From positions 1-64,000 of the forward strand of contig SBGP01000093.1 in the NCBI GenBank assembly GCA_006226595.1: a DNA stretch of 64,000 bases, given 5' to 3'. The notes beneath the pieces are model-generated. The model worked only from the letters and a program-made list of their open reading frames with translations. It was not told the origin of the DNA and did not search any database. This document shows, one piece after another, positions 1 through 64,000 of this stretch (within the stretch, counting starts at the first letter, position 1; the number at the start of each line of letters is the position of its first letter). The translations under genes were made by a program, and so were the position numbers. The DNA is from Deltaproteobacteria bacterium (lineage in GTDB: Bacteria; Myxococcota_A; UBA796; GCA-2862545).

Positions 1-493
1 CGACCCGCGGGTCGCGCTGCTCTCCAACGGCGCAGAGGCGAAGAAGGGCACGCCCGCCATCGTCGAGGCCCACCAGCGCCTGCTGGCGAGCACGCTCAAC
101 TTCCAGGGGAACATCGAGGGACTCGACATCCCCAAGGGCACGGTCGACGTGGTCGTGTGCGACGGCTTCCTCGGCAACGTGGTGCTCAAGATGCTCGAGG
201 GCGTGAGCGAGGTGTTCCGGGACATGGCGCGCCAGGCGTCGAGCCGCTCGTTGCAGTGGCGCATCGGTCTGTCCATGCTCGGCGGTGGTCTGCGGCAGCT
301 TCGACGGCTGACCGACTGGAAGGGCTACGGCGGCGCGCCGTTCCTGGGCTTCGACCAGGTCGTGATCAAGGCGCACGGACGAAGCGAGGCCCGCGCGATT
401 CGCAACGCCGTGAAGGTCGCCGCCAAGGCCTCTCGCGGCGATCTCATCGGACGCATCCGCGACGGTGTCGCGGCCGAGGGAGCCGAGCCGTGA
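1..493 (+). CDS. plsX: Phosphate acyltransferase PlsX (C-terminal part)
   Basis: The last 163 codons of PlsX, which makes acyl-phosphate from acyl-ACP at the start of membrane phospholipid synthesis. The reading frame is open from base 2, so the gene begins left of the window. Visible family features are LLSNGAEAKKGT near the left edge, then VDVVVCDGFLGNVVLKMLEG, and a C-terminal AHGRSEARAIRNAV segment, all in the order expected for PlsX. The stop codon overlaps the GTG start of the next gene in a GTGA arrangement, so the two are probably translated from one mRNA. PlsX often sits near fabH, which would lie outside the window. Identification is confident; only the N-terminus is missing. Confidence 0.93.
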   Translation, partial: DPRVALLSNGAEAKKGTPAIVEAHQRLLASTLNFQGNIEGLDIPKGTVDVVVCDGFLGNVVLKMLEGVSEVFRDMARQASSRSLQWRIGLSMLGGGLRQLRRLTDWKGYGGAPFLGFDQVVIKAHGRSEARAIRNAVKVAAKASRGDLIGRIRDGVAAEGAEP

Positions 494-1707
494 ATCCCTG
501 GTCGGAGGACATCCGAAACCGGTGGTTCTACGGTGCGCTCGCGATCAGCACGATCGCGGTCATCGTGCTCTTCTGGCCCTTCTTGTACACGCTGATGTTC
601 GCGGTCGTGACCGTGGTTGTCACGTGGCCCGTACACCGCTGGGTGACGAGCAAGGTGCCCAACCGGCCGGCGGTGGCAGCTGTGCTCACCGCGCTGCTCT
701 TGTTCTTCGTCGTGTTCGGACCCGTCGGTACCGTGCTCTACCTGTTCGCCCTCGAAGCGGCGCAGGTCTGGGGCCAGGTGCAGGACTTCATCGAGAGCGG
801 CGAGCTTCAGACCTGGATCGAGTGGCTTCGCAACGACGAGCTCGCCGTGGTCCAGCTGTGGATGGACGAGTGGCTCGGCGACTGGTTGCCGGAGGGCACC
901 GACCTCATCGGCGCCGCGATCGACCGCCTCCAGAGCCTTGCCGTGACCTCGATCAATGCGGGAGCGCAGTCGGTGGTCGGCATCGTCTCGGCCACCGCGA
1001 CCTCCGCCCTGCAGGCGCTGATCTTCGTGTTCGCGGTGATCAGCCTGTACATGGAGGGCCCGCGGGTTCTGCGGGCGATCAAGAACCTGTCGCCGATGGA
1101 CGACGGCTACGAGGACCGCCTCTTCGACGTGTTCCGCGAGTTCGCGAACAACATGGTGCTCGGCTCGATCGTCTCGGGCGCGCTCCAGGGCGTGGTTGCC
1201 GGCATCGGCTATGGCATCGCCGGCGCGGACCGGGTGGTGTTCCTCGGCCTGCTCACCGGTGTGTTCAGCTTCATTCCGCTCGTCGGGACGGCGGTGGTGT
1301 GGGTGCCGGTGGCCATCGGCGTGTTCGTCACCAAGGGGCTCGGCTGGGCCATCTTCATCGCGCTGTGGAGCATGCTGTTCACGGCGAGCGTCGACAACGT
1401 GGTCAAGCCGCTGATGCTCCGCGGAAACACGAACATCCATCCACTGCTCATCTTCCTCGCCGTGTTTGGCGGCATGTCGTGGATGGGCGTGCCTGGCGTG
1501 CTCGTCGGGCCGGTGATCGTCGCGTTCTTCCTGGCGCTTTACCACCTGTACGTGCGCGACCACCTCGGCGTGGAGATGCCCGAGCCCGATGCGAGCGGGC
1601 CGGCGCTCCCGGCATGGCTGACGCGGTTCTTTCCGGCCCTGGGGGCCCGGGACGGCAGCACCGTCGAGACAGCGGCCCTGCCCGCGGACGACGAGAGCGT
1701 GGGGTAA
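490..1707 (+). CDS. AI-2E family transporter (PerM-like membrane protein)
   Basis: A 405-residue polytopic inner-membrane protein. Hydrophobic segments lie at about residues 15-50 and 60-90, with a cluster across the C-terminal half. The region around DNVVKPLMLRGNTNIHPLL, followed by a GVPGVLVGPV segment, is the hallmark of the AI-2E/PerM transporter family. Members are proposed to export autoinducer-2 or to act as Na+/H+ antiporters, and substrates are rarely proven, so none is assigned here. The GTG start overlaps the plsX stop by four bases. The tail after about residue 355 is hydrophilic and probably cytoplasmic. Family membership is confident; function is open. Confidence 0.88.
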   Translation: MNPWSEDIRNRWFYGALAISTIAVIVLFWPFLYTLMFAVVTVVVTWPVHRWVTSKVPNRPAVAAVLTALLLFFVVFGPVGTVLYLFALEAAQVWGQVQDFIESGELQTWIEWLRNDELAVVQLWMDEWLGDWLPEGTDLIGAAIDRLQSLAVTSINAGAQSVVGIVSATATSALQALIFVFAVISLYMEGPRVLRAIKNLSPMDDGYEDRLFDVFREFANNMVLGSIVSGALQGVVAGIGYGIAGADRVVFLGLLTGVFSFIPLVGTAVVWVPVAIGVFVTKGLGWAIFIALWSMLFTASVDNVVKPLMLRGNTNIHPLLIFLAVFGGMSWMGVPGVLVGPVIVAFFLALYHLYVRDHLGVEMPEPDASGPALPAWLTRFFPALGARDGSTVETAALPADDESVG

Positions 1708-1727
1708 GCTTCGCCCGCGGAGGTGCG

Positions 1728-3239
1728 ATGCAGCAGGCGTTGGAGGCCTGGCTCGAGGCGGCGGCGCGCGGCGAGGGTCGCGTGGGTGCAGCCCGTGCGG
1801 CAGCCGAGGTCGACGCGGGTCGCCCGTGGGAGGTGCTCGCGCACGCGGGGCTGCTCGCCCGGTGCCGCGTCGAGCTCGCCGAAGAGGATCTCGGCCTCAC
1901 ACGCGGCCTGAAGCTCCGAAAGCCCGATGGCGCGGGCGTGATCGCGGTGGTCCGTGCCGGCGAGCCCTATCCGGCGTGGGACAAGAGCGGGCGTCGTTCG
2001 CGTGGCGCGTTCGACACGCCGCCCGAGATGGCGCGGGAGACGGTCGCGCGTGCCCTCGACGTCGCGCGAGTCCGTGTGCAGAGCGGCATGGACCCGGCCT
2101 GTGGCACGGGGACCTTCCTCGTGGCCATGTGCGAGGCTGGCATCGCGGAGGTTCGCGGAAGTGATCTCGACGAGGCCGCGCTCGCCGTGGCGCGCGTGGC
2201 TGCGCCGGACGCGAGGGTGGAGCGAGCCGATGCCCTCGAGCCCCGCGGCATCGTCGACCTCGTCGCGGGCAACCCGCCCTTCGTGCCGCCAGAGCGCCAG
2301 GACAAGCAGCTTCGAGAGCGACTGCGTGCCCGCTTCCCCTGGCTGCGTGGGCGCTTCGACCTCGTCGTGCCCTTCGTGGCGGTCGCCATGCAGAGCGTGC
2401 GGCCTGGCGGCGTCGTGTCACTGATCCTGCCGGCGGCAGCGATGGTCCAGAACTACGGCGCACCGCTGCGCCGCCAGCTCGCGGCCCACCACCACGTGAC
2501 CCACCTCGACGGTCCGATGCCGTTTCCCGGGGCCTCGGTCGATGTCGTACGGCTGGTCATGGTCAGCGAGGACGGCCCGGCAATGGTCGCCGACACGGGC
2601 GTGCATGCCGAAGAGCTGCTTCGCCTCGAACACGTGCCGCTCGTCAGCTCGATGGCTCCGGGGGACGTGGCGCTGGTCGAGAAGGTTCGCGAGAACTCCG
2701 TGCCCCTGGGGGAGCTCGCCGTCGTCGACACTGGCGTCGTCGCCCACGGCATCCACGGCTCCAAGGACCGGCTGATCCACGACGAGCCCGCGCCCGGACG
2801 CGTCTGCTACGCCGATGCCCGCGGCTTCTTCGCGGGGGAGCGTCGCTGGCTCGAGTACGCCCCGGACCGCATGCACCGCGCCAAGCGTCCCGAGATGTTC
2901 GAGCGCCCCAAGATCGTCATCCAGCGACTTCGCGGCAGTGGACCCGTGCGTGCAGAGATCGACCGGGACGGCGTGTACGTCGGGCACACCTGTACGGTGG
3001 TCACCCCCGAGAAGGAGCGTGTCCCTCTCGAACGGCTCCTCGAGCTCGTGCGCTCGCCGCTCGCCTCGGGCCTGATTCGCATCGAGCGCGGGGCGCGACT
3101 CGACCTGTATCCGCGCGACGTGGCCGGATTGCCCGTTCCGCGTACCTGGCTCGAACAGCCGGACATGCCGCTCGCCGAGGCGTGGGGCATCGACGAGCAC
3201 CAGCAGGCCCGCCTCGGGCAGCTCGGCGTCGGCGCCTGA
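1728..3239 (+). CDS. Solitary N6-adenine DNA methyltransferase (Eco57I/TaqI-like)
   Basis: A 503-residue SAM-dependent methyltransferase. The SAM-binding motif DPACGTGTF is at residues 122-130 and the catalytic NPPF motif of N6-adenine methylases at 182-185. The C-terminal half, after about residue 330, resembles target-recognition domains of the TaqI/Eco57I type (an IVIQRLRGSGPVRAEID strand, then a GHTCTVV segment). No nuclease motif is visible in the protein and no restriction gene is adjacent, so it may be an orphan epigenetic methylase or the remnant of a type IIG enzyme. ATG 1728 is preceded by GGAGG with good spacing. Housekeeping genes flank it on both sides. RNA or protein methylation is less likely given the TRD-like region. 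Confidence 0.8.
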   Translation: MQQALEAWLEAAARGEGRVGAARAAAEVDAGRPWEVLAHAGLLARCRVELAEEDLGLTRGLKLRKPDGAGVIAVVRAGEPYPAWDKSGRRSRGAFDTPPEMARETVARALDVARVRVQSGMDPACGTGTFLVAMCEAGIAEVRGSDLDEAALAVARVAAPDARVERADALEPRGIVDLVAGNPPFVPPERQDKQLRERLRARFPWLRGRFDLVVPFVAVAMQSVRPGGVVSLILPAAAMVQNYGAPLRRQLAAHHHVTHLDGPMPFPGASVDVVRLVMVSEDGPAMVADTGVHAEELLRLEHVPLVSSMAPGDVALVEKVRENSVPLGELAVVDTGVVAHGIHGSKDRLIHDEPAPGRVCYADARGFFAGERRWLEYAPDRMHRAKRPEMFERPKIVIQRLRGSGPVRAEIDRDGVYVGHTCTVVTPEKERVPLERLLELVRSPLASGLIRIERGARLDLYPRDVAGLPVPRTWLEQPDMPLAEAWGIDEHQQARLGQLGVGA

Positions 3240-3261
3240 CCACGTTTCGGGTTAATCGCCG

Positions 3262-3279
3262 CCCGACGGACCGGTCGGG
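3262..3279 (+). terminator. Possible hairpin terminator after the methylase gene
   Basis: A 6-bp perfect inverted repeat (CCCGAC at 3262-3267, GTCGGG at 3274-3279) with a 6-base loop lies 22 bases past the methylase stop and is followed by a modest GTTCTT stretch. It is weak as an intrinsic terminator because the U-tract is short. Confidence 0.3.
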
Positions 3280-3354
3280 TGCGTTCTTCCCGCCCGACCT
3301 CGCTTTCGCTGACTCCTCCGCCAGCCGCCGAGGAGCTCCCTGGAGATGATTCCG

Positions 3355-4236
3355 ATGCTCCGCTCGATGACTGGATTTGGCCGCGGGGAGGCCGCGAGCG
3401 CCGACGTCACCGTCGTCGTCGAGCTTCGCAGCGTCAACAACCGCTTCCGCGACCTGCAGCTGCGCACCCCGCGCGAGTACATGCCGCTGGAGCCGCGGAT
3501 CAACAACCTCCTCAAGGAGCCGTTCGCCCGCGGCCGCATCGACGCCTTCGTGCGCCGCTCGGCGTCCGGGAGCAAGTCGCGGGTCGCCGTCGATGCCGAG
3601 CTCGCGAAGGCCTACGTGACCGCCGCGCACGCTGTCTCCGAGGTGCTTCCCGAGGGGAGCGACGGTGCAGTGCCCCTGACCTGGGTCGTCAGCCAGCCTG
3701 GCGTGCTCGAAGTCACCGAGGTCGAGGCCGACGTGATGACCGAGTGGGATGTGGTCGAGACCGCACTCACCGCCGCCGTCGAGGACCTCGTGCGCATGCG
3801 CGAGGTCGAGGGCCAGGCGCTGTACGCCGACCTGCTCTCGCACCTCGGGGAGCTCCGCACCGCCGTGGCCGAGGTCGAGGCCGTGGCCGTGGGCCTGAAC
3901 GAGCGCCTGCGTCAGCGCCTCGAGGCGCGCCTGACCCGCCTGCTCGGTGATCGCGGGCTGGACAAGCACCGCCTGCACCAGGAAGCGGCGGTGCTCGCCG
4001 ACAAGGCAGATGTGAGCGAGGAGATCGCGCGTCTGCGCAGCCACTGTGACCAGTTCGCCGACGCCCTCGACGACGACGAGCCCGTCGGCCGTCGCCTCGA
4101 CTTCATCCTCCAAGAGATGAACCGCGAGGTGAACACCATCGGCAGCAAGTCCGTCGACCACCCGATCTCGCATCGCGTGGTGACCATGAAGTCCGTGCTC
4201 GAGCGCATGCGCGAGCAGGCCGCCAACGTGGAGTAG
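3355..4236 (+). CDS. YicC family endoribonuclease-like protein
   Basis: A 293-residue YicC protein. It opens with the canonical MLRSMTGFGRG, includes the VELRSVNNRF segment of the N-terminal domain, and ends with the C-terminal domain around GRRLDFILQEMNREVNTIG. E. coli YicC is reported as an endoribonuclease acting with RNA-decay factors; here the role is by family only. Start choice: ATG 3355 has GGAG at 3342-3345 with nine-base spacing and matches the N-terminus of relatives; an in-frame ATG at 3346 would add three residues. Guanylate kinase follows after two bases, the usual yicC-gmk pairing. Confidence 0.92.
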   Translation: MLRSMTGFGRGEAASADVTVVVELRSVNNRFRDLQLRTPREYMPLEPRINNLLKEPFARGRIDAFVRRSASGSKSRVAVDAELAKAYVTAAHAVSEVLPEGSDGAVPLTWVVSQPGVLEVTEVEADVMTEWDVVETALTAAVEDLVRMREVEGQALYADLLSHLGELRTAVAEVEAVAVGLNERLRQRLEARLTRLLGDRGLDKHRLHQEAAVLADKADVSEEIARLRSHCDQFADALDDDEPVGRRLDFILQEMNREVNTIGSKSVDHPISHRVVTMKSVLERMREQAANVE

Positions 4237-4238
4237 GC

Positions 4239-4919
4239 GTGGCCTGGAGCAACCCGGACCGCGGTGCACTGTTCGTCGTCACCGGCCCCTCGGGCGTCGG
4301 CAAGTCGACCCTGATCGCGCACCTCATGGAGCACATTCCCGGCATTCGCTTCTCGGTGAGCGCGACGACGCGTGCGCCACGGGAAGGGGAGCAGGACGGG
4401 GTGCACTACCACTTCCTCACGCCCGAGCGCTTCGCGGAGCTCGTCGGCGACGGGGCCTTCCTCGAGTACGCCGAGGTCTATGGCCGCCGCTACGGCACGC
4501 TGCTCGACCCGATCATCGACGCTCTCGACGCCGGTGAGTCCATCCTCCTCGATGTCGACCTGCAGGGCGCACGCTCCGTGCGTCGCGACTACCTCGATGC
4601 CGTTCGCGCGCGGGTCGGCCGCAGCGTGGATGACGCCATCTTCGTGTACATCCTCCCGCCGTCCATCGCGGTGCTCGAGGAACGCCTGCGGGCGCGAGGT
4701 ACCGATAGCGACGAGATCATCGCCGGGCGCATGGCCAAGGTCGCGTACCAGCTCGAGGGTGTGGCCGAGTACGACTACCTGGTGGTCAACGACGATCTCG
4801 ACGAGGCGCGCGAGGCGCTCACCAGTGTGTTCCGTGCCGAGTTGCTCCGCCGGAGCCGACGACAGTCCTGGGTCGACGCGGTCGATGCCGAGCTAGAGGC
4901 ACGTCGCAACCCGGCTTGA
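4239..4919 (+). CDS. gmk: Guanylate kinase
   Basis: Phosphorylates GMP and dGMP to the diphosphates in the cytoplasm. The 226-residue product has the P-loop GPSGVGKS at residues 16-23, the GMP-binding SATTRAPREGE segment, and LLDVDLQGA in the central sheet. It is slightly longer than the roughly 205-residue E. coli enzyme because of a C-terminal tail rich in Arg and Ala. The GTG start lies two bases after the yicC stop, so the genes are co-transcribed. Placement just upstream of rel links GDP/GTP supply with the alarmone enzyme that consumes GTP. No missing catalytic residues were seen. Confidence 0.95.
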   Translation: MAWSNPDRGALFVVTGPSGVGKSTLIAHLMEHIPGIRFSVSATTRAPREGEQDGVHYHFLTPERFAELVGDGAFLEYAEVYGRRYGTLLDPIIDALDAGESILLDVDLQGARSVRRDYLDAVRARVGRSVDDAIFVYILPPSIAVLEERLRARGTDSDEIIAGRMAKVAYQLEGVAEYDYLVVNDDLDEAREALTSVFRAELLRRSRRQSWVDAVDAELEARRNPA

Positions 4920-4990
4920 CGGGGGCGTGTCCGCCATAGGGCTTGAGGCTTGCGCGTACGCGAGTACATTTCCCCGTGGAGGCACTCGCA

Positions 4991-7141
4991 TTGACGCAGA
5001 TTTCCGACGTCCTCGAGCAGGTTCGCAGCTACGCGCCCGATGCTGACATCGCGCCGGTCATGGCCGCCTACCTGCTCGCCGCCAAGGCTCACGCGGGCCA
5101 GACGCGCAAGTCCGGCGAGCCGTACCTGACCCATCCGCTCGAAGTGGCGATGATTCTCGCCGACCTGCGGATGGACGTGGAGACCATCTCGACGGCCCTG
5201 TTGCACGACGCCCTCGAGGACAACCCGCTGTCCGCCGAGGAAATGACCGAGCAGGTGGGTCCGGTGATCACCCAGCTCGTCGATGGGGTCACCAAGATCG
5301 GCAAGCTCAAGTTCCGGTCGAAGGAAGAGCTCCAGGCCGAGAACTTCCGCAAGATGATGCTCGCGATGAGCCGGGATGTCCGGGTGATCCTCGTCAAGCT
5401 CGCGGACCGTACCCACAACATGCGGACCATCGAGCATCATCGTCCGGACAAGCAGAAGACGATCGCGACCGAGACGACGGACATCTTCATTCCGATCGCG
5501 AACCGCTTGGGCATCACCAAGCTCAAGAACGAGCTCGAGCAGGTCTGCTTCAAGACCCTCGAGCCGGACGCCTGGTCCACCATCTCCGAGTTCCTCGACT
5601 CCACCCAGGCGGACCGGGACGAGTACATCGCGCGCACCCAGGAAGTGCTGACCAAGATGCTCGCCGACGAGGGCATCGAGGGACGCGTGTCGGGGCGCGC
5701 GAAGTCGCCGTTCTCCATCTTCCGCAAGATGGAGGCCCAGAACCTCTCGGTGGAAGAGGTGCCGGACACGCTCGCGTTCCGCGTCATCCTCCCCGAGGAC
5801 GGGCAGCCCTACGCCGTGCTCGGCGCCGTACACGCGCGCTTCGCGCCGGTTCCCGGACGCATCAAGGACTACATCGCGCGGCCGAAGCCCAACGGGTACC
5901 AGAGCCTGCACACGACCATCATCGGCCCCGAGGGTCGGCGAATGGAGATCCAGATCCGCACCGAGCTCATGCATCGGGTTGCGGAGGAGGGCATCGCCGC
6001 CCACTGGAAGTACAAGGAGGGCCACCTCGCGCTGTCGCCGGACGACGTGGCCGCGATCAGCCGCATCCGCGAGCTGTTCGAGACCGCGCGTGACGCCGAG
6101 AGCGCCGAAGAGTTCATGGAGACCGTGAAGGTCGAGCTCTACGCGGACGAGGTGTTCGTGTTCACGCCCGCTGGGGACGTGAAGCGCCTGCGCAAGGGCG
6201 CCACGGCGCTCGACTTCGCGTACCTGGTGCACACCGACGTCGGCAATCACTGCGTGGGCGCGCGCGCGAACGGCCGCATGGTTCCACTGCGCTACGAGCT
6301 TCAGTCGGGGGACCGGCTCGAGATCCTGACCTCGCCGTCGCAGAGTCCCAACCGCGACTGGCTCCAGATCTGCAAGACAGGTCGCGCCCTGCAGAAGGTG
6401 CGTCGCTACCTGCGCGAGGAAGAGAAGGAAGCGGCGGTCCGACTCGGCCGCGAGATGCTCGACTCCGAGCTCAAGAAGTACGGCTCTTCCGCGAAGAAGA
6501 TCATCGGCTCTCAAGAGTTGAAGGAATTTCTCAGCAATCGCCCACATCGGGATGCGGAACAGCTCTTTGAGGCGATCGCGCGTGGGCAGGTTGGCCTGTC
6601 GACCGTGTGCAAGGCAGTGCTTCCCGCGGGCGAATACGAGCGCCAGCGTCAGCAGGCCGGAACCTTCGGGCAGCTCCTCAACCGGTGGCGTCGACCGACT
6701 CAGAGCCCGGTCCTCATCACCGGCGAGGACGGCGTGCTCGTCACCTACGCCGGGTGCTGCAACCCGCTGCCGGGCGAGGACGTGGTCGGCTTCATCACCC
6801 GCGGCCGCGGCATCACCGTGCACAAGGCGGCGTGCTCACAGCTCAACGGCCTCGACGAGGGCCGCCAGATCCCGGTCGAGTGGGACATCGGTCGTGGCAC
6901 GCAGCACAGCGGTCAGATCAAGATCTTCTGCAACGACCGGCCCGGCATGCTCGCGAACATCACCAGCGTGTGCGAGCAGCAGGCGGTGAACATCCTCTCG
7001 GCGCAAGCGAGCAGCGGGTCGACCGAGGGGGCGGTGGTCACGCTCGACCTGTCGGTCCGCGACGTTGCCGAGCTCACCCGGGTCATCCGCAACATCGAGA
7101 AGATCCGCGGCGTCGAGGCCGTGCAGCGCGTCAGCGGCTAG
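4991..7141 (+). CDS. rel: Bifunctional (p)ppGpp synthetase/hydrolase Rel
   Basis: Long RelA/SpoT homologue that makes and degrades (p)ppGpp. In order: an HD hydrolase domain with LLHDALED and KLADRTHNMRT; a synthetase domain with GRAKSPFSIFRK, KDYIARPKPNGYQSLHT and the EIQIRT strand; TGS; and a C-terminal ACT domain (GQIKIFCNDRPGMLANI). Both catalytic sets look intact, hence bifunctional. Start choice: TTG 4991 has GGAGG at 4978-4982 with eight-base spacing and gives an N-terminus the length of myxobacterial Rel (716 residues). GTG 4976, just after a TACATT box, and TTG 4943 are in-frame alternatives. The stop overlaps the convergent exporter gene by 11 bases. Confidence 0.95.
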   Translation: MTQISDVLEQVRSYAPDADIAPVMAAYLLAAKAHAGQTRKSGEPYLTHPLEVAMILADLRMDVETISTALLHDALEDNPLSAEEMTEQVGPVITQLVDGVTKIGKLKFRSKEELQAENFRKMMLAMSRDVRVILVKLADRTHNMRTIEHHRPDKQKTIATETTDIFIPIANRLGITKLKNELEQVCFKTLEPDAWSTISEFLDSTQADRDEYIARTQEVLTKMLADEGIEGRVSGRAKSPFSIFRKMEAQNLSVEEVPDTLAFRVILPEDGQPYAVLGAVHARFAPVPGRIKDYIARPKPNGYQSLHTTIIGPEGRRMEIQIRTELMHRVAEEGIAAHWKYKEGHLALSPDDVAAISRIRELFETARDAESAEEFMETVKVELYADEVFVFTPAGDVKRLRKGATALDFAYLVHTDVGNHCVGARANGRMVPLRYELQSGDRLEILTSPSQSPNRDWLQICKTGRALQKVRRYLREEEKEAAVRLGREMLDSELKKYGSSAKKIIGSQELKEFLSNRPHRDAEQLFEAIARGQVGLSTVCKAVLPAGEYERQRQQAGTFGQLLNRWRRPTQSPVLITGEDGVLVTYAGCCNPLPGEDVVGFITRGRGITVHKAACSQLNGLDEGRQIPVEWDIGRGTQHSGQIKIFCNDRPGMLANITSVCEQQAVNILSAQASSGSTEGAVVTLDLSVRDVAELTRVIRNIEKIRGVEAVQRVSG

Positions 7142-8744
7142 GTCGCGTCCACGCCAGCGCCGCGGCGGCGACCAGAGCTGCGGCGAGGGCGACGGCGGCC
7201 GGGATGCCGGTGACCAGCAGGCTCGCGGCCAACGCCGCGATACGCAGGGCGATGGCCGGCCACACCGAGTTGCTGTGGGCGGTGACCATGGCCAGGGGCA
7301 GGCCGACGGCGAGCCCGTGAAGGGGGTCCTGCGGCGTGATCACCGCGACAAAGGCTGCGAGGGCCAACCACGGCCCCACCGAGCGCTGGAGGATGCCGCG
7401 GAACACGACCTCCTGGCCCGCGGCGACAGCGAGCAGGCCGACGACGGTGCTCGGGTGGGCGGCCGCCGTGAGACGGGCTTGAGCCGCGGCGAGGTTCGGG
7501 GACATCGGCTCCCAGGTGAGCCCGATCGCGAGGGCGCCGGCGAGGGCGCCCACTGCGCCGAGCCCGAGGGGGAGCGCGCCCAGCGTGGGCTTGCGCAGCT
7601 GCGCGGTCGTGAGGCCGTCGCGCGCGACACGCAGGCCGGCGAGCAGCACCAGGCTCGCCCCGCCCGCGACCGCTCCGTCCTGCGGGTCGAGACCTTCGGT
7701 GAGGTTCGGATTACCGGCCATCCCCCACAGCAGAGGACCGAGGATCGGGGCGAGCCAGGCGGTCGCGGCCATCGCGCCGACGAACACGAGGTCACGCATG
7801 GGGGAGCGGTGCACCTCGCCGCCCGGGTCGTCCGAGAGGTCGTGGGCGGTGCGCTGGAGCAGCGCCGCGGCACAGGCCCCGGTGACCGCGGTGGCGACGA
7901 GTGGCGGTGCGACGCCCGGCCACGTGTTTCCGGCGGTGAGCAGGGCGCCTCCGAGGGGCACGCTCGCGCCGGCGAGCGGATGCACGCGTCCGAGGAACCA
8001 CGCGGCGATCCCGGCCCCCATGAGTGCCGCGGGGAGCACGCGGAGGCTGATGGTCGCGCCGGCGACGACGTCGCGAGCCCGCCGGACGAGGTACAGCCCG
8101 AGCGCGACGGTCGCCGCAGGCACCACGGGCAGGGGAAGCAGCCACAGACCCGGCTCGACCTGGCCGCTGGCGATGGCGACCCCGGCCGAGAGCAGCGCGG
8201 CGGTGGCCCCGTAGCCGGTCCACGCGAGCCACTTGCCCACGACGATCTCTTCCTTGGTCACCGCGGCCGCGAGCAGGGTCGACAGGGTTCGGCGGGCGCG
8301 CTCACCGGCGAGGGACTCGGACAACGCACCCATCATGATCGACGACGAGATCAGCGCCATGAGCAGCGTCCGGCCAGGCACCGGTAACGGGTCGCGAATC
8401 ACCTCGATGCGGACGGGCTCGGGGTCGACGGCATCGAACGCCTTGCGCAGCCGGCCCGGCACCGGACCGCGTACGACGTAGCGGCCGTCGTCGTCACGCG
8501 CGATGCGCGTGGGGCTGCCCTCCGCGAGGACCACGGCTTCCCCCACGTCCTCGGGGAGCTCGCCGCTGACGCGCACCTGCTGGGGTGTGGGCGCTGGACC
8601 GAGGTTCTCCGGTCGGGTCACCGGTACGGCCGAGGCCGGGAGCAGCAGTCCGGCCGTCAGCGCACCGAAGAGCAGGCCGCGGGCCCCGCGGAGCTCCATG
8701 CGCAGGTCGCGTCGAGCAATGGCGACGAGCGTGCCCAGCCTCAC
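7131..8744 (-). CDS. ABC-2 type permease fused to CPBP-like membrane domain
   Basis: A 537-residue membrane protein in two parts. The first roughly 330 residues resemble NatB/ABC-2 permeases: an N-terminal cytoplasmic helix, a TM, a large extracytoplasmic loop, then LLMALISSSIMMGALSESLA. The last 100 or so resemble a CPBP (CAAX protease) domain with QEVVFRG at about 444-450 and a later PLHGL histidine. The canonical EExxxR has Gln for the first Glu, and the second His/Asn motif is not clear, so proteolysis is doubtful. GTG 8744 has GGAGG five bases upstream and overlaps the preceding permease stop (GTGA); GTG 8756 is an alternative. Last gene of the exporter operon. Confidence 0.8.
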   Translation of the reverse strand: MRLGTLVAIARRDLRMELRGARGLLFGALTAGLLLPASAVPVTRPENLGPAPTPQQVRVSGELPEDVGEAVVLAEGSPTRIARDDDGRYVVRGPVPGRLRKAFDAVDPEPVRIEVIRDPLPVPGRTLLMALISSSIMMGALSESLAGERARRTLSTLLAAAVTKEEIVVGKWLAWTGYGATAALLSAGVAIASGQVEPGLWLLPLPVVPAATVALGLYLVRRARDVVAGATISLRVLPAALMGAGIAAWFLGRVHPLAGASVPLGGALLTAGNTWPGVAPPLVATAVTGACAAALLQRTAHDLSDDPGGEVHRSPMRDLVFVGAMAATAWLAPILGPLLWGMAGNPNLTEGLDPQDGAVAGGASLVLLAGLRVARDGLTTAQLRKPTLGALPLGLGAVGALAGALAIGLTWEPMSPNLAAAQARLTAAAHPSTVVGLLAVAAGQEVVFRGILQRSVGPWLALAAFVAVITPQDPLHGLAVGLPLAMVTAHSNSVWPAIALRIAALAASLLVTGIPAAVALAAALVAAAALAWTRPSR

Positions 8745-9670
8745 TTGGCCCTCCACGCGAACCAGGCGGAGGAGGCGAGGCCGAAGCCGAGTGCGACCAT
8801 CAGGGGCACCACCGGCGAGCCCTCGCTCGACAGGCTCGCGATCGGCAGGAAGTGAAGGTTCGGGTTCGACAGGCCGACCGAGCCGAGGGCGGTGATGCCG
8901 GTCATGCTGAAAGCGAGGGTGGTCGAGAAGCCGGACTTCAGCGTGGCGTTGCCCGCGGACGCGAGACCGACGGCGGTCGCGCCTGCCGAGGCGGCCACCC
9001 CGTGCCCGATGACCGTCAGTGGCTCGGCGAGGTCGAGCACGGCGTCGACGAGGAGCACGCCGCCCGCGAAGAACAGGCCGAGCCCCGCCGAGCCCGCCAC
9101 GAAGCGCGCAGTGGCGGGGACCCAGCGCGCGATCGGCATGGACAGCTCCGATTCGAGCGTGCCGTCCTCGCGGTCACGGGCGAGCATGCCGGCGCCGAAC
9201 ACGCCGCCGTACAGCGTGAACAGCACAGCCAGCAGGCGCGCGATCCGGAGCGCCCATGGGCGCGACTCGACGTTCGAGGGACGCAGCACTGCGGAGGCCG
9301 GTCGCCACGCACTGCCGCGTGCTTCGCGCACCATGGACTCGAGCCGGCGCAGCTCGGGCGTCTCGTTGCGGGTGACGATGTCGTCGCCGACCACCGCAGC
9401 CCACACCATCCGCCGCTCGACGGCCTCGCGCGGGGTCTCGGTCTCGACGACCGTGAAGCCTGCCTCGTCGACGAGCGCGCTGGCGGGGTCACCAGGCACC
9501 ATCGCGACGGTGCTCGGGCTCTGGATGGCGGCCATGACCGCAAGCGTGGCGAGCAGCGTGCCAATGACCAGCGTGGTGGGGAACACAAGCGAGCGCACGA
9601 TCATGCCCTCGCGCGACAGCCGCTGCACGAGGGTGACCGTGAGCCAGAACAGTGCGCGGAGGTTGTTCAT
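8741..9670 (-). CDS. ABC-2 type transporter permease subunit
   Basis: A 309-residue permease with TM segments near residues 25-45 and then from about 170 onward, separated by an extracytoplasmic loop of around 120 residues. The segment GAGMLARDREDGTLESELSMP is the typical ABC-2 signature (the E-G-T-L-E-x-E-L coupling helix). It probably forms a heterodimeric channel with the CPBP-fused permease, driven by the ATPase encoded immediately upstream. The ATG overlaps the ATPase stop in an ATGA arrangement, indicating translational coupling. Substrate is unknown; sodium, drug or peptide export are all possible for this class. Confidence 0.85.
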   Translation of the reverse strand: MNNLRALFWLTVTLVQRLSREGMIVRSLVFPTTLVIGTLLATLAVMAAIQSPSTVAMVPGDPASALVDEAGFTVVETETPREAVERRMVWAAVVGDDIVTRNETPELRRLESMVREARGSAWRPASAVLRPSNVESRPWALRIARLLAVLFTLYGGVFGAGMLARDREDGTLESELSMPIARWVPATARFVAGSAGLGLFFAGGVLLVDAVLDLAEPLTVIGHGVAASAGATAVGLASAGNATLKSGFSTTLAFSMTGITALGSVGLSNPNLHFLPIASLSSEGSPVVPLMVALGFGLASSAWFAWRAK

Positions 9671-10386
9671 TCGACGAGCTGCACGAAGGCGTCGTCGAGG
9701 TTGTCCGCCCCGGCGACCTTCTTCACGTCTTCGACGCTGCCCTCGGCGACCAGCTCGCCCTTGCGCATCACGCCGACCCGGTCCACCACACGCTCGACCT
9801 CGCTCATGATGTGCGAGCTGATCACGATGGCGCGCCCGTCCTTGGCCTGCTCCCGCACGAGCGAGAGCACGTCCCGCCGACCGGGCACGTCCAGACCGTC
9901 GGTCGGCTCGTCGAGGAGCAGCGCGACCGGCTCGTGCACCAGGGCTCGAGCGAGCACGACACGGCGCTTCATACCGGTGGAGAGGTCTCCGCACGGCGTG
10001 GTCGCGTAGGAACTTGCGCCCAGCCGGTCGAGCAGTTTCTCGGACTGCTGCCGCGGAGCGGCGACTCCCTGGATACGCGCGAAGAGCTCGACGACCTCGA
10101 TCGGCGTCAGACGCTCGGGCAGCCCGGCTTCGGCCGGTACGTAGGCCAGCTTGCGGCGGATGCCCAGCGGGTCCTCGAGTCCCACGCCGGCCACGGTCAC
10201 GGAGCCGCTGGTCGGCGCAATCAGCGTCGCCAGCATGCGCAGTGTGGTGGTCTTTCCCGCGCCGTTCGCGCCGAGCAGCCCGTAGACCTCGCCCGGCTCG
10301 ACGGTGAACGAGAGCTCGTTGACCGCGGTGAACGCATCCATCCAGCCCTTCGGAAAGCGCTTCACCAGCTTGGAGACGACGATCAT
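9667..10386 (-). CDS. ABC transporter ATP-binding protein (NatA-like)
   Basis: A 239-residue nucleotide-binding subunit. Walker A is GANGAGKTT near residue 40, the signature is LSTGMKRRV, Walker B is LLLDEPTDGLD, and the H-loop is ISSHIMSEVE. This is the DrrA/NatA class that pairs with ABC-2 permeases for export. The first codon has GAGG five bases upstream. It is the first gene of the three-gene exporter operon read leftward, divergent from the unknown gene at 10441. Substrate cannot be inferred from sequence. Confidence 0.93.
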   Translation of the reverse strand: MIVVSKLVKRFPKGWMDAFTAVNELSFTVEPGEVYGLLGANGAGKTTTLRMLATLIAPTSGSVTVAGVGLEDPLGIRRKLAYVPAEAGLPERLTPIEVVELFARIQGVAAPRQQSEKLLDRLGASSYATTPCGDLSTGMKRRVVLARALVHEPVALLLDEPTDGLDVPGRRDVLSLVREQAKDGRAIVISSHIMSEVERVVDRVGVMRKGELVAEGSVEDVKKVAGADNLDDAFVQLVE

Positions 10387-10426
10387 GCGGACCTCGGTCG
10401 CCGATGGTACCGAGTCGGGACAACGA

Positions 10427-10434
10427 GATACGCC
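10427..10434 (+). promoter_or_regulatory. Putative -10 element for a leaderless start at 10441
   Basis: GATACGCC sits so that the predicted transcription start is the G of the GTG at 10441. There is no Shine-Dalgarno sequence before that GTG. The hexamer TACGCC lacks the final T, so this is one of the weaker members of the set described in the findings. Confidence 0.35.
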
Positions 10435-10440
10435 CTCGAT

Positions 10441-11565
10441 GTGAGTGCGATCGACGCCAAACCCCGTGCCCGCGAGCTTCTCGCGCCCATGTGGCAGCCC
10501 TTCGAGGCCGCGCTCGCGTCGCTGCCCACGGTGCAGCTGTGCATCGACGTGGGAGAGGTGGAAGGCTTCGCGTCGTGGGTCGACGACACCTGGGTGCTCT
10601 CCTCGGCGCTCGAGGGCCCGGAGCTGCGCCACCCCGACGAGCCCTCTCAAGTACCGCTCGACCGCTGGCGTCGGGCGATGGGCGCGGCTCTCGAAGGCGT
10701 GGCGTGGGCGTCGTTGGTGTCGCATGGCGCGACCCGCGGGCCAGGCTGGTGGCAGGGGGCCGCGGTGGCAGCTGCCGATGCGGTGGCGCCTTTCCTCGAG
10801 CTTGGCCTCTCGGCTCGCCGTGACGCGCTGGCCGCGGGCTCGCTTCGCGGCAGACACGCGGCCCTGCTGTTCGCCGACGCGCCGCTGGATCAGGCGAGGC
10901 GCTGGCTCGACATGATCGAGGGGGCCGAGGTTCGAGCGGCGCTGGCGCGGGCCCTGGCCGATCCCGACCTGCGGCCGCTGCCCGATCCGATCGCGCTCCC
11001 GCTGGATCTGCCCGCGTGGTGTTTCGCGCGGGTGCGCGCCGATCGACCCGGCCGCCTCGCGGATCTCGGACTGGCCGTCGGCCCCGAGCCAGCCTGGGTC
11101 GCCGTGTTCGAGGATCGACGCCTCGAGCTGGCCCCGGTGGGCGTGGAGGGTCGCTGGGACCTTGCGAGCACCGATGTGCCAGGCAACATCCTCGGTGCGC
11201 GAGGCGTGACCATGCGCTTCTACGCGAGTGGACGCGTGGACCTGTTGTTCGCGGACGCCTTCGTCGGGCCGCTGGCCGCGCTCGAGATCGCCCGCCAGAT
11301 GGGGCACTCGGGCATGACCAGCGGCACCTGGCAGGCGGTGGGGCCGTCCCGGATCCGCTTCGGTCGCTTCGGAGCGGCGCCGATCACGATGCACCAGCGC
11401 GATGGCTCGCAGGCCATGCCCCAGGTGGGGTTCGGCGTCACCGAGTGGGTCGCGGCCTTGGAGGGCAGCGAGTGGCGCGTCGAGCGCGGCGAGAGCGAGC
11501 TCGTGCTCGACGGTCGACTGATGGACATGCCGGTTCGGCTGCGTCTGGTCCCGGAGCGCGACTGA
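10441..11565 (+). CDS. Conserved-looking protein of unknown function
   Basis: A 374-residue soluble protein that I do not recognise. It has no signal peptide or TM segment. It is rich in Trp, Ala, Arg and Asp, with an Ala-rich helical middle (about residues 75-185) and a beta-rich C-terminal half beginning near WVAVFEDRRLELAPVG. Third-position GC is high, as in its neighbours, which supports coding. The GTG at 10441 has no ribosome-binding site but is preceded by a GATACGCC box at the distance expected for a leaderless transcript. It is divergent from the ABC exporter and 34 bases upstream of the sulfatase-fold gene, which has its own GAGGA ribosome site. Confidence 0.65.
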   Translation: MSAIDAKPRARELLAPMWQPFEAALASLPTVQLCIDVGEVEGFASWVDDTWVLSSALEGPELRHPDEPSQVPLDRWRRAMGAALEGVAWASLVSHGATRGPGWWQGAAVAAADAVAPFLELGLSARRDALAAGSLRGRHAALLFADAPLDQARRWLDMIEGAEVRAALARALADPDLRPLPDPIALPLDLPAWCFARVRADRPGRLADLGLAVGPEPAWVAVFEDRRLELAPVGVEGRWDLASTDVPGNILGARGVTMRFYASGRVDLLFADAFVGPLAALEIARQMGHSGMTSGTWQAVGPSRIRFGRFGAAPITMHQRDGSQAMPQVGFGVTEWVAALEGSEWRVERGESELVLDGRLMDMPVRLRLVPERD

Positions 11566-11599
11566 GCGCGTTACCTGCGGGCGCTGACGAGGAAGACGC

Positions 11600-13717
11600 A
11601 TGAAGACTCCCCGCAACGTGATCCAGGGCCTCTCTGGCGGCATCCTGGGCGGCGCCACCGTCGGACTGATCGAGGCCTGCTACCTGCTCGGCTCGACCGG
11701 AGCGCCGGACTACCTGTCGCCGTTCTACGCGACGGCGCTGTACGGGCTGATCGGCGCACCGCTCGGCATCGGCGCCGGGCTCGCGCTGTCCGTGGTCGAG
11801 AAGCTTCGCGGCAAGGACGTCGAGGACGCGTTCGCGTGGTCGTGGGGCTACGTCGGCGGCATGGTCCCGCAGGTGCTCTTCGTGTCGATGTACATCGTGC
11901 GCAAGGTCGTGTACGCGGAGCAGGGACTGCCGCTGCCGGGCCTGCTCGGCATCCTGGCGAATGCGCTGTTCGACGTGGTCGTCGTGCTCCTCCTGGGGCC
12001 GAAGCTCGTCGACGGGCCGTTCAAGTTCCTGCTCAAGGCGCCGGGGCTCGCCGTGGCCTGGGGCGGTCTGCTCGCCGTGACCGGTGCGGTGGCGATGGCG
12101 CCGCTCACCGAGGATCCGCGGGCGAACTTCGCCGCGGACAAGCCGGTGCCGCCCGGTCTCGAAGAAGCGCCCGACGTGCTTCTGATCATGATCGACACGC
12201 TGCGCGCCGACTACCTCGGCATCTACGGCAAGGAGGGCAACCCGAGCCCGAACCTCGATGCGCTGGCCGCCGACGGCATCGTGTTCGAGCAGGCCTTCGC
12301 CCAGGCGAGCTGGACGCGCTCGTCCGGCGCCACGCTGTTCACGAGTCGCATCCCGTCGAGCCACAACGCCGACACCAAGGCCGCGCAGCTCTCGCCCGAC
12401 GCGGTGACCTGGGCCGAGCCCCTCCAGGCCGATGGCCTGACCACGGGCGCGCTGGTGAACAACATCAACATGACGTCGACCTTCGGCTTCGATCAGGGCT
12501 TCGACACGTTCCTCTACGAGTCGCCGGCCTACCACTTCGGGGCCACCGAGAGCGTGTTCGGGCTCACCATGTACAAGGTCGTGCACAAGCTCTCGGAGCG
12601 TGTGCTCAAGACCAAGCACGTCGAGAGCTTCTACCAGCCCGCGGAGGTCGTGTTCGCGGACGTGAAGACCTTCCTCGAGGCCAACGCCGACGGCCGCGTC
12701 GCCCTGTACGCGCACCTCATGGAACCGCACGATCCGTACTTCGAGCACCCGTCGCTCGCGGGTGAGGGGGCCGAGTACAACGGGGTGGCCTACGGGCGCG
12801 CCGAGCACGAGCACCCCGACCCGAGTGATGCCGAGTACCTCAAGCAGGTCTACCTCGACGAGATCCGGTTCATGGACGCGGAGATCGGACGCTTCGTGGC
12901 GTGGCTCGAGGAGTCGGGCCGCTACGACAACACGCTGATCATCATCACCGCCGACCACGGCGAGGAGTTCGGCGAGCACGGCGGCTTCTGGCACGGCACC
13001 ACGCTGTACGAGGAGCAGATCCACATCCCGCTGATCATCAAGCTGCCGAAGGCCGAGGCCGAGCTCGCCGGCACGCGCGTGCCGTGGCAGGTGCGCTCGC
13101 TCGATGTCGCACCGACGATTGCGGCCTACGTCGGCACCGAGCCGGACGAGGGCTGGCAGGGCAGGGACCTGCTTGCGGACGTGCGTGGCTGGGTCGCCGA
13201 AGAGGAAGCTCGGCTCGCGGCCGAGCCGGAGCAGGCGGTCGAGGACGGGGAGGGGCTCGAGGACGAGGTCGGCACGCCCGAGGAGCCCGCGGTGCCCGTC
13301 GAGGAGCCGGTCGACGAGGCGCTCGAAGCGATTGACGAGGCGGCTCCGGTGCGTGGGCACGCGCGAGATCGCGTCGTGGTTGCCGAAGAGGACTTCGAGG
13401 GCAACGTGATCCGCGCGATTCGGCGCTTCGGAACGAAGTACATCGAGGCCGAGGCCGGTGGGCCCCGCGGCCTGCCGGAGAAGCAGCTGTTCGACGTGCA
13501 GGAGGATCCGAAGGAGACCGAGGACCTGCTCGCCGAGGGCGCGACCCTCACGGACAAGCCGGCTGCCGAGCACGCCGAGGCGCTGTCCGAGCTGCTGCGT
13601 ACGACGATTTCCGAGGCAGAGAGCGGGGCGCTCAGCGCCGAGACGGTGCAGCGCTCCGCCGCCGAGTGCGAGCGCCTCAAGGCGCTCGGGTACCTGGGCG
13701 CCGACGAAGAGTGCTGA
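11600..13717 (+). CDS. Membrane-anchored sulfatase-fold (alkaline phosphatase superfamily) protein
   Basis: A 705-residue protein. Residues 1 to about 180 are hydrophobic with four or five likely TM helices; the sulfatase-fold domain (PF00884 type) follows. Metal ligands are visible: LLIMIDTLRAD (Asp at 199) and ITADHGEEFGEHG. At the nucleophile position the sequence is SWTRSSGATLFTS (Thr 239), not the C/S-x-P-x-R motif that is converted to formylglycine, so a true sulfatase is doubtful. A phosphotransferase or phosphodiesterase of the LtaS/EptA kind, acting on envelope lipids or glycans, fits better. An acidic, Glu/Pro-rich stretch lies near residues 540-590. The glycosyltransferase gene overlaps its 3' end. 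Confidence 0.82.
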   Translation: MKTPRNVIQGLSGGILGGATVGLIEACYLLGSTGAPDYLSPFYATALYGLIGAPLGIGAGLALSVVEKLRGKDVEDAFAWSWGYVGGMVPQVLFVSMYIVRKVVYAEQGLPLPGLLGILANALFDVVVVLLLGPKLVDGPFKFLLKAPGLAVAWGGLLAVTGAVAMAPLTEDPRANFAADKPVPPGLEEAPDVLLIMIDTLRADYLGIYGKEGNPSPNLDALAADGIVFEQAFAQASWTRSSGATLFTSRIPSSHNADTKAAQLSPDAVTWAEPLQADGLTTGALVNNINMTSTFGFDQGFDTFLYESPAYHFGATESVFGLTMYKVVHKLSERVLKTKHVESFYQPAEVVFADVKTFLEANADGRVALYAHLMEPHDPYFEHPSLAGEGAEYNGVAYGRAEHEHPDPSDAEYLKQVYLDEIRFMDAEIGRFVAWLEESGRYDNTLIIITADHGEEFGEHGGFWHGTTLYEEQIHIPLIIKLPKAEAELAGTRVPWQVRSLDVAPTIAAYVGTEPDEGWQGRDLLADVRGWVAEEEARLAAEPEQAVEDGEGLEDEVGTPEEPAVPVEEPVDEALEAIDEAAPVRGHARDRVVVAEEDFEGNVIRAIRRFGTKYIEAEAGGPRGLPEKQLFDVQEDPKETEDLLAEGATLTDKPAAEHAEALSELLRTTISEAESGALSAETVQRSAAECERLKALGYLGADEEC

Positions 13718-14805
13718 GCCGGCGAGTCCTGCTCGTCGCGCCGTGCCCATTCCCGGCGCCACGCGGCTCCCAGGTGTTCATCGCCGGAGCCGCGCGCGGA
13801 CTCGTCGAGGCCGGCCACGACGTGACCGTGGCCTGCTACGCGAACGGCCAGGGGACGCCGCCCGAAGGCGTGCACCTGGTGCGCGCGAAGCCCGTACCTG
13901 GCGCGTTTGGCGGTAGTGGGCCGCATCCGAGCAAGCTGCTCGCCAACGCCTCACTCGCGCGGGCCGTGCGGGCCTGGGCCGCGGTTCGTCCGCCCGATGT
14001 CGTGTTCGCGCACAACGTGGAAGGGCCTCTCGTCGCGAAGCTCGCGGGACTCTCGGCGCCCGTGCTGTGGGAAGCGCACACCCGGATGGCCGAAGAACTC
14101 CCGACCTTTCTCGCGGGCACTCGTGCGATGGGGGCTGCGCTCGATCACGCTGCGGCGAGGTGCAGTGACGCGGCGATTGCTCTGTCGGATGCGGGGGCGA
14201 CCTGGCTGCGGTCGCTCGGGCTCGACACCACCGTCGTGCCGCCGGCCATCGACCTCGGCGAGCTGCGGCTGCCCGACCGTGCCGAAGCCCGGGCTCGCTT
14301 CGATCTCGACGACCGCGTGTGGGTCGTCTACGCCGGCAACGCCGACCCGTACCAGGAGCTTCCGCGCCTCGTCGAGGCCGTACGCCGCGCGCCGGCCGTC
14401 GGACTGTTGCTCGTCGCCGACCGTGCGCAGGGCGTCGACGTCTCCGGGCTGTCCGCGGACCGGCTCAGGGTCGTCGCATCCGGGCGCTTCGCGGACCACC
14501 TCGCCGCGCTTGCCGCAGCAGACATCGCGGCACTGCCGCGGACGCGCTGTGCGGGCTTTCCGATGAAGCTCTTGAACCACGCCGGGGCCGGGATCCCCAC
14601 CGTTGCTGCGGGCGACAGCGCTCGCCCGATCCCCGGCACCATTGCCGTCGACGCGGACCCGCGCGCGATGGCGGACGCGTTCTCGCGCCTGGCGGCGGAC
14701 GCGGCGCTGCGAGAGGGGCTCGGCGAGGCTGCCCGTGAGGCGGCGCGCGCGATGACCTGGCGACGCCGGGCGCGGCTGCTGATGGCCGCCGCCGTGCGCG
14801 CGTAG
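13711..14805 (+). CDS. Glycosyltransferase family 4-like protein
   Basis: A 364-residue GT-B type glycosyltransferase. The N-terminal domain begins RVLLVAPCPFPAPRGSQVFI, the usual glycine-bearing loop of GT4 enzymes. The C-terminal domain has VVYAGNADPYQELPRLVEAV and an ALPRTRCAGFPMKLLNHAGAG segment that matches the nucleotide-sugar-binding region. It probably works in the cytoplasm on a lipid- or protein-linked glycan. The GTG start overlaps the upstream gene by seven bases, so the pair is likely co-translated: one adds a sugar and the other may modify the same envelope product. Donor and acceptor are unknown. Confidence 0.85.
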   Translation: MLSRRVLLVAPCPFPAPRGSQVFIAGAARGLVEAGHDVTVACYANGQGTPPEGVHLVRAKPVPGAFGGSGPHPSKLLANASLARAVRAWAAVRPPDVVFAHNVEGPLVAKLAGLSAPVLWEAHTRMAEELPTFLAGTRAMGAALDHAAARCSDAAIALSDAGATWLRSLGLDTTVVPPAIDLGELRLPDRAEARARFDLDDRVWVVYAGNADPYQELPRLVEAVRRAPAVGLLLVADRAQGVDVSGLSADRLRVVASGRFADHLAALAAADIAALPRTRCAGFPMKLLNHAGAGIPTVAAGDSARPIPGTIAVDADPRAMADAFSRLAADAALREGLGEAAREAARAMTWRRRARLLMAAAVRA

Positions 14806-14818
14806 GCTGGGCTCGGTC

Positions 14819-15205
14819 TCAGCTCAGCGGCGTGAAGGTGATCGGGTAGCGCACCGAGCCTGTTCCCGCGGGGAAGTGCCAGGACTTGCTGCCTTCCATC
14901 ACGCAGGTCGCGAGGGGCTCGATGTCGAAGTCCTCGGGAAAGGTCGACGACACGACCTGGGTCTGCTGGACGCGGTGGTTGTCGATCACCCACTCGAACT
15001 CGATGCGTCCAGTGAGCTTCGGGTTCTCTCGCAGCTCGTTCTGGAAGCAGGTCTCGATCAGGCCCTTGTTCTCCTCGAGCACCGAATCGATGTCGGCGGG
15101 ACCAGCTTCGACAGCCTCGGTCTCGACGGAGATGGCGACGGGCGGCGGGGGCGCATCGTCACCGCCGCACGCGAAGAGGAACAGGAGGAGGGATGTAGTG
15201 CTCAT
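14819..15205 (-). CDS. Lipoprotein with AgmX/PglI C-terminal-like domain
   Basis: A 128-residue lipoprotein. The N-terminus MSTTSLLLFLFAC has a lipobox with Cys 13. After a Pro-rich linker the domain contains LIETCFQNELRENPKLTGRI, a paired-cysteine pattern ending at CVMEG, and SWHFPAGTG, as in the myxobacterial AgmX/PglI C-terminal (TonB-C-like) family linked to gliding and secretion complexes. Role here is unknown. It lies downstream of a two-component pair on the same strand, 13 bases after the kinase stop. There is no clear ribosome site; a GATAGACT box at 15213-15220 would put the transcript start one base before the ATG. Confidence 0.8.
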   Translation of the reverse strand: MSTTSLLLFLFACGGDDAPPPPVAISVETEAVEAGPADIDSVLEENKGLIETCFQNELRENPKLTGRIEFEWVIDNHRVQQTQVVSSTFPEDFDIEPLATCVMEGSKSWHFPAGTGSVRYPITFTPLS

Positions 15206-15212
15206 GGGCGGC

Positions 15213-15220
15213 AGTCTATC
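15213..15220 (-). promoter_or_regulatory. Putative extended -10 element for a leaderless lipoprotein mRNA
   Basis: Read on the minus strand this is TTGATAGACT, an extended -10 (TGnTAnnnT). The predicted +1 is position 15206, one base before the ATG at 15205. No purine-rich ribosome site lies between. Confidence 0.45.
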
Positions 15221-16649
15221 AACGCGCAGCCGGGAGTGTGAGCACGAAACGCGCTCCTTGCTCGCGGTTCTCCGCGGCGACGTGGCCGCCGTGCGCTTCG
15301 ACGATGGCCCGAGTGAGGGCGAGACCCAGGCCCGTGCCCACCGTGGCGCCGCGGCTCGTGTAGAAGCGGTCGAACACGCGGTCGAGGGCATCCGCGGGCA
15401 GCCCGGGGCCGTCGTCGTCGACGACGACGCGCACCACCGCGCCTCCGGTGACCTCGACGCTCACCGCGTGGGACGCAAAGGAGGCGGCGTTGTCGAGCAC
15501 GTTGCGCAGGGCACTCTCGAGGCTGGAGCTTCCCGCACGCACGGTGGCGGGCTCGGTGCGCGCCATGAACGTGAGCCGCTCGAGGCGCGGATCGGCACGA
15601 AGGGTGTCCACCAGTCCCGAGATCAGCGCGGCGACGTCGACCTCGGCGCGCTCCTCGCTCTGCAGGCCCGCCTCGGCCCGGGCGAGCTCGAGCAGCTGTG
15701 TGACCAGCTCGTCGAGGCGGCGGCTGCTGTCGTCGAGGATGCGTGCCAGGCGCGCTTTGCGGGCTTCGGTGACCTCGGCTTGTCCAGCCAGCGACTCGGA
15801 GGCGGCGCGAATGGCGGCCACCGGGTTCTTCATCTCGTGTGCGAGATCGGCGACAAAGGCCTCGTTGGCGGCGCTGCGGTCGCGGACCTCCGCGAGCAGG
15901 CGGTTGAACGCACCCGCGAGCTCACCGAACTCGTCGCTGCGCGACAGGGCCACGGGAGGTGCGGACAGCGGTCGGTCGACCCGGTCGAGCACCTGTCGGC
16001 GGAGCTCTTCGAGCGGTCGCACCATGCGGTTTCCGAGCCAGGCGCCGGCGAGCAGGGCGGCGATGGCGACGAAGATCGACACCTTGAGCAGCTGGAAGCG
16101 CGCGTCGTACAAGGCGCGGATCGGCAGGCGCTTCACCTGCTCGGCGACGACGATGCCTGCCGGGGTGTGCCGCGCGCTGTAACAGGCGACCAGGCGCTGC
16201 TCCGAGAGGCCGATGCAGCCGGAGACGTGGCCCTCCGCTCGGGCCCGCGCCACTTCCTCCCGGTCGGCCAGGGTCGGACGAACCGCGTCGAGCACAGCCA
16301 GCGACGGCGGTGCTTCCTCCTGGAAGACCCACTGGGTGAGGCGGCCGGACCAGCCGCTCTCGCCGCTGTGGTCGGACTCGGCGAGCACCGCGCCGTCCGC
16401 GCCGACGAGGGTCAGGCGCGCATGCCCCTGACCGGCCTGGGCATCGAGCACCGCGACTGGAGACCCCGAGGAGGCGACGCGGCGGGTGAGCGCGGAGAGC
16501 GACATCTCCATGCGCTGGGCGACCGTGGCGTCGGCGAGATCGGTGGCCCACACCGCGAACACGGGGAGCGCGGCGACGACGACGACGACGATCAGGGCGC
16601 GAAGGCGCAGGCTGCGAGGGCGCAGCGCGGCGCGAAGCCGCCGGATCAC
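15219..16649 (-). CDS. Sensor histidine kinase, HAMP-type
   Basis: A 476-residue inner-membrane histidine kinase. TM1 is about residues 17-37, the periplasmic sensor about 40-185, TM2 about 188-206, then HAMP. The H-box [14 protein letters not shown] places the phosphorylated His at 271. The ATPase domain has an N-box ([11 protein letters not shown]), DDDGPGLP (G1), RFYTSRG and GTGLGLAL (G2). All catalytic motifs look intact. The GTG start overlaps the response-regulator stop by four bases, so the pair is translationally coupled and cognate. The periplasmic domain resembles nothing I recognise; it has two Cys (145 and 156) that could form a disulfide. Confidence 0.93.
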
Positions 16650-17338
16650 GCGTCGCGCCAGCGATATCCGGCACCGACCACCGTCTCGATGTGCGCGAAC
16701 TCGGCGTCGATGGACTCGAGCTTCCGGCGTAGTCGGCGGATGTAGGTGTCGACGATGCGCTCGGCAACCACGCTGTCGTCGCCGCGCATGCGCTCCATCA
16801 GCGCGTCGCGGGAGAACACCACGCCGGGGCGACCGACCAGGGTCTCGAGCAGGCGGAACTCGGTGACGGTCACGCGGATGGGCTGCTCGAGGAACCGCAC
16901 CTCGAGTCGCTCCGCATCGAGGGCGAGCCCGTTGCGCTCGAGGCGCTGGGTGCGGTCCACAGGCGCGCTCGCGAGTGCCTCGCGGCGGAGCAGGGCGGTG
17001 ACCCGCGCGAGCAGGATGCGGGTCGAGAAGGGCTTGGCCACGTAGTCGTCGGCGCCGAGCTCCAGGCCGAGCGCCTCGTCGATCTCGGAGTCGCGGCTGG
17101 TGAGGAGCACGATGGGCAGTCCGTGGCCGGCATCGCGCAGGCGTCGGGTGAGCGTGAACCCGTCGACGTGCGGCATGTTCACGTCGCTGACGACCAGCGC
17201 GGGACGGTGCCGCTCGACAGCCTCGAGGCCTTCGCGGCCGTCCACGGCCACGGTGATGTCGTGTCCGGCGTCCTCGAACGCCATGGCGAGGGCGTCGAGC
17301 AGGGAACGGTCGTCGTCGATGATCAGGACGTGTGCCAC
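16646..17338 (-). CDS. OmpR/PhoB-family response regulator
   Basis: A 230-residue two-domain regulator. The receiver has an acidic pocket D8-D10, phosphoacceptor D52 in LVVSDVNMP, and a YVAKPFS lysine. The C-terminal winged helix has [16 protein letters not shown] and ends [11 protein letters not shown], typical of OmpR/PhoB effectors. GTG 17338 has no ribosome-binding site and the sequence GATACTAT ends seven bases earlier, so a leaderless mRNA starting at the G is likely. Divergent from lhgO with only 33 bases between, so the regulator may act on both promoters. Confidence 0.93.
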
Positions 17339-17344
17339 GGGCGG

Positions 17345-17352
17345 ATAGTATC
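17345..17352. promoter_or_regulatory. Bidirectional -10 element between regulator and lhgO
   Basis: Plus-strand ATAGTATC contains TAGTAT (17346-17351), a candidate -10 for lhgO. Its complement, GATACTAT, gives TACTAT, whose predicted +1 is exactly the GTG of the response regulator at 17338. One near-symmetric element may serve both directions. Confidence 0.45.
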
Positions 17353-17353
17353 C

Positions 17354-17374
17354 CACCTCACGGGAGGTGAGGTG
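17354..17374 (+). promoter_or_regulatory. Inverted repeat covering the lhgO ribosome site and start
   Basis: CACCTCAC (17354-17361) and GTGAGGTG (17367-17374) are perfect 8-base arms around a GGGAG loop. The right arm includes the GTG start codon and the loop holds most of the Shine-Dalgarno. It could be a DNA operator for the adjacent OmpR-type regulator or an RNA hairpin that limits translation of lhgO. Confidence 0.45.
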
Positions 17375-18571
17375 CGTACGGCAGACCTGGTGGTCGTGGG
17401 AGCCGGAGTGGTGGGGCTGGCGATCGCGCGTGCGGCGCTGGCCGCGGAGCCTTCGCTGCGCATCGAGGTCGTCGACAAGGAGCCGGCGGTGGCCGCGCAC
17501 GGCAGTGGTCGCAACAGCGGCGTGCTCCACAGCGGGGTCTACTACGCGGAGGGCACGCTCAAGGCCCGGTTCTGTCGGGACGGGAACGCCGCGTGGCGCG
17601 CGTGGTGTGCGGACAAGCGCGTGCCGGTCCGGTCCTGCGGCAAGGTGATCGTCGCGCGTAGCCTGAGCGAGCAGGCGGGCCTCGAGGAGCTTGCCCGTCG
17701 GGCCGATGCGGGAGGCGTGCGCGTCGAGTGGCTCGACGAAGCGCAGCTCGCCGAGGTCGAGCCCAGGGCGCGCACCGTCGGCAAGGCCCTGTTCTCGCCC
17801 GACACGGGCTCGGTGGACCCCCGCCGAGTGATGACCGAGCTTGCTGGCGAGCTGGCGGCGAAGGGTGTGCGCCTCACCCTCGGCAAAGCCTTCCACGGTC
17901 GCACCGGCGAGGTGCTCGACATCGGAGGCGAGCGGGTGACCGCGAGCCACGTGGTCAACGCCGCCGGGCTGCATGCGGATGTCGTCGCCAGGGAGTTCGG
18001 GGCGGGGGGGCGCTTCCGCTTGTTGCCCTTTCGGGGGCTGTACCTGTACGCGGATGCCTCGGCCGCACCGTTTCGCACCCACGTGTACCCGGTGCCCGAC
18101 CTGACCATGCCCTTCCTCGGCGTGCACGTGACCCTCACCGTGGATGGCAAGGCCAAGCTCGGGCCGACCGCGATGCCCGCGCTGTGGCGCGAGCAGTACG
18201 GGGGGCTCAGCGGCTTCTCGGCCGAAGAGGCCGCCCGCATCGGGCTCGGTCACCTCCAGCTGCTCGCGACCGACGCCTCCGCGCGTCGGCTGGGAGCCGC
18301 CGAGATCGCCAAGCTCTCCGCCCAGCGCTTGATCGAGGGAGCTCGGGGCCTGGTGCCCGATCTCGACCCGGCTCGCTGGAAGCAGTGGGGGCGTCCGGGT
18401 ATCCGCGCTCAGCTCGTCGACACCCACACGGGGCGGCTGCACATGGACTTCGCGGTCGAGGACGCCGAGCGCAGCACCCATGTGCTCAACGCGATCTCGC
18501 CGGCTTTTTCGTGTGCCCTGCCGTTTGGCGAGTACGTCGTCGCGCACCACCTACGCGGCACAGTGTTGTGA
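17372..18571 (+). CDS. lhgO: L-2-hydroxyglutarate oxidase (LhgO-like FAD enzyme)
   Basis: A 399-residue FAD-dependent oxidoreductase of the DAO superfamily that oxidises L-2-hydroxyglutarate to 2-oxoglutarate, normally passing electrons to the quinone pool. The dinucleotide fold is at the N-terminus (VVVGAGVVGLAIARA). The LhgO hallmarks SGRNSGVLHSGVYY and the late HTGRLHMDFAVE region are present, and length matches the family. GTG 17372 has GGGAGG four bases upstream, inside the loop of an inverted repeat. The 3' end overlaps the convergent TIGR02757 gene by 86 bases. D-amino-acid or glycerol-3-phosphate oxidation is less likely given the family-specific motifs. Confidence 0.9.
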   Translation: MRTADLVVVGAGVVGLAIARAALAAEPSLRIEVVDKEPAVAAHGSGRNSGVLHSGVYYAEGTLKARFCRDGNAAWRAWCADKRVPVRSCGKVIVARSLSEQAGLEELARRADAGGVRVEWLDEAQLAEVEPRARTVGKALFSPDTGSVDPRRVMTELAGELAAKGVRLTLGKAFHGRTGEVLDIGGERVTASHVVNAAGLHADVVAREFGAGGRFRLLPFRGLYLYADASAAPFRTHVYPVPDLTMPFLGVHVTLTVDGKAKLGPTAMPALWREQYGGLSGFSAEEAARIGLGHLQLLATDASARRLGAAEIAKLSAQRLIEGARGLVPDLDPARWKQWGRPGIRAQLVDTHTGRLHMDFAVEDAERSTHVLNAISPAFSCALPFGEYVVAHHLRGTVL

Positions 18572-19358
18572 GCGCGCACTCGGGGCAGATCGACGGTTCG
18601 TAGGCTCCGGTGCACGCTCCGCTGATGCCGAGGTGGGCGAGCGCGAAGTCGAAGCGCACCGGATCCTGGGGGTCGATGGCGGCGAGGGCACGCGTCACGT
18701 CTTCCGACGTGCGCCAGTTCGCGGTCTTGCGCTCGGTGAGCCCGGTGAGCAGCGCGATGCGGTGCACGTGGGTGTCGAGCGGGATGACCAGCCTGGCGGG
18801 AGACAGGTGGGTCCACAGCCCGAAGTCGATGCCGTCGCTCGGCCGAACCATCCACCGCAAGAACATGCACCAGCGCTTGCATGCCGAGCCCGAGCGAGGC
18901 GAAGCCAGGAAGGCGGTCATGCCGCGGGTGGGCGAGGGGAGCTCGTCGGCAAGTCTCCCGATGCCCGCGGAGAGCGCTTCGGCGGCAGTGTCGCCGCGAA
19001 AGTGGGAGGCGAGCGGCCCCGCCTCGAGCACGCGTCGCAGGCCCGTGGCGACTGCGAGGAAGTCTCCAGGCCAGATCCACCGGTAGTTGAGGGTGGCGAG
19101 CACTGTGGGCTGCTGGGCGTCGAAGCCACGAATCCACGCGTAGGGGCCTCCCGCCTCGTCGGCCTCTGCGAGGATCAGGTCGAGGGGCCGGGCGAAGCTC
19201 GCGACGCGCCCGAACGCCAGCTGCGACGCGAACAGCGCGGCGACCTCGATGTCGCGTGGGTCTTCGTAGCGATGCGCGAAGCGCACCGGGTCCGCGGCGA
19301 GCCGTGCGTCGACGTCCGTGGCGGCGAGCAGGGCGTCGAGAGACGCGGCGAGGGTCAT
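18486..19358 (-). CDS. TIGR02757 (DUF2400) family protein
   Basis: A 290-residue protein of a family with no established function. Recognisable are the EDPRDIEVAALFASQLAFGR start, CKRWCMFLRWMVR, and IPLDTHVHRIALLTGL. The C-terminal cysteines (C-x8-C-x2-C-x5-C around SGACTGAYEPSICPEC) resemble the iron-sulfur loop of HhH-GPD DNA glycosylases, and the LDTHVHRI segment also recalls that fold, but a glycosylase role is only inference. The ATG overlaps the stop of the fusion gene upstream (ATGA). The last 25 or so residues lie antisense to lhgO and are probably a species-specific tail. Confidence 0.85.
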   Translation of the reverse strand: MTLAASLDALLAATDVDARLAADPVRFAHRYEDPRDIEVAALFASQLAFGRVASFARPLDLILAEADEAGGPYAWIRGFDAQQPTVLATLNYRWIWPGDFLAVATGLRRVLEAGPLASHFRGDTAAEALSAGIGRLADELPSPTRGMTAFLASPRSGSACKRWCMFLRWMVRPSDGIDFGLWTHLSPARLVIPLDTHVHRIALLTGLTERKTANWRTSEDVTRALAAIDPQDPVRFDFALAHLGISGACTGAYEPSICPECALTTLCRVGGARRRTRQTAGHTKKPARSR

Positions 19359-20623
19359 GCGGCGTCGATCGCGCGGGCGAGTGCGAAGTCGAGGTCGGTG
19401 AGTCCGCCGCTGTCGTGCGTCGTGACCGCGAGCTTCACCCGGCCCCAGCCGAGCTCGATGTCCGGGTGGTGGTTCAGTACCTCGGCGCGGGCGGCGACGT
19501 GCTGCACGAACGCGTAGGCCTGCGCGAAGTCCGGGAACGACAGCTCGCGCACGAGATGGTCGCCGTCTCGGGACCACTCGGGGACCTCGGCGAGCTTCGC
19601 GCGGATGGCGTCGTCGTCGAGCAGCGTGGTGTCCGCGACGGCGCGCGGGGGTTCCGCGTCCCCGGGCACGGGGGTGGGATGCGCCGTGAGCATCGGGTGC
19701 GACAGGTGGTCCAGCGGGCCCCGCGGCAAGATGCGGTGCGGGTTCAGGCTCTCGTGGCTGCGGTGGTAGTGCTCGTGGATGTGGTCCATGCGCACGGTGC
19801 TCGCGACCTCTGGCATGGCCAGCATGCGCTCGAGCAGACCCTGCAGGTTGGCGTACTCCGTGATGTGCCGGCCGTTGCACTTGAAGTGCAGGTAGTAGAC
19901 GGGATCGAAGCGAAGCAGCGTGGTGAACAGGAAGATGTCCGCATCGGTGAGCTGGTCGCCGACAAGCCAGTGCTTGCCCTCCAGCTCGCGATCGAGGCGG
20001 TCGAGCTCGTCGAAGAGCTCCGCGAACGCGCGCTCGTAGGCGCCCTGGGACGTGGCGAAGCCGCATCGGTACACGCCGTTGTTCACGCGGTTGTAGAACC
20101 GCCGTGTCAGCGCATCGACCTCTTCCTGCAGCGCGAGCGGGGTGAGCGTGGTCCCGCCGACGAGTGCCGGCGCGAGCGCGCGATCGAACATGCGCACGAT
20201 CTCGGCGGACTCGTTGCTGACGATGCGCCCGGTCTTCAGGTCCCAGAGCACGGGAACGGTCACGCGGCTGGTGAGCCTGGGGTCGGCGGCGAGGTACACG
20301 TCCCGCAGGAAGCGGGCGCCGAGGTGAGGGTCGAGGTCGCAGCCGTCGCGGGTGGAGAAGTGCCAGCCTTCATCGGTCATGAACGGGTCGACGACGGTGA
20401 CGCCCACGTGGGGCTCGAGTCCGAGCAGGCTTCGCGCGATGAGCGTGCGATGTGCCCAAGGGCATGCGTAGCTCACGTAGAGGTGGTAGCGGCCGCTCTC
20501 TGGCCGGAACGGGCCGTCTGCGGTGATCGCCTCCCGGAACACCGAGGCGGAGCGCTCGAAGGCCCCCGAGGCGCTGCGCGACCACAGTCGCGTGGTCCAC
20601 CTGCCGTCGACGAGCTTGCCCAT
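19355..20623 (-). CDS. Glutathionyl-hydroquinone reductase fused to pterin-4a-carbinolamine dehydratase
   Basis: A 422-residue two-domain fusion. Residues 1 to about 325 are a Xi-class GST / glutathionyl-hydroquinone reductase (YqjG/PcpF type) with YACPWAHRT (Cys 54) and the family Tyr residues in FDPVYYLHF. Residues about 334-422 are a complete PCD/PhhB domain with the active-site set NHHPDI (His 385, 386) and TTHDSGG (His 403). The first reduces glutathionyl-quinones; the second dehydrates 4a-hydroxytetrahydrobiopterin. I know no established link between them; aromatic-ring or redox-cofactor repair is a guess. GGAGG precedes the ATG with normal spacing and the frame is continuous, so this is a true fusion rather than an overlap. 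Confidence 0.88.
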   Translation of the reverse strand: MGKLVDGRWTTRLWSRSASGAFERSASVFREAITADGPFRPESGRYHLYVSYACPWAHRTLIARSLLGLEPHVGVTVVDPFMTDEGWHFSTRDGCDLDPHLGARFLRDVYLAADPRLTSRVTVPVLWDLKTGRIVSNESAEIVRMFDRALAPALVGGTTLTPLALQEEVDALTRRFYNRVNNGVYRCGFATSQGAYERAFAELFDELDRLDRELEGKHWLVGDQLTDADIFLFTTLLRFDPVYYLHFKCNGRHITEYANLQGLLERMLAMPEVASTVRMDHIHEHYHRSHESLNPHRILPRGPLDHLSHPMLTAHPTPVPGDAEPPRAVADTTLLDDDAIRAKLAEVPEWSRDGDHLVRELSFPDFAQAYAFVQHVAARAEVLNHHPDIELGWGRVKLAVTTHDSGGLTDLDFALARAIDAA

Positions 20624-20652
20624 GGGGTCCTCCGCACGACCCTGCTAACGCC

Positions 20653-22356
20653 TCACCGGGGCTCGCAGCGGTTGAACGAGGCGTTGCACACCACGCGCAG
20701 GCGACGGCCCGCCTCTACGGTGATGCGACCGGCCACGACCCGGCCACGCTCCGGAAAGCTCGCCTCGATCACGTAGGTGCCTTCGGGGACGCGTCCCGGG
20801 GGAAACGAGCCCTGGTCGCCGATCAGCGTTGCCGAGATGTGGTCGCCGGTGATGGTGACCTGTCCGGAGTTCTTGCGCGTCACCTGGACCACTTCGACCG
20901 TCGCGGGCCGGGAGGGACGGGGGCGCGGGGTCGGCTCGTCCGTGCCGTCGCCTTCCTCGACGTCGCCTTCGGCAGGCTCCGCGTCGACCGACTCCTCCTC
21001 GTCGATCAGGCTCTGCTCCGGCTCGTGCAGGGACTTCGCGGGCTCGGGCACGCGGGTGTGGGCGCGGTTCACCGCAACCGTCGGGCGAGGGGGCGCGGGA
21101 GTCAGCGCCGCCATCACCATCGCACCCATGGTCATCAACACGAGTGCGAGGAGCACGACCGAGCCCACGGCCCAGGCGCGGCCTGCGAGCGTCTGCGGAT
21201 CCGGGGTGATGTCCCGGGTGGCGAGGTCGACCAGCGTCAGCGCAGGGCGCTCGGACCGGCTCTGCTCCTGCTCCTCGGTGTCCTGGCGCTGACCGGGCTG
21301 ACCCAGATCGTCCGTGTCCGTCGGGAGGCCGAAGGCGGGTGCGGCATCGTGGTAGCTGGCCTCTTCGTCGATCTCGTGCGCGGCGTGGCCCTCCTCGAGC
21401 AGGGCGCCGGAGAGCCGGTCGAGGGGGAGCCGAGGCACGCGCTCGACGACCATCGGGATCGAGCGTGCGGCCCAGGTCGCCAGCCCTTCGCCGCCGGCGG
21501 CGTCGCGTGCAGCGAGGGCCAGACGCTCGACGTCCCGCGACGCGGGTCGATCCTCCGGGTCGTACGCGAGCAGCGAGCCGACCAGGGACACGACCTCGGG
21601 GACCTTGCCCGCGGGCGTGCTCGCGAGCCGGTCCAGTCCCTCGCTGAGTCGCTTGTGGTGCCGAACCGGATTGCCACTGGCGCGACCGAAGGCCTCGCCG
21701 ACGAGGGCTTCGAACAGCAGGGTGCCGATGCTGTACACGTCGCCGGACGGGGAGTCGATGCCGTCGAGACGCTCGGGGGCCACGTAGTCCCACGAGCCGA
21801 AGCCGCGGTCGGTGGTGTTGGCCTCGCGGCGCTCGAAGTCCGCGGTGGCGATGCCGAAGTCGAGGATCTTCAGGGCACCCGAGGGCGGCACCTGGATGTT
21901 GCCCGGCTTGATGTCGCGGTGGAGGATGCGCAGCGGTCGCCCGTCCGGGCCCGGCGTGTTGTAGGCCTCGTACAACGCACTCGCGATCTCGGCGGCAATC
22001 TCGAGGGCGGCGGCGACGGGGAGGGGGCCGGCGGTCTTGATGCAATCCTTGAGGTTCGCCCCGGAGACGTACTCCATGATGATGGTCCAGTGCCCGCTGA
22101 GCTGGACCAGCCCATCGACCTGGACGATGGCGCGGTGGCGCACCATGCCGAGGATGCGCGCCTCGTCCCGCAGCCTGCGCAGGATCTCGTCGGCTCGCTT
22201 GTGCTTGCCGTGGAGCATCTTGAGCGCGACCTGTTTGGAAAAGCCCGCGCCGCCGAGCAGCTCCGCTCGGTACACGGTGCCGAATCCTCCCTGGCCGATG
22301 GGAGCGACGACCTGATAGCAGCGACCGCCTCCGGTGCCCTCGGTCACGGCACCCAC
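20653..22356 (-). CDS. Membrane Ser/Thr protein kinase (Hanks type) with C-terminal beta domain
   Basis: A 567-residue kinase. P-loop GQGGFG at 21-26, catalytic Lys 46 (VALK), HRDIKPGN at 146-153, DFG at 166-168 and WDYVAPERLDG are all present, so it should be active. After about residue 290 comes a low-complexity linker, then one TM helix (about 395-420), an acidic/Pro-rich stretch, and a C-terminal domain of about 90 residues (GRVPEGTYVIEASFPERG) that resembles PEGA-type surface domains. The topology is cytoplasmic kinase with an extracytoplasmic sensor. The GTG overlaps the stop of the secreted-protein gene upstream by 13 bases, suggesting co-translation. A second GTG three codons in is possible. 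Confidence 0.9.
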   Translation of the reverse strand: MGAVTEGTGGGRCYQVVAPIGQGGFGTVYRAELLGGAGFSKQVALKMLHGKHKRADEILRRLRDEARILGMVRHRAIVQVDGLVQLSGHWTIIMEYVSGANLKDCIKTAGPLPVAAALEIAAEIASALYEAYNTPGPDGRPLRILHRDIKPGNIQVPPSGALKILDFGIATADFERREANTTDRGFGSWDYVAPERLDGIDSPSGDVYSIGTLLFEALVGEAFGRASGNPVRHHKRLSEGLDRLASTPAGKVPEVVSLVGSLLAYDPEDRPASRDVERLALAARDAAGGEGLATWAARSIPMVVERVPRLPLDRLSGALLEEGHAAHEIDEEASYHDAAPAFGLPTDTDDLGQPGQRQDTEEQEQSRSERPALTLVDLATRDITPDPQTLAGRAWAVGSVVLLALVLMTMGAMVMAALTPAPPRPTVAVNRAHTRVPEPAKSLHEPEQSLIDEEESVDAEPAEGDVEEGDGTDEPTPRPRPSRPATVEVVQVTRKNSGQVTITGDHISATLIGDQGSFPPGRVPEGTYVIEASFPERGRVVAGRITVEAGRRLRVVCNASFNRCEPR

Positions 22357-23237
22357 GCCGGCATGGACGAGTCGGGGAGCACGGCGACGGTGCCCAGGCC
22401 CACGGCGGTCAGGGTGAGCAGCTCGAACCCGAAGAACTGGCGATTCGCCTTGCCCTTGAGGGCCGCGAGGTCTTCGTAGGGCGTGCTCGTGTCCTTGAAC
22501 TCGGCGCGGTTGCCGAGGCTGGCGTTGAGCAGCGCAATGCCGCCCACCAGCGCCACGGCGGCACCGCCTCCCGCGACGACCCGGCGCGTGGGGAAGCTTC
22601 CGCCGCCGCTCCGGCTCGAGCCCGCGCCATGGCCGACGCGCTCGCTGGGCTCCTTCGTGCGCGTCACCTTGGTCTTGCGGGTCGCGTCACTGGGCGCACC
22701 CATGCCCGGGAGCAGGTAGCCGGAGTAGGTGACCTCGCCCTGCTTGCGGACCTGGAGGAGTGCGGGCACTTCGCGCGGGCGCAGGCCCGTGCCGCGTCCG
22801 TCGACCCAGGTGTCCGCATCGTTCATGTTCAGCGGGTCCTGCGGCGACGGAGATGCCTCGCGAGCGCGGTCGAACTGCACGCGCAGCGGGTGACCCGCGG
22901 GGGCGATGTTGGACGGCAGGTCGTAGTCGGGCTGCAGCTCGTGGGCCCGGCGGAAGCTCGCGTAGGCGCCGACCTCGTCGCTGTTCGCGAATGCCGCGAG
23001 CGCCTCGAGCCGGTGGTACGCGGCGGCATCCTTGGGGGCGACCACGCCGGAGAGGCAGCCGAGTGCGGTTCGCGCCTTGTCCCGGGTCTGGCGGAACGCG
23101 TCGAGATCCATGCGGTCGAAGTCACCCATCGCCCGCTCGTAGAACCCGGAGAGGTCCTTGCCCGTCGAGGGGCACGGGTCCTGCGCAAGGGCGGGGACGG
23201 CGAGGACGAGGGCAAGGCTGAGAGCAAGCGTGCGCAT
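22344..23237 (-). CDS. Secreted or membrane-anchored protein of unknown function
   Basis: A 297-residue protein with a clear signal peptide (MRTLALSLALVLAVPALAQ). The N-terminal half is helical and TPR-like (YHRLEALAAFANSDEVGAYASFRRAHELQPDY is spread over two predicted helices), then a basic Ser/Gly-rich linker and two C-terminal hydrophobic segments (about residues 220-240 and 270-287). It overlaps the Ser/Thr kinase gene downstream, so it may be a partner or substrate of that kinase. ATG 23237 has no ribosome site; a TAACCT hexamer (23244-23249) places +1 at the A of the ATG. No family was recognised. Confidence 0.7.
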   Translation of the reverse strand: MRTLALSLALVLAVPALAQDPCPSTGKDLSGFYERAMGDFDRMDLDAFRQTRDKARTALGCLSGVVAPKDAAAYHRLEALAAFANSDEVGAYASFRRAHELQPDYDLPSNIAPAGHPLRVQFDRAREASPSPQDPLNMNDADTWVDGRGTGLRPREVPALLQVRKQGEVTYSGYLLPGMGAPSDATRKTKVTRTKEPSERVGHGAGSSRSGGGSFPTRRVVAGGGAAVALVGGIALLNASLGNRAEFKDTSTPYEDLAALKGKANRQFFGFELLTLTAVGLGTVAVLPDSSMPAWVP

Positions 23238-23290
23238 GAGCCGAGGTTAGCACTGCCGAGGCGGGCTATACGACCCCTGGAGGTTTCCCG

Positions 23291-24265
23291 ATGGCCTGGT
23301 CTCGCATCTGCGCTGCTGTCCTTGCCGGTTCGCTGCTGGCGGCACCGAGCGTTGCCAGGGAGCGTGACCTGCCGGAGTTCGGCTGGGATTGGGGCACCGG
23401 TCGCCGTTACTTCCTCGAGTCCAGCGTCGGCGGCGTGGTGATGATGTTCTCCGCGGACAAGAACCGCGACGTCGTCATTCGCCAGTTCACGACCCAGATG
23501 GTGGTGAACTGCCACGACCCCGAGCGCACGGGCCGCCGCAGCTACGAGGTCCGCTGCGACATCGAGGACTTCGCGATCCAGGCCATGCCGCGCCCCTCCG
23601 AGGCGGGCCTGCTGCAGATCGTGCTCGAGGAGGTCGAGGCAAAGCTCGAGGACGGCGCGTGGCTGCAGGTGAGGATGCGCGACGACGGGCAGCTGATCAA
23701 CTTCCAGCTCGAGGACTACCAGGCGCGCTTCCGAGACCAGAACCGCATGGCCGAGAACGTGCGCCTCATCCTCATGCGCAGCTTCGCCGGCCTCGATCTG
23801 CGCCTGCCGACGCGAGCCCTCGACCGCGAGCAGGGCGTGTGGGGCCAGACCGAGAGCACGATCACCATGTACCCCTCGGCGCTCGGCACCGCGGGCAGCG
23901 TCGAGATGGCGAACCTGGCGACGAAGCGCAGCGATGACTGGGTCGTGATCGAGACCGCTGCGCGGGCGACCATCTCGCCCCAGGCAGGAAAGGACACCTA
24001 CGCGACTCGGGTCGAGGCCCGAGCGGTGTTCGACATGGCCCAGGGGTACATGGTCGAGCGCATCTGGGTCGCCGAGGGCTGGGCCACCGCGGGCTCCGCA
24101 TCGGCCGAGGCGGGCGTGCGCCCCTACGCCCAGGCCGGTCGCCTGTTCGTGATCGAGCCGACCAGTGCGTCACCGGTGCTCATGGACACCATCGAGCTCG
24201 CCCCCAAGCCGACGCAGTTCTCGGACAAGGAGGCGACGGGTGGGCTCGCGCCGGCCGGCAACTGA
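23291..24265 (+). CDS. Secreted protein of unknown function
   Basis: A 324-residue protein with a signal peptide (AAVLAGSLLAAPSVARERDL). The mature part is beta-rich and acidic, with two Cys residues (VNCHDPERTG and RCDIEDF) about 18 residues apart that may pair in the periplasm. There are no TM segments. GGAGG lies eight bases before the ATG. The 3' end overlaps the small zinc-ribbon gene by 26 bases, so the two are in one transcript. It is divergent from the kinase operon with 53 bases between. I recognise no family. Confidence 0.7.
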   Translation: MAWSRICAAVLAGSLLAAPSVARERDLPEFGWDWGTGRRYFLESSVGGVVMMFSADKNRDVVIRQFTTQMVVNCHDPERTGRRSYEVRCDIEDFAIQAMPRPSEAGLLQIVLEEVEAKLEDGAWLQVRMRDDGQLINFQLEDYQARFRDQNRMAENVRLILMRSFAGLDLRLPTRALDREQGVWGQTESTITMYPSALGTAGSVEMANLATKRSDDWVVIETAARATISPQAGKDTYATRVEARAVFDMAQGYMVERIWVAEGWATAGSASAEAGVRPYAQAGRLFVIEPTSASPVLMDTIELAPKPTQFSDKEATGGLAPAGN

Positions 24266-24452
24266 GCTGCCTCCCGAAGCCTGGGAGCGCCTGATCTGCC
24301 CGAGCTGTCGTGCGCGGCTCGCGCGCGACGGAGACTGGCTCCGCGGCGACTGCGGGCATCGCTACCCGATCCTCCATGGCGTGCCGCACTTGCTGCCTGA
24401 GTACGCCGAGCGCGACGATGCGCCCGTACCCGGAGAGACCCGTGCTCCTTAG
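24240..24452 (+). CDS. Trm112-like zinc-ribbon protein
   Basis: A 70-residue protein of the Trm112/YcaR type. WERLICPSCRARL provides the first CxxC and GHRYPILHGVPHLLPEYA is the family's conserved strand. The second metal pair is altered: only one Cys, followed by Gly-His (DCGH), replaces the usual CxxC, so zinc binding may use His or be lost. Start choice: GTG 24240 has AAGGAGG at 24227-24233 with six-base spacing, which fixes it inside the preceding gene. Trm112 proteins activate methyltransferases; no partner is adjacent. The next gene begins inside its 3' end. Confidence 0.75.
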   Translation: MGSRRPATELPPEAWERLICPSCRARLARDGDWLRGDCGHRYPILHGVPHLLPEYAERDDAPVPGETRAP

Positions 24453-26319
24453 CCTCGCCCTTGGCCTGGCCCTCGCCGCGACCCCCGACCTGCGCGACGC
24501 CGAGTGGCACCGCGACGTCGACCGTCTCGCGCTGTTCGCGAAGTCCGATGCCCCCGGTGTCCGCGCCGAAGCCGCGCGTGCCCTGGGACGAACCCGCGAG
24601 GAGAAGGCGCTCGACCCGCTCGCCGCCCTCGCTCGTGACCCGGACCTCGCGGTTCGTCGGGAGGCGCTGGCGGCGCTGGCCTGGGTTCCCGGCGGGGACG
24701 AGCCCCTGCGCGAGGCGCTTCAAGTGCTCCCGCGACACAGTGGGTGGGGCAAGGCAGAAGCGGCGGCCGAGCTTCGGGGCGTCGCGATGTGGGCTCTCGG
24801 ACACCACGGCAGTGACGAGAACTTGGCGCTTCTCGTGGAGGGGCTTCGCGAGCGTGGCCCCGCAGCTGTGGGCGCGGCCACGGGCCTCGGTCGTATGGGG
24901 CGCGACAAGGTCGAAGGCGTCGAGGCCGCGCTGTCCCCGCTGCTTGCCGCGGCGGAGCGCGATCTCGGCGAGCTTCCCGAGGCCGCGGCCTATGCGGCAG
25001 GTCGCATTGGCTGCGACGAACCGAATGCGCCGAGGGCGGCGCGCCGGGCCGCGACGAGCCCGTGGCCTACCGCTCGCGCGTATCTCCTGCGCTGCGCGGG
25101 CAAGGGGCTGGATGCGAAGGCGCGGGCCGAGGCGGCGCGGGCTGGTCTCGCGGACGACGACGCCTTCGTGCGCGTCACTGCCCTGGGTCTGCTCGAGGAG
25201 GGCGACCCGGTGGTGCTCGCCGTCGATGCGGTCGAAGATGCGGATCCCGGCGTGCGGACGGCCGCGGTCGCGGCGCTCGGGCGCCTCGGTGCCCGGCGAC
25301 AGCTCGAGATGCTCGCGGCGGACCCGGATCCCTGGCGAGCCGCCGAGGCGATCGACGCCTTGCTCGGAATCGGCGTGCCGGCCGAGCCCGCGTGGGTGGA
25401 CGGTCCGCTGCCGGTGCAGGTCGCGGTCGCGGGGCACGCCCCGCTGGAGTCGGCCGTGGAGCTCGCGCTCACGGCGAAGGAGCCGGCGGTGCGCAGTGCG
25501 GCCTGCGGTGCCTTGTTGGGTGCGGAGCTGGCGCCGGAACAGGCCGAGGAGGTGGGCCGGCGACTGCTCGGTGCGTCGGATGGGGTGGTTCGCGCCGTGG
25601 GCGTTGGTCTGCTGGAAGGCGTCGACCCCGAGGCGCAGAAGGCCCTGCTGCTTCCCGTGATTCGCGTCGAGACCGACCCCGAGGTGCTCGGCGAGGCGCT
25701 GGGGCGTCTGGCGGGCTTCGAGTGGAAGCAGGCCCCCGAAGGTGTGGACGTGTCGCTTCGTCGCGCCATGGGCCTGGGGCACGACCGGGTGGCCCGCAAG
25801 GCGGCGGCCCTCGCCGCTGCGATGGACGTCGAGGCGCCGGACGCAGCGGCGGACCCGCGACTCCTCATCGATCTCGAGCGCACCGCCACCCTTCGCTCCG
25901 TGGTCGTCGAGACCTCACGGGGAAGCTTCACCATCGAGCTGTTTCCCGAGGTCGCCCCGCTTGCGGCACACCACTTTGCGACCCGTGCCTCCGAAGGCTT
26001 CTACGACGAGGCCGTGTTCCACCGGGTGGTGCCGTCGTTCGTCGCGCAGACGGGCTGCCCGCGGGGCGATGGCTGGGGCGGGCCCGGATACACGCTTCCG
26101 GACGAGGTCAGTGACCTGGCGTACGTCGAGGGGCGGGTGGGCATCGCCCGCTCTGATCGCGACACCGGCGGGTCACAGTGGTTCGTGACGACCTCCGACC
26201 AGCCGCACCTCACCGGTGACTACACGCTGATCGGCGAGGTGAGTCACGGTATGCACGTGGTTCACAGCCTGCGCCGCGGGGACGTGGTCCACGACGTGCG
26301 CGTCGAGGTGGCGCCGTGA
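24418..26319 (+). CDS. Exported HEAT-repeat / cyclophilin peptidyl-prolyl isomerase fusion
   Basis: A 633-residue protein. A signal peptide with a basic n-region (MRPYPERPVLLSLALGLALA) is followed by about 450 residues of Ala/Leu/Glu-rich HEAT-like repeats (for example VRAEAARALGRTREEKALDP) and a C-terminal cyclophilin domain (about residues 485-633) with FHRVVPSFVAQTG and GGSQWFVT, the usual PPIase core. It may present the isomerase on a scaffold in the periplasm. ATG 24418 suits the signal peptide; GTG 24442, with GGAGAG just upstream, is an alternative. It overlaps the Trm112-like gene at the 5' end and the RNHCP gene (GTGA) at the 3' end. Confidence 0.85.
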   Translation: MRPYPERPVLLSLALGLALAATPDLRDAEWHRDVDRLALFAKSDAPGVRAEAARALGRTREEKALDPLAALARDPDLAVRREALAALAWVPGGDEPLREALQVLPRHSGWGKAEAAAELRGVAMWALGHHGSDENLALLVEGLRERGPAAVGAATGLGRMGRDKVEGVEAALSPLLAAAERDLGELPEAAAYAAGRIGCDEPNAPRAARRAATSPWPTARAYLLRCAGKGLDAKARAEAARAGLADDDAFVRVTALGLLEEGDPVVLAVDAVEDADPGVRTAAVAALGRLGARRQLEMLAADPDPWRAAEAIDALLGIGVPAEPAWVDGPLPVQVAVAGHAPLESAVELALTAKEPAVRSAACGALLGAELAPEQAEEVGRRLLGASDGVVRAVGVGLLEGVDPEAQKALLLPVIRVETDPEVLGEALGRLAGFEWKQAPEGVDVSLRRAMGLGHDRVARKAAALAAAMDVEAPDAAADPRLLIDLERTATLRSVVVETSRGSFTIELFPEVAPLAAHHFATRASEGFYDEAVFHRVVPSFVAQTGCPRGDGWGGPGYTLPDEVSDLAYVEGRVGIARSDRDTGGSQWFVTTSDQPHLTGDYTLIGEVSHGMHVVHSLRRGDVVHDVRVEVAP

Positions 26320-26855
26320 CCGACCGGGAGCGCGCCCGGGAGATGCTCGCGCGGGTGAAGACCCGGGGCGACGCGAAGCGGGTGGGCACCGAGATCGACC
26401 GGCTCGACGATCGAAACCTCCGGCTCGCGCTGGTCGAAGAGGGGCGTGCCCGAGGCGCCGAGCTGCCGGACGAGGCCGTGGGCTGGCCGGGCAAGCGCCT
26501 CGTGCGGCGGGCGCTCGCGAGGGACGGCGAGGCTCAGGTCCGCCGCAATCCCATCGCCGTGGACGAGTCCTTCGCGTGCGGGCACTGCGGGCGCGAGGTG
26601 CCTCCGGGGGGCCGCACGGCGCGGAACCACTGCCCGTTCTGCTTGTACAGCCTGCACGTGGACGTCGTCCCCGGAGACCGAGCCGCAGACTGCGGCGGAC
26701 TGCTCGCTCCGGTCGGCGCGAGCTTCGCTCACGACACGTGGACGCTGGTGCATCGATGCGAGCGGTGTGGCGCCGAGCGCCGCGTCCGCGCCTTGCTCGA
26801 TGTGGACGTGCCCGACGACATGACCGCACTTCGTGAGGTCGCGGCGCGTGGATGA
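26316..26855 (+). CDS. RNHCP-domain protein
   Basis: A 179-residue protein. The C-terminal 95 residues form an RNHCP domain: FACGHCGREVPPGG, then the namesake RNHCPFCLYSLHVD and GDRAADCGG, and a final CERCG. Six or more cysteines suggest zinc binding. The N-terminal 80 residues are charged and helical, without a recognised domain. The family is uncharacterised; a nucleic-acid role is often guessed from the zinc-ribbon. The GTG overlaps the cyclophilin gene stop, and tilS begins inside its 3' end, so this is a tightly packed translational unit. Confidence 0.85.
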   Translation: MTDRERAREMLARVKTRGDAKRVGTEIDRLDDRNLRLALVEEGRARGAELPDEAVGWPGKRLVRRALARDGEAQVRRNPIAVDESFACGHCGREVPPGGRTARNHCPFCLYSLHVDVVPGDRAADCGGLLAPVGASFAHDTWTLVHRCERCGAERRVRALLDVDVPDDMTALREVAARG

Positions 26856-27741
26856 GCTCGTCCGCCGGGTCGGCGAGCGGGCTCGTGAGCTGTGGCCGCC
26901 ACAGGCCCGCGTCGCGGTGGCGGTGAGCGGGGGAGCGGACTCCGTCGCGCTGCTCGCCCTGCTCCATCGCTCTCGGGGGCTGCATCGCGGTGTGCTCTCG
27001 GTGATCACCGTCGACCACGGTCTTCGCCCGGACGGCGCCGAGCACGCCGCGTGGACCGTCGATCTGGCGACTTCCTGGGGGCTCGCGGCCCGAGCCGTCC
27101 GGGTGTCGTGCGAGGCCTCGGAACAGGCGGCCAGAGTCGCGCGGTACGCCGTGCTCGATGCGCTCGACGTCGACCGCGTCGCCCTGGCACACCACCGGGA
27201 CGACCAGGTCGAGACCGTGCTCATCAACCTCCTCCGCGGCACGGGACCCCGCGGTCTGGCGGGCATGCGCGCGATCCGTGGGCGCTATGTCCGCCCCCTG
27301 CTCGATGTCCCGGGGGCTGGGCTGCGGGAGTGGCTGCTCGCGCAGGGCCTGTCCTGGCGCGAGGACGAGACCAACGCCGCGCCGCGCTACCTGCGCAACC
27401 GCATCCGCCACGAGCTCGTGCCGCTCCTCGAGGCGCTGCGTCCGGGCGCGAGCGCGGCGATGGCGCACGACGCACGCTATCTCGCCGAGCTCGACGCCTA
27501 TGTGAGTGCGGAGGCCCGTGTCCTGGGCCCGCTGCCGTGGCAGCTCGTGGAGCCGGTGGCCGACGCGGTGCTTCGCCGGGCTCTGCTCGACGCCGTGCCG
27601 GGCGCGCTGAACCAGCACGCCGATCTCGTGATCGCCGCGGTGAGGGAGGGGAGCGGCACGGTGACCCTGCCGGGCGGGCATCAACTCCGGGTTCACGGAG
27701 GACGGGTGTGGGTCGAGACATCGGGAGACAGCGGTGCCTGA
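26848..27741 (+). CDS. tilS: tRNA(Ile)-lysidine synthase
   Basis: Adds lysine to C34 of tRNA-Ile(CAU) so that it reads AUA. The N-terminal PP-loop SGGADSVALLALL, VDHGLRPDGAEHAAW, and the HHRDDQVETVLINLLRGTGPRGLAGM segment are the TilS signature. At 297 residues it is shorter than E. coli TilS (about 430) and lacks the C-terminal TilS_C domain, as in several other lineages. Start choice: GTG 26848 has GAGG nine bases upstream and overlaps the RNHCP gene by eight bases; GTG 26833 would add five residues. ftsH follows after 45 bases, the widespread tilS-ftsH order. Confidence 0.93.
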   Translation: MDELVRRVGERARELWPPQARVAVAVSGGADSVALLALLHRSRGLHRGVLSVITVDHGLRPDGAEHAAWTVDLATSWGLAARAVRVSCEASEQAARVARYAVLDALDVDRVALAHHRDDQVETVLINLLRGTGPRGLAGMRAIRGRYVRPLLDVPGAGLREWLLAQGLSWREDETNAAPRYLRNRIRHELVPLLEALRPGASAAMAHDARYLAELDAYVSAEARVLGPLPWQLVEPVADAVLRRALLDAVPGALNQHADLVIAAVREGSGTVTLPGGHQLRVHGGRVWVETSGDSGA

Positions 27742-27761
27742 TGCGCGGTGTTACCAGGCAC
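27734..27761 (+). repeat. Inverted repeat spanning the tilS stop
   Basis: GTGCCTG (27734-27740) and CAGGCAC (27755-27761) are perfect 7-base arms around a 14-base loop. The tilS stop codon begins in the left arm. There is no U-tract, so it is more likely a processing or attenuation hairpin ahead of ftsH than a terminator. Confidence 0.35.
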
Positions 27762-27786
27762 ATTGAACGAGGACTCATCGAGATCC

Positions 27787-29645
<1,859 letters not shown>

Positions 29646-29649
<4 letters not shown>

Positions 29650-30452
29650 GCATGCGCTCTCCGGTGCTCATGGGCATCGTCAACGTCACCCCGGACAGCT
29701 TCTCGGATGGCGGCCGCTACCTGGCGACCGATGCTGCGGTGGCGCACGGTGCGCGCCTGTTCGCGGAGGGGGCTGCTTGGCTCGACGTGGGCGGGGAGTC
29801 GACCCGTCCTGGCGCCGCACCCGTCGACCCGAAGGACGAGGCTGCGCGCGTGGTCCCGGTGATTGCGGGGCTTCGCGAAGCCGTGCCCGACGCGGTGATC
29901 TCGGTGGATACCCGCCGTGCGCTCGTCGCCGAGGCGGCGCTCGACGCCGGAGCGAGTATCGTGAACGACGTGAGCGCTCTCGAGGACCCCGGCATGGCGC
30001 CGTTGGTCGCTGAGCGTGGCGTCGAGGTGGTGCTGATGCACATGCGGGGCGACCCGAGCACGATGCAGCGGAACACGCGCTACGCCGACCTCCTCGGTGA
30101 GGTCGAAGCGCATCTGCTCGCCCGAGTGGCGCAGCTTCGCGCGCTCGGTGTGCCCGACCACCGCATCCTTCTCGACCCCGGTGTGGGCTTCGGCAAGGCG
30201 CCCGGCGACAACCCGTCCCTCATCGCCGCGGTGCCGCGCCTCAAGGCGCATGGCCACCGAGTACTCATCGGCGCCTCGCGCAAGCGCTTCATCGGCGAGC
30301 TCACCGGCGTGTCGACCGCCGCCGAGCGCGTATTCGGCTCGGTGGGAGCTGCGCTCGCCGCCGCTGCCCGGGGAGCGGACGTGCTTCGGGTCCACGACGT
30401 CGCGGCCACGCGTCAGGCGCTGGCTGTCTTCCTCGCCGTGGAGCACGCGTGA
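29646..30452 (+). CDS. folP: Dihydropteroate synthase
   Basis: Joins p-aminobenzoate and hydroxymethyl-dihydropterin pyrophosphate in folate synthesis; the sulfonamide target. A 268-residue product with MGIVNVTPDSFSDGG at the start, DVGGESTRPGA, and the late LIGASRKRFIGELTG strand, all standard DHPS motifs. The GTG overlaps the ftsH stop; an in-frame ATG at 29652 is two codons further. Its own stop overlaps cdaA by four bases. No insertions near the sulfonamide-binding loops were obvious. Confidence 0.96.
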
Positions 30453-31252
30453 GCGGCTTCCGCGACTGGTACGAGACCAGCGCCTTCGCGACGGCGTCGT
30501 GGGTCGACTACGCCGACGTGCTGCTGCTCGCGTGGCTGATCTACGTCGCGCTCACGCTGATCCGCGGCACCCGCGCGCTGCGCAGTCTGCTCGGTCTCGG
30601 CATCCTCGCGCTGATCTACGCGCTCGCCTACGTCCTCAACCTGTCGACGGTCCACTGGCTGCTCGACCGCCTGTTCGTGTACCTGGTGATCACGGTGCTC
30701 ATCCTTTTCCAGGAGGACATCCGGCGCGCGCTGGCGCAGGCGGGAGCGACCTTTGCGCGTCGCGCGCGTCCCTCCGAGGTCAACCTCCGCGAGGAGGTGG
30801 TGCAGGCCGTGTTCTCCCTCGCGAGCCGCCGCATCGGCGCCATCATCTGCATCGAGCGAACGGCCAGTCTCGGGCCGTTCCTCGAAGGCAGTCACCTCAT
30901 CGACGCCGCGGTGTCCACCGAGCTCCTCCAGGCCATCTTCCACCCGACGAGCCCCATCCACGACGGTGCGGTGGTGATTCAGGAAGGGCGCCTCGCCGCC
31001 GCCGGCGTGTTCTTCCCGATCACGGTGAGCCCGGACGTCTCCAAGGCCTTCGGAACCCGCCATCGTGCGGCGATGCGCGTCACCGACGAGACCGACTCGA
31101 TCTGTCTCGTCGTCAGCGAGGAGCGCGGCACGGTGGCCATCGTCGAGGGCGGGCAGATCATCCCCGTCGCCGACGCCAAGGAGCTGCGCGAGCGCCTGCA
31201 GGAAGAGCTCGAGCGCGAGGTCGCCGCCGAGCCCGAGGTGGCCGGTGCTTGA
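30449..31252 (+). CDS. cdaA: Diadenylate cyclase CdaA
   Basis: Membrane-bound synthase of cyclic di-AMP from two ATP. A 267-residue protein with three TM helices in the first 90 residues and a DAC domain with DGA at 172-174 and RHR at 204-206, both required for catalysis. It lies directly before cdaR and glmM, the conserved Gram-positive-style trio, in which CdaR and GlmM modulate CdaA. GTG 30449 overlaps the folP stop. No c-di-AMP phosphodiesterase gene is in the window. Confidence 0.95.
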   Translation: MSGFRDWYETSAFATASWVDYADVLLLAWLIYVALTLIRGTRALRSLLGLGILALIYALAYVLNLSTVHWLLDRLFVYLVITVLILFQEDIRRALAQAGATFARRARPSEVNLREEVVQAVFSLASRRIGAIICIERTASLGPFLEGSHLIDAAVSTELLQAIFHPTSPIHDGAVVIQEGRLAAAGVFFPITVSPDVSKAFGTRHRAAMRVTDETDSICLVVSEERGTVAIVEGGQIIPVADAKELRERLQEELEREVAAEPEVAGA

Positions 31253-32198
31253 GCGCGTGCGACGCATCTTCGGGGTGGTGTTCGCCAACCCGCACTACAA
31301 GCTGCTTTCGCTGCTGATCGCCGTGGCCGCGTGGCTGTGGGTGCAGGGTGAGGAGGTCATTCAGACCCAGGCGCGGGTGGACGTGAGCTGGACGCTGCCC
31401 GACGGGCTGGTCACCGCGGCGCCGCTTCCGCACAGTGTGCTCGTCACGCTACGCGGCGCGCGGAACGTGGTCCGTCGCGTGGAGGACCTCAACCCGAGCA
31501 TTGCCCTCGACCTCACCGACGTCGGCGTCGGCGAGCATCGCATCGAGTTCGGCATGGCCAACATCCGCGGCCTGCCCGCCGGGGCCGAGGTGGTGAGCCA
31601 CACGCCGGCGAGCGTCGGGCTCGTGCTCGACCGCCTGGCGGCACGCAAGGTCCGCGTTCGCGCGGTTCGGGTCGGGGAGCCCGACCGGACGGTGGACGTG
31701 GTCGGGGTGACGCTCGATCCGCAGGTGATCACGGTCCGAGGGCCAGCCCAGGCGATTGCCGATCTGGTCGAGGTGTCCACGGTTCCGATCGACGTCACCG
31801 GGCTGTCCGAGGACAGCCGCCTCTCCTACGAGGTCGAGCTGCCGCAGGGCGCCGAGGTGGTCGGGGTGTCCCGCCTTACCGCCGAGGTGGACGTCGAGGC
31901 GCGACTCACCCGCCGCACGTTTGCGGCCGTTCCCGTCTACGTCTGGCAGCAGCCGGAGTGGCGCCCGATCACCGAGGCGGTGCAGGTCGTGCTCGAGGGA
32001 CCGGCAGGGGAGCTGCGTGGCCTCGCGGCGGACGGCGTGCTGGCGTTCGTCCACCTGCCCAGCGAGCCCAGTCGCCTTCGCTACGCCGCCGAGTTCGGGC
32101 CGACCGAGGGATTGCGGGTCCGTGTGGTGCACCCCGGGTCCAAGGAGGTGCGCGCCGTGTCCGTCGACCCGAACGAAGTAGAGGTCTTTCGCCCATGA
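31245..32198 (+). CDS. cdaR: CdaR/YbbR-domain protein
   Basis: A 317-residue protein: one N-terminal TM helix (LLSLLIAVAAWLWVQ, about residues 17-32) followed by roughly three YbbR-like beta repeats outside the membrane, each with a VTLRGAR/VTVRGPA-type strand. In known systems CdaR binds CdaA through its TM region and tunes c-di-AMP output. GTG 31245 lies inside the cdaA 3' end with GAGGTG just upstream; the stop overlaps glmM in an ATGA arrangement. Family members vary greatly in sequence, so repeat limits are approximate. Confidence 0.88.
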   Translation: MLERVRRIFGVVFANPHYKLLSLLIAVAAWLWVQGEEVIQTQARVDVSWTLPDGLVTAAPLPHSVLVTLRGARNVVRRVEDLNPSIALDLTDVGVGEHRIEFGMANIRGLPAGAEVVSHTPASVGLVLDRLAARKVRVRAVRVGEPDRTVDVVGVTLDPQVITVRGPAQAIADLVEVSTVPIDVTGLSEDSRLSYEVELPQGAEVVGVSRLTAEVDVEARLTRRTFAAVPVYVWQQPEWRPITEAVQVVLEGPAGELRGLAADGVLAFVHLPSEPSRLRYAAEFGPTEGLRVRVVHPGSKEVRAVSVDPNEVEVFRP

Positions 32199-33475
32199 TG
32201 CGCTTTGGAACCGACGGCATCCGGGGAGTGGCGGGCCACACGCCAGTCGACGTGCAGGGAGCGGTCGCCATCGGGCGGGCTGCTGGGCGCCTGAGTCCGA
32301 GTGGTGCGGTGCTCGTCGCGCGGGACCGGCGTCCGAGCGGCGAGGCCCTCGAGGCGGCCGTCATCGCCGGCATCGTCGACGTCGGGGCCACCGCACGCGT
32401 GGCAGGGGTCCTTCCCACCGCTGGCGCCTCCGAGGCCGTTGCGCAGGGGCTCGGTGACGTGGCGGTGGTGCTCACCGCGAGCCACAACCCCGCCGACGAC
32501 AACGGGTTCAAGCTCCTGCTCGATGGCGGACGAAAGCCCACGGACGAGGAAGTGGCCGAGATCGAGCGCTTGCTCGCCGACAACGCCCCCGGCGGCGAGC
32601 TCGGTAGCGTGGAGCCGGTGCCGGAGGCGGCCGTGCTCGCGCACATCCAGGCGCTGAGCGAGCGGCTGGACCTCGGGGCCCTGCGTGGGCATCGCCTCGC
32701 CATCGACCTCGCGAACGGGGCCGCAGTCGCGCTTGCGCCCTGGCTCGAAGGACTCGGGGTGGACTGGGTGTTCGTGGCCGACGGGGATGGCGTCGAGAAC
32801 GAAGCGTGTGGCGCGGTACACCCCGAGGCTCTCGGGGAGGCCGTCCGCCAGAGCGGTGCGCGCGCTGGGCTGGCGGTCGACGGAGATGCCGACCGCTGTG
32901 TGCTCGTCGACGAGCGCGGCCAGCCGGTCCATGGCGATGTGCTCGGATGGTGGCTGCTCGAGGGCATGGGACTCGACTCGGTCGCGGCGACGGTGATGAG
33001 CACACACGCGCTCGAGCCGGCCCTCCCACAGGTGCGCGTCACGCGCACGCCCGTCGGGGACCGCCACCTCCAGGCGGCGATGCGCGAGCACGGTCTGGCG
33101 CTCGGCTACGAGGAATCCGGTCACGTGCTGTTCGCCGATGGTCTGCCCACCGGCTGCGGCCTGCTCACTGGGCTGCGGGCGCTGATCCCGCTGCTGCGGA
33201 GCGAGGTGCCGGTCTCGACGCAGCTCGGTGGCTTCGTGCCCTGGCCGCGGAAGACGGCGAAGGTGCGGGTCGCCGACCGGCCGCCGCTCGATGAGGTTGC
33301 CGCGCTTCAGGATGCGATCCGCGAGGTCGAGGGGACTCTGGCTGGCGGACGTACGCTGCTCCGCTACTCGGGCACCGAGCCTGTGCTCCGCATCCTCGTC
33401 GAGGGTCCGGATACGGCGTCGGTCCAGGCGGGCTGCGCACGCCTGCTCACGGTCGCGACGGCGAGTCTCGGGTGA
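32195..33475 (+). CDS. glmM: Phosphoglucosamine mutase
   Basis: Converts glucosamine-6-phosphate to glucosamine-1-phosphate for peptidoglycan and LPS precursors. A 426-residue product with MRFGTDGIRGVAG at the N-terminus, the phosphoserine loop TASHNP (Ser 96), metal loop DGDADRC, substrate loop GYEESGHV and phosphate-binding RYSGTEPVLRI. Two tandem ATGs (32195 and 32198) are possible; the first overlaps the cdaR stop and is closer to the GAGG at 32181. Coupling to cdaA-cdaR ties c-di-AMP to cell-wall precursor supply. Confidence 0.96.
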   Translation: MMRFGTDGIRGVAGHTPVDVQGAVAIGRAAGRLSPSGAVLVARDRRPSGEALEAAVIAGIVDVGATARVAGVLPTAGASEAVAQGLGDVAVVLTASHNPADDNGFKLLLDGGRKPTDEEVAEIERLLADNAPGGELGSVEPVPEAAVLAHIQALSERLDLGALRGHRLAIDLANGAAVALAPWLEGLGVDWVFVADGDGVENEACGAVHPEALGEAVRQSGARAGLAVDGDADRCVLVDERGQPVHGDVLGWWLLEGMGLDSVAATVMSTHALEPALPQVRVTRTPVGDRHLQAAMREHGLALGYEESGHVLFADGLPTGCGLLTGLRALIPLLRSEVPVSTQLGGFVPWPRKTAKVRVADRPPLDEVAALQDAIREVEGTLAGGRTLLRYSGTEPVLRILVEGPDTASVQAGCARLLTVATASLG

Positions 33476-34935
33476 GGTGGATCAGCACCGGCGCCCAGGT
33501 CTCGGAGCTCGACCGGCGGGCGATCGAGCTGTACGGCGTGCCCTCCGTCGCGCTCATGGAGACCGCCGCCCACGGGGTGGCCGAGGCGATTCGCGTCCAT
33601 CACGCCGACGCGGCGCGCCAGGGCGTGGTCGTCGCGTGCGGAGCCGGCAACAACGGGGGGGATGGGTACGCGGTGGCGCGGTGGCTGTACCAGTGGGGCT
33701 TTCCCGTCGCGGTGGTCCAGGTGGCGGAGCCCAAGACCGAGCCCGCGAAGATCCAGCGCGAGGCGGCATTTCGCATCGGCGTGCCGTTCGCCCAGGGCCT
33801 CGGGCGACCGGGCCTGCTCGTCGATGCCCTGCTCGGAACGGGTGTCAGTCGGACGGTCACCGGCCGCTTCGCGCAGGCGATGGCGGCGATGCGGGACCTC
33901 GGGGTTCCTTGCGTGGCCGTGGACGTGCCGAGCGGCGTGGACGTGGACCGTGGCACCGCGCTCGGTCCGGTGGTGCCGGCGGTGCGTACCGTCACCTTCG
34001 CGCGGCTCAAGCCGGGGCTGCTGTGCGGGGATGGGCAGCGTCTCGCGGGCGAGATTGACCTGGTGGACATCGGACTCGCGCCCGGACCCGAGCTGGCATG
34101 TGGCGAGATGCCCGAGCGCGCGGACCTCGCGTGGCCTTCGCGCGCGCCCGACGCCCACAAGGGCGACAGCGGGCACCTCGTGATCATTGCGGGCTCCCAG
34201 CGAATGGCTGGCGCGGCCATCCTCGCGTGTAGGGGGGCGCTCGCGGCGGGCGCGGGGCTACTGACCCTCGTCGCTCCCCGCGGCGCTGCGGCGCGACTCG
34301 CCGCCCTGCCGCCGGAGGTGATGTGGATCGAGGCCGGGCAGGGGGGCGTGGTCGACGAACTGCCGATGGCGCTCCTCGAGCACGCCGGCGCAGTGGTGGC
34401 CGGGCCGGGACTTGGCGGAGGACGGCCCCTTCCAGCGGGGCTTGCCGCCGAGCTGCGCCAACTATGGACGCAGCTGCCCGTGCCGGTGCTCTTCGACGCG
34501 GATGCGCTGCCCTGTTGCGAGGGCGTGGGCGGAGGCCCGCGGGTGATCACGCCCCATCCCGGCGAGGCCGGGCGCATGCTCGACGGGCGCAGTCGCGACG
34601 TGCAGGCCGATCGCTTCGGCAGCGTCGAGACGCTCGCGCGCACGGACCGCACCGTCCTCCTCAAGGGCCGCTATTCGCTCGTCGCCAGCGCGGGGCAGCC
34701 GATCTCCGTGAATCCGACCAACTCGCCAGCGCTCGCGACCGGAGGCACCGGGGACGTGCTCTCTGGCGTGATTGGGGGGCTGCTCGCGCGGGGCGTGCCC
34801 GCTCGCGAGGCGGCGCGCCTCGGGGCATGGGTCCACGGGCGGGCAGGGGAGCTGGTGGAACAGGAGGGGGCCGTGATGTCGGCTTCCTCGGTGGTCGAGC
34901 GCTTGCCCGCGGCGATTGCCGAGCTCGCGCGCTGA
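33472..34935 (+). CDS. nnr: Bifunctional NAD(P)H-hydrate epimerase/dehydratase
   Basis: Repairs hydrated NADH and NADPH. A 487-residue two-domain enzyme. The N-terminal YjeF-N epimerase domain (about 1-215) contains GAGNNGGDGYAVARWL and DALLGTGVSR. The C-terminal ribokinase-like dehydratase domain (about 225-487) contains HKGDSGHLVIIAGS, TPHPGEAGRML and NSPALATGGTGDVLSG. Start GTG overlaps the glmM stop. The gene order nnr-tsaE mirrors the E. coli yjeF-yjeE pair. No broken motif was seen. Confidence 0.95.
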   Translation: MRWISTGAQVSELDRRAIELYGVPSVALMETAAHGVAEAIRVHHADAARQGVVVACGAGNNGGDGYAVARWLYQWGFPVAVVQVAEPKTEPAKIQREAAFRIGVPFAQGLGRPGLLVDALLGTGVSRTVTGRFAQAMAAMRDLGVPCVAVDVPSGVDVDRGTALGPVVPAVRTVTFARLKPGLLCGDGQRLAGEIDLVDIGLAPGPELACGEMPERADLAWPSRAPDAHKGDSGHLVIIAGSQRMAGAAILACRGALAAGAGLLTLVAPRGAAARLAALPPEVMWIEAGQGGVVDELPMALLEHAGAVVAGPGLGGGRPLPAGLAAELRQLWTQLPVPVLFDADALPCCEGVGGGPRVITPHPGEAGRMLDGRSRDVQADRFGSVETLARTDRTVLLKGRYSLVASAGQPISVNPTNSPALATGGTGDVLSGVIGGLLARGVPAREAARLGAWVHGRAGELVEQEGAVMSASSVVERLPAAIAELAR

Positions 34936-34978
34936 CATCTCCTTGACGAGCGGGCGCGGACGGGCCAATTCGGTGGGG

Positions 34979-35425
34979 ATGCGTACGTTCACCTGCCCAC
35001 TCCCCGAAGACACCGAAGCGCTCGGCCAGCGCCTCGGCGAGGTCGTGCCGCCCGGTACGGTCGTCGCGTTGCGTGGGGATCTGGGCGCCGGCAAGACCGT
35101 GTTCGCGCGAGGCGTGGGGCGCGGGCTCGGCATCACCACGCGGGTGCAGTCGCCGACGTTCGTCATCGTGCAGTGGCACGAGGGCGGGCGGCTGCCGTTT
35201 GCGCACGCCGACCTGTACCGGCTCGGAAGCGAGGACGAGCTCGAGGAGCTCGGACTGGACGAGCTGTTCGACGAGGGTCTGCTGCTCGTCGAGTGGGCTC
35301 ATCGCTTTCCCGACGCGCTCCCGGCCGATCACGCGGTGGTCGTCATCGAAGAGGACGGCGAGGGACGCATCGTGCATGTCGATGGCCACGGTCCCCGCAG
35401 TCGCGCACTCGTGGAGGCGCTGTGA
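34979..35425 (+). CDS. tsaE: tRNA threonylcarbamoyladenosine biosynthesis ATPase TsaE
   Basis: Partner ATPase of TsaB-TsaD in the t6A modification of ANN-decoding tRNAs. A 148-residue protein with Walker A GDLGAGKT at 33-40, VQSPTFVIVQWHEG, HADLYRLGS and LLLVEWAHRFP, the standard order for the family. ATG 34979 is preceded closely by GTGGGG; GTG 34973 is an alternative start two codons upstream. The stop overlaps the next gene by four bases. Neither tsaB nor tsaD is in the window. Confidence 0.95.
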   Translation: MRTFTCPLPEDTEALGQRLGEVVPPGTVVALRGDLGAGKTVFARGVGRGLGITTRVQSPTFVIVQWHEGGRLPFAHADLYRLGSEDELEELGLDELFDEGLLLVEWAHRFPDALPADHAVVVIEEDGEGRIVHVDGHGPRSRALVEAL

Positions 35426-36093
35426 GTCGCGTCGCACCACGCCTGCTGCTGCTGGCCGGGCTCGCCCTGGGCGTGAGTGCTCGGGCCTGGGTGCCGCGCG
35501 AGGCGCCGCCCGAGTATGTCGAGGTCGTCCTCGGCGACGAGGTCCGCTGGGTGCAGGCCCCGGATCGGGAGGTGGACGAGGTACTCGCCGCGATCGGGCG
35601 CGAGCCGCTGCACGCGCACCTGACCATCCCCGCAGGCAGGGCGCTGGTGGCTCGCGGAGATGGCTGGGCGCTCGAGTCGGCGACGCTGCCGCAGCTCGAG
35701 GGGGCGCCGGTCGACCTCAACCTCGCCGGACCCGAAGCGCTGCTCGCGCTCCCCGGTGTCGGGCCAGCCACCGCGCGCGCGATTCGCGAGGGGCGGCCGT
35801 ACCGCGACGTTGCCGAGATCGTGCGCGCCCGCGGCGTCGGTCCCGCGACCCTGGCTCAGCTCGAGGGGCATGTCTTCGTGCACGACGCGGTTCCCGCGCC
35901 ACGGCGGGTCGACCTGAACTGTGATGGCGAACGGCGCCTTCAGTCCCTGCCGCGCGTCGGGCCGGTCATCGCCGCCCGCATCGTCGCCGCCCGGCCGTTC
36001 GCGCAGCTCGACGACCTCGAGCGCGTCTCCGGCATCGGCCCCGCCACGGTGGCTCGCCTGGACGGCGAGGTCGTCCTCGGGGACTGTCGGTGA
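35422..36093 (+). CDS. ComEA-like exported protein with two helix-hairpin-helix modules
   Basis: A 223-residue protein with a probable signal peptide (RLLLLAGLALGVSARA) and two ComEA-type HhH modules: VDLNLAGPEALLALPGVGP (about residues 95-150) and VDLNCDGERRLQSLPRVGP with VSGIGPATVARLD (about 163-220). Such domains bind DNA non-specifically; ComEA does so in the periplasm during transformation, but one role cannot be picked from sequence. GTG 35422 overlaps the tsaE stop and its stop overlaps the cysteine desulfurase start. The middle part (about 25-90) is not recognised. Confidence 0.78.
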   Translation: MSRVAPRLLLLAGLALGVSARAWVPREAPPEYVEVVLGDEVRWVQAPDREVDEVLAAIGREPLHAHLTIPAGRALVARGDGWALESATLPQLEGAPVDLNLAGPEALLALPGVGPATARAIREGRPYRDVAEIVRARGVGPATLAQLEGHVFVHDAVPAPRRVDLNCDGERRLQSLPRVGPVIAARIVAARPFAQLDDLERVSGIGPATVARLDGEVVLGDCR

Positions 36094-37151
36094 TCTACCT
36101 CGATCACAACGCCACCTCGCCGCTTCTCGCCGAGGTGCTCACGGCGATGGAACCGTGGTTCGGCGTCCCAGCCAACCCCAGCTCGGTGCACCGCGCGGGA
36201 CAGCGTGCGGCGGCGGCGATGGAGCGCGCGCGCTCGCAGATCGCCGAAGCCGTCGGTGCGACGCCGGATCAGGTCGTGTTCACCTCGGGCGCCACGGAAG
36301 CCAATGCGCTGGCACTTCACGTGGCCACCCAGCGGGTGGCGGGCCTGGTGGCCGCGAGTCGCGCCGAGCATCCCTCTGTGTGGAAGGCGGCCGAGGACCG
36401 CGGCTGGACCGAGCTCCTGGTGGATGAGCACGGTCGCATCCGGCTCCAGGACGCTGGCATTCTCGCTGTGCAAGCGGTGAACCACGAGACGGGCGTGATC
36501 CAGGCCGATCCGCGTGGCCGAGCGCGGCACGTGCACGTCGATGCGACCCAGGCGTTGGGGCGTGTTGCGCTCGACTTCGAGGGCCTCGACAGCATGGCCT
36601 TGTCCGCGCACAAGCTCGGCGGTCCACCGGGGATGGGCGCGCTGATCCTTCGAGGTCCCGCGGTCGAGGCGCCGCTGGTGCGAGGCGGCTCCCAGGAGCG
36701 TGGGCGTCGTCCCGGCACAGTGCCCACCGCACTCGTCGTGGGCTTCGGCGAGGCCTGCGCCCTGGCGGTGAGCGAGCGCGAGGCTCGGGTTCGCCGGTGG
36801 CAGTCTCAGCGGAAGGCGCTCGAGCGCGCCGTGCACGACGCGGGTGGTCAGGTGCTCGGTGAGGCCGTCGACCGCGTCGCGAACACGGTGTGCGCCGTCT
36901 TCCCAGGTCTGCTCGGCGAGAGCGTGGTTCAGGCGCTCGACCTCCGCGGCATCTGCGTGAGCTCCGGCGCCGCATGTGCCAGCGGCTCGACCGAGCCCTC
37001 ACCGGTGCTCGCGGCGATGGGGCATCCGGAGCCTCGCGGCGGCGTGCGCTTCTCTCTCGGGCCGCGAACCACCGACTCCGAGGTGCAGGAGGCCGCACAG
37101 GCGCTCTCGGTCGTGGTCCCCGCGGTGCGCCAGGCGCTCGCCTGGGAGTAG
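36090..37151 (+). CDS. Cysteine desulfurase (NifS/IscS family)
   Basis: A PLP enzyme that removes sulfur from cysteine for Fe-S cluster or thio-modification pathways. A 353-residue product with IYLDHNATSPL at the start, the His in RAEHPSV (94), the PLP lysine in SAHKLGG (175), and active Cys 296 in SSGAACASGSTEPS. It is shorter than IscS (about 400) and closer to the group II-like or NifS-type short enzymes. No isc or suf genes are adjacent; neighbours are tsaE and an HhH protein, so a role in tRNA thiolation is possible but unproven. GTG start overlaps the upstream gene. Confidence 0.92.
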   Translation: MIYLDHNATSPLLAEVLTAMEPWFGVPANPSSVHRAGQRAAAAMERARSQIAEAVGATPDQVVFTSGATEANALALHVATQRVAGLVAASRAEHPSVWKAAEDRGWTELLVDEHGRIRLQDAGILAVQAVNHETGVIQADPRGRARHVHVDATQALGRVALDFEGLDSMALSAHKLGGPPGMGALILRGPAVEAPLVRGGSQERGRRPGTVPTALVVGFGEACALAVSEREARVRRWQSQRKALERAVHDAGGQVLGEAVDRVANTVCAVFPGLLGESVVQALDLRGICVSSGAACASGSTEPSPVLAAMGHPEPRGGVRFSLGPRTTDSEVQEAAQALSVVVPAVRQALAWE

Positions 37152-37164
37152 GGCGAATCGCCGG

Positions 37165-37172
37165 GATACGCT
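37165..37172 (+). promoter_or_regulatory. Putative -10 element for a leaderless start at 37179
   Basis: GATACGCT ends six bases before the ATG, so the predicted +1 coincides with the A of 37179. A GAGGG lies only two bases from the ATG, too close for a normal Shine-Dalgarno. Confidence 0.45.
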
Positions 37173-37178
37173 GAGGGC

Positions 37179-37862
37179 ATGGTCCTCCTCCTCGCCCTCA
37201 TCGCGCTCGCCCAGTCGCCGCTCGCGATCCCGGGTGGTCCTGGACCGGAGGGCCCGCGGCGTGCCGTGTCCGAGGCGACACTCGAGCGCATTCGCGCGTA
37301 CCGGCACCGCCACCTGCAGCTGGTGCCCGAGGTGCGCTACCGCTTCTCTCGCGCGCAGCCGGGTCCCTTCGGCCCCGAGCCGTGGGCGCCCCCACCGCCG
37401 CCGGTAGAGATGCGCACGCTCACGGTGTACCAGGGGCGCGAGCAACTCCAGTCCGCCGCGCTGTTCACGTTGCTTGGCCAGCCCGAGCTCGCCGCGGAGG
37501 TCGAGCGCACCGTGCTTCGCAACCGGCGCTTCGGCGCGGTGCTGTACACGATGGGCGCGATGGGCGCCGTCGCGACCCTCGGGGGGCTGTGGGTCATGGA
37601 CCGCTCGGACCTCGGCGGCCGCGCGGGCGAGGCCATGGCAGTCGCAGGGCTCGGCGTCATGGGCCTCGGACTCGTCGGCGGCACCTTTCCGGTGGCTCGC
37701 GCCCGACGCGTCGAGTGGGACCCGACGGAGAGCCTGCCTCTGTACGAGGTCGAGGTGGAGCTGGCCGACTACAACGACGCGCTTCGTCGCGAGCTGGGGC
37801 TGCGCGAGGCGGACGTGGCGATCATCGACCGCCCGTCGCTTCCGGTCATTCGCGGCCGCTGA
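37179..37862 (+). CDS. Membrane-associated protein of unknown function
   Basis: A 227-residue protein with an N-terminal hydrophobic segment or signal peptide (MVLLLALIALAQSPLAI), a Pro-rich stretch (EPWAPPPPPVEM) near residue 70, and two hydrophobic helices at about 118-137 and 150-167 that look like TM segments. The C-terminal 55 residues are acidic. No family recognised. It ends in a 17-base overlap with a convergent gene that is also Pro-rich and membrane-bound. The start has no good ribosome site; see the GATACGCT box. Confidence 0.62.
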   Translation: MVLLLALIALAQSPLAIPGGPGPEGPRRAVSEATLERIRAYRHRHLQLVPEVRYRFSRAQPGPFGPEPWAPPPPPVEMRTLTVYQGREQLQSAALFTLLGQPELAAEVERTVLRNRRFGAVLYTMGAMGAVATLGGLWVMDRSDLGGRAGEAMAVAGLGVMGLGLVGGTFPVARARRVEWDPTESLPLYEVEVELADYNDALRRELGLREADVAIIDRPSLPVIRGR

Positions 37863-38562
37863 CCTGCTGCGCGAGGTAGCGGGCGGCCTTCTGGAAGTCC
37901 CAACCCGTCTGCGTGCGGAGCTTCGCGACCGCCCCGGCGAGACCGTACTGGGCCACCCAGCCTCGAAGCACTTCCGCCTCCGGGACAGCGGACTGTGCAA
38001 CGGGCTGTGGCTTGGGGGCGGGCTTGGGCTGTGGGCGCTGCTGCTCCGCCTGGAGCCTGCGCGCCTGCTCCATGGCGATGGCCGCCATGCGGCTCTGGAC
38101 CGCGGGCTCACGGATGGTCGGCTGCTCGACCGGCGTGGGCTGTGGCTTCGGAGTCGGAGCTGGGCGGGCCTTGGGGCGCGCGCGGGTCGCCTGCACAGGG
38201 GGCGACTCGCCGTCGCTCAGCCGTGGGTTGCCGGTGAGGCTGGTCATGTGGTCGGTCTTGGACTGGGAGCCCCGCTTTCGCGGGCCGAAGTGCGGGTCGT
38301 CCCAGGACTCGGAGGGCCACTTCATCTCGGGCAGCCGGCGGACCTCGTGGGGGCGCTCGCTGGGCCACGGCATCGGGTACGGCTCGAGATCGAGCGGCTG
38401 CCAGCGCGTGTGCACGTGTGTGGACTGCTGCTTCTGCGGCTCGGGACCCATGTCCGGCTGCGAGAACAGGTCGGAGGCGCGCTCCGCCATCGACATCGCG
38501 AACAAGCCGCCACCCAACGTGACGACGAACCCGGTGATGCCGGTCGCCAGCTCGAGAATCAT
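37846..38562 (-). CDS. Membrane-anchored Pro/Gln-rich protein of unknown function
   Basis: A 238-residue protein with one N-terminal TM helix (ELATGITGFVVTLGGGLFAM), then a long hydrophilic region with Pro/Lys/Gln-rich low complexity (PKARPAPTPKPQPTP and similar around 125-195) and a compact helical C-terminus (residues about 200-238). The arrangement is that of a TonB- or PilZ-linker-like tether, but no domain is recognised. ATG 38562 follows a GGGAGG at four-base spacing; GTG 38574 is an alternative. It is 57 bases upstream of the antiporter stop on the opposite side and reads in the same direction as the symporter operon. Confidence 0.6.
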   Translation of the reverse strand: MILELATGITGFVVTLGGGLFAMSMAERASDLFSQPDMGPEPQKQQSTHVHTRWQPLDLEPYPMPWPSERPHEVRRLPEMKWPSESWDDPHFGPRKRGSQSKTDHMTSLTGNPRLSDGESPPVQATRARPKARPAPTPKPQPTPVEQPTIREPAVQSRMAAIAMEQARRLQAEQQRPQPKPAPKPQPVAQSAVPEAEVLRGWVAQYGLAGAVAKLRTQTGWDFQKAARYLAQQVSGRE

Positions 38563-38619
38563 CCACCCTCCCACTTCACAGACCCTACGCGCGAAGCGGG
38601 GGTCCGACCAGGGGTCGGC

Positions 38620-40290
38620 TCACAATGCTTCGGGCTGGGCCTTGTGAATGGGCAGCTCGGGCTCTCGGCCGACGAGGCGCACGATGGCGAAACACGCCGC
38701 GAGGCCGAGGGGCAGGCACAGGTATGGGCTGATGCCCATGCCGGCCGGCAGGTAGCCGAGGCCGATCGAGATCGCGCCAGTGGTCAGTGCGTAGGGCAGC
38801 TGCGTGCGCACGTGCGTGATGACGTCGACCTGCGCTCCGAGTGCGGAGAGCACGGTGGTGTCCGAGATGGGAGAGGCGTGGTCACCGAGGCAGCTTCCGG
38901 CGAGCACGGCGGCGATCGCGCCGAGGGCGACGGGGCCCATCTCGGGGTCGGCCTGCACGGCGATCTGCACCACGGTGGGCAACAGGATGGACATGGTGCC
39001 GAAGCTCGTTCCCGTCGCGAAGGCGGTGCCCGCCGCGAGCAGGAAGGCGACCGTCGGGAGCGCTGCGATCGGCAGGCTGCCATCGATGATCGTCGCCAGG
39101 TACGGGGCGGCTCCGGTGGCCTTGACCGCACCTCCGAGGGTCCACGCAAGGTACAGGATCGCGAGGGCGTCGAACACGGGGCGGATGCCGCTCCAGATCG
39201 CGCTCGGCACCTGGCTCGGCGACAGACCTCGGGACGCCATGGACAGGACCACGGAGAGTCCGAGACCGGTGCCGCTGCCGAGCAGCATCGCGCGATAGGC
39301 GTCGGCCTCTCCGACGATCTCGAAGAGGCGGGCGCTCGCGGCCTTGTCGCCGAGTGCGCTCACGCCCTGCGTGTACAGGCTGAACGCGGTGACGGCGACG
39401 AGCGCGACCACACTCAGCGCCGCGGCCCACCACTGGCCGCTGCCCTCGGACTCCGCGTGGACGTCCACGTCGGGGCGGGCGAGCGCTTCGGTCTCCGCAT
39501 CGAGCATGGGCCCGAAGTCGCGCCCGGTGCCGGCGATACTGCCCACGAACCCCAGGGTGTAGATGCTGTAGAAGCGGAACGGCAGCGCGGCGAGGAAGAT
39601 GGCGAATGCGGTGAGCGCGACGTTCGTGCCCTCGATGCCGTCGGCGATAAGGCCGACCTCGAAGCCGACCCACGTCGACACCACGGCCAGCGAGGCCACG
39701 GGAGCGGCGGTGCTGTCGACGATGTACGCCAGCTTCGCCCGCGACACCTTGTGGCGGTCGTACAACGGGCCCATCGCGCCGCCGACGACGAGGCAGTTCG
39801 CGTAGTCGTCGAAGAACACGATGGCGCCGGAGAGCCAGCTCGACACCATGGCGCCGCGCCGGCCCCGCGCCAGCCCCTCGACCTTGCGCACGAGGTCGCG
39901 GGTCGCACCGGCCCGGTAGATGACGCCCACCATGGCAGCGACCATGAGCGAGAACAGCATGATCCGCGTGTTGTCGTGGTGCAGCCACGACGCCAACGCA
40001 GCGACCGCGCCCTGCTGCTGGAAGGTCGGCAGGAAGTCGTCGCCGAGCACGGCGGAGCGCATGTGGCTGCCGAGCTCGAGCACGCCGCCCATGATGTCGA
40101 AGTCTCGCGCGACGATGCTGGAGACCAGCGCACCGACGGCGAGCGACGGCACGACCTGCCGCGTGGTCAGCGCAAGAGCGATGGCCAGCAGCGGCCCGAA
40201 CAGCGACCATCCGCCGCGGTTCGGGGCATCGGCTGCCAGCGCCGTGACCGGCGCTAGCCCGAGGACGACCAGCGCGAGCAGCCGGTGCAC
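38620..40290 (-). CDS. Na+/H+ antiporter, NhaC family
   Basis: A 556-residue polytopic protein with a signal-like N-terminus (GTG start, then LLALVVLGLAPVTALA) and about 12 hydrophobic segments. AYIVDSTAAPVASLAVVSTW, SGAIVFFDDYANCLVVGG and GSCLGDHASPISDTTV are typical NhaC-family motifs. It expels Na+ in exchange for H+ (or related ions). The GTG overlaps the symporter stop by one base (TAGTG), so the two Na+-linked transporters are co-translated, letting the antiporter clear sodium brought in with the symporter substrate. Confidence 0.9.
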   Translation of the reverse strand: MHRLLALVVLGLAPVTALAADAPNRGGWSLFGPLLAIALALTTRQVVPSLAVGALVSSIVARDFDIMGGVLELGSHMRSAVLGDDFLPTFQQQGAVAALASWLHHDNTRIMLFSLMVAAMVGVIYRAGATRDLVRKVEGLARGRRGAMVSSWLSGAIVFFDDYANCLVVGGAMGPLYDRHKVSRAKLAYIVDSTAAPVASLAVVSTWVGFEVGLIADGIEGTNVALTAFAIFLAALPFRFYSIYTLGFVGSIAGTGRDFGPMLDAETEALARPDVDVHAESEGSGQWWAAALSVVALVAVTAFSLYTQGVSALGDKAASARLFEIVGEADAYRAMLLGSGTGLGLSVVLSMASRGLSPSQVPSAIWSGIRPVFDALAILYLAWTLGGAVKATGAAPYLATIIDGSLPIAALPTVAFLLAAGTAFATGTSFGTMSILLPTVVQIAVQADPEMGPVALGAIAAVLAGSCLGDHASPISDTTVLSALGAQVDVITHVRTQLPYALTTGAISIGLGYLPAGMGISPYLCLPLGLAACFAIVRLVGREPELPIHKAQPEAL

Positions 40291-42410
40291 TACTTGGCCA
40301 CGTCGAACTCGCCGGCGGCGAGCTTGCCCAGGTAGTCGTCGAGCGCGGCCTTCACCTTCGGAGCGAGGAAGTACACGCCGAGGATGTTGGGGAAGGCCAT
40401 GCCGAGCACCATGAGGTCGCTGAAGGTGAGCACGTTGCCGAGGTTGAACACGGCACCGAACACGACGGCGCAGAGGAACACGACCTTGTAGGGAAGCGAC
40501 GCCGCCTCGCCGAACAGGAAGGTCGCGCAGCGCTCGCCGTAGTAGCTCCACGAGATCATCGTCGAGAACGCGAACATCACGACCGCGAACGAGAGCACGA
40601 CCGGGAACCACTCGATGACCGAGCCGAAGGCCTTGGAGGTGAGGAGCACGCCGTCACCCACGGTGGTGTCGGTGTACACGCCGGTGACGACGACGACGAG
40701 GCCGGTCATCGTGCACACCATCACGGTGTCGATGAAGGGCTCGAGGAGTGCGACCAGGCCCTCGCGGACCGGGTAGTGCGTGGCCGCGGCGGAGTGGGCA
40801 ATCGACGCGGAGCCGACGCCGGCCTCGTTCGAGAAGGACGCGCGCTGGAAGCCGATGATGAGCACGCCGATCAGGCCGCCGAAGCCGGCCTCGGGGCTGA
40901 ACGCCTGCATGAAGATGGTCGCGAAGGCCTCGGGCACGGCCGCCGCATTCACCGCGAGGATGTACATGCCCGCGAGGATGTACACGCCGCACATGATCGG
41001 GACGATGAAGCTGGTCGCGGTACCGATGCGGCGGATGCCGCCGATGATGACGAGGCCCACGCAGAACGCGAGGATGATGCCGTACAGCCAGCTGTAGTTC
41101 TGGAGCAGGGGCACGACCTCGGCCACCGCCGCATAGGACTGGTTGGCCTGGAACATGTTGCCGCCGCCGAGGCTTCCACCGATGCACATCAGCGCGAAGG
41201 TCACCGACAGCACCTTGCCGAGGGGGCCGAAGCCGAGCTCGGCGAGGCCCGTGTCGAGGTAGTGCATCGGGCCGCCGGACACGCTGCCATCGGGCTTGGA
41301 GGTCCGGTACATCTGGCCGAGCGTGCACTCGGTGAACTTGGACGACATGCCGAGCAGCGCGGCGACGACCATCCAGAACACCGCACCGGGGCCGCCCGCC
41401 TGAATGGCGAGGGCGACGCCCGCGATGTTGCCGAGGCCGACGGTGGCGGAGAGCGCGGAGGTCAGCGCCTGGAAGTGGCTGATCTCGCCGGGGTCGTTCG
41501 GGTCGTCGAACTTGCCCATGGTGATCTGGATGCCGTGCCAGAAGCCGCGGATGCTGATGAAGCGCATCCACACGGTGAGCACGAGTGCACCCATCACCAG
41601 CCAGGCGACGACCGCCGCGACGCTGGTGTTCTCGGGGTTCGCGAGGGCCGCGGGGTCCTTGGCGAGCTCGGTGCCGCGGAGGGAGAGCTTGCCCTCCTCA
41701 TCGACGGTGAGCACCACGGCTTCGCGCTTGGCGCCGCCCTCCTCGGCCGGAGGGGCGAGCACGGTCATGCCGGCGGCGACGGGCACCACTGGCGTGTGCT
41801 CGGCAGGCACGTCGGTCGCGAGCACCACGCCGCGGGCGGCGTCGACCTGGACCGGGAACGGCGCGAGGGTGTCGACGCTGACGGGCTCGGTCGCGGTGAC
41901 ATCGAGGCCGAGAGCCGCGATGTCCACGCTCTGCTCCGGCACCTTGGCGACGAGAGCGCCGTCGGTGGTGGAGACCTGGAGCTTCAGCGATCCCACGTCC
42001 TGCTCGACAGGCTCGGCGAGCACCGGAACCACGCTGTCGACCTGGCTCTCGAAGAGCGGGGCGAACTCGTAGCCTTCGGGCCCGTGGTCCATGACCTCGT
42101 GCGGGCTGCCGTTGTAGCTGACGGTGGTGCCGACGCCCTCGCCCAGCGGGAGCGTGTTGTCCCAGAACATGAGGTCGTAGAACATCACGGAGGCGAGGGG
42201 ACCGACGAACCACGCGCCGAACTGGGCGTCGGCTGCGGTCATCGCGGCCTCGAGGGCGTTGGGCTCGGCCGGAGCCTCTTCCGCCGCCGCGGGGGCCTCT
42301 TCGGCCGCGGCCGTGGGCGCTTCCTCCGCGGGGGCCTCGGGTTCCTCGGCCAGAGCCGTGGCGCAGGTCAGCGCCTGGACCACGAGCAGACCGCTCACCA
42401 TGCGCAGCAT
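40290..42410 (-). CDS. Alanine/glycine:cation symporter (AGCS) with long insertion
   Basis: A 706-residue Na+-coupled amino-acid symporter. The AGCS core is clear from about residue 265 on (SIRGFWHGIQITMGKFDDP, SHFQALTSALSATVGLGNI, SNEAGVGSASIAHS). Upstream are a signal-like segment, an Ala/Glu/Pro low-complexity stretch (20-50), a first hydrophobic helix (about 62-82), then about 180 polar, beta-rich residues before the next helix. Canonical AGCS proteins are near 450-500 residues, so a large extramembrane domain is inserted between the first two helices. GGGAGG precedes the ATG with five-base spacing. Coupled to an NhaC antiporter. Confidence 0.88.
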   Translation of the reverse strand: MLRMVSGLLVVQALTCATALAEEPEAPAEEAPTAAAEEAPAAAEEAPAEPNALEAAMTAADAQFGAWFVGPLASVMFYDLMFWDNTLPLGEGVGTTVSYNGSPHEVMDHGPEGYEFAPLFESQVDSVVPVLAEPVEQDVGSLKLQVSTTDGALVAKVPEQSVDIAALGLDVTATEPVSVDTLAPFPVQVDAARGVVLATDVPAEHTPVVPVAAGMTVLAPPAEEGGAKREAVVLTVDEEGKLSLRGTELAKDPAALANPENTSVAAVVAWLVMGALVLTVWMRFISIRGFWHGIQITMGKFDDPNDPGEISHFQALTSALSATVGLGNIAGVALAIQAGGPGAVFWMVVAALLGMSSKFTECTLGQMYRTSKPDGSVSGGPMHYLDTGLAELGFGPLGKVLSVTFALMCIGGSLGGGNMFQANQSYAAVAEVVPLLQNYSWLYGIILAFCVGLVIIGGIRRIGTATSFIVPIMCGVYILAGMYILAVNAAAVPEAFATIFMQAFSPEAGFGGLIGVLIIGFQRASFSNEAGVGSASIAHSAAATHYPVREGLVALLEPFIDTVMVCTMTGLVVVVTGVYTDTTVGDGVLLTSKAFGSVIEWFPVVLSFAVVMFAFSTMISWSYYGERCATFLFGEAASLPYKVVFLCAVVFGAVFNLGNVLTFSDLMVLGMAFPNILGVYFLAPKVKAALDDYLGKLAAGEFDVAK

Positions 42411-42557
42411 CGAACCTCCCTGATCTTCCGTGCAGCTGGAGTCGCCCGGCGGGGTGAGCGCGGGCGGCGGACGTCGGATAGCCCGCTGCAATCCGTGTGC
42501 AAGCCGTTCTCGGGCCTCCGACCTTGGCTTGACGCAGCGCGTGATAGGAGGGTCGGC

Positions 42558-43412
42558 GTGGAGGTCCTCGTGATCCTGAAGCTGGTCCACCTGCTCATGC
42601 GGCTTCGCCTGTGGTTCGCAGGCTTTCGCGGGCGGAGCGTGCCCACGGCCCACGGGCCGATGCACGTCATCGAGTACGAGGACTCGGGCTCGCTGCCCCC
42701 GCTGGTCATCGTCCACGGGATCTGCGCCGAAGGGGCCGAGTTCTTCGACACGATCCTCCGGCTCCGGGGGAACTTCTCGCGGATCATCGTCCCGGACCTC
42801 CCGAGTCACGGGCGCTCCTCGGACCCGGTGGGCGGACTCACGCCGGACACGCTTCGCGACACGGCCATCGAGCTGCTCGATGCGGTGGTCCCCGAAGATG
42901 CGCTCATCCTCGGCAACAGCCTCGGGGGCGTCGTCACGCTCCGCTACTGCCTGGTCCGCCCCGAGCGCGTGCGTGCGCTGTACCTGTCGTCACCGGCTGG
43001 GGCCCAGGTGGCACCCGACTCCTTCGAGTCGTTTCGGCTGACCCTCAAGCCGCGAAGCTGGCGTGATGGGGTTCACTTCGCGAACCTCATCCACCGCGCG
43101 GACGTGTGGCACGCGTGGCTGATCGGGGGCGGCGTGCGCGATCTGTTCGCGCGCGGGCCGCTCGCGGGCTTCGTCGACGCACTCGGCTGGGAGGACCTCG
43201 TCACTGCCGACGAGATCCGCGCGCTCTCCGTCCCGACTCGCGTCGTGTGGGGCACGGAGGACACCCTGCTTCCGCGCGACCAGCATCGCTTCTTCCTCGA
43301 GCACGTACCCGAGGGCACGCAGGTCGAGGAGCCGGACTGGGGACACTGCCCCTACCTCGACACCCCGGGAGCGTTCGCGGACTCGATCCTCGCGTGGGCG
43401 CGCTCGGTGTGA
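42558..43412 (+). CDS. Alpha/beta hydrolase
   Basis: A 284-residue serine hydrolase-fold protein. The oxyanion segment is IVHGICAEG, the nucleophile elbow GNSLGG has Ser 121, the acid is in WGTEDTLLP and the His in PDWGHCPYL. The N-terminus has a hydrophobic/basic helix (LVILKLVHLLMRLRLWFAGF) that may sit on the membrane. GTG 42558 has AGGAGG six bases upstream. The substrate is unknown. It is divergent from the symporter operon with 147 bases between and convergent with the porin-like gene ten bases downstream. Confidence 0.85.
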   Translation: MEVLVILKLVHLLMRLRLWFAGFRGRSVPTAHGPMHVIEYEDSGSLPPLVIVHGICAEGAEFFDTILRLRGNFSRIIVPDLPSHGRSSDPVGGLTPDTLRDTAIELLDAVVPEDALILGNSLGGVVTLRYCLVRPERVRALYLSSPAGAQVAPDSFESFRLTLKPRSWRDGVHFANLIHRADVWHAWLIGGGVRDLFARGPLAGFVDALGWEDLVTADEIRALSVPTRVVWGTEDTLLPRDQHRFFLEHVPEGTQVEEPDWGHCPYLDTPGAFADSILAWARSV

Positions 43413-43422
43413 GCGCGACCGA

Positions 43423-44538
43423 CTACTCGGCGATGGGCGTGGAGCGGTTGCTCTCGCCGATGCGCACATCGCGGCCCGGGTAGCGCAGCTGCAGCCACAG
43501 GCGGGCGGTGTCGTTGGCGAGGGCTCGCCCTCCCATCTCTTCGCGGTGGATGAAGCCGAGGCCGACGTCCACGCCGGGGGTGATGTCGCGCCAGGACGCG
43601 CCGGCGTGGAGGATGAGCACGTCGCCGTTGTCGGACACACCCATGGCGTCGTCGAAGCTCGCCGCACGCACGGCCGGCTCGATGCCGCCCATGCCGTCAC
43701 CCACGGGGATGAAGTACGAGATCTGGCCGGACCAGGCGAGCTGGCCGGTGGTCTCGCGCACGTCGGGCTCGATGACGTTGGCATCGCCCGGGGTGATGTT
43801 CAGCCAGTTGAGCTCGCCCATGACGTTGAAGTTCGCGACCCGGAAAAGGACGTCGCCGCCCGCCGCGAGGCGACGGCTGGTGAGGCCGCCCGCGTAGAAG
43901 CTCGCGAGGCCGACGCCGAAGGCCATGTCGCCTTCCGGGTCCCAGGAGCGGTAGATGTCGCCCTTGGCGAACTCGAGGCGAACCGCGCCGAGCAGCGCGT
44001 TGTCGTCGTTGCCGAAGATGGTGCCGCCGCCATTGAACGCACCGGCGCGGGCCCGGAAGCCCGAGCTGTGGCGGAAGTCGGCGACCGCGCCGACCTCTCG
44101 GCCCGGCGCGATCCAGCTGTGACCGACCGAGCGCTCCTGGAACACGAGGTCCGTGGAGGAGATCAGCGTGTCGCGGGAGAAGGGCACGCGCTGCGTGCCC
44201 GCCGAGATCGTGAGCTCGTCGGTGGCGTGCAGGCCGACGAACGCGTCGACGATGCCCACATCCGTCTCTTCGGTGGAGAGGCGGTCGTAGGGGGAGCCCA
44301 CGCCGACGCTCACTTCGTACAGGAAGTGGTCGGCCTCGCCCCGGAGTCCGGCGCGCGCACGCGAGATCGAGAAGCCCATGTCGTGCTCGGGATCGCCGTA
44401 GCTGGCGGGGTCCGCCTGCGGGTCGGTGTCCTGGTCGAAGGCCGTCAGCCAGGTCTGCACCATGGCGGTCGGCTGGGGGGGCTCGATGTCACCGGCGCTC
44501 GCGTTGGTTACGAGCAGGGAAAGCAGGGCGAGATTCAT
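43423..44538 (-). CDS. Porin-like outer-membrane beta-barrel protein
   Basis: A 371-residue protein with a signal peptide (MNLALLSLLVTNASAGD) and alternating beta strands throughout, for example FSISRARAGLRGEADHFLYE, resembling phosphate-selective porin O/P (OprP-like) barrels. The C-terminus lacks a terminal Phe but has LWLQLRYPGRD near the end, so barrel assembly is likely but not proven. ATG 44538 is used; a GTG at 44553 lies five codons upstream. It is divergent from the CehA-type lipoprotein with 49 bases between, and may share its control. Confidence 0.72.
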   Translation of the reverse strand: MNLALLSLLVTNASAGDIEPPQPTAMVQTWLTAFDQDTDPQADPASYGDPEHDMGFSISRARAGLRGEADHFLYEVSVGVGSPYDRLSTEETDVGIVDAFVGLHATDELTISAGTQRVPFSRDTLISSTDLVFQERSVGHSWIAPGREVGAVADFRHSSGFRARAGAFNGGGTIFGNDDNALLGAVRLEFAKGDIYRSWDPEGDMAFGVGLASFYAGGLTSRRLAAGGDVLFRVANFNVMGELNWLNITPGDANVIEPDVRETTGQLAWSGQISYFIPVGDGMGGIEPAVRAASFDDAMGVSDNGDVLILHAGASWRDITPGVDVGLGFIHREEMGGRALANDTARLWLQLRYPGRDVRIGESNRSTPIAE

Positions 44539-44570
44539 TCGTCTACCTGTCACGTGCTGAGGTGGTGGGC

Positions 44571-44587
44571 GGCGCTAGAATAGCGCC
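44571..44587 (+). promoter_or_regulatory. -10 box or start-adjacent hairpin before the CehA-type gene
   Basis: GGCGCTA (44571-44577), loop GAA, and TAGCGCC (44581-44587) form a perfect 7-base inverted repeat ending right at the ATG of 44588. The same bases contain TAGAAT (44575-44580), five of six matches to a -10 hexamer, with predicted +1 at 44587. No ribosome site lies next to the ATG; GGTGGTGGG upstream would only reach it if the hairpin loops out. Confidence 0.5.
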
Positions 44588-47500
44588 ATGCTCACGAACA
44601 AGCCTGTACGCCGCGCGCTCGTCACCGCCCTGGCACTCACCGCGTTCTCCGGATGCACCCCGGAGGAGCGGACCTTTGCCCGTGCGACGACGATCGACGA
44701 TCTCTCCCAGACCATCGGTGGCCCCAAGGCCCTCGGTGCGCCGGGTGACTTCTTGCTCGAAAACGATCGCGTGCGCGTGGTCGTCACCGGTGCGAGAAAC
44801 AGCATGGGCCCCAGCCTGTATGGCGGCTCGCTGATCGACGCGGATCTCCAGTGGGACGACCCGTCGCTCTCGCAGGGCTACGGGCGCGATCAGCTCGCCG
44901 AGATGTTCCCGACGGTGAACATGAACGTCGGTCGGCCGATGGAAGAGGGGGATGTGTACATCCTCAACGACGGCAGCAATGGCGAGCCGGCCGTCGTGCG
45001 CGTCGTGAGCAGCTACGAGCCATTCATCACGCTGCTCGGCGCACTGTGGGGCATCCTCTCCGCGCCCGACTTCCTCATGGTCACCGACTACATCGCCGAG
45101 CCCGGCAAGCCATGGATCCGCATCCAGACCACGGCGCTGTACGGCACCGACGATCTCGACGTCGCCCGCGAGTTCGAGGTCGGCGATCCGGTCCAGTACG
45201 GCGACGGCGACCTGCCGCTGCTCGACTGGGCCATCGAGACCGGCGTCGTCATCGGCGACTTCTACCTGCAGGGTGGCAGTATCGACGTGTTCGCCCCCGG
45301 GGACGGCTTCGACGAGGACCGGGTGGTGTTCGACGCCTTCCAGGCCGACCAGAACACGTTCCAGGAGCCCTTCGCCTATCCGTACCTGGCGGGCACCGGC
45401 GATGGCATCTCCTACGGCATCGCGGCGGCCGAGGGCGACGTGTTCGTCCCCCTGTTCACCGCGTCGCAGACCGCGGCCTTTGGTGGGGGCATGCAGGGCG
45501 ACGGCACGGACGACCGCTTCGCGCCCGGCACAGCCCTGACCTACGAGCGCTACTTCTTCATCGGCCACGGCGACGTCGGCTCGATCTTCGACGCCTACGC
45601 CGAGGCCCGCGAAGTGCCGACGGGCAGCATCCAGGGCACGGTCGCCGAGCAGGGCACCGGGCAGGGCGTCTCCGGCGCGCACATCTTCCTGTTCGAGCCC
45701 GGCGCCGAGCTTCCCACGATGCAGTGGGAGTCGGACGTCGACCCGCGCGACGAGATCGCCGACGGCTCCTTCGCCGGGCGCATCCCCGTCGGCGACTGGG
45801 AGATCATGGCGCACATGCACGGCCGCCCCGACTCGGCCCGCGTGCCGATCACGGTCGAGGAGGGGAGCGAGCTCAAGGTGCAGCTCGAGACCCCGCGCCC
45901 CGGCGTGCTCACGTACACCGTGCGCGACGAGCGCAACCGGACCATCCCGGCAAAGGTCACGATCTTCAAGGCCGATGCCGGCGAGCCTGCGCGCAACCCC
46001 GATCTCGGCGATGGGTACGAGGCGCGGACCGCGCGGTACGGGCGCCCCGAGATGGTGCTGTTCCCGATGTACGGCGCCGGCGAGGTCGAGCTGCCCGACG
46101 GCGACTACATCGCGGTGGCGACCCGCGGTCTCGAGTACGAGATCCACGAGTCCGCCCCGTTCACCATCGACAGCAACCGCGCGCACCACATCGACTTCCA
46201 GGTCATGCGCGGCATCGAGACCGACGGCTGGGTGAGCGCCGATCTGCACGTGCACGCCCAGCCCTCCCACGACTCCGGTGTGCGGCTGCACGACCGAGTG
46301 CGGACCATGGTCTGCGAGGGCGTCGAGTTCTTCGCGTCCACCGACCACGACTTCATCACCGACTACGGCCCGATCGTGGAAGAGCTGCAGATGGAGGAGT
46401 GGGTGCAGACGGCGGTCGGCGTCGAGACGACCACCATCGAGCTCGGCCACTTCCTGTCGTTCCCGCAGCAGGCGGACTTCCTCGGCCACGCCGGCGGTGC
46501 CTTCGACTGGACCGAGCAGGCGCCCGAGGACATCGTCGAGGAGCTGTACCGCAGCGGTGAGGCCGCCGGGTACGACCCGATCGTCTTCGTGGGCCACCCG
46601 CGCGACGGCATCCTCGGGTACTTCGACCAGTACAGCCTGAACCCGTACCGGGGCACGCCCGGGTTCGACGGCGAGCCCGGGCAGGCGGCGTTCAGCCCCG
46701 GGCTGACGTCGGCGACCAACCCGTTGCTCGCGCAGACCAACTTCACGTGGGACTTCGACGCGCTCGAGCTGCTCAACGGCAAGCGCCTCGCGTGGTTCCG
46801 CACCCCGACTCAGCCCGAGATGGACGCGTTCAAGGCCGAGGGCAACGATGCGGAGGCCACCTACGAGTGGATCACGCGCACGATGGAGGAGCAGGACCAG
46901 CTCGAGCAGGGTGTGTACAAGCTCGGCTACGGCTTCGAGGGCGAGCTCGATGACTGGTTCACGCTGCTCAACCTCGGCTTCCGGTTCACCGCGCTCGGCA
47001 ACTCCGACACCCACGGGTGGACGAGCACCGAGTCCGGCTGTCCGCGCAACTACATCATGTCCGAGACCGACAGCCCGGCCTGGATCGACGACCAGGCAAT
47101 GGCGGATGCGGTACGCGAACACAAGGTGGTCGCGAGCTACGGCCCCTTCGTGCGCTTCACGGCGGACCAGGGCACCATCGGCGACCAGATTCCCTCGGAT
47201 GGCACCGTGACGTTCACGCTCGAGGTGCAGGCGCCGAGCTGGATGGGCGCCGACCGCATCGAGTTCTACGAGAACGGCACCCTGATCCACGAGTTCGAGA
47301 TCCCCGAGACCACGGACTCCCTCCGCTACCTCGAGAGCTTCGAGCACGAGGTCACCAAGGACAGCTGGTACGTCGCGATCGTCACCAGTGACGACGACCT
47401 CGCCCCGCTGTTCACGCCGGTCGAGATCCCGTACGTGCCGCTCGAGGAGGTCGTCACCGAGGCGCTCTCCGGTGTGCCGGCGGTCGCGAACCTGCTGTCG

Positions 47501-47644
47501 GCGGCCGAGCCTTTCCCGCGGGTGTACCCGATTCACCCGTACGCGGTCACCAACCCGATCTGGGTCGACCTCGACGATGACGGCTGGGACGCGCCGGGCC
47601 TGCCGGACTGGCTGCAGGAGCCCGACGAGCCCGCCGCGCGGTAG
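44588..47644 (+). CDS. Large lipoprotein with CehA/McbA-type PHP metallohydrolase domain
   Basis: A 1018-residue lipoprotein (lipobox LTAFSGC, Cys 23). Residues about 40-540 are beta-rich, with a Ig/transthyretin-like region near 355-540. The PHP-type metal site follows: DLHVHA at 552-557, STDHD at 584-588 and GNSDTHG at 804-810. These match the CehA/McbA family of metal-dependent hydrolases, which include carbaryl and other ester hydrolases; the natural substrate here is unknown. The start has no ribosome site and is discussed with the leaderless promoters. The LDH-family gene follows after eight bases. Confidence 0.82.
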   Translation: MLTNKPVRRALVTALALTAFSGCTPEERTFARATTIDDLSQTIGGPKALGAPGDFLLENDRVRVVVTGARNSMGPSLYGGSLIDADLQWDDPSLSQGYGRDQLAEMFPTVNMNVGRPMEEGDVYILNDGSNGEPAVVRVVSSYEPFITLLGALWGILSAPDFLMVTDYIAEPGKPWIRIQTTALYGTDDLDVAREFEVGDPVQYGDGDLPLLDWAIETGVVIGDFYLQGGSIDVFAPGDGFDEDRVVFDAFQADQNTFQEPFAYPYLAGTGDGISYGIAAAEGDVFVPLFTASQTAAFGGGMQGDGTDDRFAPGTALTYERYFFIGHGDVGSIFDAYAEAREVPTGSIQGTVAEQGTGQGVSGAHIFLFEPGAELPTMQWESDVDPRDEIADGSFAGRIPVGDWEIMAHMHGRPDSARVPITVEEGSELKVQLETPRPGVLTYTVRDERNRTIPAKVTIFKADAGEPARNPDLGDGYEARTARYGRPEMVLFPMYGAGEVELPDGDYIAVATRGLEYEIHESAPFTIDSNRAHHIDFQVMRGIETDGWVSADLHVHAQPSHDSGVRLHDRVRTMVCEGVEFFASTDHDFITDYGPIVEELQMEEWVQTAVGVETTTIELGHFLSFPQQADFLGHAGGAFDWTEQAPEDIVEELYRSGEAAGYDPIVFVGHPRDGILGYFDQYSLNPYRGTPGFDGEPGQAAFSPGLTSATNPLLAQTNFTWDFDALELLNGKRLAWFRTPTQPEMDAFKAEGNDAEATYEWITRTMEEQDQLEQGVYKLGYGFEGELDDWFTLLNLGFRFTALGNSDTHGWTSTESGCPRNYIMSETDSPAWIDDQAMADAVREHKVVASYGPFVRFTADQGTIGDQIPSDGTVTFTLEVQAPSWMGADRIEFYENGTLIHEFEIPETTDSLRYLESFEHEVTKDSWYVAIVTSDDDLAPLFTPVEIPYVPLEEVVTEALSGVPAVANLLSAAEPFPRVYPIHPYAVTNPIWVDLDDDGWDAPGLPDWLQEPDEPAAR

Positions 47645-47652
47645 GGGCGCGC

Positions 47653-48558
47653 ATGCGCATCGGAATCATCGGGCTTGGATGGGTCGGGACGAGCGTCGCG
47701 ATCTCGACCCTCCACCGTGGCGTGGCCCGCGAGCTGTGGCTGTATGACCTTCAGCGCGAGCTGGCGGAAGGCGAGGCGATGGACCTCGCGCAGGGCTCGC
47801 CGTTCTATCCGCGCGCCGAGGTGCGGTCGGTCGACCTCGCGCGCATGCGCGAGTGCGACGCGGTGGTCATCGCCGCCGGACGGGGAGGCACCGCCAACGA
47901 GACGCGCCTGCAGCTGCTGCGCGAGAACGCTCGCATCATGCGCGACATCGCGCACGCGCTTCGGGGCTGTCGCGGCATCGTGGTGGTGGTGTCGAATCCC
48001 GTGGACGTGCTCACCCGAATCGTGCAGGAGGCGTCGGGCTTGCCGCCGGCGCGGGTCATCGGCACGGGCACGATGCTCGATACGGCGCGGCTCAGGCATG
48101 CCCTGGGGGCTCGGCTCGATCTGGAGCCCCGCTCGGTCCATGCCCAGGTGGTCGGCGAGCACGGGGACTCGGAGGTCGTGCTGTTCTCGTCGGCGCAGAT
48201 CGGCGGTGTACCGCTCCGGTCCTGGCCAGGCTGGAGCCCGACTGCCGAGGGCGAGGTCGCCGAGGGCGTGCGCCGAGCGGCCTACGAGATCATCCAGCGC
48301 AAGGGCGCGACCAACCATGCCATCGGCCTGGTCACCGCGTCGCTGCTGCAGTGGACGCTGCGCGGTGAGCGGCGGGTGCTCACCGTGTCGCGCGTCCAGG
48401 AGGGGGCGTTCGGACTGCGCGACGTGGCGCTGTCCCTCCCGACTGTCGTCGGCGCAGACGGCGCCATCGAGGTGCTCGAGCCCACTGTCGACGAGGGTGA
48501 GCGCGCAGGACTGCTGCGTTCCGCCGAGGTGCTCGCGGCGGCCTACGCATCGCTCTAG
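47653..48558 (+). CDS. L-lactate/malate dehydrogenase family protein
   Basis: A 301-residue NAD-dependent 2-hydroxyacid dehydrogenase. It has the GxGxxG loop (IIGLGWVGTS), catalytic Asp 143 and Arg 146 in MLDTARLR, His 170 in GEHGDS, and Arg 85 in NETRLQ. At the position that distinguishes lactate (Gln) from malate (Arg) dehydrogenases, six residues before that Arg, there is Gly 79, so substrate cannot be assigned and a bulkier 2-oxoacid is possible. GAxNHAIG near residue 217 is family-typical. Eight bases downstream of the CehA-type gene. Confidence 0.85.
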   Translation: MRIGIIGLGWVGTSVAISTLHRGVARELWLYDLQRELAEGEAMDLAQGSPFYPRAEVRSVDLARMRECDAVVIAAGRGGTANETRLQLLRENARIMRDIAHALRGCRGIVVVVSNPVDVLTRIVQEASGLPPARVIGTGTMLDTARLRHALGARLDLEPRSVHAQVVGEHGDSEVVLFSSAQIGGVPLRSWPGWSPTAEGEVAEGVRRAAYEIIQRKGATNHAIGLVTASLLQWTLRGERRVLTVSRVQEGAFGLRDVALSLPTVVGADGAIEVLEPTVDEGERAGLLRSAEVLAAAYASL

Positions 48559-48570
48559 GGCGAAGCCCGA

Positions 48571-48585
48571 GCCTCGTGTCGAGGC
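48571..48585. terminator. Possible bidirectional hairpin between convergent genes
   Basis: GCCTCG (48571-48576), loop TGT, CGAGGC (48580-48585), in the 42-base gap between the LDH-family and SerA-like genes. Outer bases also pair partly. No U-tract on either strand, so termination is uncertain. Confidence 0.3.
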
Positions 48586-48600
48586 CCGAGCGGGCCGGAG

Positions 48601-49914
48601 CTAGTCGTTGATCTCGATCTGGCGGATCGAGCGAATCGCGTCCTCGTCGCCGGCGAGGTCCTTGGCACGCTGCACCAGCTGCTCGAGCTCGTGGGGCTTG
48701 AGCGGCCGGTCGAGCACGGAGAGGTCGTAGGCGATGCCGTTCGGGAAGTCGAGGTGGGTCGACCCGAGGTTGCTCGCCTCGGCCTCGTAGATGGCGTCGT
48801 CGACGGCCTTCTTGGTTCCGCGAGCGGTGGAGTGCACGACCGCGAGCACCGCGCCGCCCTCGGGCGGCGGGTTCACGGCGAGCTGCGCCTTGGGCGAGAA
48901 CACGCAGTCGCGGATCTGGCCGAAGTTCGACGCGGCGCCGATGGTCTGGGCGACGCGCCGGGCGATGCGCGGCTGCGCCTCCTGCGTGGCCGCACCGATG
49001 TGCGGGGTGCAGGTGATGCGGTGCTGTCCAGCGTAGGGGTTCTCCCACGCGGGGGCGCCCGGCGCGGGCTCCTCGGGGTACACGTCGACCGCGGCCCGGC
49101 GGATGGCGCCGGCGTTCACCGCCGCGAGCAGGGCCTCGCTGGTGTGGAGGTTGCCGCGAGCGAGGTTGAGGAAGATGCGCGGGCTGGAGCTCGGACGGTC
49201 GGCGCCGAGCTGGCCGAGCACGTCGTCCAGCAGGTTCGCATTGTCACGACCGCGGGGATCGCGCGCCGAGGTGTGCACCGAGACGATGTCGCAGGTGCGG
49301 AACAGCTCTTCGACGGACTCGCAGGCGTGCCAGCCGAACTCGTGACCGACCTCGGTGGCGACGAGACGCGCGTCGTAGAACGCGATCTCCATGCCGAGGG
49401 CCTCGCAGGCACGAGCCACGCCGCGCCCGATGTTGCCGAGCCCGAGGATGCCGAGCCGCTTGTCCATGATCTCGAAGCGGCCCGAGGCCGTCTTCTCCCA
49501 CACGTGGGCGTGGGTCTGGACGTCGGTCTCGTAGAAACGCCGGGACAGCGCGATCATGTGGCCGATAGCCATCTCGACGACGGAGCGGCCGTTGGAGACC
49601 GGGTCGTTGAACACCATCACGCCGTAGTCGGCGCAGGCCTCCTTATCGACGCTGTCGTCGCCGATGCAGCAGAGCTGGATCGCGGCGAGGTCCGGGCAGC
49701 TCTCGATCACGCGGCGGGTAACGGGCACCCGGCTGCGCTTGAACAGGACCTGGGCACCGTTGTCGCGGATGGCGGCGATCAGGGTGTCCTCGTCGGGCAC
49801 ATCGTCGATGCGCACGGCCTCGATCCCCACCCGCGACAGGCGCTCGTCGAGCGTGACGTGCGGGTTCTCGACGACCAGGCCCTTGGTGTACGGGCCGGTG
49901 TGAATGCGGGCCAT
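48601..49914 (-). CDS. serA: D-3-phosphoglycerate dehydrogenase-like 2-hydroxyacid dehydrogenase
   Basis: A 437-residue D-isomer-specific 2-hydroxyacid dehydrogenase. The NAD site is GILGLGNIGRGVA, and the catalytic Arg-Glu-His set is visible in NLARGNLHTS, VDVYPEEPAPG and TPHIGAATQEA. The C-terminal 90 residues (AVLAVVHSTARGTKKAVDD onward) look like a divergent ACT domain, as in feedback-regulated SerA. This favours phosphoglycerate dehydrogenase, first step of serine synthesis, over other family members. The ATG overlaps the NYN-LOTUS gene stop (ATGA), an unexpected coupling discussed in the findings. Confidence 0.82.
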   Translation of the reverse strand: MARIHTGPYTKGLVVENPHVTLDERLSRVGIEAVRIDDVPDEDTLIAAIRDNGAQVLFKRSRVPVTRRVIESCPDLAAIQLCCIGDDSVDKEACADYGVMVFNDPVSNGRSVVEMAIGHMIALSRRFYETDVQTHAHVWEKTASGRFEIMDKRLGILGLGNIGRGVARACEALGMEIAFYDARLVATEVGHEFGWHACESVEELFRTCDIVSVHTSARDPRGRDNANLLDDVLGQLGADRPSSSPRIFLNLARGNLHTSEALLAAVNAGAIRRAAVDVYPEEPAPGAPAWENPYAGQHRITCTPHIGAATQEAQPRIARRVAQTIGAASNFGQIRDCVFSPKAQLAVNPPPEGGAVLAVVHSTARGTKKAVDDAIYEAEASNLGSTHLDFPNGIAYDLSVLDRPLKPHELEQLVQRAKDLAGDEDAIRSIRQIEIND

Positions 49915-51749
49915 CAGCCCTCCTCCTCGGTCTTCTTCTTGGTGGTCCGGCGGCGGCGGGGAGCGCGCTTGGGCTTCTCCTCCTCGGCCGGTGCCTCCTC
50001 AGAGCCATCCGCGGATGCATCTGTGGCAGCGGCCTCGGCGGGCTCGTCAGCCTTGGGCTCCTCCGCCGGCTCGACCGCCTTCGGCTCCTCGACCTTCGGC
50101 TCCTCGGCGGGGGCCTCGTTGGTCTCGGCGGCGGGCTGCGCGACCGGTGCTTCCTCGTCCGCGGAGGTCTCCTCGACGGTCTCGGCCGCGGGCTTCTTCT
50201 TGCGGGTGCGCTTGCGCTTCTTGGGCGCGGGCTCCTCTTCGAGAATGAGCACGTCACCGTCGTCGTCGTCGCCGCCGACCTCGAGGATCGCGTCGAGGTC
50301 AGAGGCCGCCGGCGCGTTCTTCGCGGGCTGCTCCTCGGTCTCCTCGAACACGAGCAGGTCGTCGAGGTCGAGGTCGATGTCCTTCGTGCCCTGGGGGCCC
50401 TGGGCGTCGTCGTCGTCGTCGTCGCTCTTCACCGGCGGGGCGGCGAGCCACGCCAGCGCTTCCTCGACCTCCCGGCTGCGATCGGCGTTGCCGAGGAACA
50501 GCTCTGCGAGCACGGTGGAGTCGGGCAGATCGACGTCCGCCTCGCGGAGCTCGCCGAGGTACACGCCCATGAGCAGCTCGTTGATCTTCGCGGCGTCCTT
50601 GTTCAGCGTGAACGGCGCCTGGAAGGTGCGGATCGGCGTGCCGTCCTTGTGGATGAGCACATCGGCCTTGAGCAGCGCGTCGAACAGGGCGTGCACGCTC
50701 TGCTTCGGCAGCTCGGGGCGGGTGCGACGGAGGCGCTTGCGCACGTCCTCCTGCACGAACTTGGCAGTCACCCGGCGGCGGCGCTTGCGGCGGTCGCTGA
50801 CGATGGCGTCGATGGTCTCGAGCACGGTGAGACGGGTCGGCGCGGACATCGGGTCCATGCCGCGCGCGGCGAGCACCTTGACGATCTCGAGGGCACCCTC
50901 GGGGGTGTACTCGTCGACGTAGGCGCCCTCGACGGTCTCGCCGGCGGGGGCCTTGCTGTCCTCGCTGCGCTCGCGGACCGGCTCCGGGGCCTCTCCCTCG
51001 ACGAGGTCCACGCGGTAGCCGCCGGACTTGGTGTCGCGGATGACCTTGATGAAGCCGGCGTCCTGGGCCGCCTCGAGGAAGCGCGCGAAGGAGCTGAACT
51101 TGAGATCGCTCTCGGAGAAGTCCGGGCTCTTGCGGAGCATCGCGCCCTTGACCACGCTCGCGAGCGGCGGATCCGGGTTCTCGCGCTGCAGACCCTGCAC
51201 GGCCTCGGCGGCCAGCTCGTACGCGGCCTCGCGGGTCATGCGGTTGTCGCGACGACGCGTGCGGGTGGACTGGCGGCGACCACGCTGCTGCTGCACCAGG
51301 CCGTCGTAGAAGAAGAACTCGTCACACGCCTCGATGAGCAGGCGGCTCGTAGAGGACCGGCAGCCGCAGCCGATGACGCGCTTGTTGTGCTCCCGCAGCT
51401 TCTGGGCGAGGGGAGTGAAGTCGCTATCGCCGGAGACGATGACGTAGGTGCTGATGTAGTCGCGCGTCAGGGCGAGCTCGAGGCAGTCGACGACCATCGC
51501 GATGTCCGCGCGGTTCTTGTCCTGCATGCCGTGCGACGTGAGCTCGTACATGGTCACGTTGGCGCGGAGCAGCTCCTGCTTGAAGCGAGCGAACCGACCC
51601 CAGTCGGCGTAGCTGCGGGCGACGAGCACCCGGCCCTTGTCCTTGACGCGGGCGAGGACGGCTTCGACGTCGAACCGTCCCAGGCCATCCTTCTCCGTGC
51701 CCGCTGCAATGTTTTCGAAGTCGATCAGTACCGCGAGGGTCTCTTCCAA
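49914..51749 (-). CDS. NYN (PIN-like) nuclease-type protein with LOTUS/OST-HTH domain
   Basis: A 611-residue protein. The NYN domain (about 4-150) has the acidic set LIDFEN (Asp 10), NRADIAM (Asp 82) and SGDSDF (Asp 108 and 110), as in LabA/DUF88 RNases. A LOTUS/OST-HTH domain (about 172-250) contains FARFLEAAQDAGFIKV and ends GGYRVDL. A second winged-helix-like region (about 290-370) is followed by a long acidic tail with Lys/Arg clusters (KKRKRTRKKK). Likely an RNA-binding nuclease. Start choice: TTG 51749 has GGAG with six-base spacing and fits NYN N-termini; an ATG at 51926 would add an unlikely Arg/Pro-rich tail. Coupled to serA. Confidence 0.85.
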   Translation of the reverse strand: MEETLAVLIDFENIAAGTEKDGLGRFDVEAVLARVKDKGRVLVARSYADWGRFARFKQELLRANVTMYELTSHGMQDKNRADIAMVVDCLELALTRDYISTYVIVSGDSDFTPLAQKLREHNKRVIGCGCRSSTSRLLIEACDEFFFYDGLVQQQRGRRQSTRTRRRDNRMTREAAYELAAEAVQGLQRENPDPPLASVVKGAMLRKSPDFSESDLKFSSFARFLEAAQDAGFIKVIRDTKSGGYRVDLVEGEAPEPVRERSEDSKAPAGETVEGAYVDEYTPEGALEIVKVLAARGMDPMSAPTRLTVLETIDAIVSDRRKRRRRVTAKFVQEDVRKRLRRTRPELPKQSVHALFDALLKADVLIHKDGTPIRTFQAPFTLNKDAAKINELLMGVYLGELREADVDLPDSTVLAELFLGNADRSREVEEALAWLAAPPVKSDDDDDDAQGPQGTKDIDLDLDDLLVFEETEEQPAKNAPAASDLDAILEVGGDDDDGDVLILEEEPAPKKRKRTRKKKPAAETVEETSADEEAPVAQPAAETNEAPAEEPKVEEPKAVEPAEEPKADEPAEAAATDASADGSEEAPAEEEKPKRAPRRRRTTKKKTEEEG

Positions 51750-51961
51750 GTTGTTCTCCGCGAAGTGTCGCGTATGGTCGTTCTCCCCTTGGGAGGCCGC
51801 ACACCGGGGTGTGCGCCTTTGGGCCACGGGGCGTGGGGTCGACTCGCGACGAGCCGCACCGCCGCCAGCCGCATAAGCGGACGGTGAGTCCCGCACAAGG
51901 CGAAGTTCGGGTGACGAGCGTGTCATCCGGGTGCCGCAGGGCCAGCCCAGGAGCCCACACG

Positions 51962-52795
51962 ATGACGCAGTTCGCTCGTTTCTCTGGTACCGACCGCTAC
52001 ATCGCCGACGAAGGCCTGATGTCTTCGGTGAACGCGGCGCTCGTCCTCGAGCGCCCGCTCCTCGTGAAGGGTGAGCCTGGAACCGGCAAGACGCTCCTCG
52101 CGCATGCGGTGTCCGAGGCCCTTGGCCGCCCGCTGCTCACCTGGCACGTGAAGTCCACGACCAAGGCCGAGGAGGGCATGTACACCTACGACGTGGTCCA
52201 GCGGCTCAACGACAGCCGCTTCGGCGACCACGACGTGAGCAACATCCGCAACTACATCCAATACGGACCCGTCGGGCAGGCCTTCGCCTCCGAAGTCCCC
52301 ACGGTGCTGCTCATCGACGAGGTCGACAAGGCCGACATCGAGTTCCCGAACGACCTGCTCCGCGAGCTCGACGAGATGGCGTTCACTATCCGTGAGCTCG
52401 ACGAGACCGTGAAGGCCGTGCACCGCCCGCTGGTGATCATCACCTCGAACGCCGAGAAGGAGCTGCCTGACGCATTCCTCCGCCGGTGCGTGTTCCACTT
52501 CATCAGCTTCCCGGACCGCGAGCGCATGGAGCGCATCGTGCGCGTGCACTTGCCGAAGCTCGAGCAGAACCTGCTCAACGCGGCGCTCGACCGCTTCTTC
52601 GCATTCCGCAAGACCCAGGGCCTGCGCAAGCCGCCCTCCACCTCCGAGCTCGTCGACTGGCTGACCGTGCTCGTCGCCTCGGGCCTCGATCCCGAGACCG
52701 TCTCCGAGGGCGACCCCTTCCTCGGTGTGCTGTTCAAGGGCGAGCAGGACCTCGCTGCCGCGGTCGACAAGCGCCGCGGCCGGTCGAGCTGGTAG
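51962..52795 (+). CDS. MoxR-type AAA+ ATPase
   Basis: A 277-residue AAA+ ATPase with Walker A GEPGTGKT at 37-44, Walker B LLIDEVDKAD and sensor-1 ITSNAEKELPDAF. It resembles the MoxR subgroup that partners with VWA proteins to fold or activate metal-containing complexes. AGGAG with a nine-base spacing precedes the ATG. The VWA gene follows after three bases, confirming the usual pairing. The 212 bases upstream, shared with the divergent NYN gene, hold no other gene. Confidence 0.92.
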   Translation: MTQFARFSGTDRYIADEGLMSSVNAALVLERPLLVKGEPGTGKTLLAHAVSEALGRPLLTWHVKSTTKAEEGMYTYDVVQRLNDSRFGDHDVSNIRNYIQYGPVGQAFASEVPTVLLIDEVDKADIEFPNDLLRELDEMAFTIRELDETVKAVHRPLVIITSNAEKELPDAFLRRCVFHFISFPDRERMERIVRVHLPKLEQNLLNAALDRFFAFRKTQGLRKPPSTSELVDWLTVLVASGLDPETVSEGDPFLGVLFKGEQDLAAAVDKRRGRSSW

Positions 52796-52798
52796 CCC

Positions 52799-53956
52799 GT
52801 GTTCACCGAGCTCCTGTTCAACCTGCGCGCGCAGGGCCTGGTGGTCGGCGTTGGGGAGTGGCGCACCTTCCTCGACGCGATGAGTCGCGGTCTCGCCACC
52901 GACCTCGACAGCATGTACCACCTCGGCCGCAGCCTGCTGTGCCGCGGTGAGGCGGACTTCGACGGCTTCGACATCGCGTTCGCGCAGACCTTCCGGGACA
53001 TGGACGTCGGCGAGGACCTTCGCGCGAAGCTCGAGGAGTGGCTGCGCGAGGCGCGGGAGAACCCGAACGTCGACCAGGTCGCGCCCCACGAGTTCAAGTC
53101 GGTCGAGGACGTGCTCGAGGCACTGCGCGAGCGGCTCCGCGAGCAGAAGGAGCGCCACGACGGCGGCAACCGGTGGATCGGGACGGGGGGCAAGAGTCCG
53201 TTCGGACACTCCGGACAGGCCGAGAACGGGGTGCGCGTCGGCGGCTCCTCGGGCGGGCGCAGCGCTGTGGCTACCGCGCTCGAGCGCCGCTGGGAGGGGT
53301 ACCGCGGTGACCGCACCCTCGATCTGCGCGAGCTCAAGGTGGTGCTCCGCATGCTCCGCAGCCTCGCGCACGACGGGCCGATGGAGCTCGACATCGACGG
53401 GACCATCGACCGCACGTGCAAGAACGCCGGAGACATCGAGCTGGTCGAGCGCCGAGCCCGAAGAAATCGCCTGAAGGTCGTGCTGCTCATGGACGCCGGC
53501 GGGTCGATGGCGCCGCACGCGGAGCGGGTCGAGCGGCTGTTCTCCGCGGCCTCGCAGATGAAGGACACGTTCAAGAGCTTCGAGGCCTACGCGTTCCACA
53601 ACTGCGTGTACAACTGGTTGTACAAGGACATCGAGCAGCTCGACAAGGTGCCGACGTCGGAGGTCCTCGCGAACCTCACGCCGCAGCACCGCCTGATCTT
53701 CGTCGGCGACGCGTCGATGGCGCCCTACGAGCTGTTCTCGGCGTATTCGTGGCCGTCCACCCAGCCCTCGAGCGCGGGGATCGACTGGCTGCGTCGCATG
53801 CGCGAGCGCTGCCCGGCGAGCATCTGGCTCAACCCGGATCCGAAGCGGTTCTGGCAGCATCCGACCGTCTCGGCCATCGGGCGAATCTTCCCGATGTACG
53901 AGCTGTCGGTCGAGGGGCTCAAGGACGGGATCAAGAAGCTGCGCGTCCCGTACTAA
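52799..53956 (+). CDS. VWA-domain protein (CoxE-like), partner of the MoxR ATPase
   Basis: A 385-residue protein with a helical N-terminus (LLFNLRAQGLVVGVGEWRTF), a Gly-rich linker (about 140-160: a GNRWIGTGGKSPFGHSG segment), and a VWA domain. The MIDAS is DAGGS (232-236): Gly replaces the first Ser of DxSxS, a variant also common in CoxE-type proteins. It should bind a metal ion and a client together with the MoxR ATPase three bases upstream. No cluster of client enzymes is adjacent, so its target is unknown. The start is GTG 52799. Confidence 0.85.
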   Translation: MFTELLFNLRAQGLVVGVGEWRTFLDAMSRGLATDLDSMYHLGRSLLCRGEADFDGFDIAFAQTFRDMDVGEDLRAKLEEWLREARENPNVDQVAPHEFKSVEDVLEALRERLREQKERHDGGNRWIGTGGKSPFGHSGQAENGVRVGGSSGGRSAVATALERRWEGYRGDRTLDLRELKVVLRMLRSLAHDGPMELDIDGTIDRTCKNAGDIELVERRARRNRLKVVLLMDAGGSMAPHAERVERLFSAASQMKDTFKSFEAYAFHNCVYNWLYKDIEQLDKVPTSEVLANLTPQHRLIFVGDASMAPYELFSAYSWPSTQPSSAGIDWLRRMRERCPASIWLNPDPKRFWQHPTVSAIGRIFPMYELSVEGLKDGIKKLRVPY

Positions 53957-53969
53957 TGAGACGCTCGGC

Positions 53970-54509
53970 TCACAGGCCGTCCATGAGTCGCTGAGCGAGC
54001 TCCTGGCCGACCTCGAGCGGCGTCCTACCGCGAACGGCGACGCGATGCGTCGACCGGGTGAGCACGGCGTGCAGCGCGTCGAGCTCCGGGCGCAGGTCTT
54101 CGTCGATGGGACCGCCGGCCCGGATCGCGTAGTGCTTGCGTCGATCGGCGTCGACCTGGGCCTGCATCGCGGCCATGGCCTCGTCGACGCTCATGTCGAG
54201 GAGTAGCCAGGTGGCGACGTCGAGCTTGCTCACGAGGCGGGGGTCCGACACGGTGACCGAGGATCCGGCGATGACCTGGGGCTTCGGACGACCGAGGGCC
54301 TCGTCGAGCACGACCGCTTCGAGCGCCAGGCGCGCACCGCGACCCTCGCGGAACTCGACCAGCTCCACGGCGTTGCTCGCGAGGTGCTCGACCCGACGGT
54401 CCACGCTGATCAACGGCAGACCGGTGAGCATGGTCGCCACGCGCGCAGTCATCGCCGGCTCGGAGCCGGGAAGACCACACACGAATAGCGGCGCTGAGAG
54501 CTGGGCCAT
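53970..54509 (-). CDS. Degenerate shikimate-kinase-like protein
   Basis: A 179-residue protein laid out like shikimate kinase: LFVCGLPGS at the P-loop position, LPLISVDRRVEHLA for the substrate-aspartate strand, VIAGSSVTVSDPRLVS for the GGG loop, LLLDMSVDEAMAAM, and a lid-like arginine region (RRKHYAIRAGG). The Walker A GK[ST] is missing (GLPGSEPAMT), so phosphate transfer is unlikely by the usual route. It may be an inactivated paralogue with a binding or regulatory role. ATG 54509 is chosen because alignment begins there; GTGs upstream (for example with GAGG five bases before VDYY) could extend it. Downstream of prs. Confidence 0.6.
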   Translation of the reverse strand: MAQLSAPLFVCGLPGSEPAMTARVATMLTGLPLISVDRRVEHLASNAVELVEFREGRGARLALEAVVLDEALGRPKPQVIAGSSVTVSDPRLVSKLDVATWLLLDMSVDEAMAAMQAQVDADRRKHYAIRAGGPIDEDLRPELDALHAVLTRSTHRVAVRGRTPLEVGQELAQRLMDGL

Positions 54510-54603
54510 CGGGGCGTAGGAGTAGTAGTCCACGAGAACCTCGGGACTCTTCCTATGCAGGAACGGACCGCGGCGTTCGCCACGGTTCGTCACCGCCCGC
54601 GCA

Positions 54604-55560
<957 letters not shown>

Positions 55561-55766
55561 GGGTACCTCCGGCCTGGGTGAGCGGCCGTTATCGGGCCTC
55601 TCGAACGGCGACCAGCGCTGTTCACCAGACCGACACGCGTCCGGCAGCAGACCGCCGATCTCGTCGCGCTCGACTGCGGCCTCCGGGAACGGTAGGAGGC
55701 GCGGAGGGAGGCCCGCCGGGCGAAATCGGCGAGTACCTTCCCGACAGATTGCCCGCTTTTGGCCCA

Positions 55767-55795
55767 TTGACAGGCGCCCAGGCGCCCGTTAAACC
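55767..55795 (+). promoter_or_regulatory. Candidate rplY promoter with tandem-repeat spacer
   Basis: TTGACA at 55767-55772, spacer made of AGGCGCCC (55772-55779) and AGGCGCCC (55780-55787), then TTAAAC (55789-55794). The -10 match is only three of six, so an activator may be needed; the repeat could be its site. Confidence 0.4.
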
Positions 55796-55894
55796 CGGCC
55801 CGCTTCGAGCTGCCCCTTCGCGGGGGCGGCGAACACAGTCCGAACTTCCGTCCCGGTTGCAGACGCAGCCCGCAGTCCAGGGGATGGGCGTAGA

Positions 55895-55959
55895 GAGAGC
55901 TTCACCGCTCTCGAGCCCTCCCAGTCCGACTACGCGAGGACGACCCGAGGAGAGCTCTC
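55895..55959 (+). promoter_or_regulatory. Leader elements that could hide the rplY ribosome site
   Basis: GAGAGC (55895-55900) and GCTCTC (55907-55912) form a 6-base hairpin. GAGAGCTCTC (55950-55959), a perfect palindrome touching the ATG, includes part of the Shine-Dalgarno. The upstream GCTCTC can pair instead with the GAGAGC at 55950-55955, giving two exclusive structures. Confidence 0.35.
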
Positions 55960-56529
55960 ATGGACACCAACCTCACCGCCACCGTGCGCGCCGACCACGG
56001 CAAGGGTGCCGCCCGCAAGGCTCGCGCCGCTGGCCAGCTCCCTGCCGTCATCTACGGGCCCGACTACGAGCCGAAGAGCGTCGCGCTGGATCCCGTCGCC
56101 TTCGACACGATCTTCCGTCACACCCGTGACCCGAACACGCTCCTCCACCTCGACATCGAGGGCGAGACCGTTCCCGCGCTGGTGCGCGAGGTGCAGCGTC
56201 ACCCGCTCTCCCGCGAGCTCCTCCACGTGGACCTCCTCCACGTGAGCGCTGCCCGCAAGGTACAGGTGCCGGTTCGTATCGAGGCCAAGGGCCGCCCCGC
56301 CGGCGCCTCCCTCGGTGGTCGCGTGCGCATCATCCGCCGCACCCTGAACGTGGCCTGCCCGTTCGATGCGATTCCGGAGAAGCTCTACATCGACGTGACC
56401 CCGATGCACATCGGCGACATGCGCAAGGCTTCCGAGATCGAGCTGCCCGAGGGCGTCGAGCTTCTGCTCGAGGCCGACATCAACATCGTCACCGTCTACG
56501 GAAAGAAGGGCGGCGGCAAGAAGAAGTAG
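55960..56529 (+). CDS. rplY: 50S ribosomal protein L25/general stress protein Ctc
   Basis: A 189-residue two-domain CTC-type L25 that binds 5S rRNA. The N-terminal domain has GKGAARKARAAGQLPAVIYG and the C-terminal domain VQVPVRIEAKGRPAG; the tail is a basic KKGGGKKK. The long form is usual in many bacteria and is often stress-induced. Followed after 12 bases by pth, the standard ctc-pth order. The ATG is preceded directly by GAGGAGAG, which lies in a palindrome (see leader elements). Confidence 0.95.
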   Translation: MDTNLTATVRADHGKGAARKARAAGQLPAVIYGPDYEPKSVALDPVAFDTIFRHTRDPNTLLHLDIEGETVPALVREVQRHPLSRELLHVDLLHVSAARKVQVPVRIEAKGRPAGASLGGRVRIIRRTLNVACPFDAIPEKLYIDVTPMHIGDMRKASEIELPEGVELLLEADINIVTVYGKKGGGKKK

Positions 56530-56541
56530 CAGGGCCTTCTC

Positions 56542-57150
56542 GTGCACCTCGTCCTCGGACTCGGCAACCCCGGTCGCCGCTACGAACGAACCCGGCACAA
56601 CGTCGGGTTCGTTGTCGTGGATCGGCTGGCCGAGCGCTGGGGCGAGAACATCGAGAAGAAGCAGTTCGGCGCGCTCGTGGGCTCCGCGCTCATTGGTCGC
56701 TCGCCGGCAGTGCTCTGCAAGCCGCAGTCCTTCATGAACCTCTCCGGCCAGCCCGCGGCTTCGCTCAAGGGCTTCTACAAGGTGCAGAACGAGGCCATCG
56801 TCGTGGTTCACGACGAGCTCGATCTGCCCTTCGGCGAGGTTCGGATCAAGAAGGGTGGGGGACACGCCGGCCACAACGGCCTGCGCGACCTTCAGCAGAA
56901 GCTGGGCGGCAACGACTTCATCCGCATCCGCGTCGGCATCACGCGCCCTCCCCAGGGCTGGGATGTCGCCGACTACGTGCTCGGCAAGTGGTCCTCCTCC
57001 GAGGAGTCTTCGCTGGGTGAGGTGGTCGAGCGGGCCTGCGACGCGGTCGAGGCCGTGCTCGCCGATGGCGTGACCGCGGCGATGAACACTTTCAACACCC
57101 GCTCGGAGCGTGCCGAACAGGCTGCATCCGGCGGTTCTTCGTCTTCCTAG
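56542..57150 (+). CDS. pth: Peptidyl-tRNA hydrolase
   Basis: Frees tRNA from peptidyl-tRNA that drops off ribosomes. A 202-residue product with LGLGNPGRRYERTRHNVGF (catalytic His 19), KPQSFMNLSG, VVHDELDLPFG and GGGHAGHNGLRD, all canonical. The GTG 56542 start directly follows the rplY gene. The C-terminal 20 residues are Ala/Ser-rich and unconserved. hppA follows after 33 bases. Confidence 0.95.
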   Translation: MHLVLGLGNPGRRYERTRHNVGFVVVDRLAERWGENIEKKQFGALVGSALIGRSPAVLCKPQSFMNLSGQPAASLKGFYKVQNEAIVVVHDELDLPFGEVRIKKGGGHAGHNGLRDLQQKLGGNDFIRIRVGITRPPQGWDVADYVLGKWSSSEESSLGEVVERACDAVEAVLADGVTAAMNTFNTRSERAEQAASGGSSSS

Positions 57151-57183
57151 AACCCGAGCGGGTCACCGACCCGGGGAGTCCTT

Positions 57184-59286
<2,103 letters not shown>

Positions 59287-59293
59287 ACCCTCC

Positions 59294-59317
59294 GCGGGGG
59301 CGCTAGCCGCCCCCCGC
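59294..59317 (+). terminator. GC-rich hairpin between hppA and rpsF
   Basis: GGGGGCG (59296-59302), loop CTAGC, CGCCCCC (59308-59314), with outer GC pairs. It is strong but has no U-tract, so it may attenuate rather than end transcription into rpsF. Confidence 0.4.
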
Positions 59318-59337
59318 AAGTCCATGTGGAGGACTTC

Positions 59338-59805
59338 ATGTCTCTCAACGAGTACGAACTCGTCATCATCATCCGGCCCGACATCGACGAGGCCCAGGTC
59401 AAGGGTCTGGTCGAGAAGGTCGAGGCTGTGATCACCGCTGACGGTGGCCACATCCTGCACCGCGACGACTGGGGACAGCGCAAGCTGGCCTACCCCATCG
59501 GCAACCACCAGAAGGGGCACTACTTCGTGCTCTACAACCTGGCGCAGGCGTCCACCATCGCCGAGGTCGAGCGCGTCATCCGCATCACCGAGGGGCTCAT
59601 CCGCTTCCTCACCGTCCGCAAGGGCGAGGCGGTCGACGTGGAGAGCCGCATCAAGGAAGCCGCCGAGCAGGCGCGCATCCGCGAGGCGGAGGCCAAGGCG
59701 CGCGCCGAGGCGGAGGCCAAGGCTGCGGCCGAGGCTGCCCTGCACGGCGACGACGACGACAACGAAAACGACGACGACTCGGCCGAGGCCGAGCTTCACG
59801 CCTAA
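59338..59805 (+). CDS. rpsF: 30S ribosomal protein S6
   Basis: A 155-residue S6, with [20 protein letters not shown] at the N-terminus and the central [11 protein letters not shown] and HYFVLYN strands. E. coli S6 is about 130 residues; here the core (about 100) is followed by an Ala/Glu/Arg helix and an Asp/Glu/Asn-rich tail. ATG 59338 has GGAGG five bases upstream; an earlier in-frame ATG at 59326 has none. The usual rpsR (S18) and ssb genes between rpsF and rplI are absent here. Confidence 0.93.
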
Positions 59806-59814
59806 GGAGACACC

Positions 59815-60258
59815 ATGCGCGTCATTCTCAAGAGCGAGGTTCCGCACCTCGGCGACGCTGGGGACATCGTCCGGGTGGCTCCGGGCTACGGCCGCAACTA
59901 CCTGATCCCGCGTGGGCTGGCGATTCCGGCCTCCGAGGGCAGCGTGGCGACCCTCGAGCATCAGCAGCGTATGGCCGCGGCCATCCGTCGCAAGAAGCTC
60001 GCTGAGGCCCAGGAGCTCGCCGAGAAGCTGAACGGTACCGCCGTCTCCATCCGCCGCGAGGCCGGTGAGGACGACAAGCTGTTCGGCTCGGTCACCAACC
60101 GTGACATCGCCGAGGCGCTCGCCGCCGAGGGCATCGAGATCGACCGTCGGAGCATCCAGCTCGACGAGCCGCTCCGCGCCATCGGTCTGTTCACCGTGCC
60201 GGTCCGCCTGCACCGTGAGGTCGAGGCCAACGCTCGGGTGTACGTCATCCGCGCCTGA
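59815..60258 (+). CDS. rplI: 50S ribosomal protein L9
   Basis: A 147-residue L9 with the family start MRVILKSEVPHLGDAGDIV, APGYGRNYLIPRGLA, the long connecting helix and the C-terminal domain. AAGGAG sits just before the ATG. It is directly followed by a strong intrinsic terminator and then by dnaB, the common rpsF-rplI-dnaB order. Confidence 0.97.
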   Translation: MRVILKSEVPHLGDAGDIVRVAPGYGRNYLIPRGLAIPASEGSVATLEHQQRMAAAIRRKKLAEAQELAEKLNGTAVSIRREAGEDDKLFGSVTNRDIAEALAAEGIEIDRRSIQLDEPLRAIGLFTVPVRLHREVEANARVYVIRA

Positions 60259-60278
60259 TCGGATCGACTCGACTCGAG

Positions 60279-60304
60279 AGGCCCGCTCCACCTGGAGCGG
60301 GCCT
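60279..60304 (+). terminator. Rho-independent terminator after rplI
   Basis: AGGCCCGCTCCA (60279-60290) and TGGAGCGGGCCT (60293-60304) are perfect 12-base arms with a minimal loop, followed by TCTTGTTTG. A strong intrinsic terminator closing the rplY-to-rplI run. Confidence 0.85.
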
Positions 60305-60403
60305 TCTTGTTTGTGGGGCGCTCGTCGATCCGCGCCCACGCGGGCTGGGGCCCGTGCCGGCATCGCAGGGCAGGGGATCGGGCGGTGCACCCGGCCGTCG
60401 CGG

Positions 60404-60411
60404 GATAGGGT
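60404..60411 (+). promoter_or_regulatory. Putative -10 element for dnaB
   Basis: GATAGGGT ends eight bases before the dnaB ATG at 60420; predicted +1 is 60418. A GGGGAG lies only two bases before the ATG, close for a ribosome site. Confidence 0.4.
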
Positions 60412-60419
60412 GGGGAGCC

Positions 60420-61760
60420 ATGTCCCAGCGTCCGTACCCCAGCTCCGAAGAGTCCGAGCGCGCCCTGCTCGGCGGCCTCATCCTCGACCCGTCGCGCATC
60501 GACGAGGCGGCTCACCGGGTGAAGCCCGAGGACTTCTTTCGCGAGGACCACGGGCGCCTGTTCCAGCTCCTCCTCGACCTCCGCGCGCAGCAGCAGGCCA
60601 TCGACCTGGTCTCGATCAGCGAGTGGGTCCAGCGTGATGACAAGGCAGGCGCGTATGGCGGTGTCGCGTACGTGGTGTCGCTGACCCGCGAGGTCCCGGC
60701 GACGGCCAATCTCGCGCACTACGCGGGCGTGGTTCGCGAAAAGGCGGTGCTCCGTAGGCTCATCGAGCGCACCGAGCACTTCGCCGAGCGGGCGTACGCT
60801 CAGCCGGCCAGCGTCAGCACGCTGATCAGCGAGGCGGCCCGTGACATCCAGGAGCTCGCTGCCGACGGCGACCAGAAGGGATGGTCGGCGATCAGCTCGA
60901 TCATCGACGACGAGATCGTCGCCATCGAGGAGCGCGGACAGAAGGACAGCGACGTTGCGGGCATCCCCACGGGATTCCTCGACCTCGATGCCAAGCTCGC
61001 CGGCCTGCACCCCACCGACCTCATCGTGCTCGCCGCCCGTCCCGCGATGGGCAAGACCGCGCTCGCGCTGAACCTGGCCCAGAACGCCGCCCTGCGGGGT
61101 GGGGTGGGCGTCGGCATCTTCTCGCTCGAGATGGGTCGCGGGCAGCTCGTCAGCCGCATGCTGTGTACCCTCGGAGAGGTCGACGCTTCCCGTGTGCGCA
61201 AGGGCCGTCTCGATCCGGACGACTGGGACCGCATGAACGCGGCCTCCGACGAGCTGCGCAAGCTCCACGTGTACATCGACGACACAGGAAACCTGTCGAT
61301 CGGCGAGCTTCGCGCCCGCGCGCTGTCCCTCGCCGCCAAGGCACCGAACCTCGGCCTCATCGTCATCGACTACCTGCAGCTCATGAAGGGCGATCCGCGG
61401 ATCACGTCGCGCGAGCAGCAGATCAGCAGCATCTCGCGTGGGCTCAAGGCGCTGGCCAAGGACCTGAACGTGCCGGTCATCGCGCTCTCGCAGCTCAATC
61501 GTGGCGTGGAGAGCCGTCAGAACAAGCGACCGCTCGTCTCCGACCTTCGCGAGTCCGGCGCCATCGAGCAGGACGCGGACCTCATCCTCTTCATCTACCG
61601 CGACGAGTACTACAACGAGGACTCGCCCGAACCGGGGGTGGCCGAGGTGATCATCGCCAAGCACCGCGCCGGTCCGACCGGCACGGTCAAGCTCGCGTTC
61701 CAGGGACAATTCACTCGCTTCGACAACCTGGCGGATCCGAGCGTCATTGCCCTCGACTGA
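60420..61760 (+). CDS. dnaB: Replicative DNA helicase DnaB
   Basis: A 446-residue hexameric 5'-3' helicase of the replication fork. The N-terminal primase-interacting domain begins PSSEESERALLGGLI; the RecA-like domain carries Walker A ARPAMGKTAL, FSLEMGRGQLVSRML, and the late LRESGAIEQDADLILFIYR with KHRAGPTG. No intein or insertion was seen. It stands alone after the rplI terminator and likely has its own promoter (GATAGGGT). Downstream lies a 203-base gap with a 16-base palindrome. Confidence 0.97.
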   Translation: MSQRPYPSSEESERALLGGLILDPSRIDEAAHRVKPEDFFREDHGRLFQLLLDLRAQQQAIDLVSISEWVQRDDKAGAYGGVAYVVSLTREVPATANLAHYAGVVREKAVLRRLIERTEHFAERAYAQPASVSTLISEAARDIQELAADGDQKGWSAISSIIDDEIVAIEERGQKDSDVAGIPTGFLDLDAKLAGLHPTDLIVLAARPAMGKTALALNLAQNAALRGGVGVGIFSLEMGRGQLVSRMLCTLGEVDASRVRKGRLDPDDWDRMNAASDELRKLHVYIDDTGNLSIGELRARALSLAAKAPNLGLIVIDYLQLMKGDPRITSREQQISSISRGLKALAKDLNVPVIALSQLNRGVESRQNKRPLVSDLRESGAIEQDADLILFIYRDEYYNEDSPEPGVAEVIIAKHRAGPTGTVKLAFQGQFTRFDNLADPSVIALD

Positions 61761-61871
61761 TGCTTTGCGAAGCTCTTGCGCGACCAAATCCGACGTGCCA
61801 CCTGCACCGTTGTCCCGCCGCGTCTCGATGCCTTGACCCTCGAAGCCCCCTCCGGTAGGACGGTTTTCCCA

Positions 61872-61887
61872 GGTCGGGCGCCCGACC
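61872..61887. promoter_or_regulatory. Perfect 16-bp palindrome upstream of the FHA gene
   Basis: GGTCGGGCGCCCGACC, a gapless dyad in the 203-base gap between dnaB and the FHA gene. No U-tract follows. A GATACAGT box is at 61922-61929, about 35 bases downstream, so it may be an operator for this promoter. Confidence 0.4.
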
Positions 61888-61921
61888 ATGACATCCGTGG
61901 CTGTGCAGACGGCTGCAGTGC

Positions 61922-61929
61922 GATACAGT
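61922..61929 (+). promoter_or_regulatory. Putative -10 element for the FHA gene
   Basis: GATACAGT (TACAGT is four of six against TATAAT) lies 34 bases before the ATG, leaving a leader with AGGAGAAGG as the ribosome site. Confidence 0.4.
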
Positions 61930-61963
61930 TCCGCCTCACGCGAAACAGGAGAAGGCCACCCCC

Positions 61964-62986
61964 ATGGACAACGCTGAGCTTCTGTCCAAATTCCAGGGCC
62001 ATGTCACCAAGTTCGAGAAGTTCTACGGCTTCATCGAGAAGGCGAAGAGCCAGGCCGGCAAGTTCGCCCCCAAGGTCGTCGAGAAGGTCATCTCGGACAA
62101 CACCGAGAAGATGATGACCTGTCTCGAGGACATCATTCCGCTGATTGGTGACATCGAGACCCACGTCGCGGCGCTGGGCGAGAAGCGTGAGGCCACCCTC
62201 GGTGGTCGTCAGGCCTCTCAGTTCGCGATCGAGGAGCTGGAGCTGCGTCTCGCCATCGACGACCTCGGCCAGGAGGCGTTCGACCAGGCGGTGGCGGACC
62301 ACAAGGCCAAGGTCGATGGCATCGACGCGGCCGTGGCTGAGATCGACTCCGAGCTCGAGGCTTTCCAGGCCGAGCTCGACAAGTGGAGCAAGCTCGGAGA
62401 GGCCAGCGGGGTGTTCAACCCCGAGCCCGAGCCCGAGCCGGAACCCGAGCCGGAGCCCGAGCCCGAGCCGGAACCCGAGCCGGAGCCGGATCCGGTGGCC
62501 GACGAGCTCGCCGGCTTCGACGATGCCCAGCCCGAGGCGCACGTCGAGCAGGTCTCCATCCAGGACGACGTCTCGGCGGTCTTCGACGACCTCGGTGACA
62601 TCGCCATCGGTGAAGAGGACGACGTCGAGATCGAGGTCGACTCCGAGCCGATCGCGGTCGACGAGGCGCCCGCAGATGACGATCGCCCGCGGCGCGCTGT
62701 GCTCCTGTACCAGGAGGGCACCGCCGAGGAGCAGATCCACCCGTTCAACGGCGAGGTCATGTCCCTCGGCCGTGGTCGCGACAACGACGTGCAGGTCAAG
62801 AACGACAGCAAGGTCAGCCGCTACCACTGCAAGCTGTTCCGCCGGGATGGCAACTTCTACATCGAGGACAACCGCTCTGCGAACGGCACGCTGGTCAACG
62901 GCGAGTTGATCACCGAGCGTCGTCTGTTCGGCGGCGAAGAGGTCATCATCGGAGAGACCTTCTTCCGCTTCCGCATCCTCGACTGA
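61964..62986 (+). CDS. FHA-domain protein with coiled-coil N-terminus
   Basis: A 340-residue cytoplasmic protein. The first 150 residues are helical and charged, likely coiled-coil (for example IDAAVAEIDSELEAFQAELDKW). A Pro-Glu repeat follows (about 153-174), then an acidic linker, then an FHA domain (about 240-340) with SLGRGRDNDV, SRYHCKLFRR and NRSANGTLVNG, the phosphothreonine-binding core. It would recruit Thr-phosphorylated partners, for instance of Hanks-type kinases. It overlaps nothing and is followed after one base by the DHp-only gene. Confidence 0.88.
   Translation: MDNAELLSKFQGHVTKFEKFYGFIEKAKSQAGKFAPKVVEKVISDNTEKMMTCLEDIIPLIGDIETHVAALGEKREATLGGRQASQFAIEELELRLAIDDLGQEAFDQAVADHKAKVDGIDAAVAEIDSELEAFQAELDKWSKLGEASGVFNPEPEPEPEPEPEPEPEPEPEPEPDPVADELAGFDDAQPEAHVEQVSIQDDVSAVFDDLGDIAIGEEDDVEIEVDSEPIAVDEAPADDDRPRRAVLLYQEGTAEEQIHPFNGEVMSLGRGRDNDVQVKNDSKVSRYHCKLFRRDGNFYIEDNRSANGTLVNGELITERRLFGGEEVIIGETFFRFRILD
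62420..62485 (+). repeat. In-frame Pro-Glu repeat with perfect 30-bp duplication
   Basis: Eleven Pro-Glu dipeptide codon pairs. Bases 62426-62455 and 62456-62485 are identical 30-base units, codon by codon, including matching synonymous choices. Unit length is a multiple of three, so copy-number change would lengthen or shorten the linker without breaking the frame. Confidence 0.85.
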
Positions 62987-62987
62987 C

Positions 62988-63320
62988 GTGCCGGTCCTCG
63001 CCGTCAGAGACGAGGCGACGCGCGATGAGCTCCGGGCGGCGTTTGCCGCTGCGGGGCTCTCGTGGTCTGTAGAGCTGCATCGTGATCTGACGGGCGACGA
63101 GGACGTCGTCTTCACCGACACCCCGGTCGTTCGTCCCGAGCTGCGCAAGAAGCTCCGCCACGACGTCCGCACGCCGCTCGCCGTGATGCTCGGTCAGGCC
63201 GATCTGCTCGAGCTCGAGCCGCTGACCGCTCGGCAGCAGCGATGTGTGGACACGCTTCGCACGCACTGTGAGCGCCTCGAGGCCATGCTCACGAACATTG
63301 CGAGCGAAGTCACTCCCTGA
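62988..63320 (+). CDS. Stand-alone histidine-kinase dimerisation (DHp/HisKA) domain protein
   Basis: A 110-residue protein. Residues about 50-105 match a HisKA domain with H-box LRHDVRTPLAVMLGQADLL (His 58) and the paired helix LTARQQRCVDTLRTHCERLEAML. There is no ATPase domain in this or the next gene. The first 45 residues may be a shortened receiver-like fold but lack a clear phosphoacceptor. It could act as a phosphotransfer or dimerisation partner. The start GTG lies one base after the FHA stop, so the two are co-translated. A regulator with a receiver domain is next. Confidence 0.75.
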   Translation: MPVLAVRDEATRDELRAAFAAAGLSWSVELHRDLTGDEDVVFTDTPVVRPELRKKLRHDVRTPLAVMLGQADLLELEPLTARQQRCVDTLRTHCERLEAMLTNIASEVTP

Positions 63321-63361
63321 CCTTGTACGGACCGTCGGTGACGAAACGACGGCGTTCGGGT

Positions 63362-63394
63362 ATTGTGCAAATTGTGCGAGGGCGGATTATCCGC
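63362..63394. promoter_or_regulatory. Direct repeats and palindrome upstream of the HTH-receiver gene
   Basis: ATTGTGC at 63362-63368 and again at 63371-63377 (9-base period), followed by GCGGAT-T-ATCCGC at 63382-63394. The stretch is unusually AT-rich for this genome. It is a plausible operator for the BldC-like regulator that starts at 63432. Confidence 0.45.
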
Positions 63395-63431
63395 GTAGCC
63401 CACGTTGGATACCCGCTGTAGGAAGCAGTTC

Positions 63432-64000
63432 ATGGCCCGCAGGAAGAGCAGCGTCGATGGCCCGGTGTACTACACGACCTACCAGGTCGCGAAGTTCCTC
63501 GGTGTTTCCCTGCCCACGGTCGTGAACTGGGTGAACTCGGGCCTGCTCTCGGCGCACCGCACGCCGGGCGGTCACCGTCGTATCGCTCGAAACGACATCA
63601 TCGCGTTCGCCCGCGAGCAGAACTACCCGCTGTCCCGCGAGCTGCTCGGTGACGACGAGGGCGGCCAGCGCGTGCTGATCGTCGACGACGAAGAGGACTT
63701 CGCGGCGATGGTCCGCGACTACCTGACCCTGAAGGGCGGGTTCGAGGTCGAGGTTGCCGATTCCGGCTTTGCCGCCGGCTACACCGTGGCGCGCTTCAAG
63801 CCGCACGTCATCCTCATGGACCTGATGATGCCCGACATGGACGGCTTCGAGGTCCACCGCATGCTGCGCGACGACGAGGACACAAAGCACATTCCAGTGC
63901 TCGCGTGCACCGCGTACCGCGACCCGGTCGTCGACGCCCGCGTGGCCGAGGAGCGCTTCGACGGCTTCGTCGAGAAGCCGGTCAAGCTCGACCACCTGCT
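63432..64000 (+). CDS. BldC-like HTH / receiver-domain response regulator (3' end beyond window)
   Basis: An open frame with no stop, running off the window (189 codons seen). Residues about 10-65 form a MerR/BldC-type helix-turn-helix (YTTYQVAKFLGVSLPTVVNWV, then the family TPGGHRRIARND). Residues about 80-190 form a receiver with acidic pocket D85-D86, phosphoacceptor D130 in ILMDLMMP, Thr 160 and Lys 182 in VEKPVKL. HTH first, receiver second, is the reverse of the common order. AGGAAG six bases before ATG 63432 is a good ribosome site. The upstream direct repeats suggest autoregulation. Confidence 0.88.
   Translation, partial: MARRKSSVDGPVYYTTYQVAKFLGVSLPTVVNWVNSGLLSAHRTPGGHRRIARNDIIAFAREQNYPLSRELLGDDEGGQRVLIVDDEEDFAAMVRDYLTLKGGFEVEVADSGFAAGYTVARFKPHVILMDLMMPDMDGFEVHRMLRDDEDTKHIPVLACTAYRDPVVDARVAEERFDGFVEKPVKLDHL

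Follow-up and report, generated by a model that had tools for sequence, protein, structure and literature searches.

Organization of the fused gene

The window, that is the whole stretch of 64,000 nucleotides of contig SBGP01000093.1 (Deltaproteobacteria bacterium, assembly GCA_006226595.1) that was analysed, carries on its minus strand at 19355-20623 a single open reading frame with an ATG start and no internal stops, encoding 422 amino acids followed by a stop codon. In Pfam searches the protein exceeded the curated cut-offs for GST_N_2 at residues 53-148, GST_C_2 (also GST_C) at 194-265 and Pterin_4a at 334-421. Three parts are distinguished, all on the minus strand: a glutathionyl-hydroquinone reductase (GHR), or Xi-class GST, half (residues 1-310; 19694-20623) delimited by Pfam, matches to solved GHRs, the AlphaFold model and structural matches; a linker (residues 311-333; 19625-19693) taken from the AlphaFold model; and a pterin-4a-carbinolamine dehydratase (PCD) half (residues 334-421; 19361-19624) delimited by Pfam, NCBIfam and a PCD search of the genome. 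The initial annotation, which gave no strand, had read here one frame with both enzymes complete, and this is borne out by the open reading frame, Pfam, the NCBIfam model NF002017, the matches to solved GHRs and an ortholog of equal architecture in a second species of the genus (genome G001). The fusion is genuine: a complete GHR is followed, after a short linker for which disorder is predicted, by an equally complete PCD. An internal start yielding free PCD was considered and rejected, since Met311 of the window protein is absent from the G001 protein and no internal start is conserved.

Residues 1-310 matched the solved GHRs YqjG (E 2.5e-93) and PcpF (E 1.6e-87), the best solved relatives of this half being E. 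coli YqjG and other Xi-class GSTs (E 1e-84 to 1e-93). The hallmarks of GHRs are the catalytic cysteine of a CPWA motif and a tyrosine triad, formed in YqjG by Tyr195, Tyr253 and Tyr296 (PMC5063366). Alignment with YqjG confirmed Cys54, already singled out in the initial annotation, as the cysteine of CPWA (codon 20462-20464) and assigned the triad to Tyr185 (YqjG Tyr195; codon 20069-20071), Tyr243 (YqjG Tyr253; codon 19895-19897) and Tyr286 (YqjG Tyr296; codon 19766-19768), all on the minus strand, and the cysteine and all three tyrosines are present in both species. The Xi fold extends over the full length of this half, the best PDB structural matches all being Xi-class GSTs with an rmsd of 1.2-2.4 Å for most of them, while the PCD half is absent among the 50 structural matches listed because the larger GHR half dominates. 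A further criterion of the class is a Xi-specific dimer formed by way of the helical domain. The fused GHR is not the sole GHR of either species, since both genomes have a separate one, that of G001 being more distant. The unfused GHR of the window genome (G000:C3:15287-16174) is 49% identical to the fused GHR and lacks the HY neighbourhood of the YqjG Tyr296 equivalent, reading RRGY-ASI in the alignment.

The C-terminal half scored 97 bits with Pterin_4a (cut-off 26) and 104 bits with the NCBIfam equivalog NF002017 for 4a-hydroxytetrahydrobiopterin dehydratase (cut-off 80), and its best solved relatives include several PCDs. The active-site signature of PCD (COG2154), which Naponelli and colleagues are said to have defined in 2008, reportedly reads [EDKH]x3H[HN][PCS]x5-6[YWF]x9[HW]x8-15D. 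In this form it is complete, by motif match, in the window protein at residues 381-412 (EVLNHHPDIELGWGRVKLAVTTHDSGGLTDLD; 19388-19483, minus strand) and also in G001, and it encloses both NHHPDI and TTHDSGG, the motifs by which the domain had first been recognised.

Conservation in a sister species and gene neighbourhood

The comparison within the genus is with G001, the sole second genome of the genus examined. It encodes a fusion of the same two domains, 59% identical across residues 1-421, and the window and G001 have a common gene order consisting of an L-2-hydroxyglutarate oxidase-like gene, a DUF2400 gene, the fusion and a Ser/Thr kinase gene. The downstream gene (18486-19358, minus strand), assigned to DUF2400/TIGR02757 by Pfam and NCBIfam, overlaps the TGA of the fusion with its ATG as ATGA, and the overlap is the same in G001. 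The upstream gene (20653-22356, minus strand) encodes by Pfam a Ser/Thr protein kinase, has the same position in G001 and is separated from the fusion by 29 bases in the window, the gap being 27-29 bases across both species. As the ATGA overlap and the short kinase gap recur in both species, the kinase, fusion and DUF2400 genes probably form one transcript. The L-2-hydroxyglutarate oxidase-like gene (17345-18571, plus strand; Pfam and NCBIfam), whose start codon is not fixed, is convergent and likewise has the same position in G001.

In favour of a sequencing or assembly error joining two frames there is the draft state of the window genome (117 contigs). However, architecture, linker and synteny are the same in the genome of an independent species, and the recurrence there of the fusion with the same neighbours and ATGA overlap excludes a frameshift or misassembly for practical purposes, leaving to such an error a negligible probability.

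Two further observations concern the surrounding genes. The DUF2400/TIGR02757 protein (18486-19358, minus strand) has a C-terminal C-x8-C-x2-C-x5-C pattern, resembling the iron-sulphur loop of EndoIII-type glycosylases, and weakly matched the model of a monofunctional DNA glycosylase. Two divergent genes, at 22344-23237 and 23291-24265, adjoin the kinase gene, and neither product has a Pfam match.

Occurrence of the fused architecture

The whole protein was searched against 71 genomes of the class, and the whole protein and the junction (residues 240-422) against 379 genomes of the phylum; the junction query is the better test of the phylum because the whole-protein search had a strict threshold there. 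A single match spanning both halves was obtained in two genomes only, those of the window species and G001, and in the rest of the 71 class genomes GHR and PCD, where present, are encoded separately. No plasmid or phage record covering 80% of the query was found, and the viral contigs were likewise devoid of the fusion. When about 85,000 species genomes were scanned with the fused protein, the best 80 loci listed all matched through the GHR half alone, and no PCD was found near them within the available flank (up to 5 kb). A literature search, most subscription journals being outside its reach, found no paper naming both enzymes. The GHR-PCD architecture appears rare, and the initial view that such a fusion is not known to have been described has stood up, the architecture not being common in any collection searched. 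It is best read as a lineage-specific fusion built from two known enzymes and conserved in one genus.

Long frames upstream of other PCDs of the class were inspected as candidates for further fusions, and nine of the ten stretches were judged by eye to be out-of-phase translation of GC-rich DNA. The tenth, in genome G009, which belongs to the same family as the window genome, held a true Glyoxalase_6 domain, a PCD forming there the C-terminal half of another fusion with a Glyoxalase_6/VOC-like N-terminus (L026:856-1731, G009:C163). PCD seems in this respect to join other proteins readily, which, along with the confinement of the GHR fusion to one genus among the genomes searched and the lack of any context link of GHR and PCD elsewhere among the best 80 GHR loci listed, speaks for a neutral event, in which two genes would have been joined by chance without functional gain and the product kept since both activities were kept. 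On the other hand, the fusion has been retained while the two species diverged by about one synonymous substitution per site, and a neutral origin is given a serious chance, somewhat short of even.

Pterin and glutathione context of the two genomes

Phenylalanine hydroxylase (PAH) is the classical partner of PCD; many bacteria retain PCD without it. No PAH (PF00351) was found in the window genome or in G001. Both genomes yielded a single PCD, the fused one, which must therefore supply any PCD function that they need. In the class a standalone PCD in the absence of PAH is a common situation (PCD in 53 and PAH in 23 of the 71 genomes). Eight direct neighbours of standalone PCDs in the class were scanned and proved mutually unrelated, giving no functional clue; they include helicases, a phosphomutase, a transglycosylase and an FMN reductase, and two have no match.

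PCD has been proposed to take part in molybdenum-cofactor metabolism, according to a passage of PMC3223725 that cites Naponelli 2008. PF00384 proteins occur in both genomes, MoaC is present in the window genome, and none was found in G001, whose draft genome is 97% complete. The glutathione-synthetase domain match is strong in the window genome and weak in G001, so that the thiol used by G001 may or may not be glutathione. The missing MoaC match and the weak glutathione-synthetase match of G001 may reflect draft gaps or true loss, and with PAH found in neither genome the supply of substrates to both halves is, as a result, unproven there.

The initial annotation had also suggested that the two enzymes jointly repair oxidised ring cofactors or act in aromatic-ring metabolism. 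This suggestion found no support in the neighbours of the fusion, among which, barring the L-2-hydroxyglutarate oxidase-like gene, there are no genes of pterin, quinone-ring or aromatic metabolism, nor in the PAH search or the best 80 GHR loci. A joint role in ring-cofactor repair is possible and nothing observed favours it. In one version the protein would be a dedicated repair enzyme, its GSH-dependent reductase and its pterin dehydratase working in turn on ring cofactors of one class, oxidised or glutathionylated, and PCD would have a role that requires no aromatic amino-acid hydroxylase; this is considered highly improbable.

Predicted structure and selection on the two halves

The AlphaFold model of the fused protein, computed as a monomer, has a mean pLDDT of 91.7 with only residues 314-329, in the linker, below 50, and predicts a flexible linker with no fixed interface between the halves. 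This bears on the possibility of coupled active sites, by which the halves would treat one class of oxidised ring compound (e.g. a pterin or quinone in glutathionylated or oxidised form) in succession. Such coupling would agree with the frequent use of gene fusion as a signal of functional linkage, with redox-active ring compounds being substrates of both halves and with the only PCD of each genome being joined to a GHR while PAH is absent. It is nevertheless unlikely, given the predicted flexibility of the linker without a fixed interface, the absence of PCD beside any of the best 80 GHRs listed and the standalone PCDs that are common without PAH in the class.

Between the two species, dN/dS by the Nei-Gojobori method lay near 0.26 in the GHR half and near 0.48 in the PCD half, both values being rough since dS, at about 1.1, exceeds 1, and purifying selection acts on both halves. 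The PCD half is 42% identical between the species, against 63-66% for the GHR half and the genes next to the fusion. It is under weaker constraint than the GHR half, yet within range, because a standalone PCD pair of another genus (G003/G015, 54% identity) reaches a dN/dS of 0.62. In the GHR tree the two GHR halves cluster at 100/99 support. In the PCD tree the branch leading to the PCD half of G001 is long (1.48 changes per column), and its grouping with the PCD half of the window is not clear; a shared ancestry of the fused PCDs was not obtained from this tree, the domain being too short and the G001 branch too long.

The faster divergence of the PCD half and the long G001 branch, as well as the failure to find PAH in either genome, could be taken to mean that this half has lost pterin turnover and serves the GHR half as a dimerisation or binding module, comparable to the DCoH role of animal PCD. 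The catalytic signature is, however, intact in both species, and the standalone congeneric pair G003/G015 evolves equally fast, which makes a loss of catalysis rather unlikely. Divergence to 42% identity, along with the long branch, does suggest that the substrate or role of the PCD half may differ.

Proposed function

The explanation held to be probable is a bifunctional protein that arose by gene fusion in the ancestor of the genus, its halves being an ordinary GHR and an ordinary PCD that would act independently of each other; both enzymatic activities and the independence of the halves are deduced from sequence. In the GHR half, Cys54 would attack the thioether of a glutathionyl-hydroquinone to form a mixed disulfide with glutathione, from which a second glutathione would then release it. 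In the PCD half, HHP and the later His would act in acid-base catalysis, dehydrating 4a-hydroxytetrahydropterins to quinonoid dihydropterin. With a flexible linker between them, each half would be able to fold and oligomerise separately, and the benefit of the fusion is, on this model, probably co-expression or co-location rather than channelling, which is without support given the flexibility predicted for the linker and the lack of any indicated interface.

A genus with its sole PCD attached to a GHR provides a handle on why bacteria keep PCD without PAH, and the fused protein could show whether PCD serves pterins there at all and whether it is in any way connected with quinone detoxification. 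Should the two halves prove independent, the finding would amount only to a domain-architecture curiosity.

Comparison with known systems

The N-terminal half resembles YqjG and Sphingobium chlorophenolicum PcpF in its CPWA cysteine, tyrosine triad, fold, length and about 50% identity, but the known solved members of this kind stop near residue 310-330, whereas the window protein continues with a linker and a PCD domain. The C-terminal half is like PCD (PhhB, COG2154, NF002017) over its whole length and in its active-site signature, but PCD is usually a free protein of about 100 amino acids, in contrast to the window copy, which is fused and belongs to a genome without phenylalanine hydroxylase. 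The Glyoxalase_6-PCD fusion of G009 shares with the window fusion the C-terminal position of PCD in a protein of two domains, and differs from it in its N-terminal partner, which is VOC/glyoxalase-like and not a GST, and in its locus.

Follow-up and report, generated by a model that had tools for sequence, protein, structure and literature searches.

A free-standing DHp protein, possibly a reduced histidine kinase, encoded between FHA and HTH-receiver genes in a Myxococcota_A bacterium

Two-component sensors usually have their kinase and phosphatase activities locked in one protein. Spo0B keeps a C-terminal domain, the residues at positions H-1 and H+4 of its H-box are Arg and Asn, and a Spo0B-type Pfam model exists. 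It is described as a His phosphotransferase that forms dimers, with a presumed origin in a kinase after loss of the sensor and ATP-binding domains, and as about 246 aa long in Paenibacillus (PMC12826061), against the 110 aa of the protein studied here. ChpT is reported to be a DHp-type phosphotransferase without autokinase activity and to have an atypical Bergerat-fold C-terminal domain (PMC3433190), of which our protein has none. RetS/GacS and the ChrS pseudokinase are proteins of kinase origin with an effect on another two-component system (PMC12189002, PMC9491836). Of these, RetS is termed a hybrid kinase (PMC12189002), unlike the bare DHp here, and the truncated ChrS arose by laboratory evolution and does not need its His (PMC9491836), whereas our protein is natural and its His invariant. 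The isolated DHp domains of NtrB and EnvZ, likewise without an ATPase domain, are cited as sufficient for phosphatase activity, after Zhu 2000 (PMC3510030), but these are laboratory cuts from full kinases and not a natural gene. In a literature search outside which most subscription journals lay, we found no paper on a natural free-standing or ATPase-less DHp protein of this kind. Here we describe such a gene in a stretch of 64,000 nucleotides (the window) from contig SBGP01000093.1, and compare its locus across the order.

The DHp gene and its neighbours

The features of the locus are collected in Table 1. The GTG start of the DHp gene lies 1 base past the FHA stop (TGA), and 111 bases separate its own stop from the start of the HTH-receiver gene, which extends beyond the window end to a stop at contig positions 64041-64043. 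A promoter scan found none, and a terminator scan returned one, the same number as in shuffled sequence. The Pro-Glu repeat linker of the FHA protein is almost perfect at window positions 62420-62490.

Table 1. Features of the three-gene locus, in window coordinates
Feature	Position	Strand	Evidence
FHA-domain protein, 340 aa; N-terminal part, then Pro-Glu-rich linker, then C-terminal FHA domain	61964..62986	+	Pfam FHA E 1.3e-16, residues 267-330
ATPase-less DHp protein, 110 aa, GTG start	62988..63320	+	ORF; HisKA E 2.7e-10; no HATPase; syntenic relatives
DHp protein N-terminal 48 residues, candidate receiver remnant	62988..63131	+	profile match not significant
DHp (HisKA) core, H-box LRHDVRTPL	63153..63299	+	Pfam residues 56-104; model helices; dN/dS of residues 49-110 ~0.17
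His58 codon, predicted phospho-acceptor; then Asp59; Thr62 = H+4	63159..63161	+	His, Asp invariant in 16/16 ATPase-less relatives
HTH (MerR/excisionase-like) + receiver regulator, 203 aa	63432..64000	+	Pfam HTH_17 E 4.4e-14, Response_reg E 2.1e-22
Asp130 codon, receiver phospho-acceptor	63819..63821	+	D85, D86, D130, T160, K182 all present

The HisKA (PF00512) match of the window protein reached 40.6 bits against a cut-off of 26.9, and the chain ends 6 residues beyond it. A histidine kinase carries HATPase_c with N, G1 and G2 boxes in the same chain; among the Pfam matches of this protein up to E 10 there was no HATPase model, and since only 111 bases remain before the next start, no HATPase domain can lie 3' of the DHp. 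The Spo0B-type and HPt-domain models were likewise absent from its matches up to E 10, and from those of the 16 ATPase-less proteins of this locus up to E 1, searches in which HMMER's filters drop most weak matches. By these features the protein stands outside the Spo0B, ChpT, HPt-protein and histidine-kinase types.

The predicted structure has helices at residues 50-58, 61-74 (a kinked first helix) and 81-108, that is, a two-helix hairpin after an N-terminal helix, as expected for a DHp and not for a four-helix HPt; the model was built on an alignment of four sequences and has moderate confidence (pLDDT 72). RetS/GacS DHp domains were the closest solved structures by sequence, although weakly (best E 0.00036), and the best kinase matches of the model in Foldseek, also weak (E at best 0.49), with none of 139 matches reaching E 0.001. 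These results bear out the first-pass annotation, which had described a 110-residue frame with an H-box and a paired helix but no ATPase domain, next to an FHA protein and a receiver regulator. It had also considered that a missing stop or frameshift might make the frame the N-terminus of a full kinase, or that the fold might not be DHp. The 111-base gap and the same gene order in G001 speak against the former, and the kinked DHp-like hairpin of the monomer model against the latter. A broken full kinase in the window is ruled out by that gap, by the same-genus relative and by the short forms found elsewhere.

Of the 74 HisKA matches in the window's own genome, 71 are followed by HATPase_c within 900 bases. 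That of the window is one of the three exceptions, and its open frame is the shortest of these (136 aa, against 252 for the next). The best match of the DHp protein to a kinase of its own genome shows low similarity, with 33% identity and E 5.9e-4. A kinase relocated elsewhere was found in neither G000 nor G001: matches there to the full kinase of the locus reached at best 36-37% over the kinase core, and none extended to its C-terminal 155 residues. G001, of the same genus, has the three genes in the same order, with a DHp protein of 112 aa, 58% identical to the window's. Between G000 and G001, dN/dS (Nei-Gojobori) was about 0.17 for the DHp part, about 0.40 for the N-terminal 48 residues and 0.07 for the HTH-receiver, values that are only approximate because dS is near 1. 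Three other pairs of short forms gave 0.45, 0.39 and 0.55 over the whole protein, which is a moderate, weaker constraint. These rates speak for a real gene whose DHp part is under purifying selection in the G000-G001 pair.

Forms of the locus across the order

An HTH-receiver search of 63 genomes of the order (threshold E 1e-30, at most 50 candidates per genome scored) found the regulator among the candidates scored in 46, and an FHA gene lies upstream of it in 42 of these. All 46 neighbourhoods were inspected; many of the genomes are incomplete. Thirteen (11 in family f2, 2 in f5) have a full kinase of 655-781 aa between the FHA and HTH-receiver genes. Pfam scans of four of these found HisKA, HATPase and a GGDEF-like C-terminus in all four, and an N-terminal receiver in all three f2 kinases scanned, one below cut-off; the others were classed by length and by their aligned H, N, G1 and G2 boxes. 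One genome, G045, has a kinase of 471 aa with HisKA but no HATPase match, in which the key residues of the N, G1 and G2 boxes are gone and the H-box is retained. ATPase-less DHp proteins of about 68-187 aa were found in 16 genomes (10 f1, 5 f2, 1 f5). All 16 have a HisKA match at E <= 1 and none has a HATPase match at that level; three of the six scanned singly fall below the HisKA cut-off (L043 25.8, L135 25.0 and L045 22.1 bits). At the remaining scored loci, 13 in number (4 f1, 2 f3, 5 f4, 2 f6), no histidine protein lies between the FHA and HTH-receiver genes. Three neighbourhoods went unscored, one at a contig edge (G047) and two of a different kind (G023 and G006). In G068, of another family, HisKA also lies between the FHA and HTH-receiver genes, and the part that comes after it gave no HATPase match up to E 0.01.

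At 12 of the 13 loci without a histidine protein, the gap between the FHA and HTH-receiver genes is at most 97 bases, so that a middle gene lacking an H-box is conceivable only in G031, where it is 193. Because both neighbours persist in these 13 genomes, the FHA and HTH-receiver genes form the constant core of the locus, and the histidine protein is its variable part. This adjacency ties the FHA protein to the HTH-receiver and is silent on a relay; the cross-phosphorylation relay between phosphothreonine and His-Asp signalling that had been proposed for the three genes finds no support in any result here.

A scan of named genomes with the HTH-receiver kept 80 loci, of which three (L048-L050) are part of this system and entered the analysis; they coincide with G051, G035 and G038, to judge from contig number and coordinates. 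The corresponding scan with the DHp protein found no relative. The record that holds L048, MAG CAMAWH010000003.1, is titled Klebsiella pneumoniae, a title that looks wrong for a genome of the window's order.

Several further observations were made at these loci. In most of nine f1 junctions that were read, with G011 as the exception, the DHp gene starts at or adjoining the FHA stop. In G009 (L021), G018 (L022) and G012 (L024), no ATG, GTG or TTG lies between the FHA stop and the H-box; the sole coupled start would be a CTG overlapping the FHA stop as CTGA, where G008 has TTGA. The start codons of these three genes are thus uncertain: translation may begin at CTG, or a frameshift from FHA may lead into them. 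In G011 (L025, 1041-1337) a Pro-Asp-Glu repeat tail (PDELPDEPPDE...) follows the second helix of the DHp protein. The f2 kinases at L048, L049, L050, L146-L152 and L154 have a GGDEF-like C-terminal domain in which the signature motif is replaced, for example by ARVDAESFAL, and the phospho-Asp is lost from several of their N-terminal receivers. In G023 (L155, 1333-3942, minus strand) an 870-aa protein with NACHT and leucine-rich repeats lies upstream of a similar HTH-receiver, replacing the FHA and kinase genes.

The receiver of the HTH regulator has an intact catalytic set at all 30 loci with a histidine protein. At the 13 loci without one, it is intact in six and altered in seven, that of G025 being read by eye. 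All seven altered receivers belong to f4 and f6, and the six in the tree, from which G025 was left out, share one branch, so the alteration may be a single event. The association between a histidine protein and an intact receiver is suggestive only, and the regulator can apparently manage without a histidine protein, since six such genomes keep the receiver intact. At L133, L136, L137, L138/L161, L139, L140 and L142, all f4 or f6 loci without a histidine protein, acidic-pocket or switch residues are lost and the FHA gene is still adjacent.

Descent and conserved residues of the short forms

A profile built from the exact translations of seven short f1 forms scored 36.4-87.8 bits against the 23 other proteins of the locus and at most 34.9 bits against 31 distinct kinases of the window's own genome (of 74 HisKA matches), a margin that is narrow for the lowest f2 members (36.4 vs 34.9 bits). 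In a DHp tree, the locus members were separate from 14 own-genome kinases (support 99/96). By the receiver profile of the full kinases, two ATPase-less proteins carry such a receiver at the N-terminus, G055 (E 1.5e-24) and G008 (E 1.2e-5). The N-terminus of the window protein was also tried as a receiver remnant, and its match to this profile fell short of significance (E 0.5 in hmmsearch; P 0.023 and a probability of 2% in hhalign).

A tree of FHA and HTH-receiver sequences with 41 rows needed three changes between full and ATPase-less forms, with G045 taken as ATPase-less and empty loci left out of the count. A 29-row tree in which G045 was not so taken had four changes, three of them forced by well supported branches; such numbers cannot separate loss from gain. 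We read the series as running by loss, since the form with a decayed ATPase domain resembles an intermediate, as do the remnants of the receiver. Against repeated loss, a tree of the 63-column DHp core united all 16 short forms (support 91/94), which is compatible with a single origin. Three groupings with repeated loss were not rejected (p 0.249, 0.307 and 0.549), and for the last of them the constrained tree was the better one. G055 has an identity of 0.43 to the f2 full kinases vs 0.32 to the f1 short forms, and G028 of 0.44 to the f5 full kinases vs 0.37 to the f1 short forms; the four g20 proteins are about equally identical to the full and short groups. Convergence may account for the joint grouping of the 16 short forms.

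Outside the H-box the short forms are variable. The H-box positions were anchored by a pattern that requires His-Asp and that fitted 30 of 30 locus proteins, and a free alignment agreed that none of the 16 short forms has lost the His or the Asp after it. Arg at H+3 and Pro at H+5 were each found in 15 of them. At H+4 all 14 long forms (13 full kinases and G045) have Ser, and the short forms have Thr in six, Ser in five, Asn in three and Gly in two. The residue at H-1 is Ser in 13 of the 14 long forms, and Arg in 13 of the 16 short forms. Among own-genome kinases (26 readable of 30 fetched, from 74 matches), H-1 was never Arg and H+4 was Thr in 23. Sign tests of both positions against ATPase loss had too few pairs. 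Taken across the order, it seems quite possible, and we put it forward tentatively, that the ATP-using half was dropped several times in parallel at this one locus; that the free DHps, some of only about 70 residues, were selected for an ATP-free DHp function; and that parallel changes followed from Ser to Arg at H-1 and, in many, from Ser to the phosphatase-type Thr or Asn at H+4.

Possible activity of the DHp protein

The reading that we prefer, to which we give a little less than an even chance, is that the window protein is a reduced histidine kinase acting without ATP on the adjacent HTH-receiver, most likely with net dephosphorylation. Only the hairpin for dimerisation and phosphotransfer would be left of a kinase, and two DHp copies would form a four-helix bundle that binds the receiver of the co-encoded HTH regulator. 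The regulator would first be phosphorylated by acetyl phosphate or by another of the cell's many kinases, and the DHp protein would then remove the phosphoryl group, either as a phosphatase via Thr62 or by taking it onto His58 in a reverse Asp-to-His transfer. Net removal appears the most likely direction because a DHp has no means of charging itself when the ATPase domain is absent. The adjacent HTH-receiver is the likeliest partner, since the DHp protein looks like a reduced form of the full kinase that related families have at the same locus. Of the earlier proposal of a phosphotransfer hub, a phosphotransfer role is a possible part, and this neighbour makes a likelier partner than a general hub would imply.

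Work on DHp phosphatases supplies several points of comparison, all as given in PMC3510030. The ATPase domain greatly raises the phosphatase activity of a DHp; in CrdS, Asn at H+4 is required for this activity and Thr is partly active; an acid at H+1 is required for kinase but not for phosphatase activity; and the His is of little importance for phosphatase activity. Thr62, and Thr or Asn at H+4 in 9 of 16 short forms, are the right kind of residue for a putative DHp phosphatase. The invariant His and Asp together with a variable H+4 would fit better with His~P chemistry than with a pure Thr/Asn phosphatase.

The same invariance of His and H+1 Asp is also what a relay of the Spo0B/ChpT kind would predict, in which a hybrid kinase from elsewhere would give phosphate, by way of its receiver, to the DHp protein, which would pass it on to the HTH-receiver. 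The intact receiver of the regulator and the supply of kinases in the genome (74 HisKA matches, 71 with HATPase downstream) agree with it, and ChpT is reported as unable to autophosphorylate (PMC3433190). However, no donor receiver was identified, the C-terminal domain kept by ChpT is absent here, and Spo0B- and HPt-type models are missing from the Pfam matches. We consider such a relay unlikely, though the nearest rival to ATP-free dephosphorylation.

It is considerably less probable that the hairpin forms a heterodimer with a full kinase through the DHp of the latter and so alters that kinase's activity or recruits the regulator, a mode of action described for RetS/GacS and proposed for the ChrS variant that lacks its ATPase domain. 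RetS/GacS DHps are indeed the closest solved sequences and folds, albeit at the weak values given above, and a ChrS variant without ATPase domain is reported to act in vivo in a manner that needs the DHp and not the His (PMC9491836). The His is, however, invariant in the DHp proteins here, the truncated ChrS gave no significant heterodimerisation according to the same source, and the similarity to own-genome kinases is low. About as improbable is a decaying remnant without function, which would suit the 13 of 46 genomes with nothing at the locus, the short proteins that vary outside the H-box, and the dN/dS of 0.39-0.55 in some short-form pairs, but not the lower dN/dS of the DHp part in the G000-G001 pair, the H-box kept in all 16 short forms, or the gene start at or adjoining the FHA stop that most f1 junctions show (nine read, G011 being an exception). 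A split kinase, in which the missing ATPase part would be supplied in trans by a protein of its own, would account for the invariant H+1 Asp, an acid required for autokinase activity (PMC3510030), but is very improbable, as no small ATPase-only protein was found in the own genome (9 of 80 HATPase_c matches lack an upstream HisKA, all in frames of at least 318 aa) and a search of G000 and G001 turned up no copy of the locus's full kinase at another place.

In summary, a full kinase, a kinase with a decayed ATPase domain, a bare DHp and nothing at all are found at one locus in related genomes, beside the same partner genes. This locus lets one ask which activity selection keeps once the use of ATP has been abandoned, and whether a DHp alone is a phosphatase, a relay or a dimer partner. 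It thereby offers a natural test of what the DHp half of a kinase does alone.
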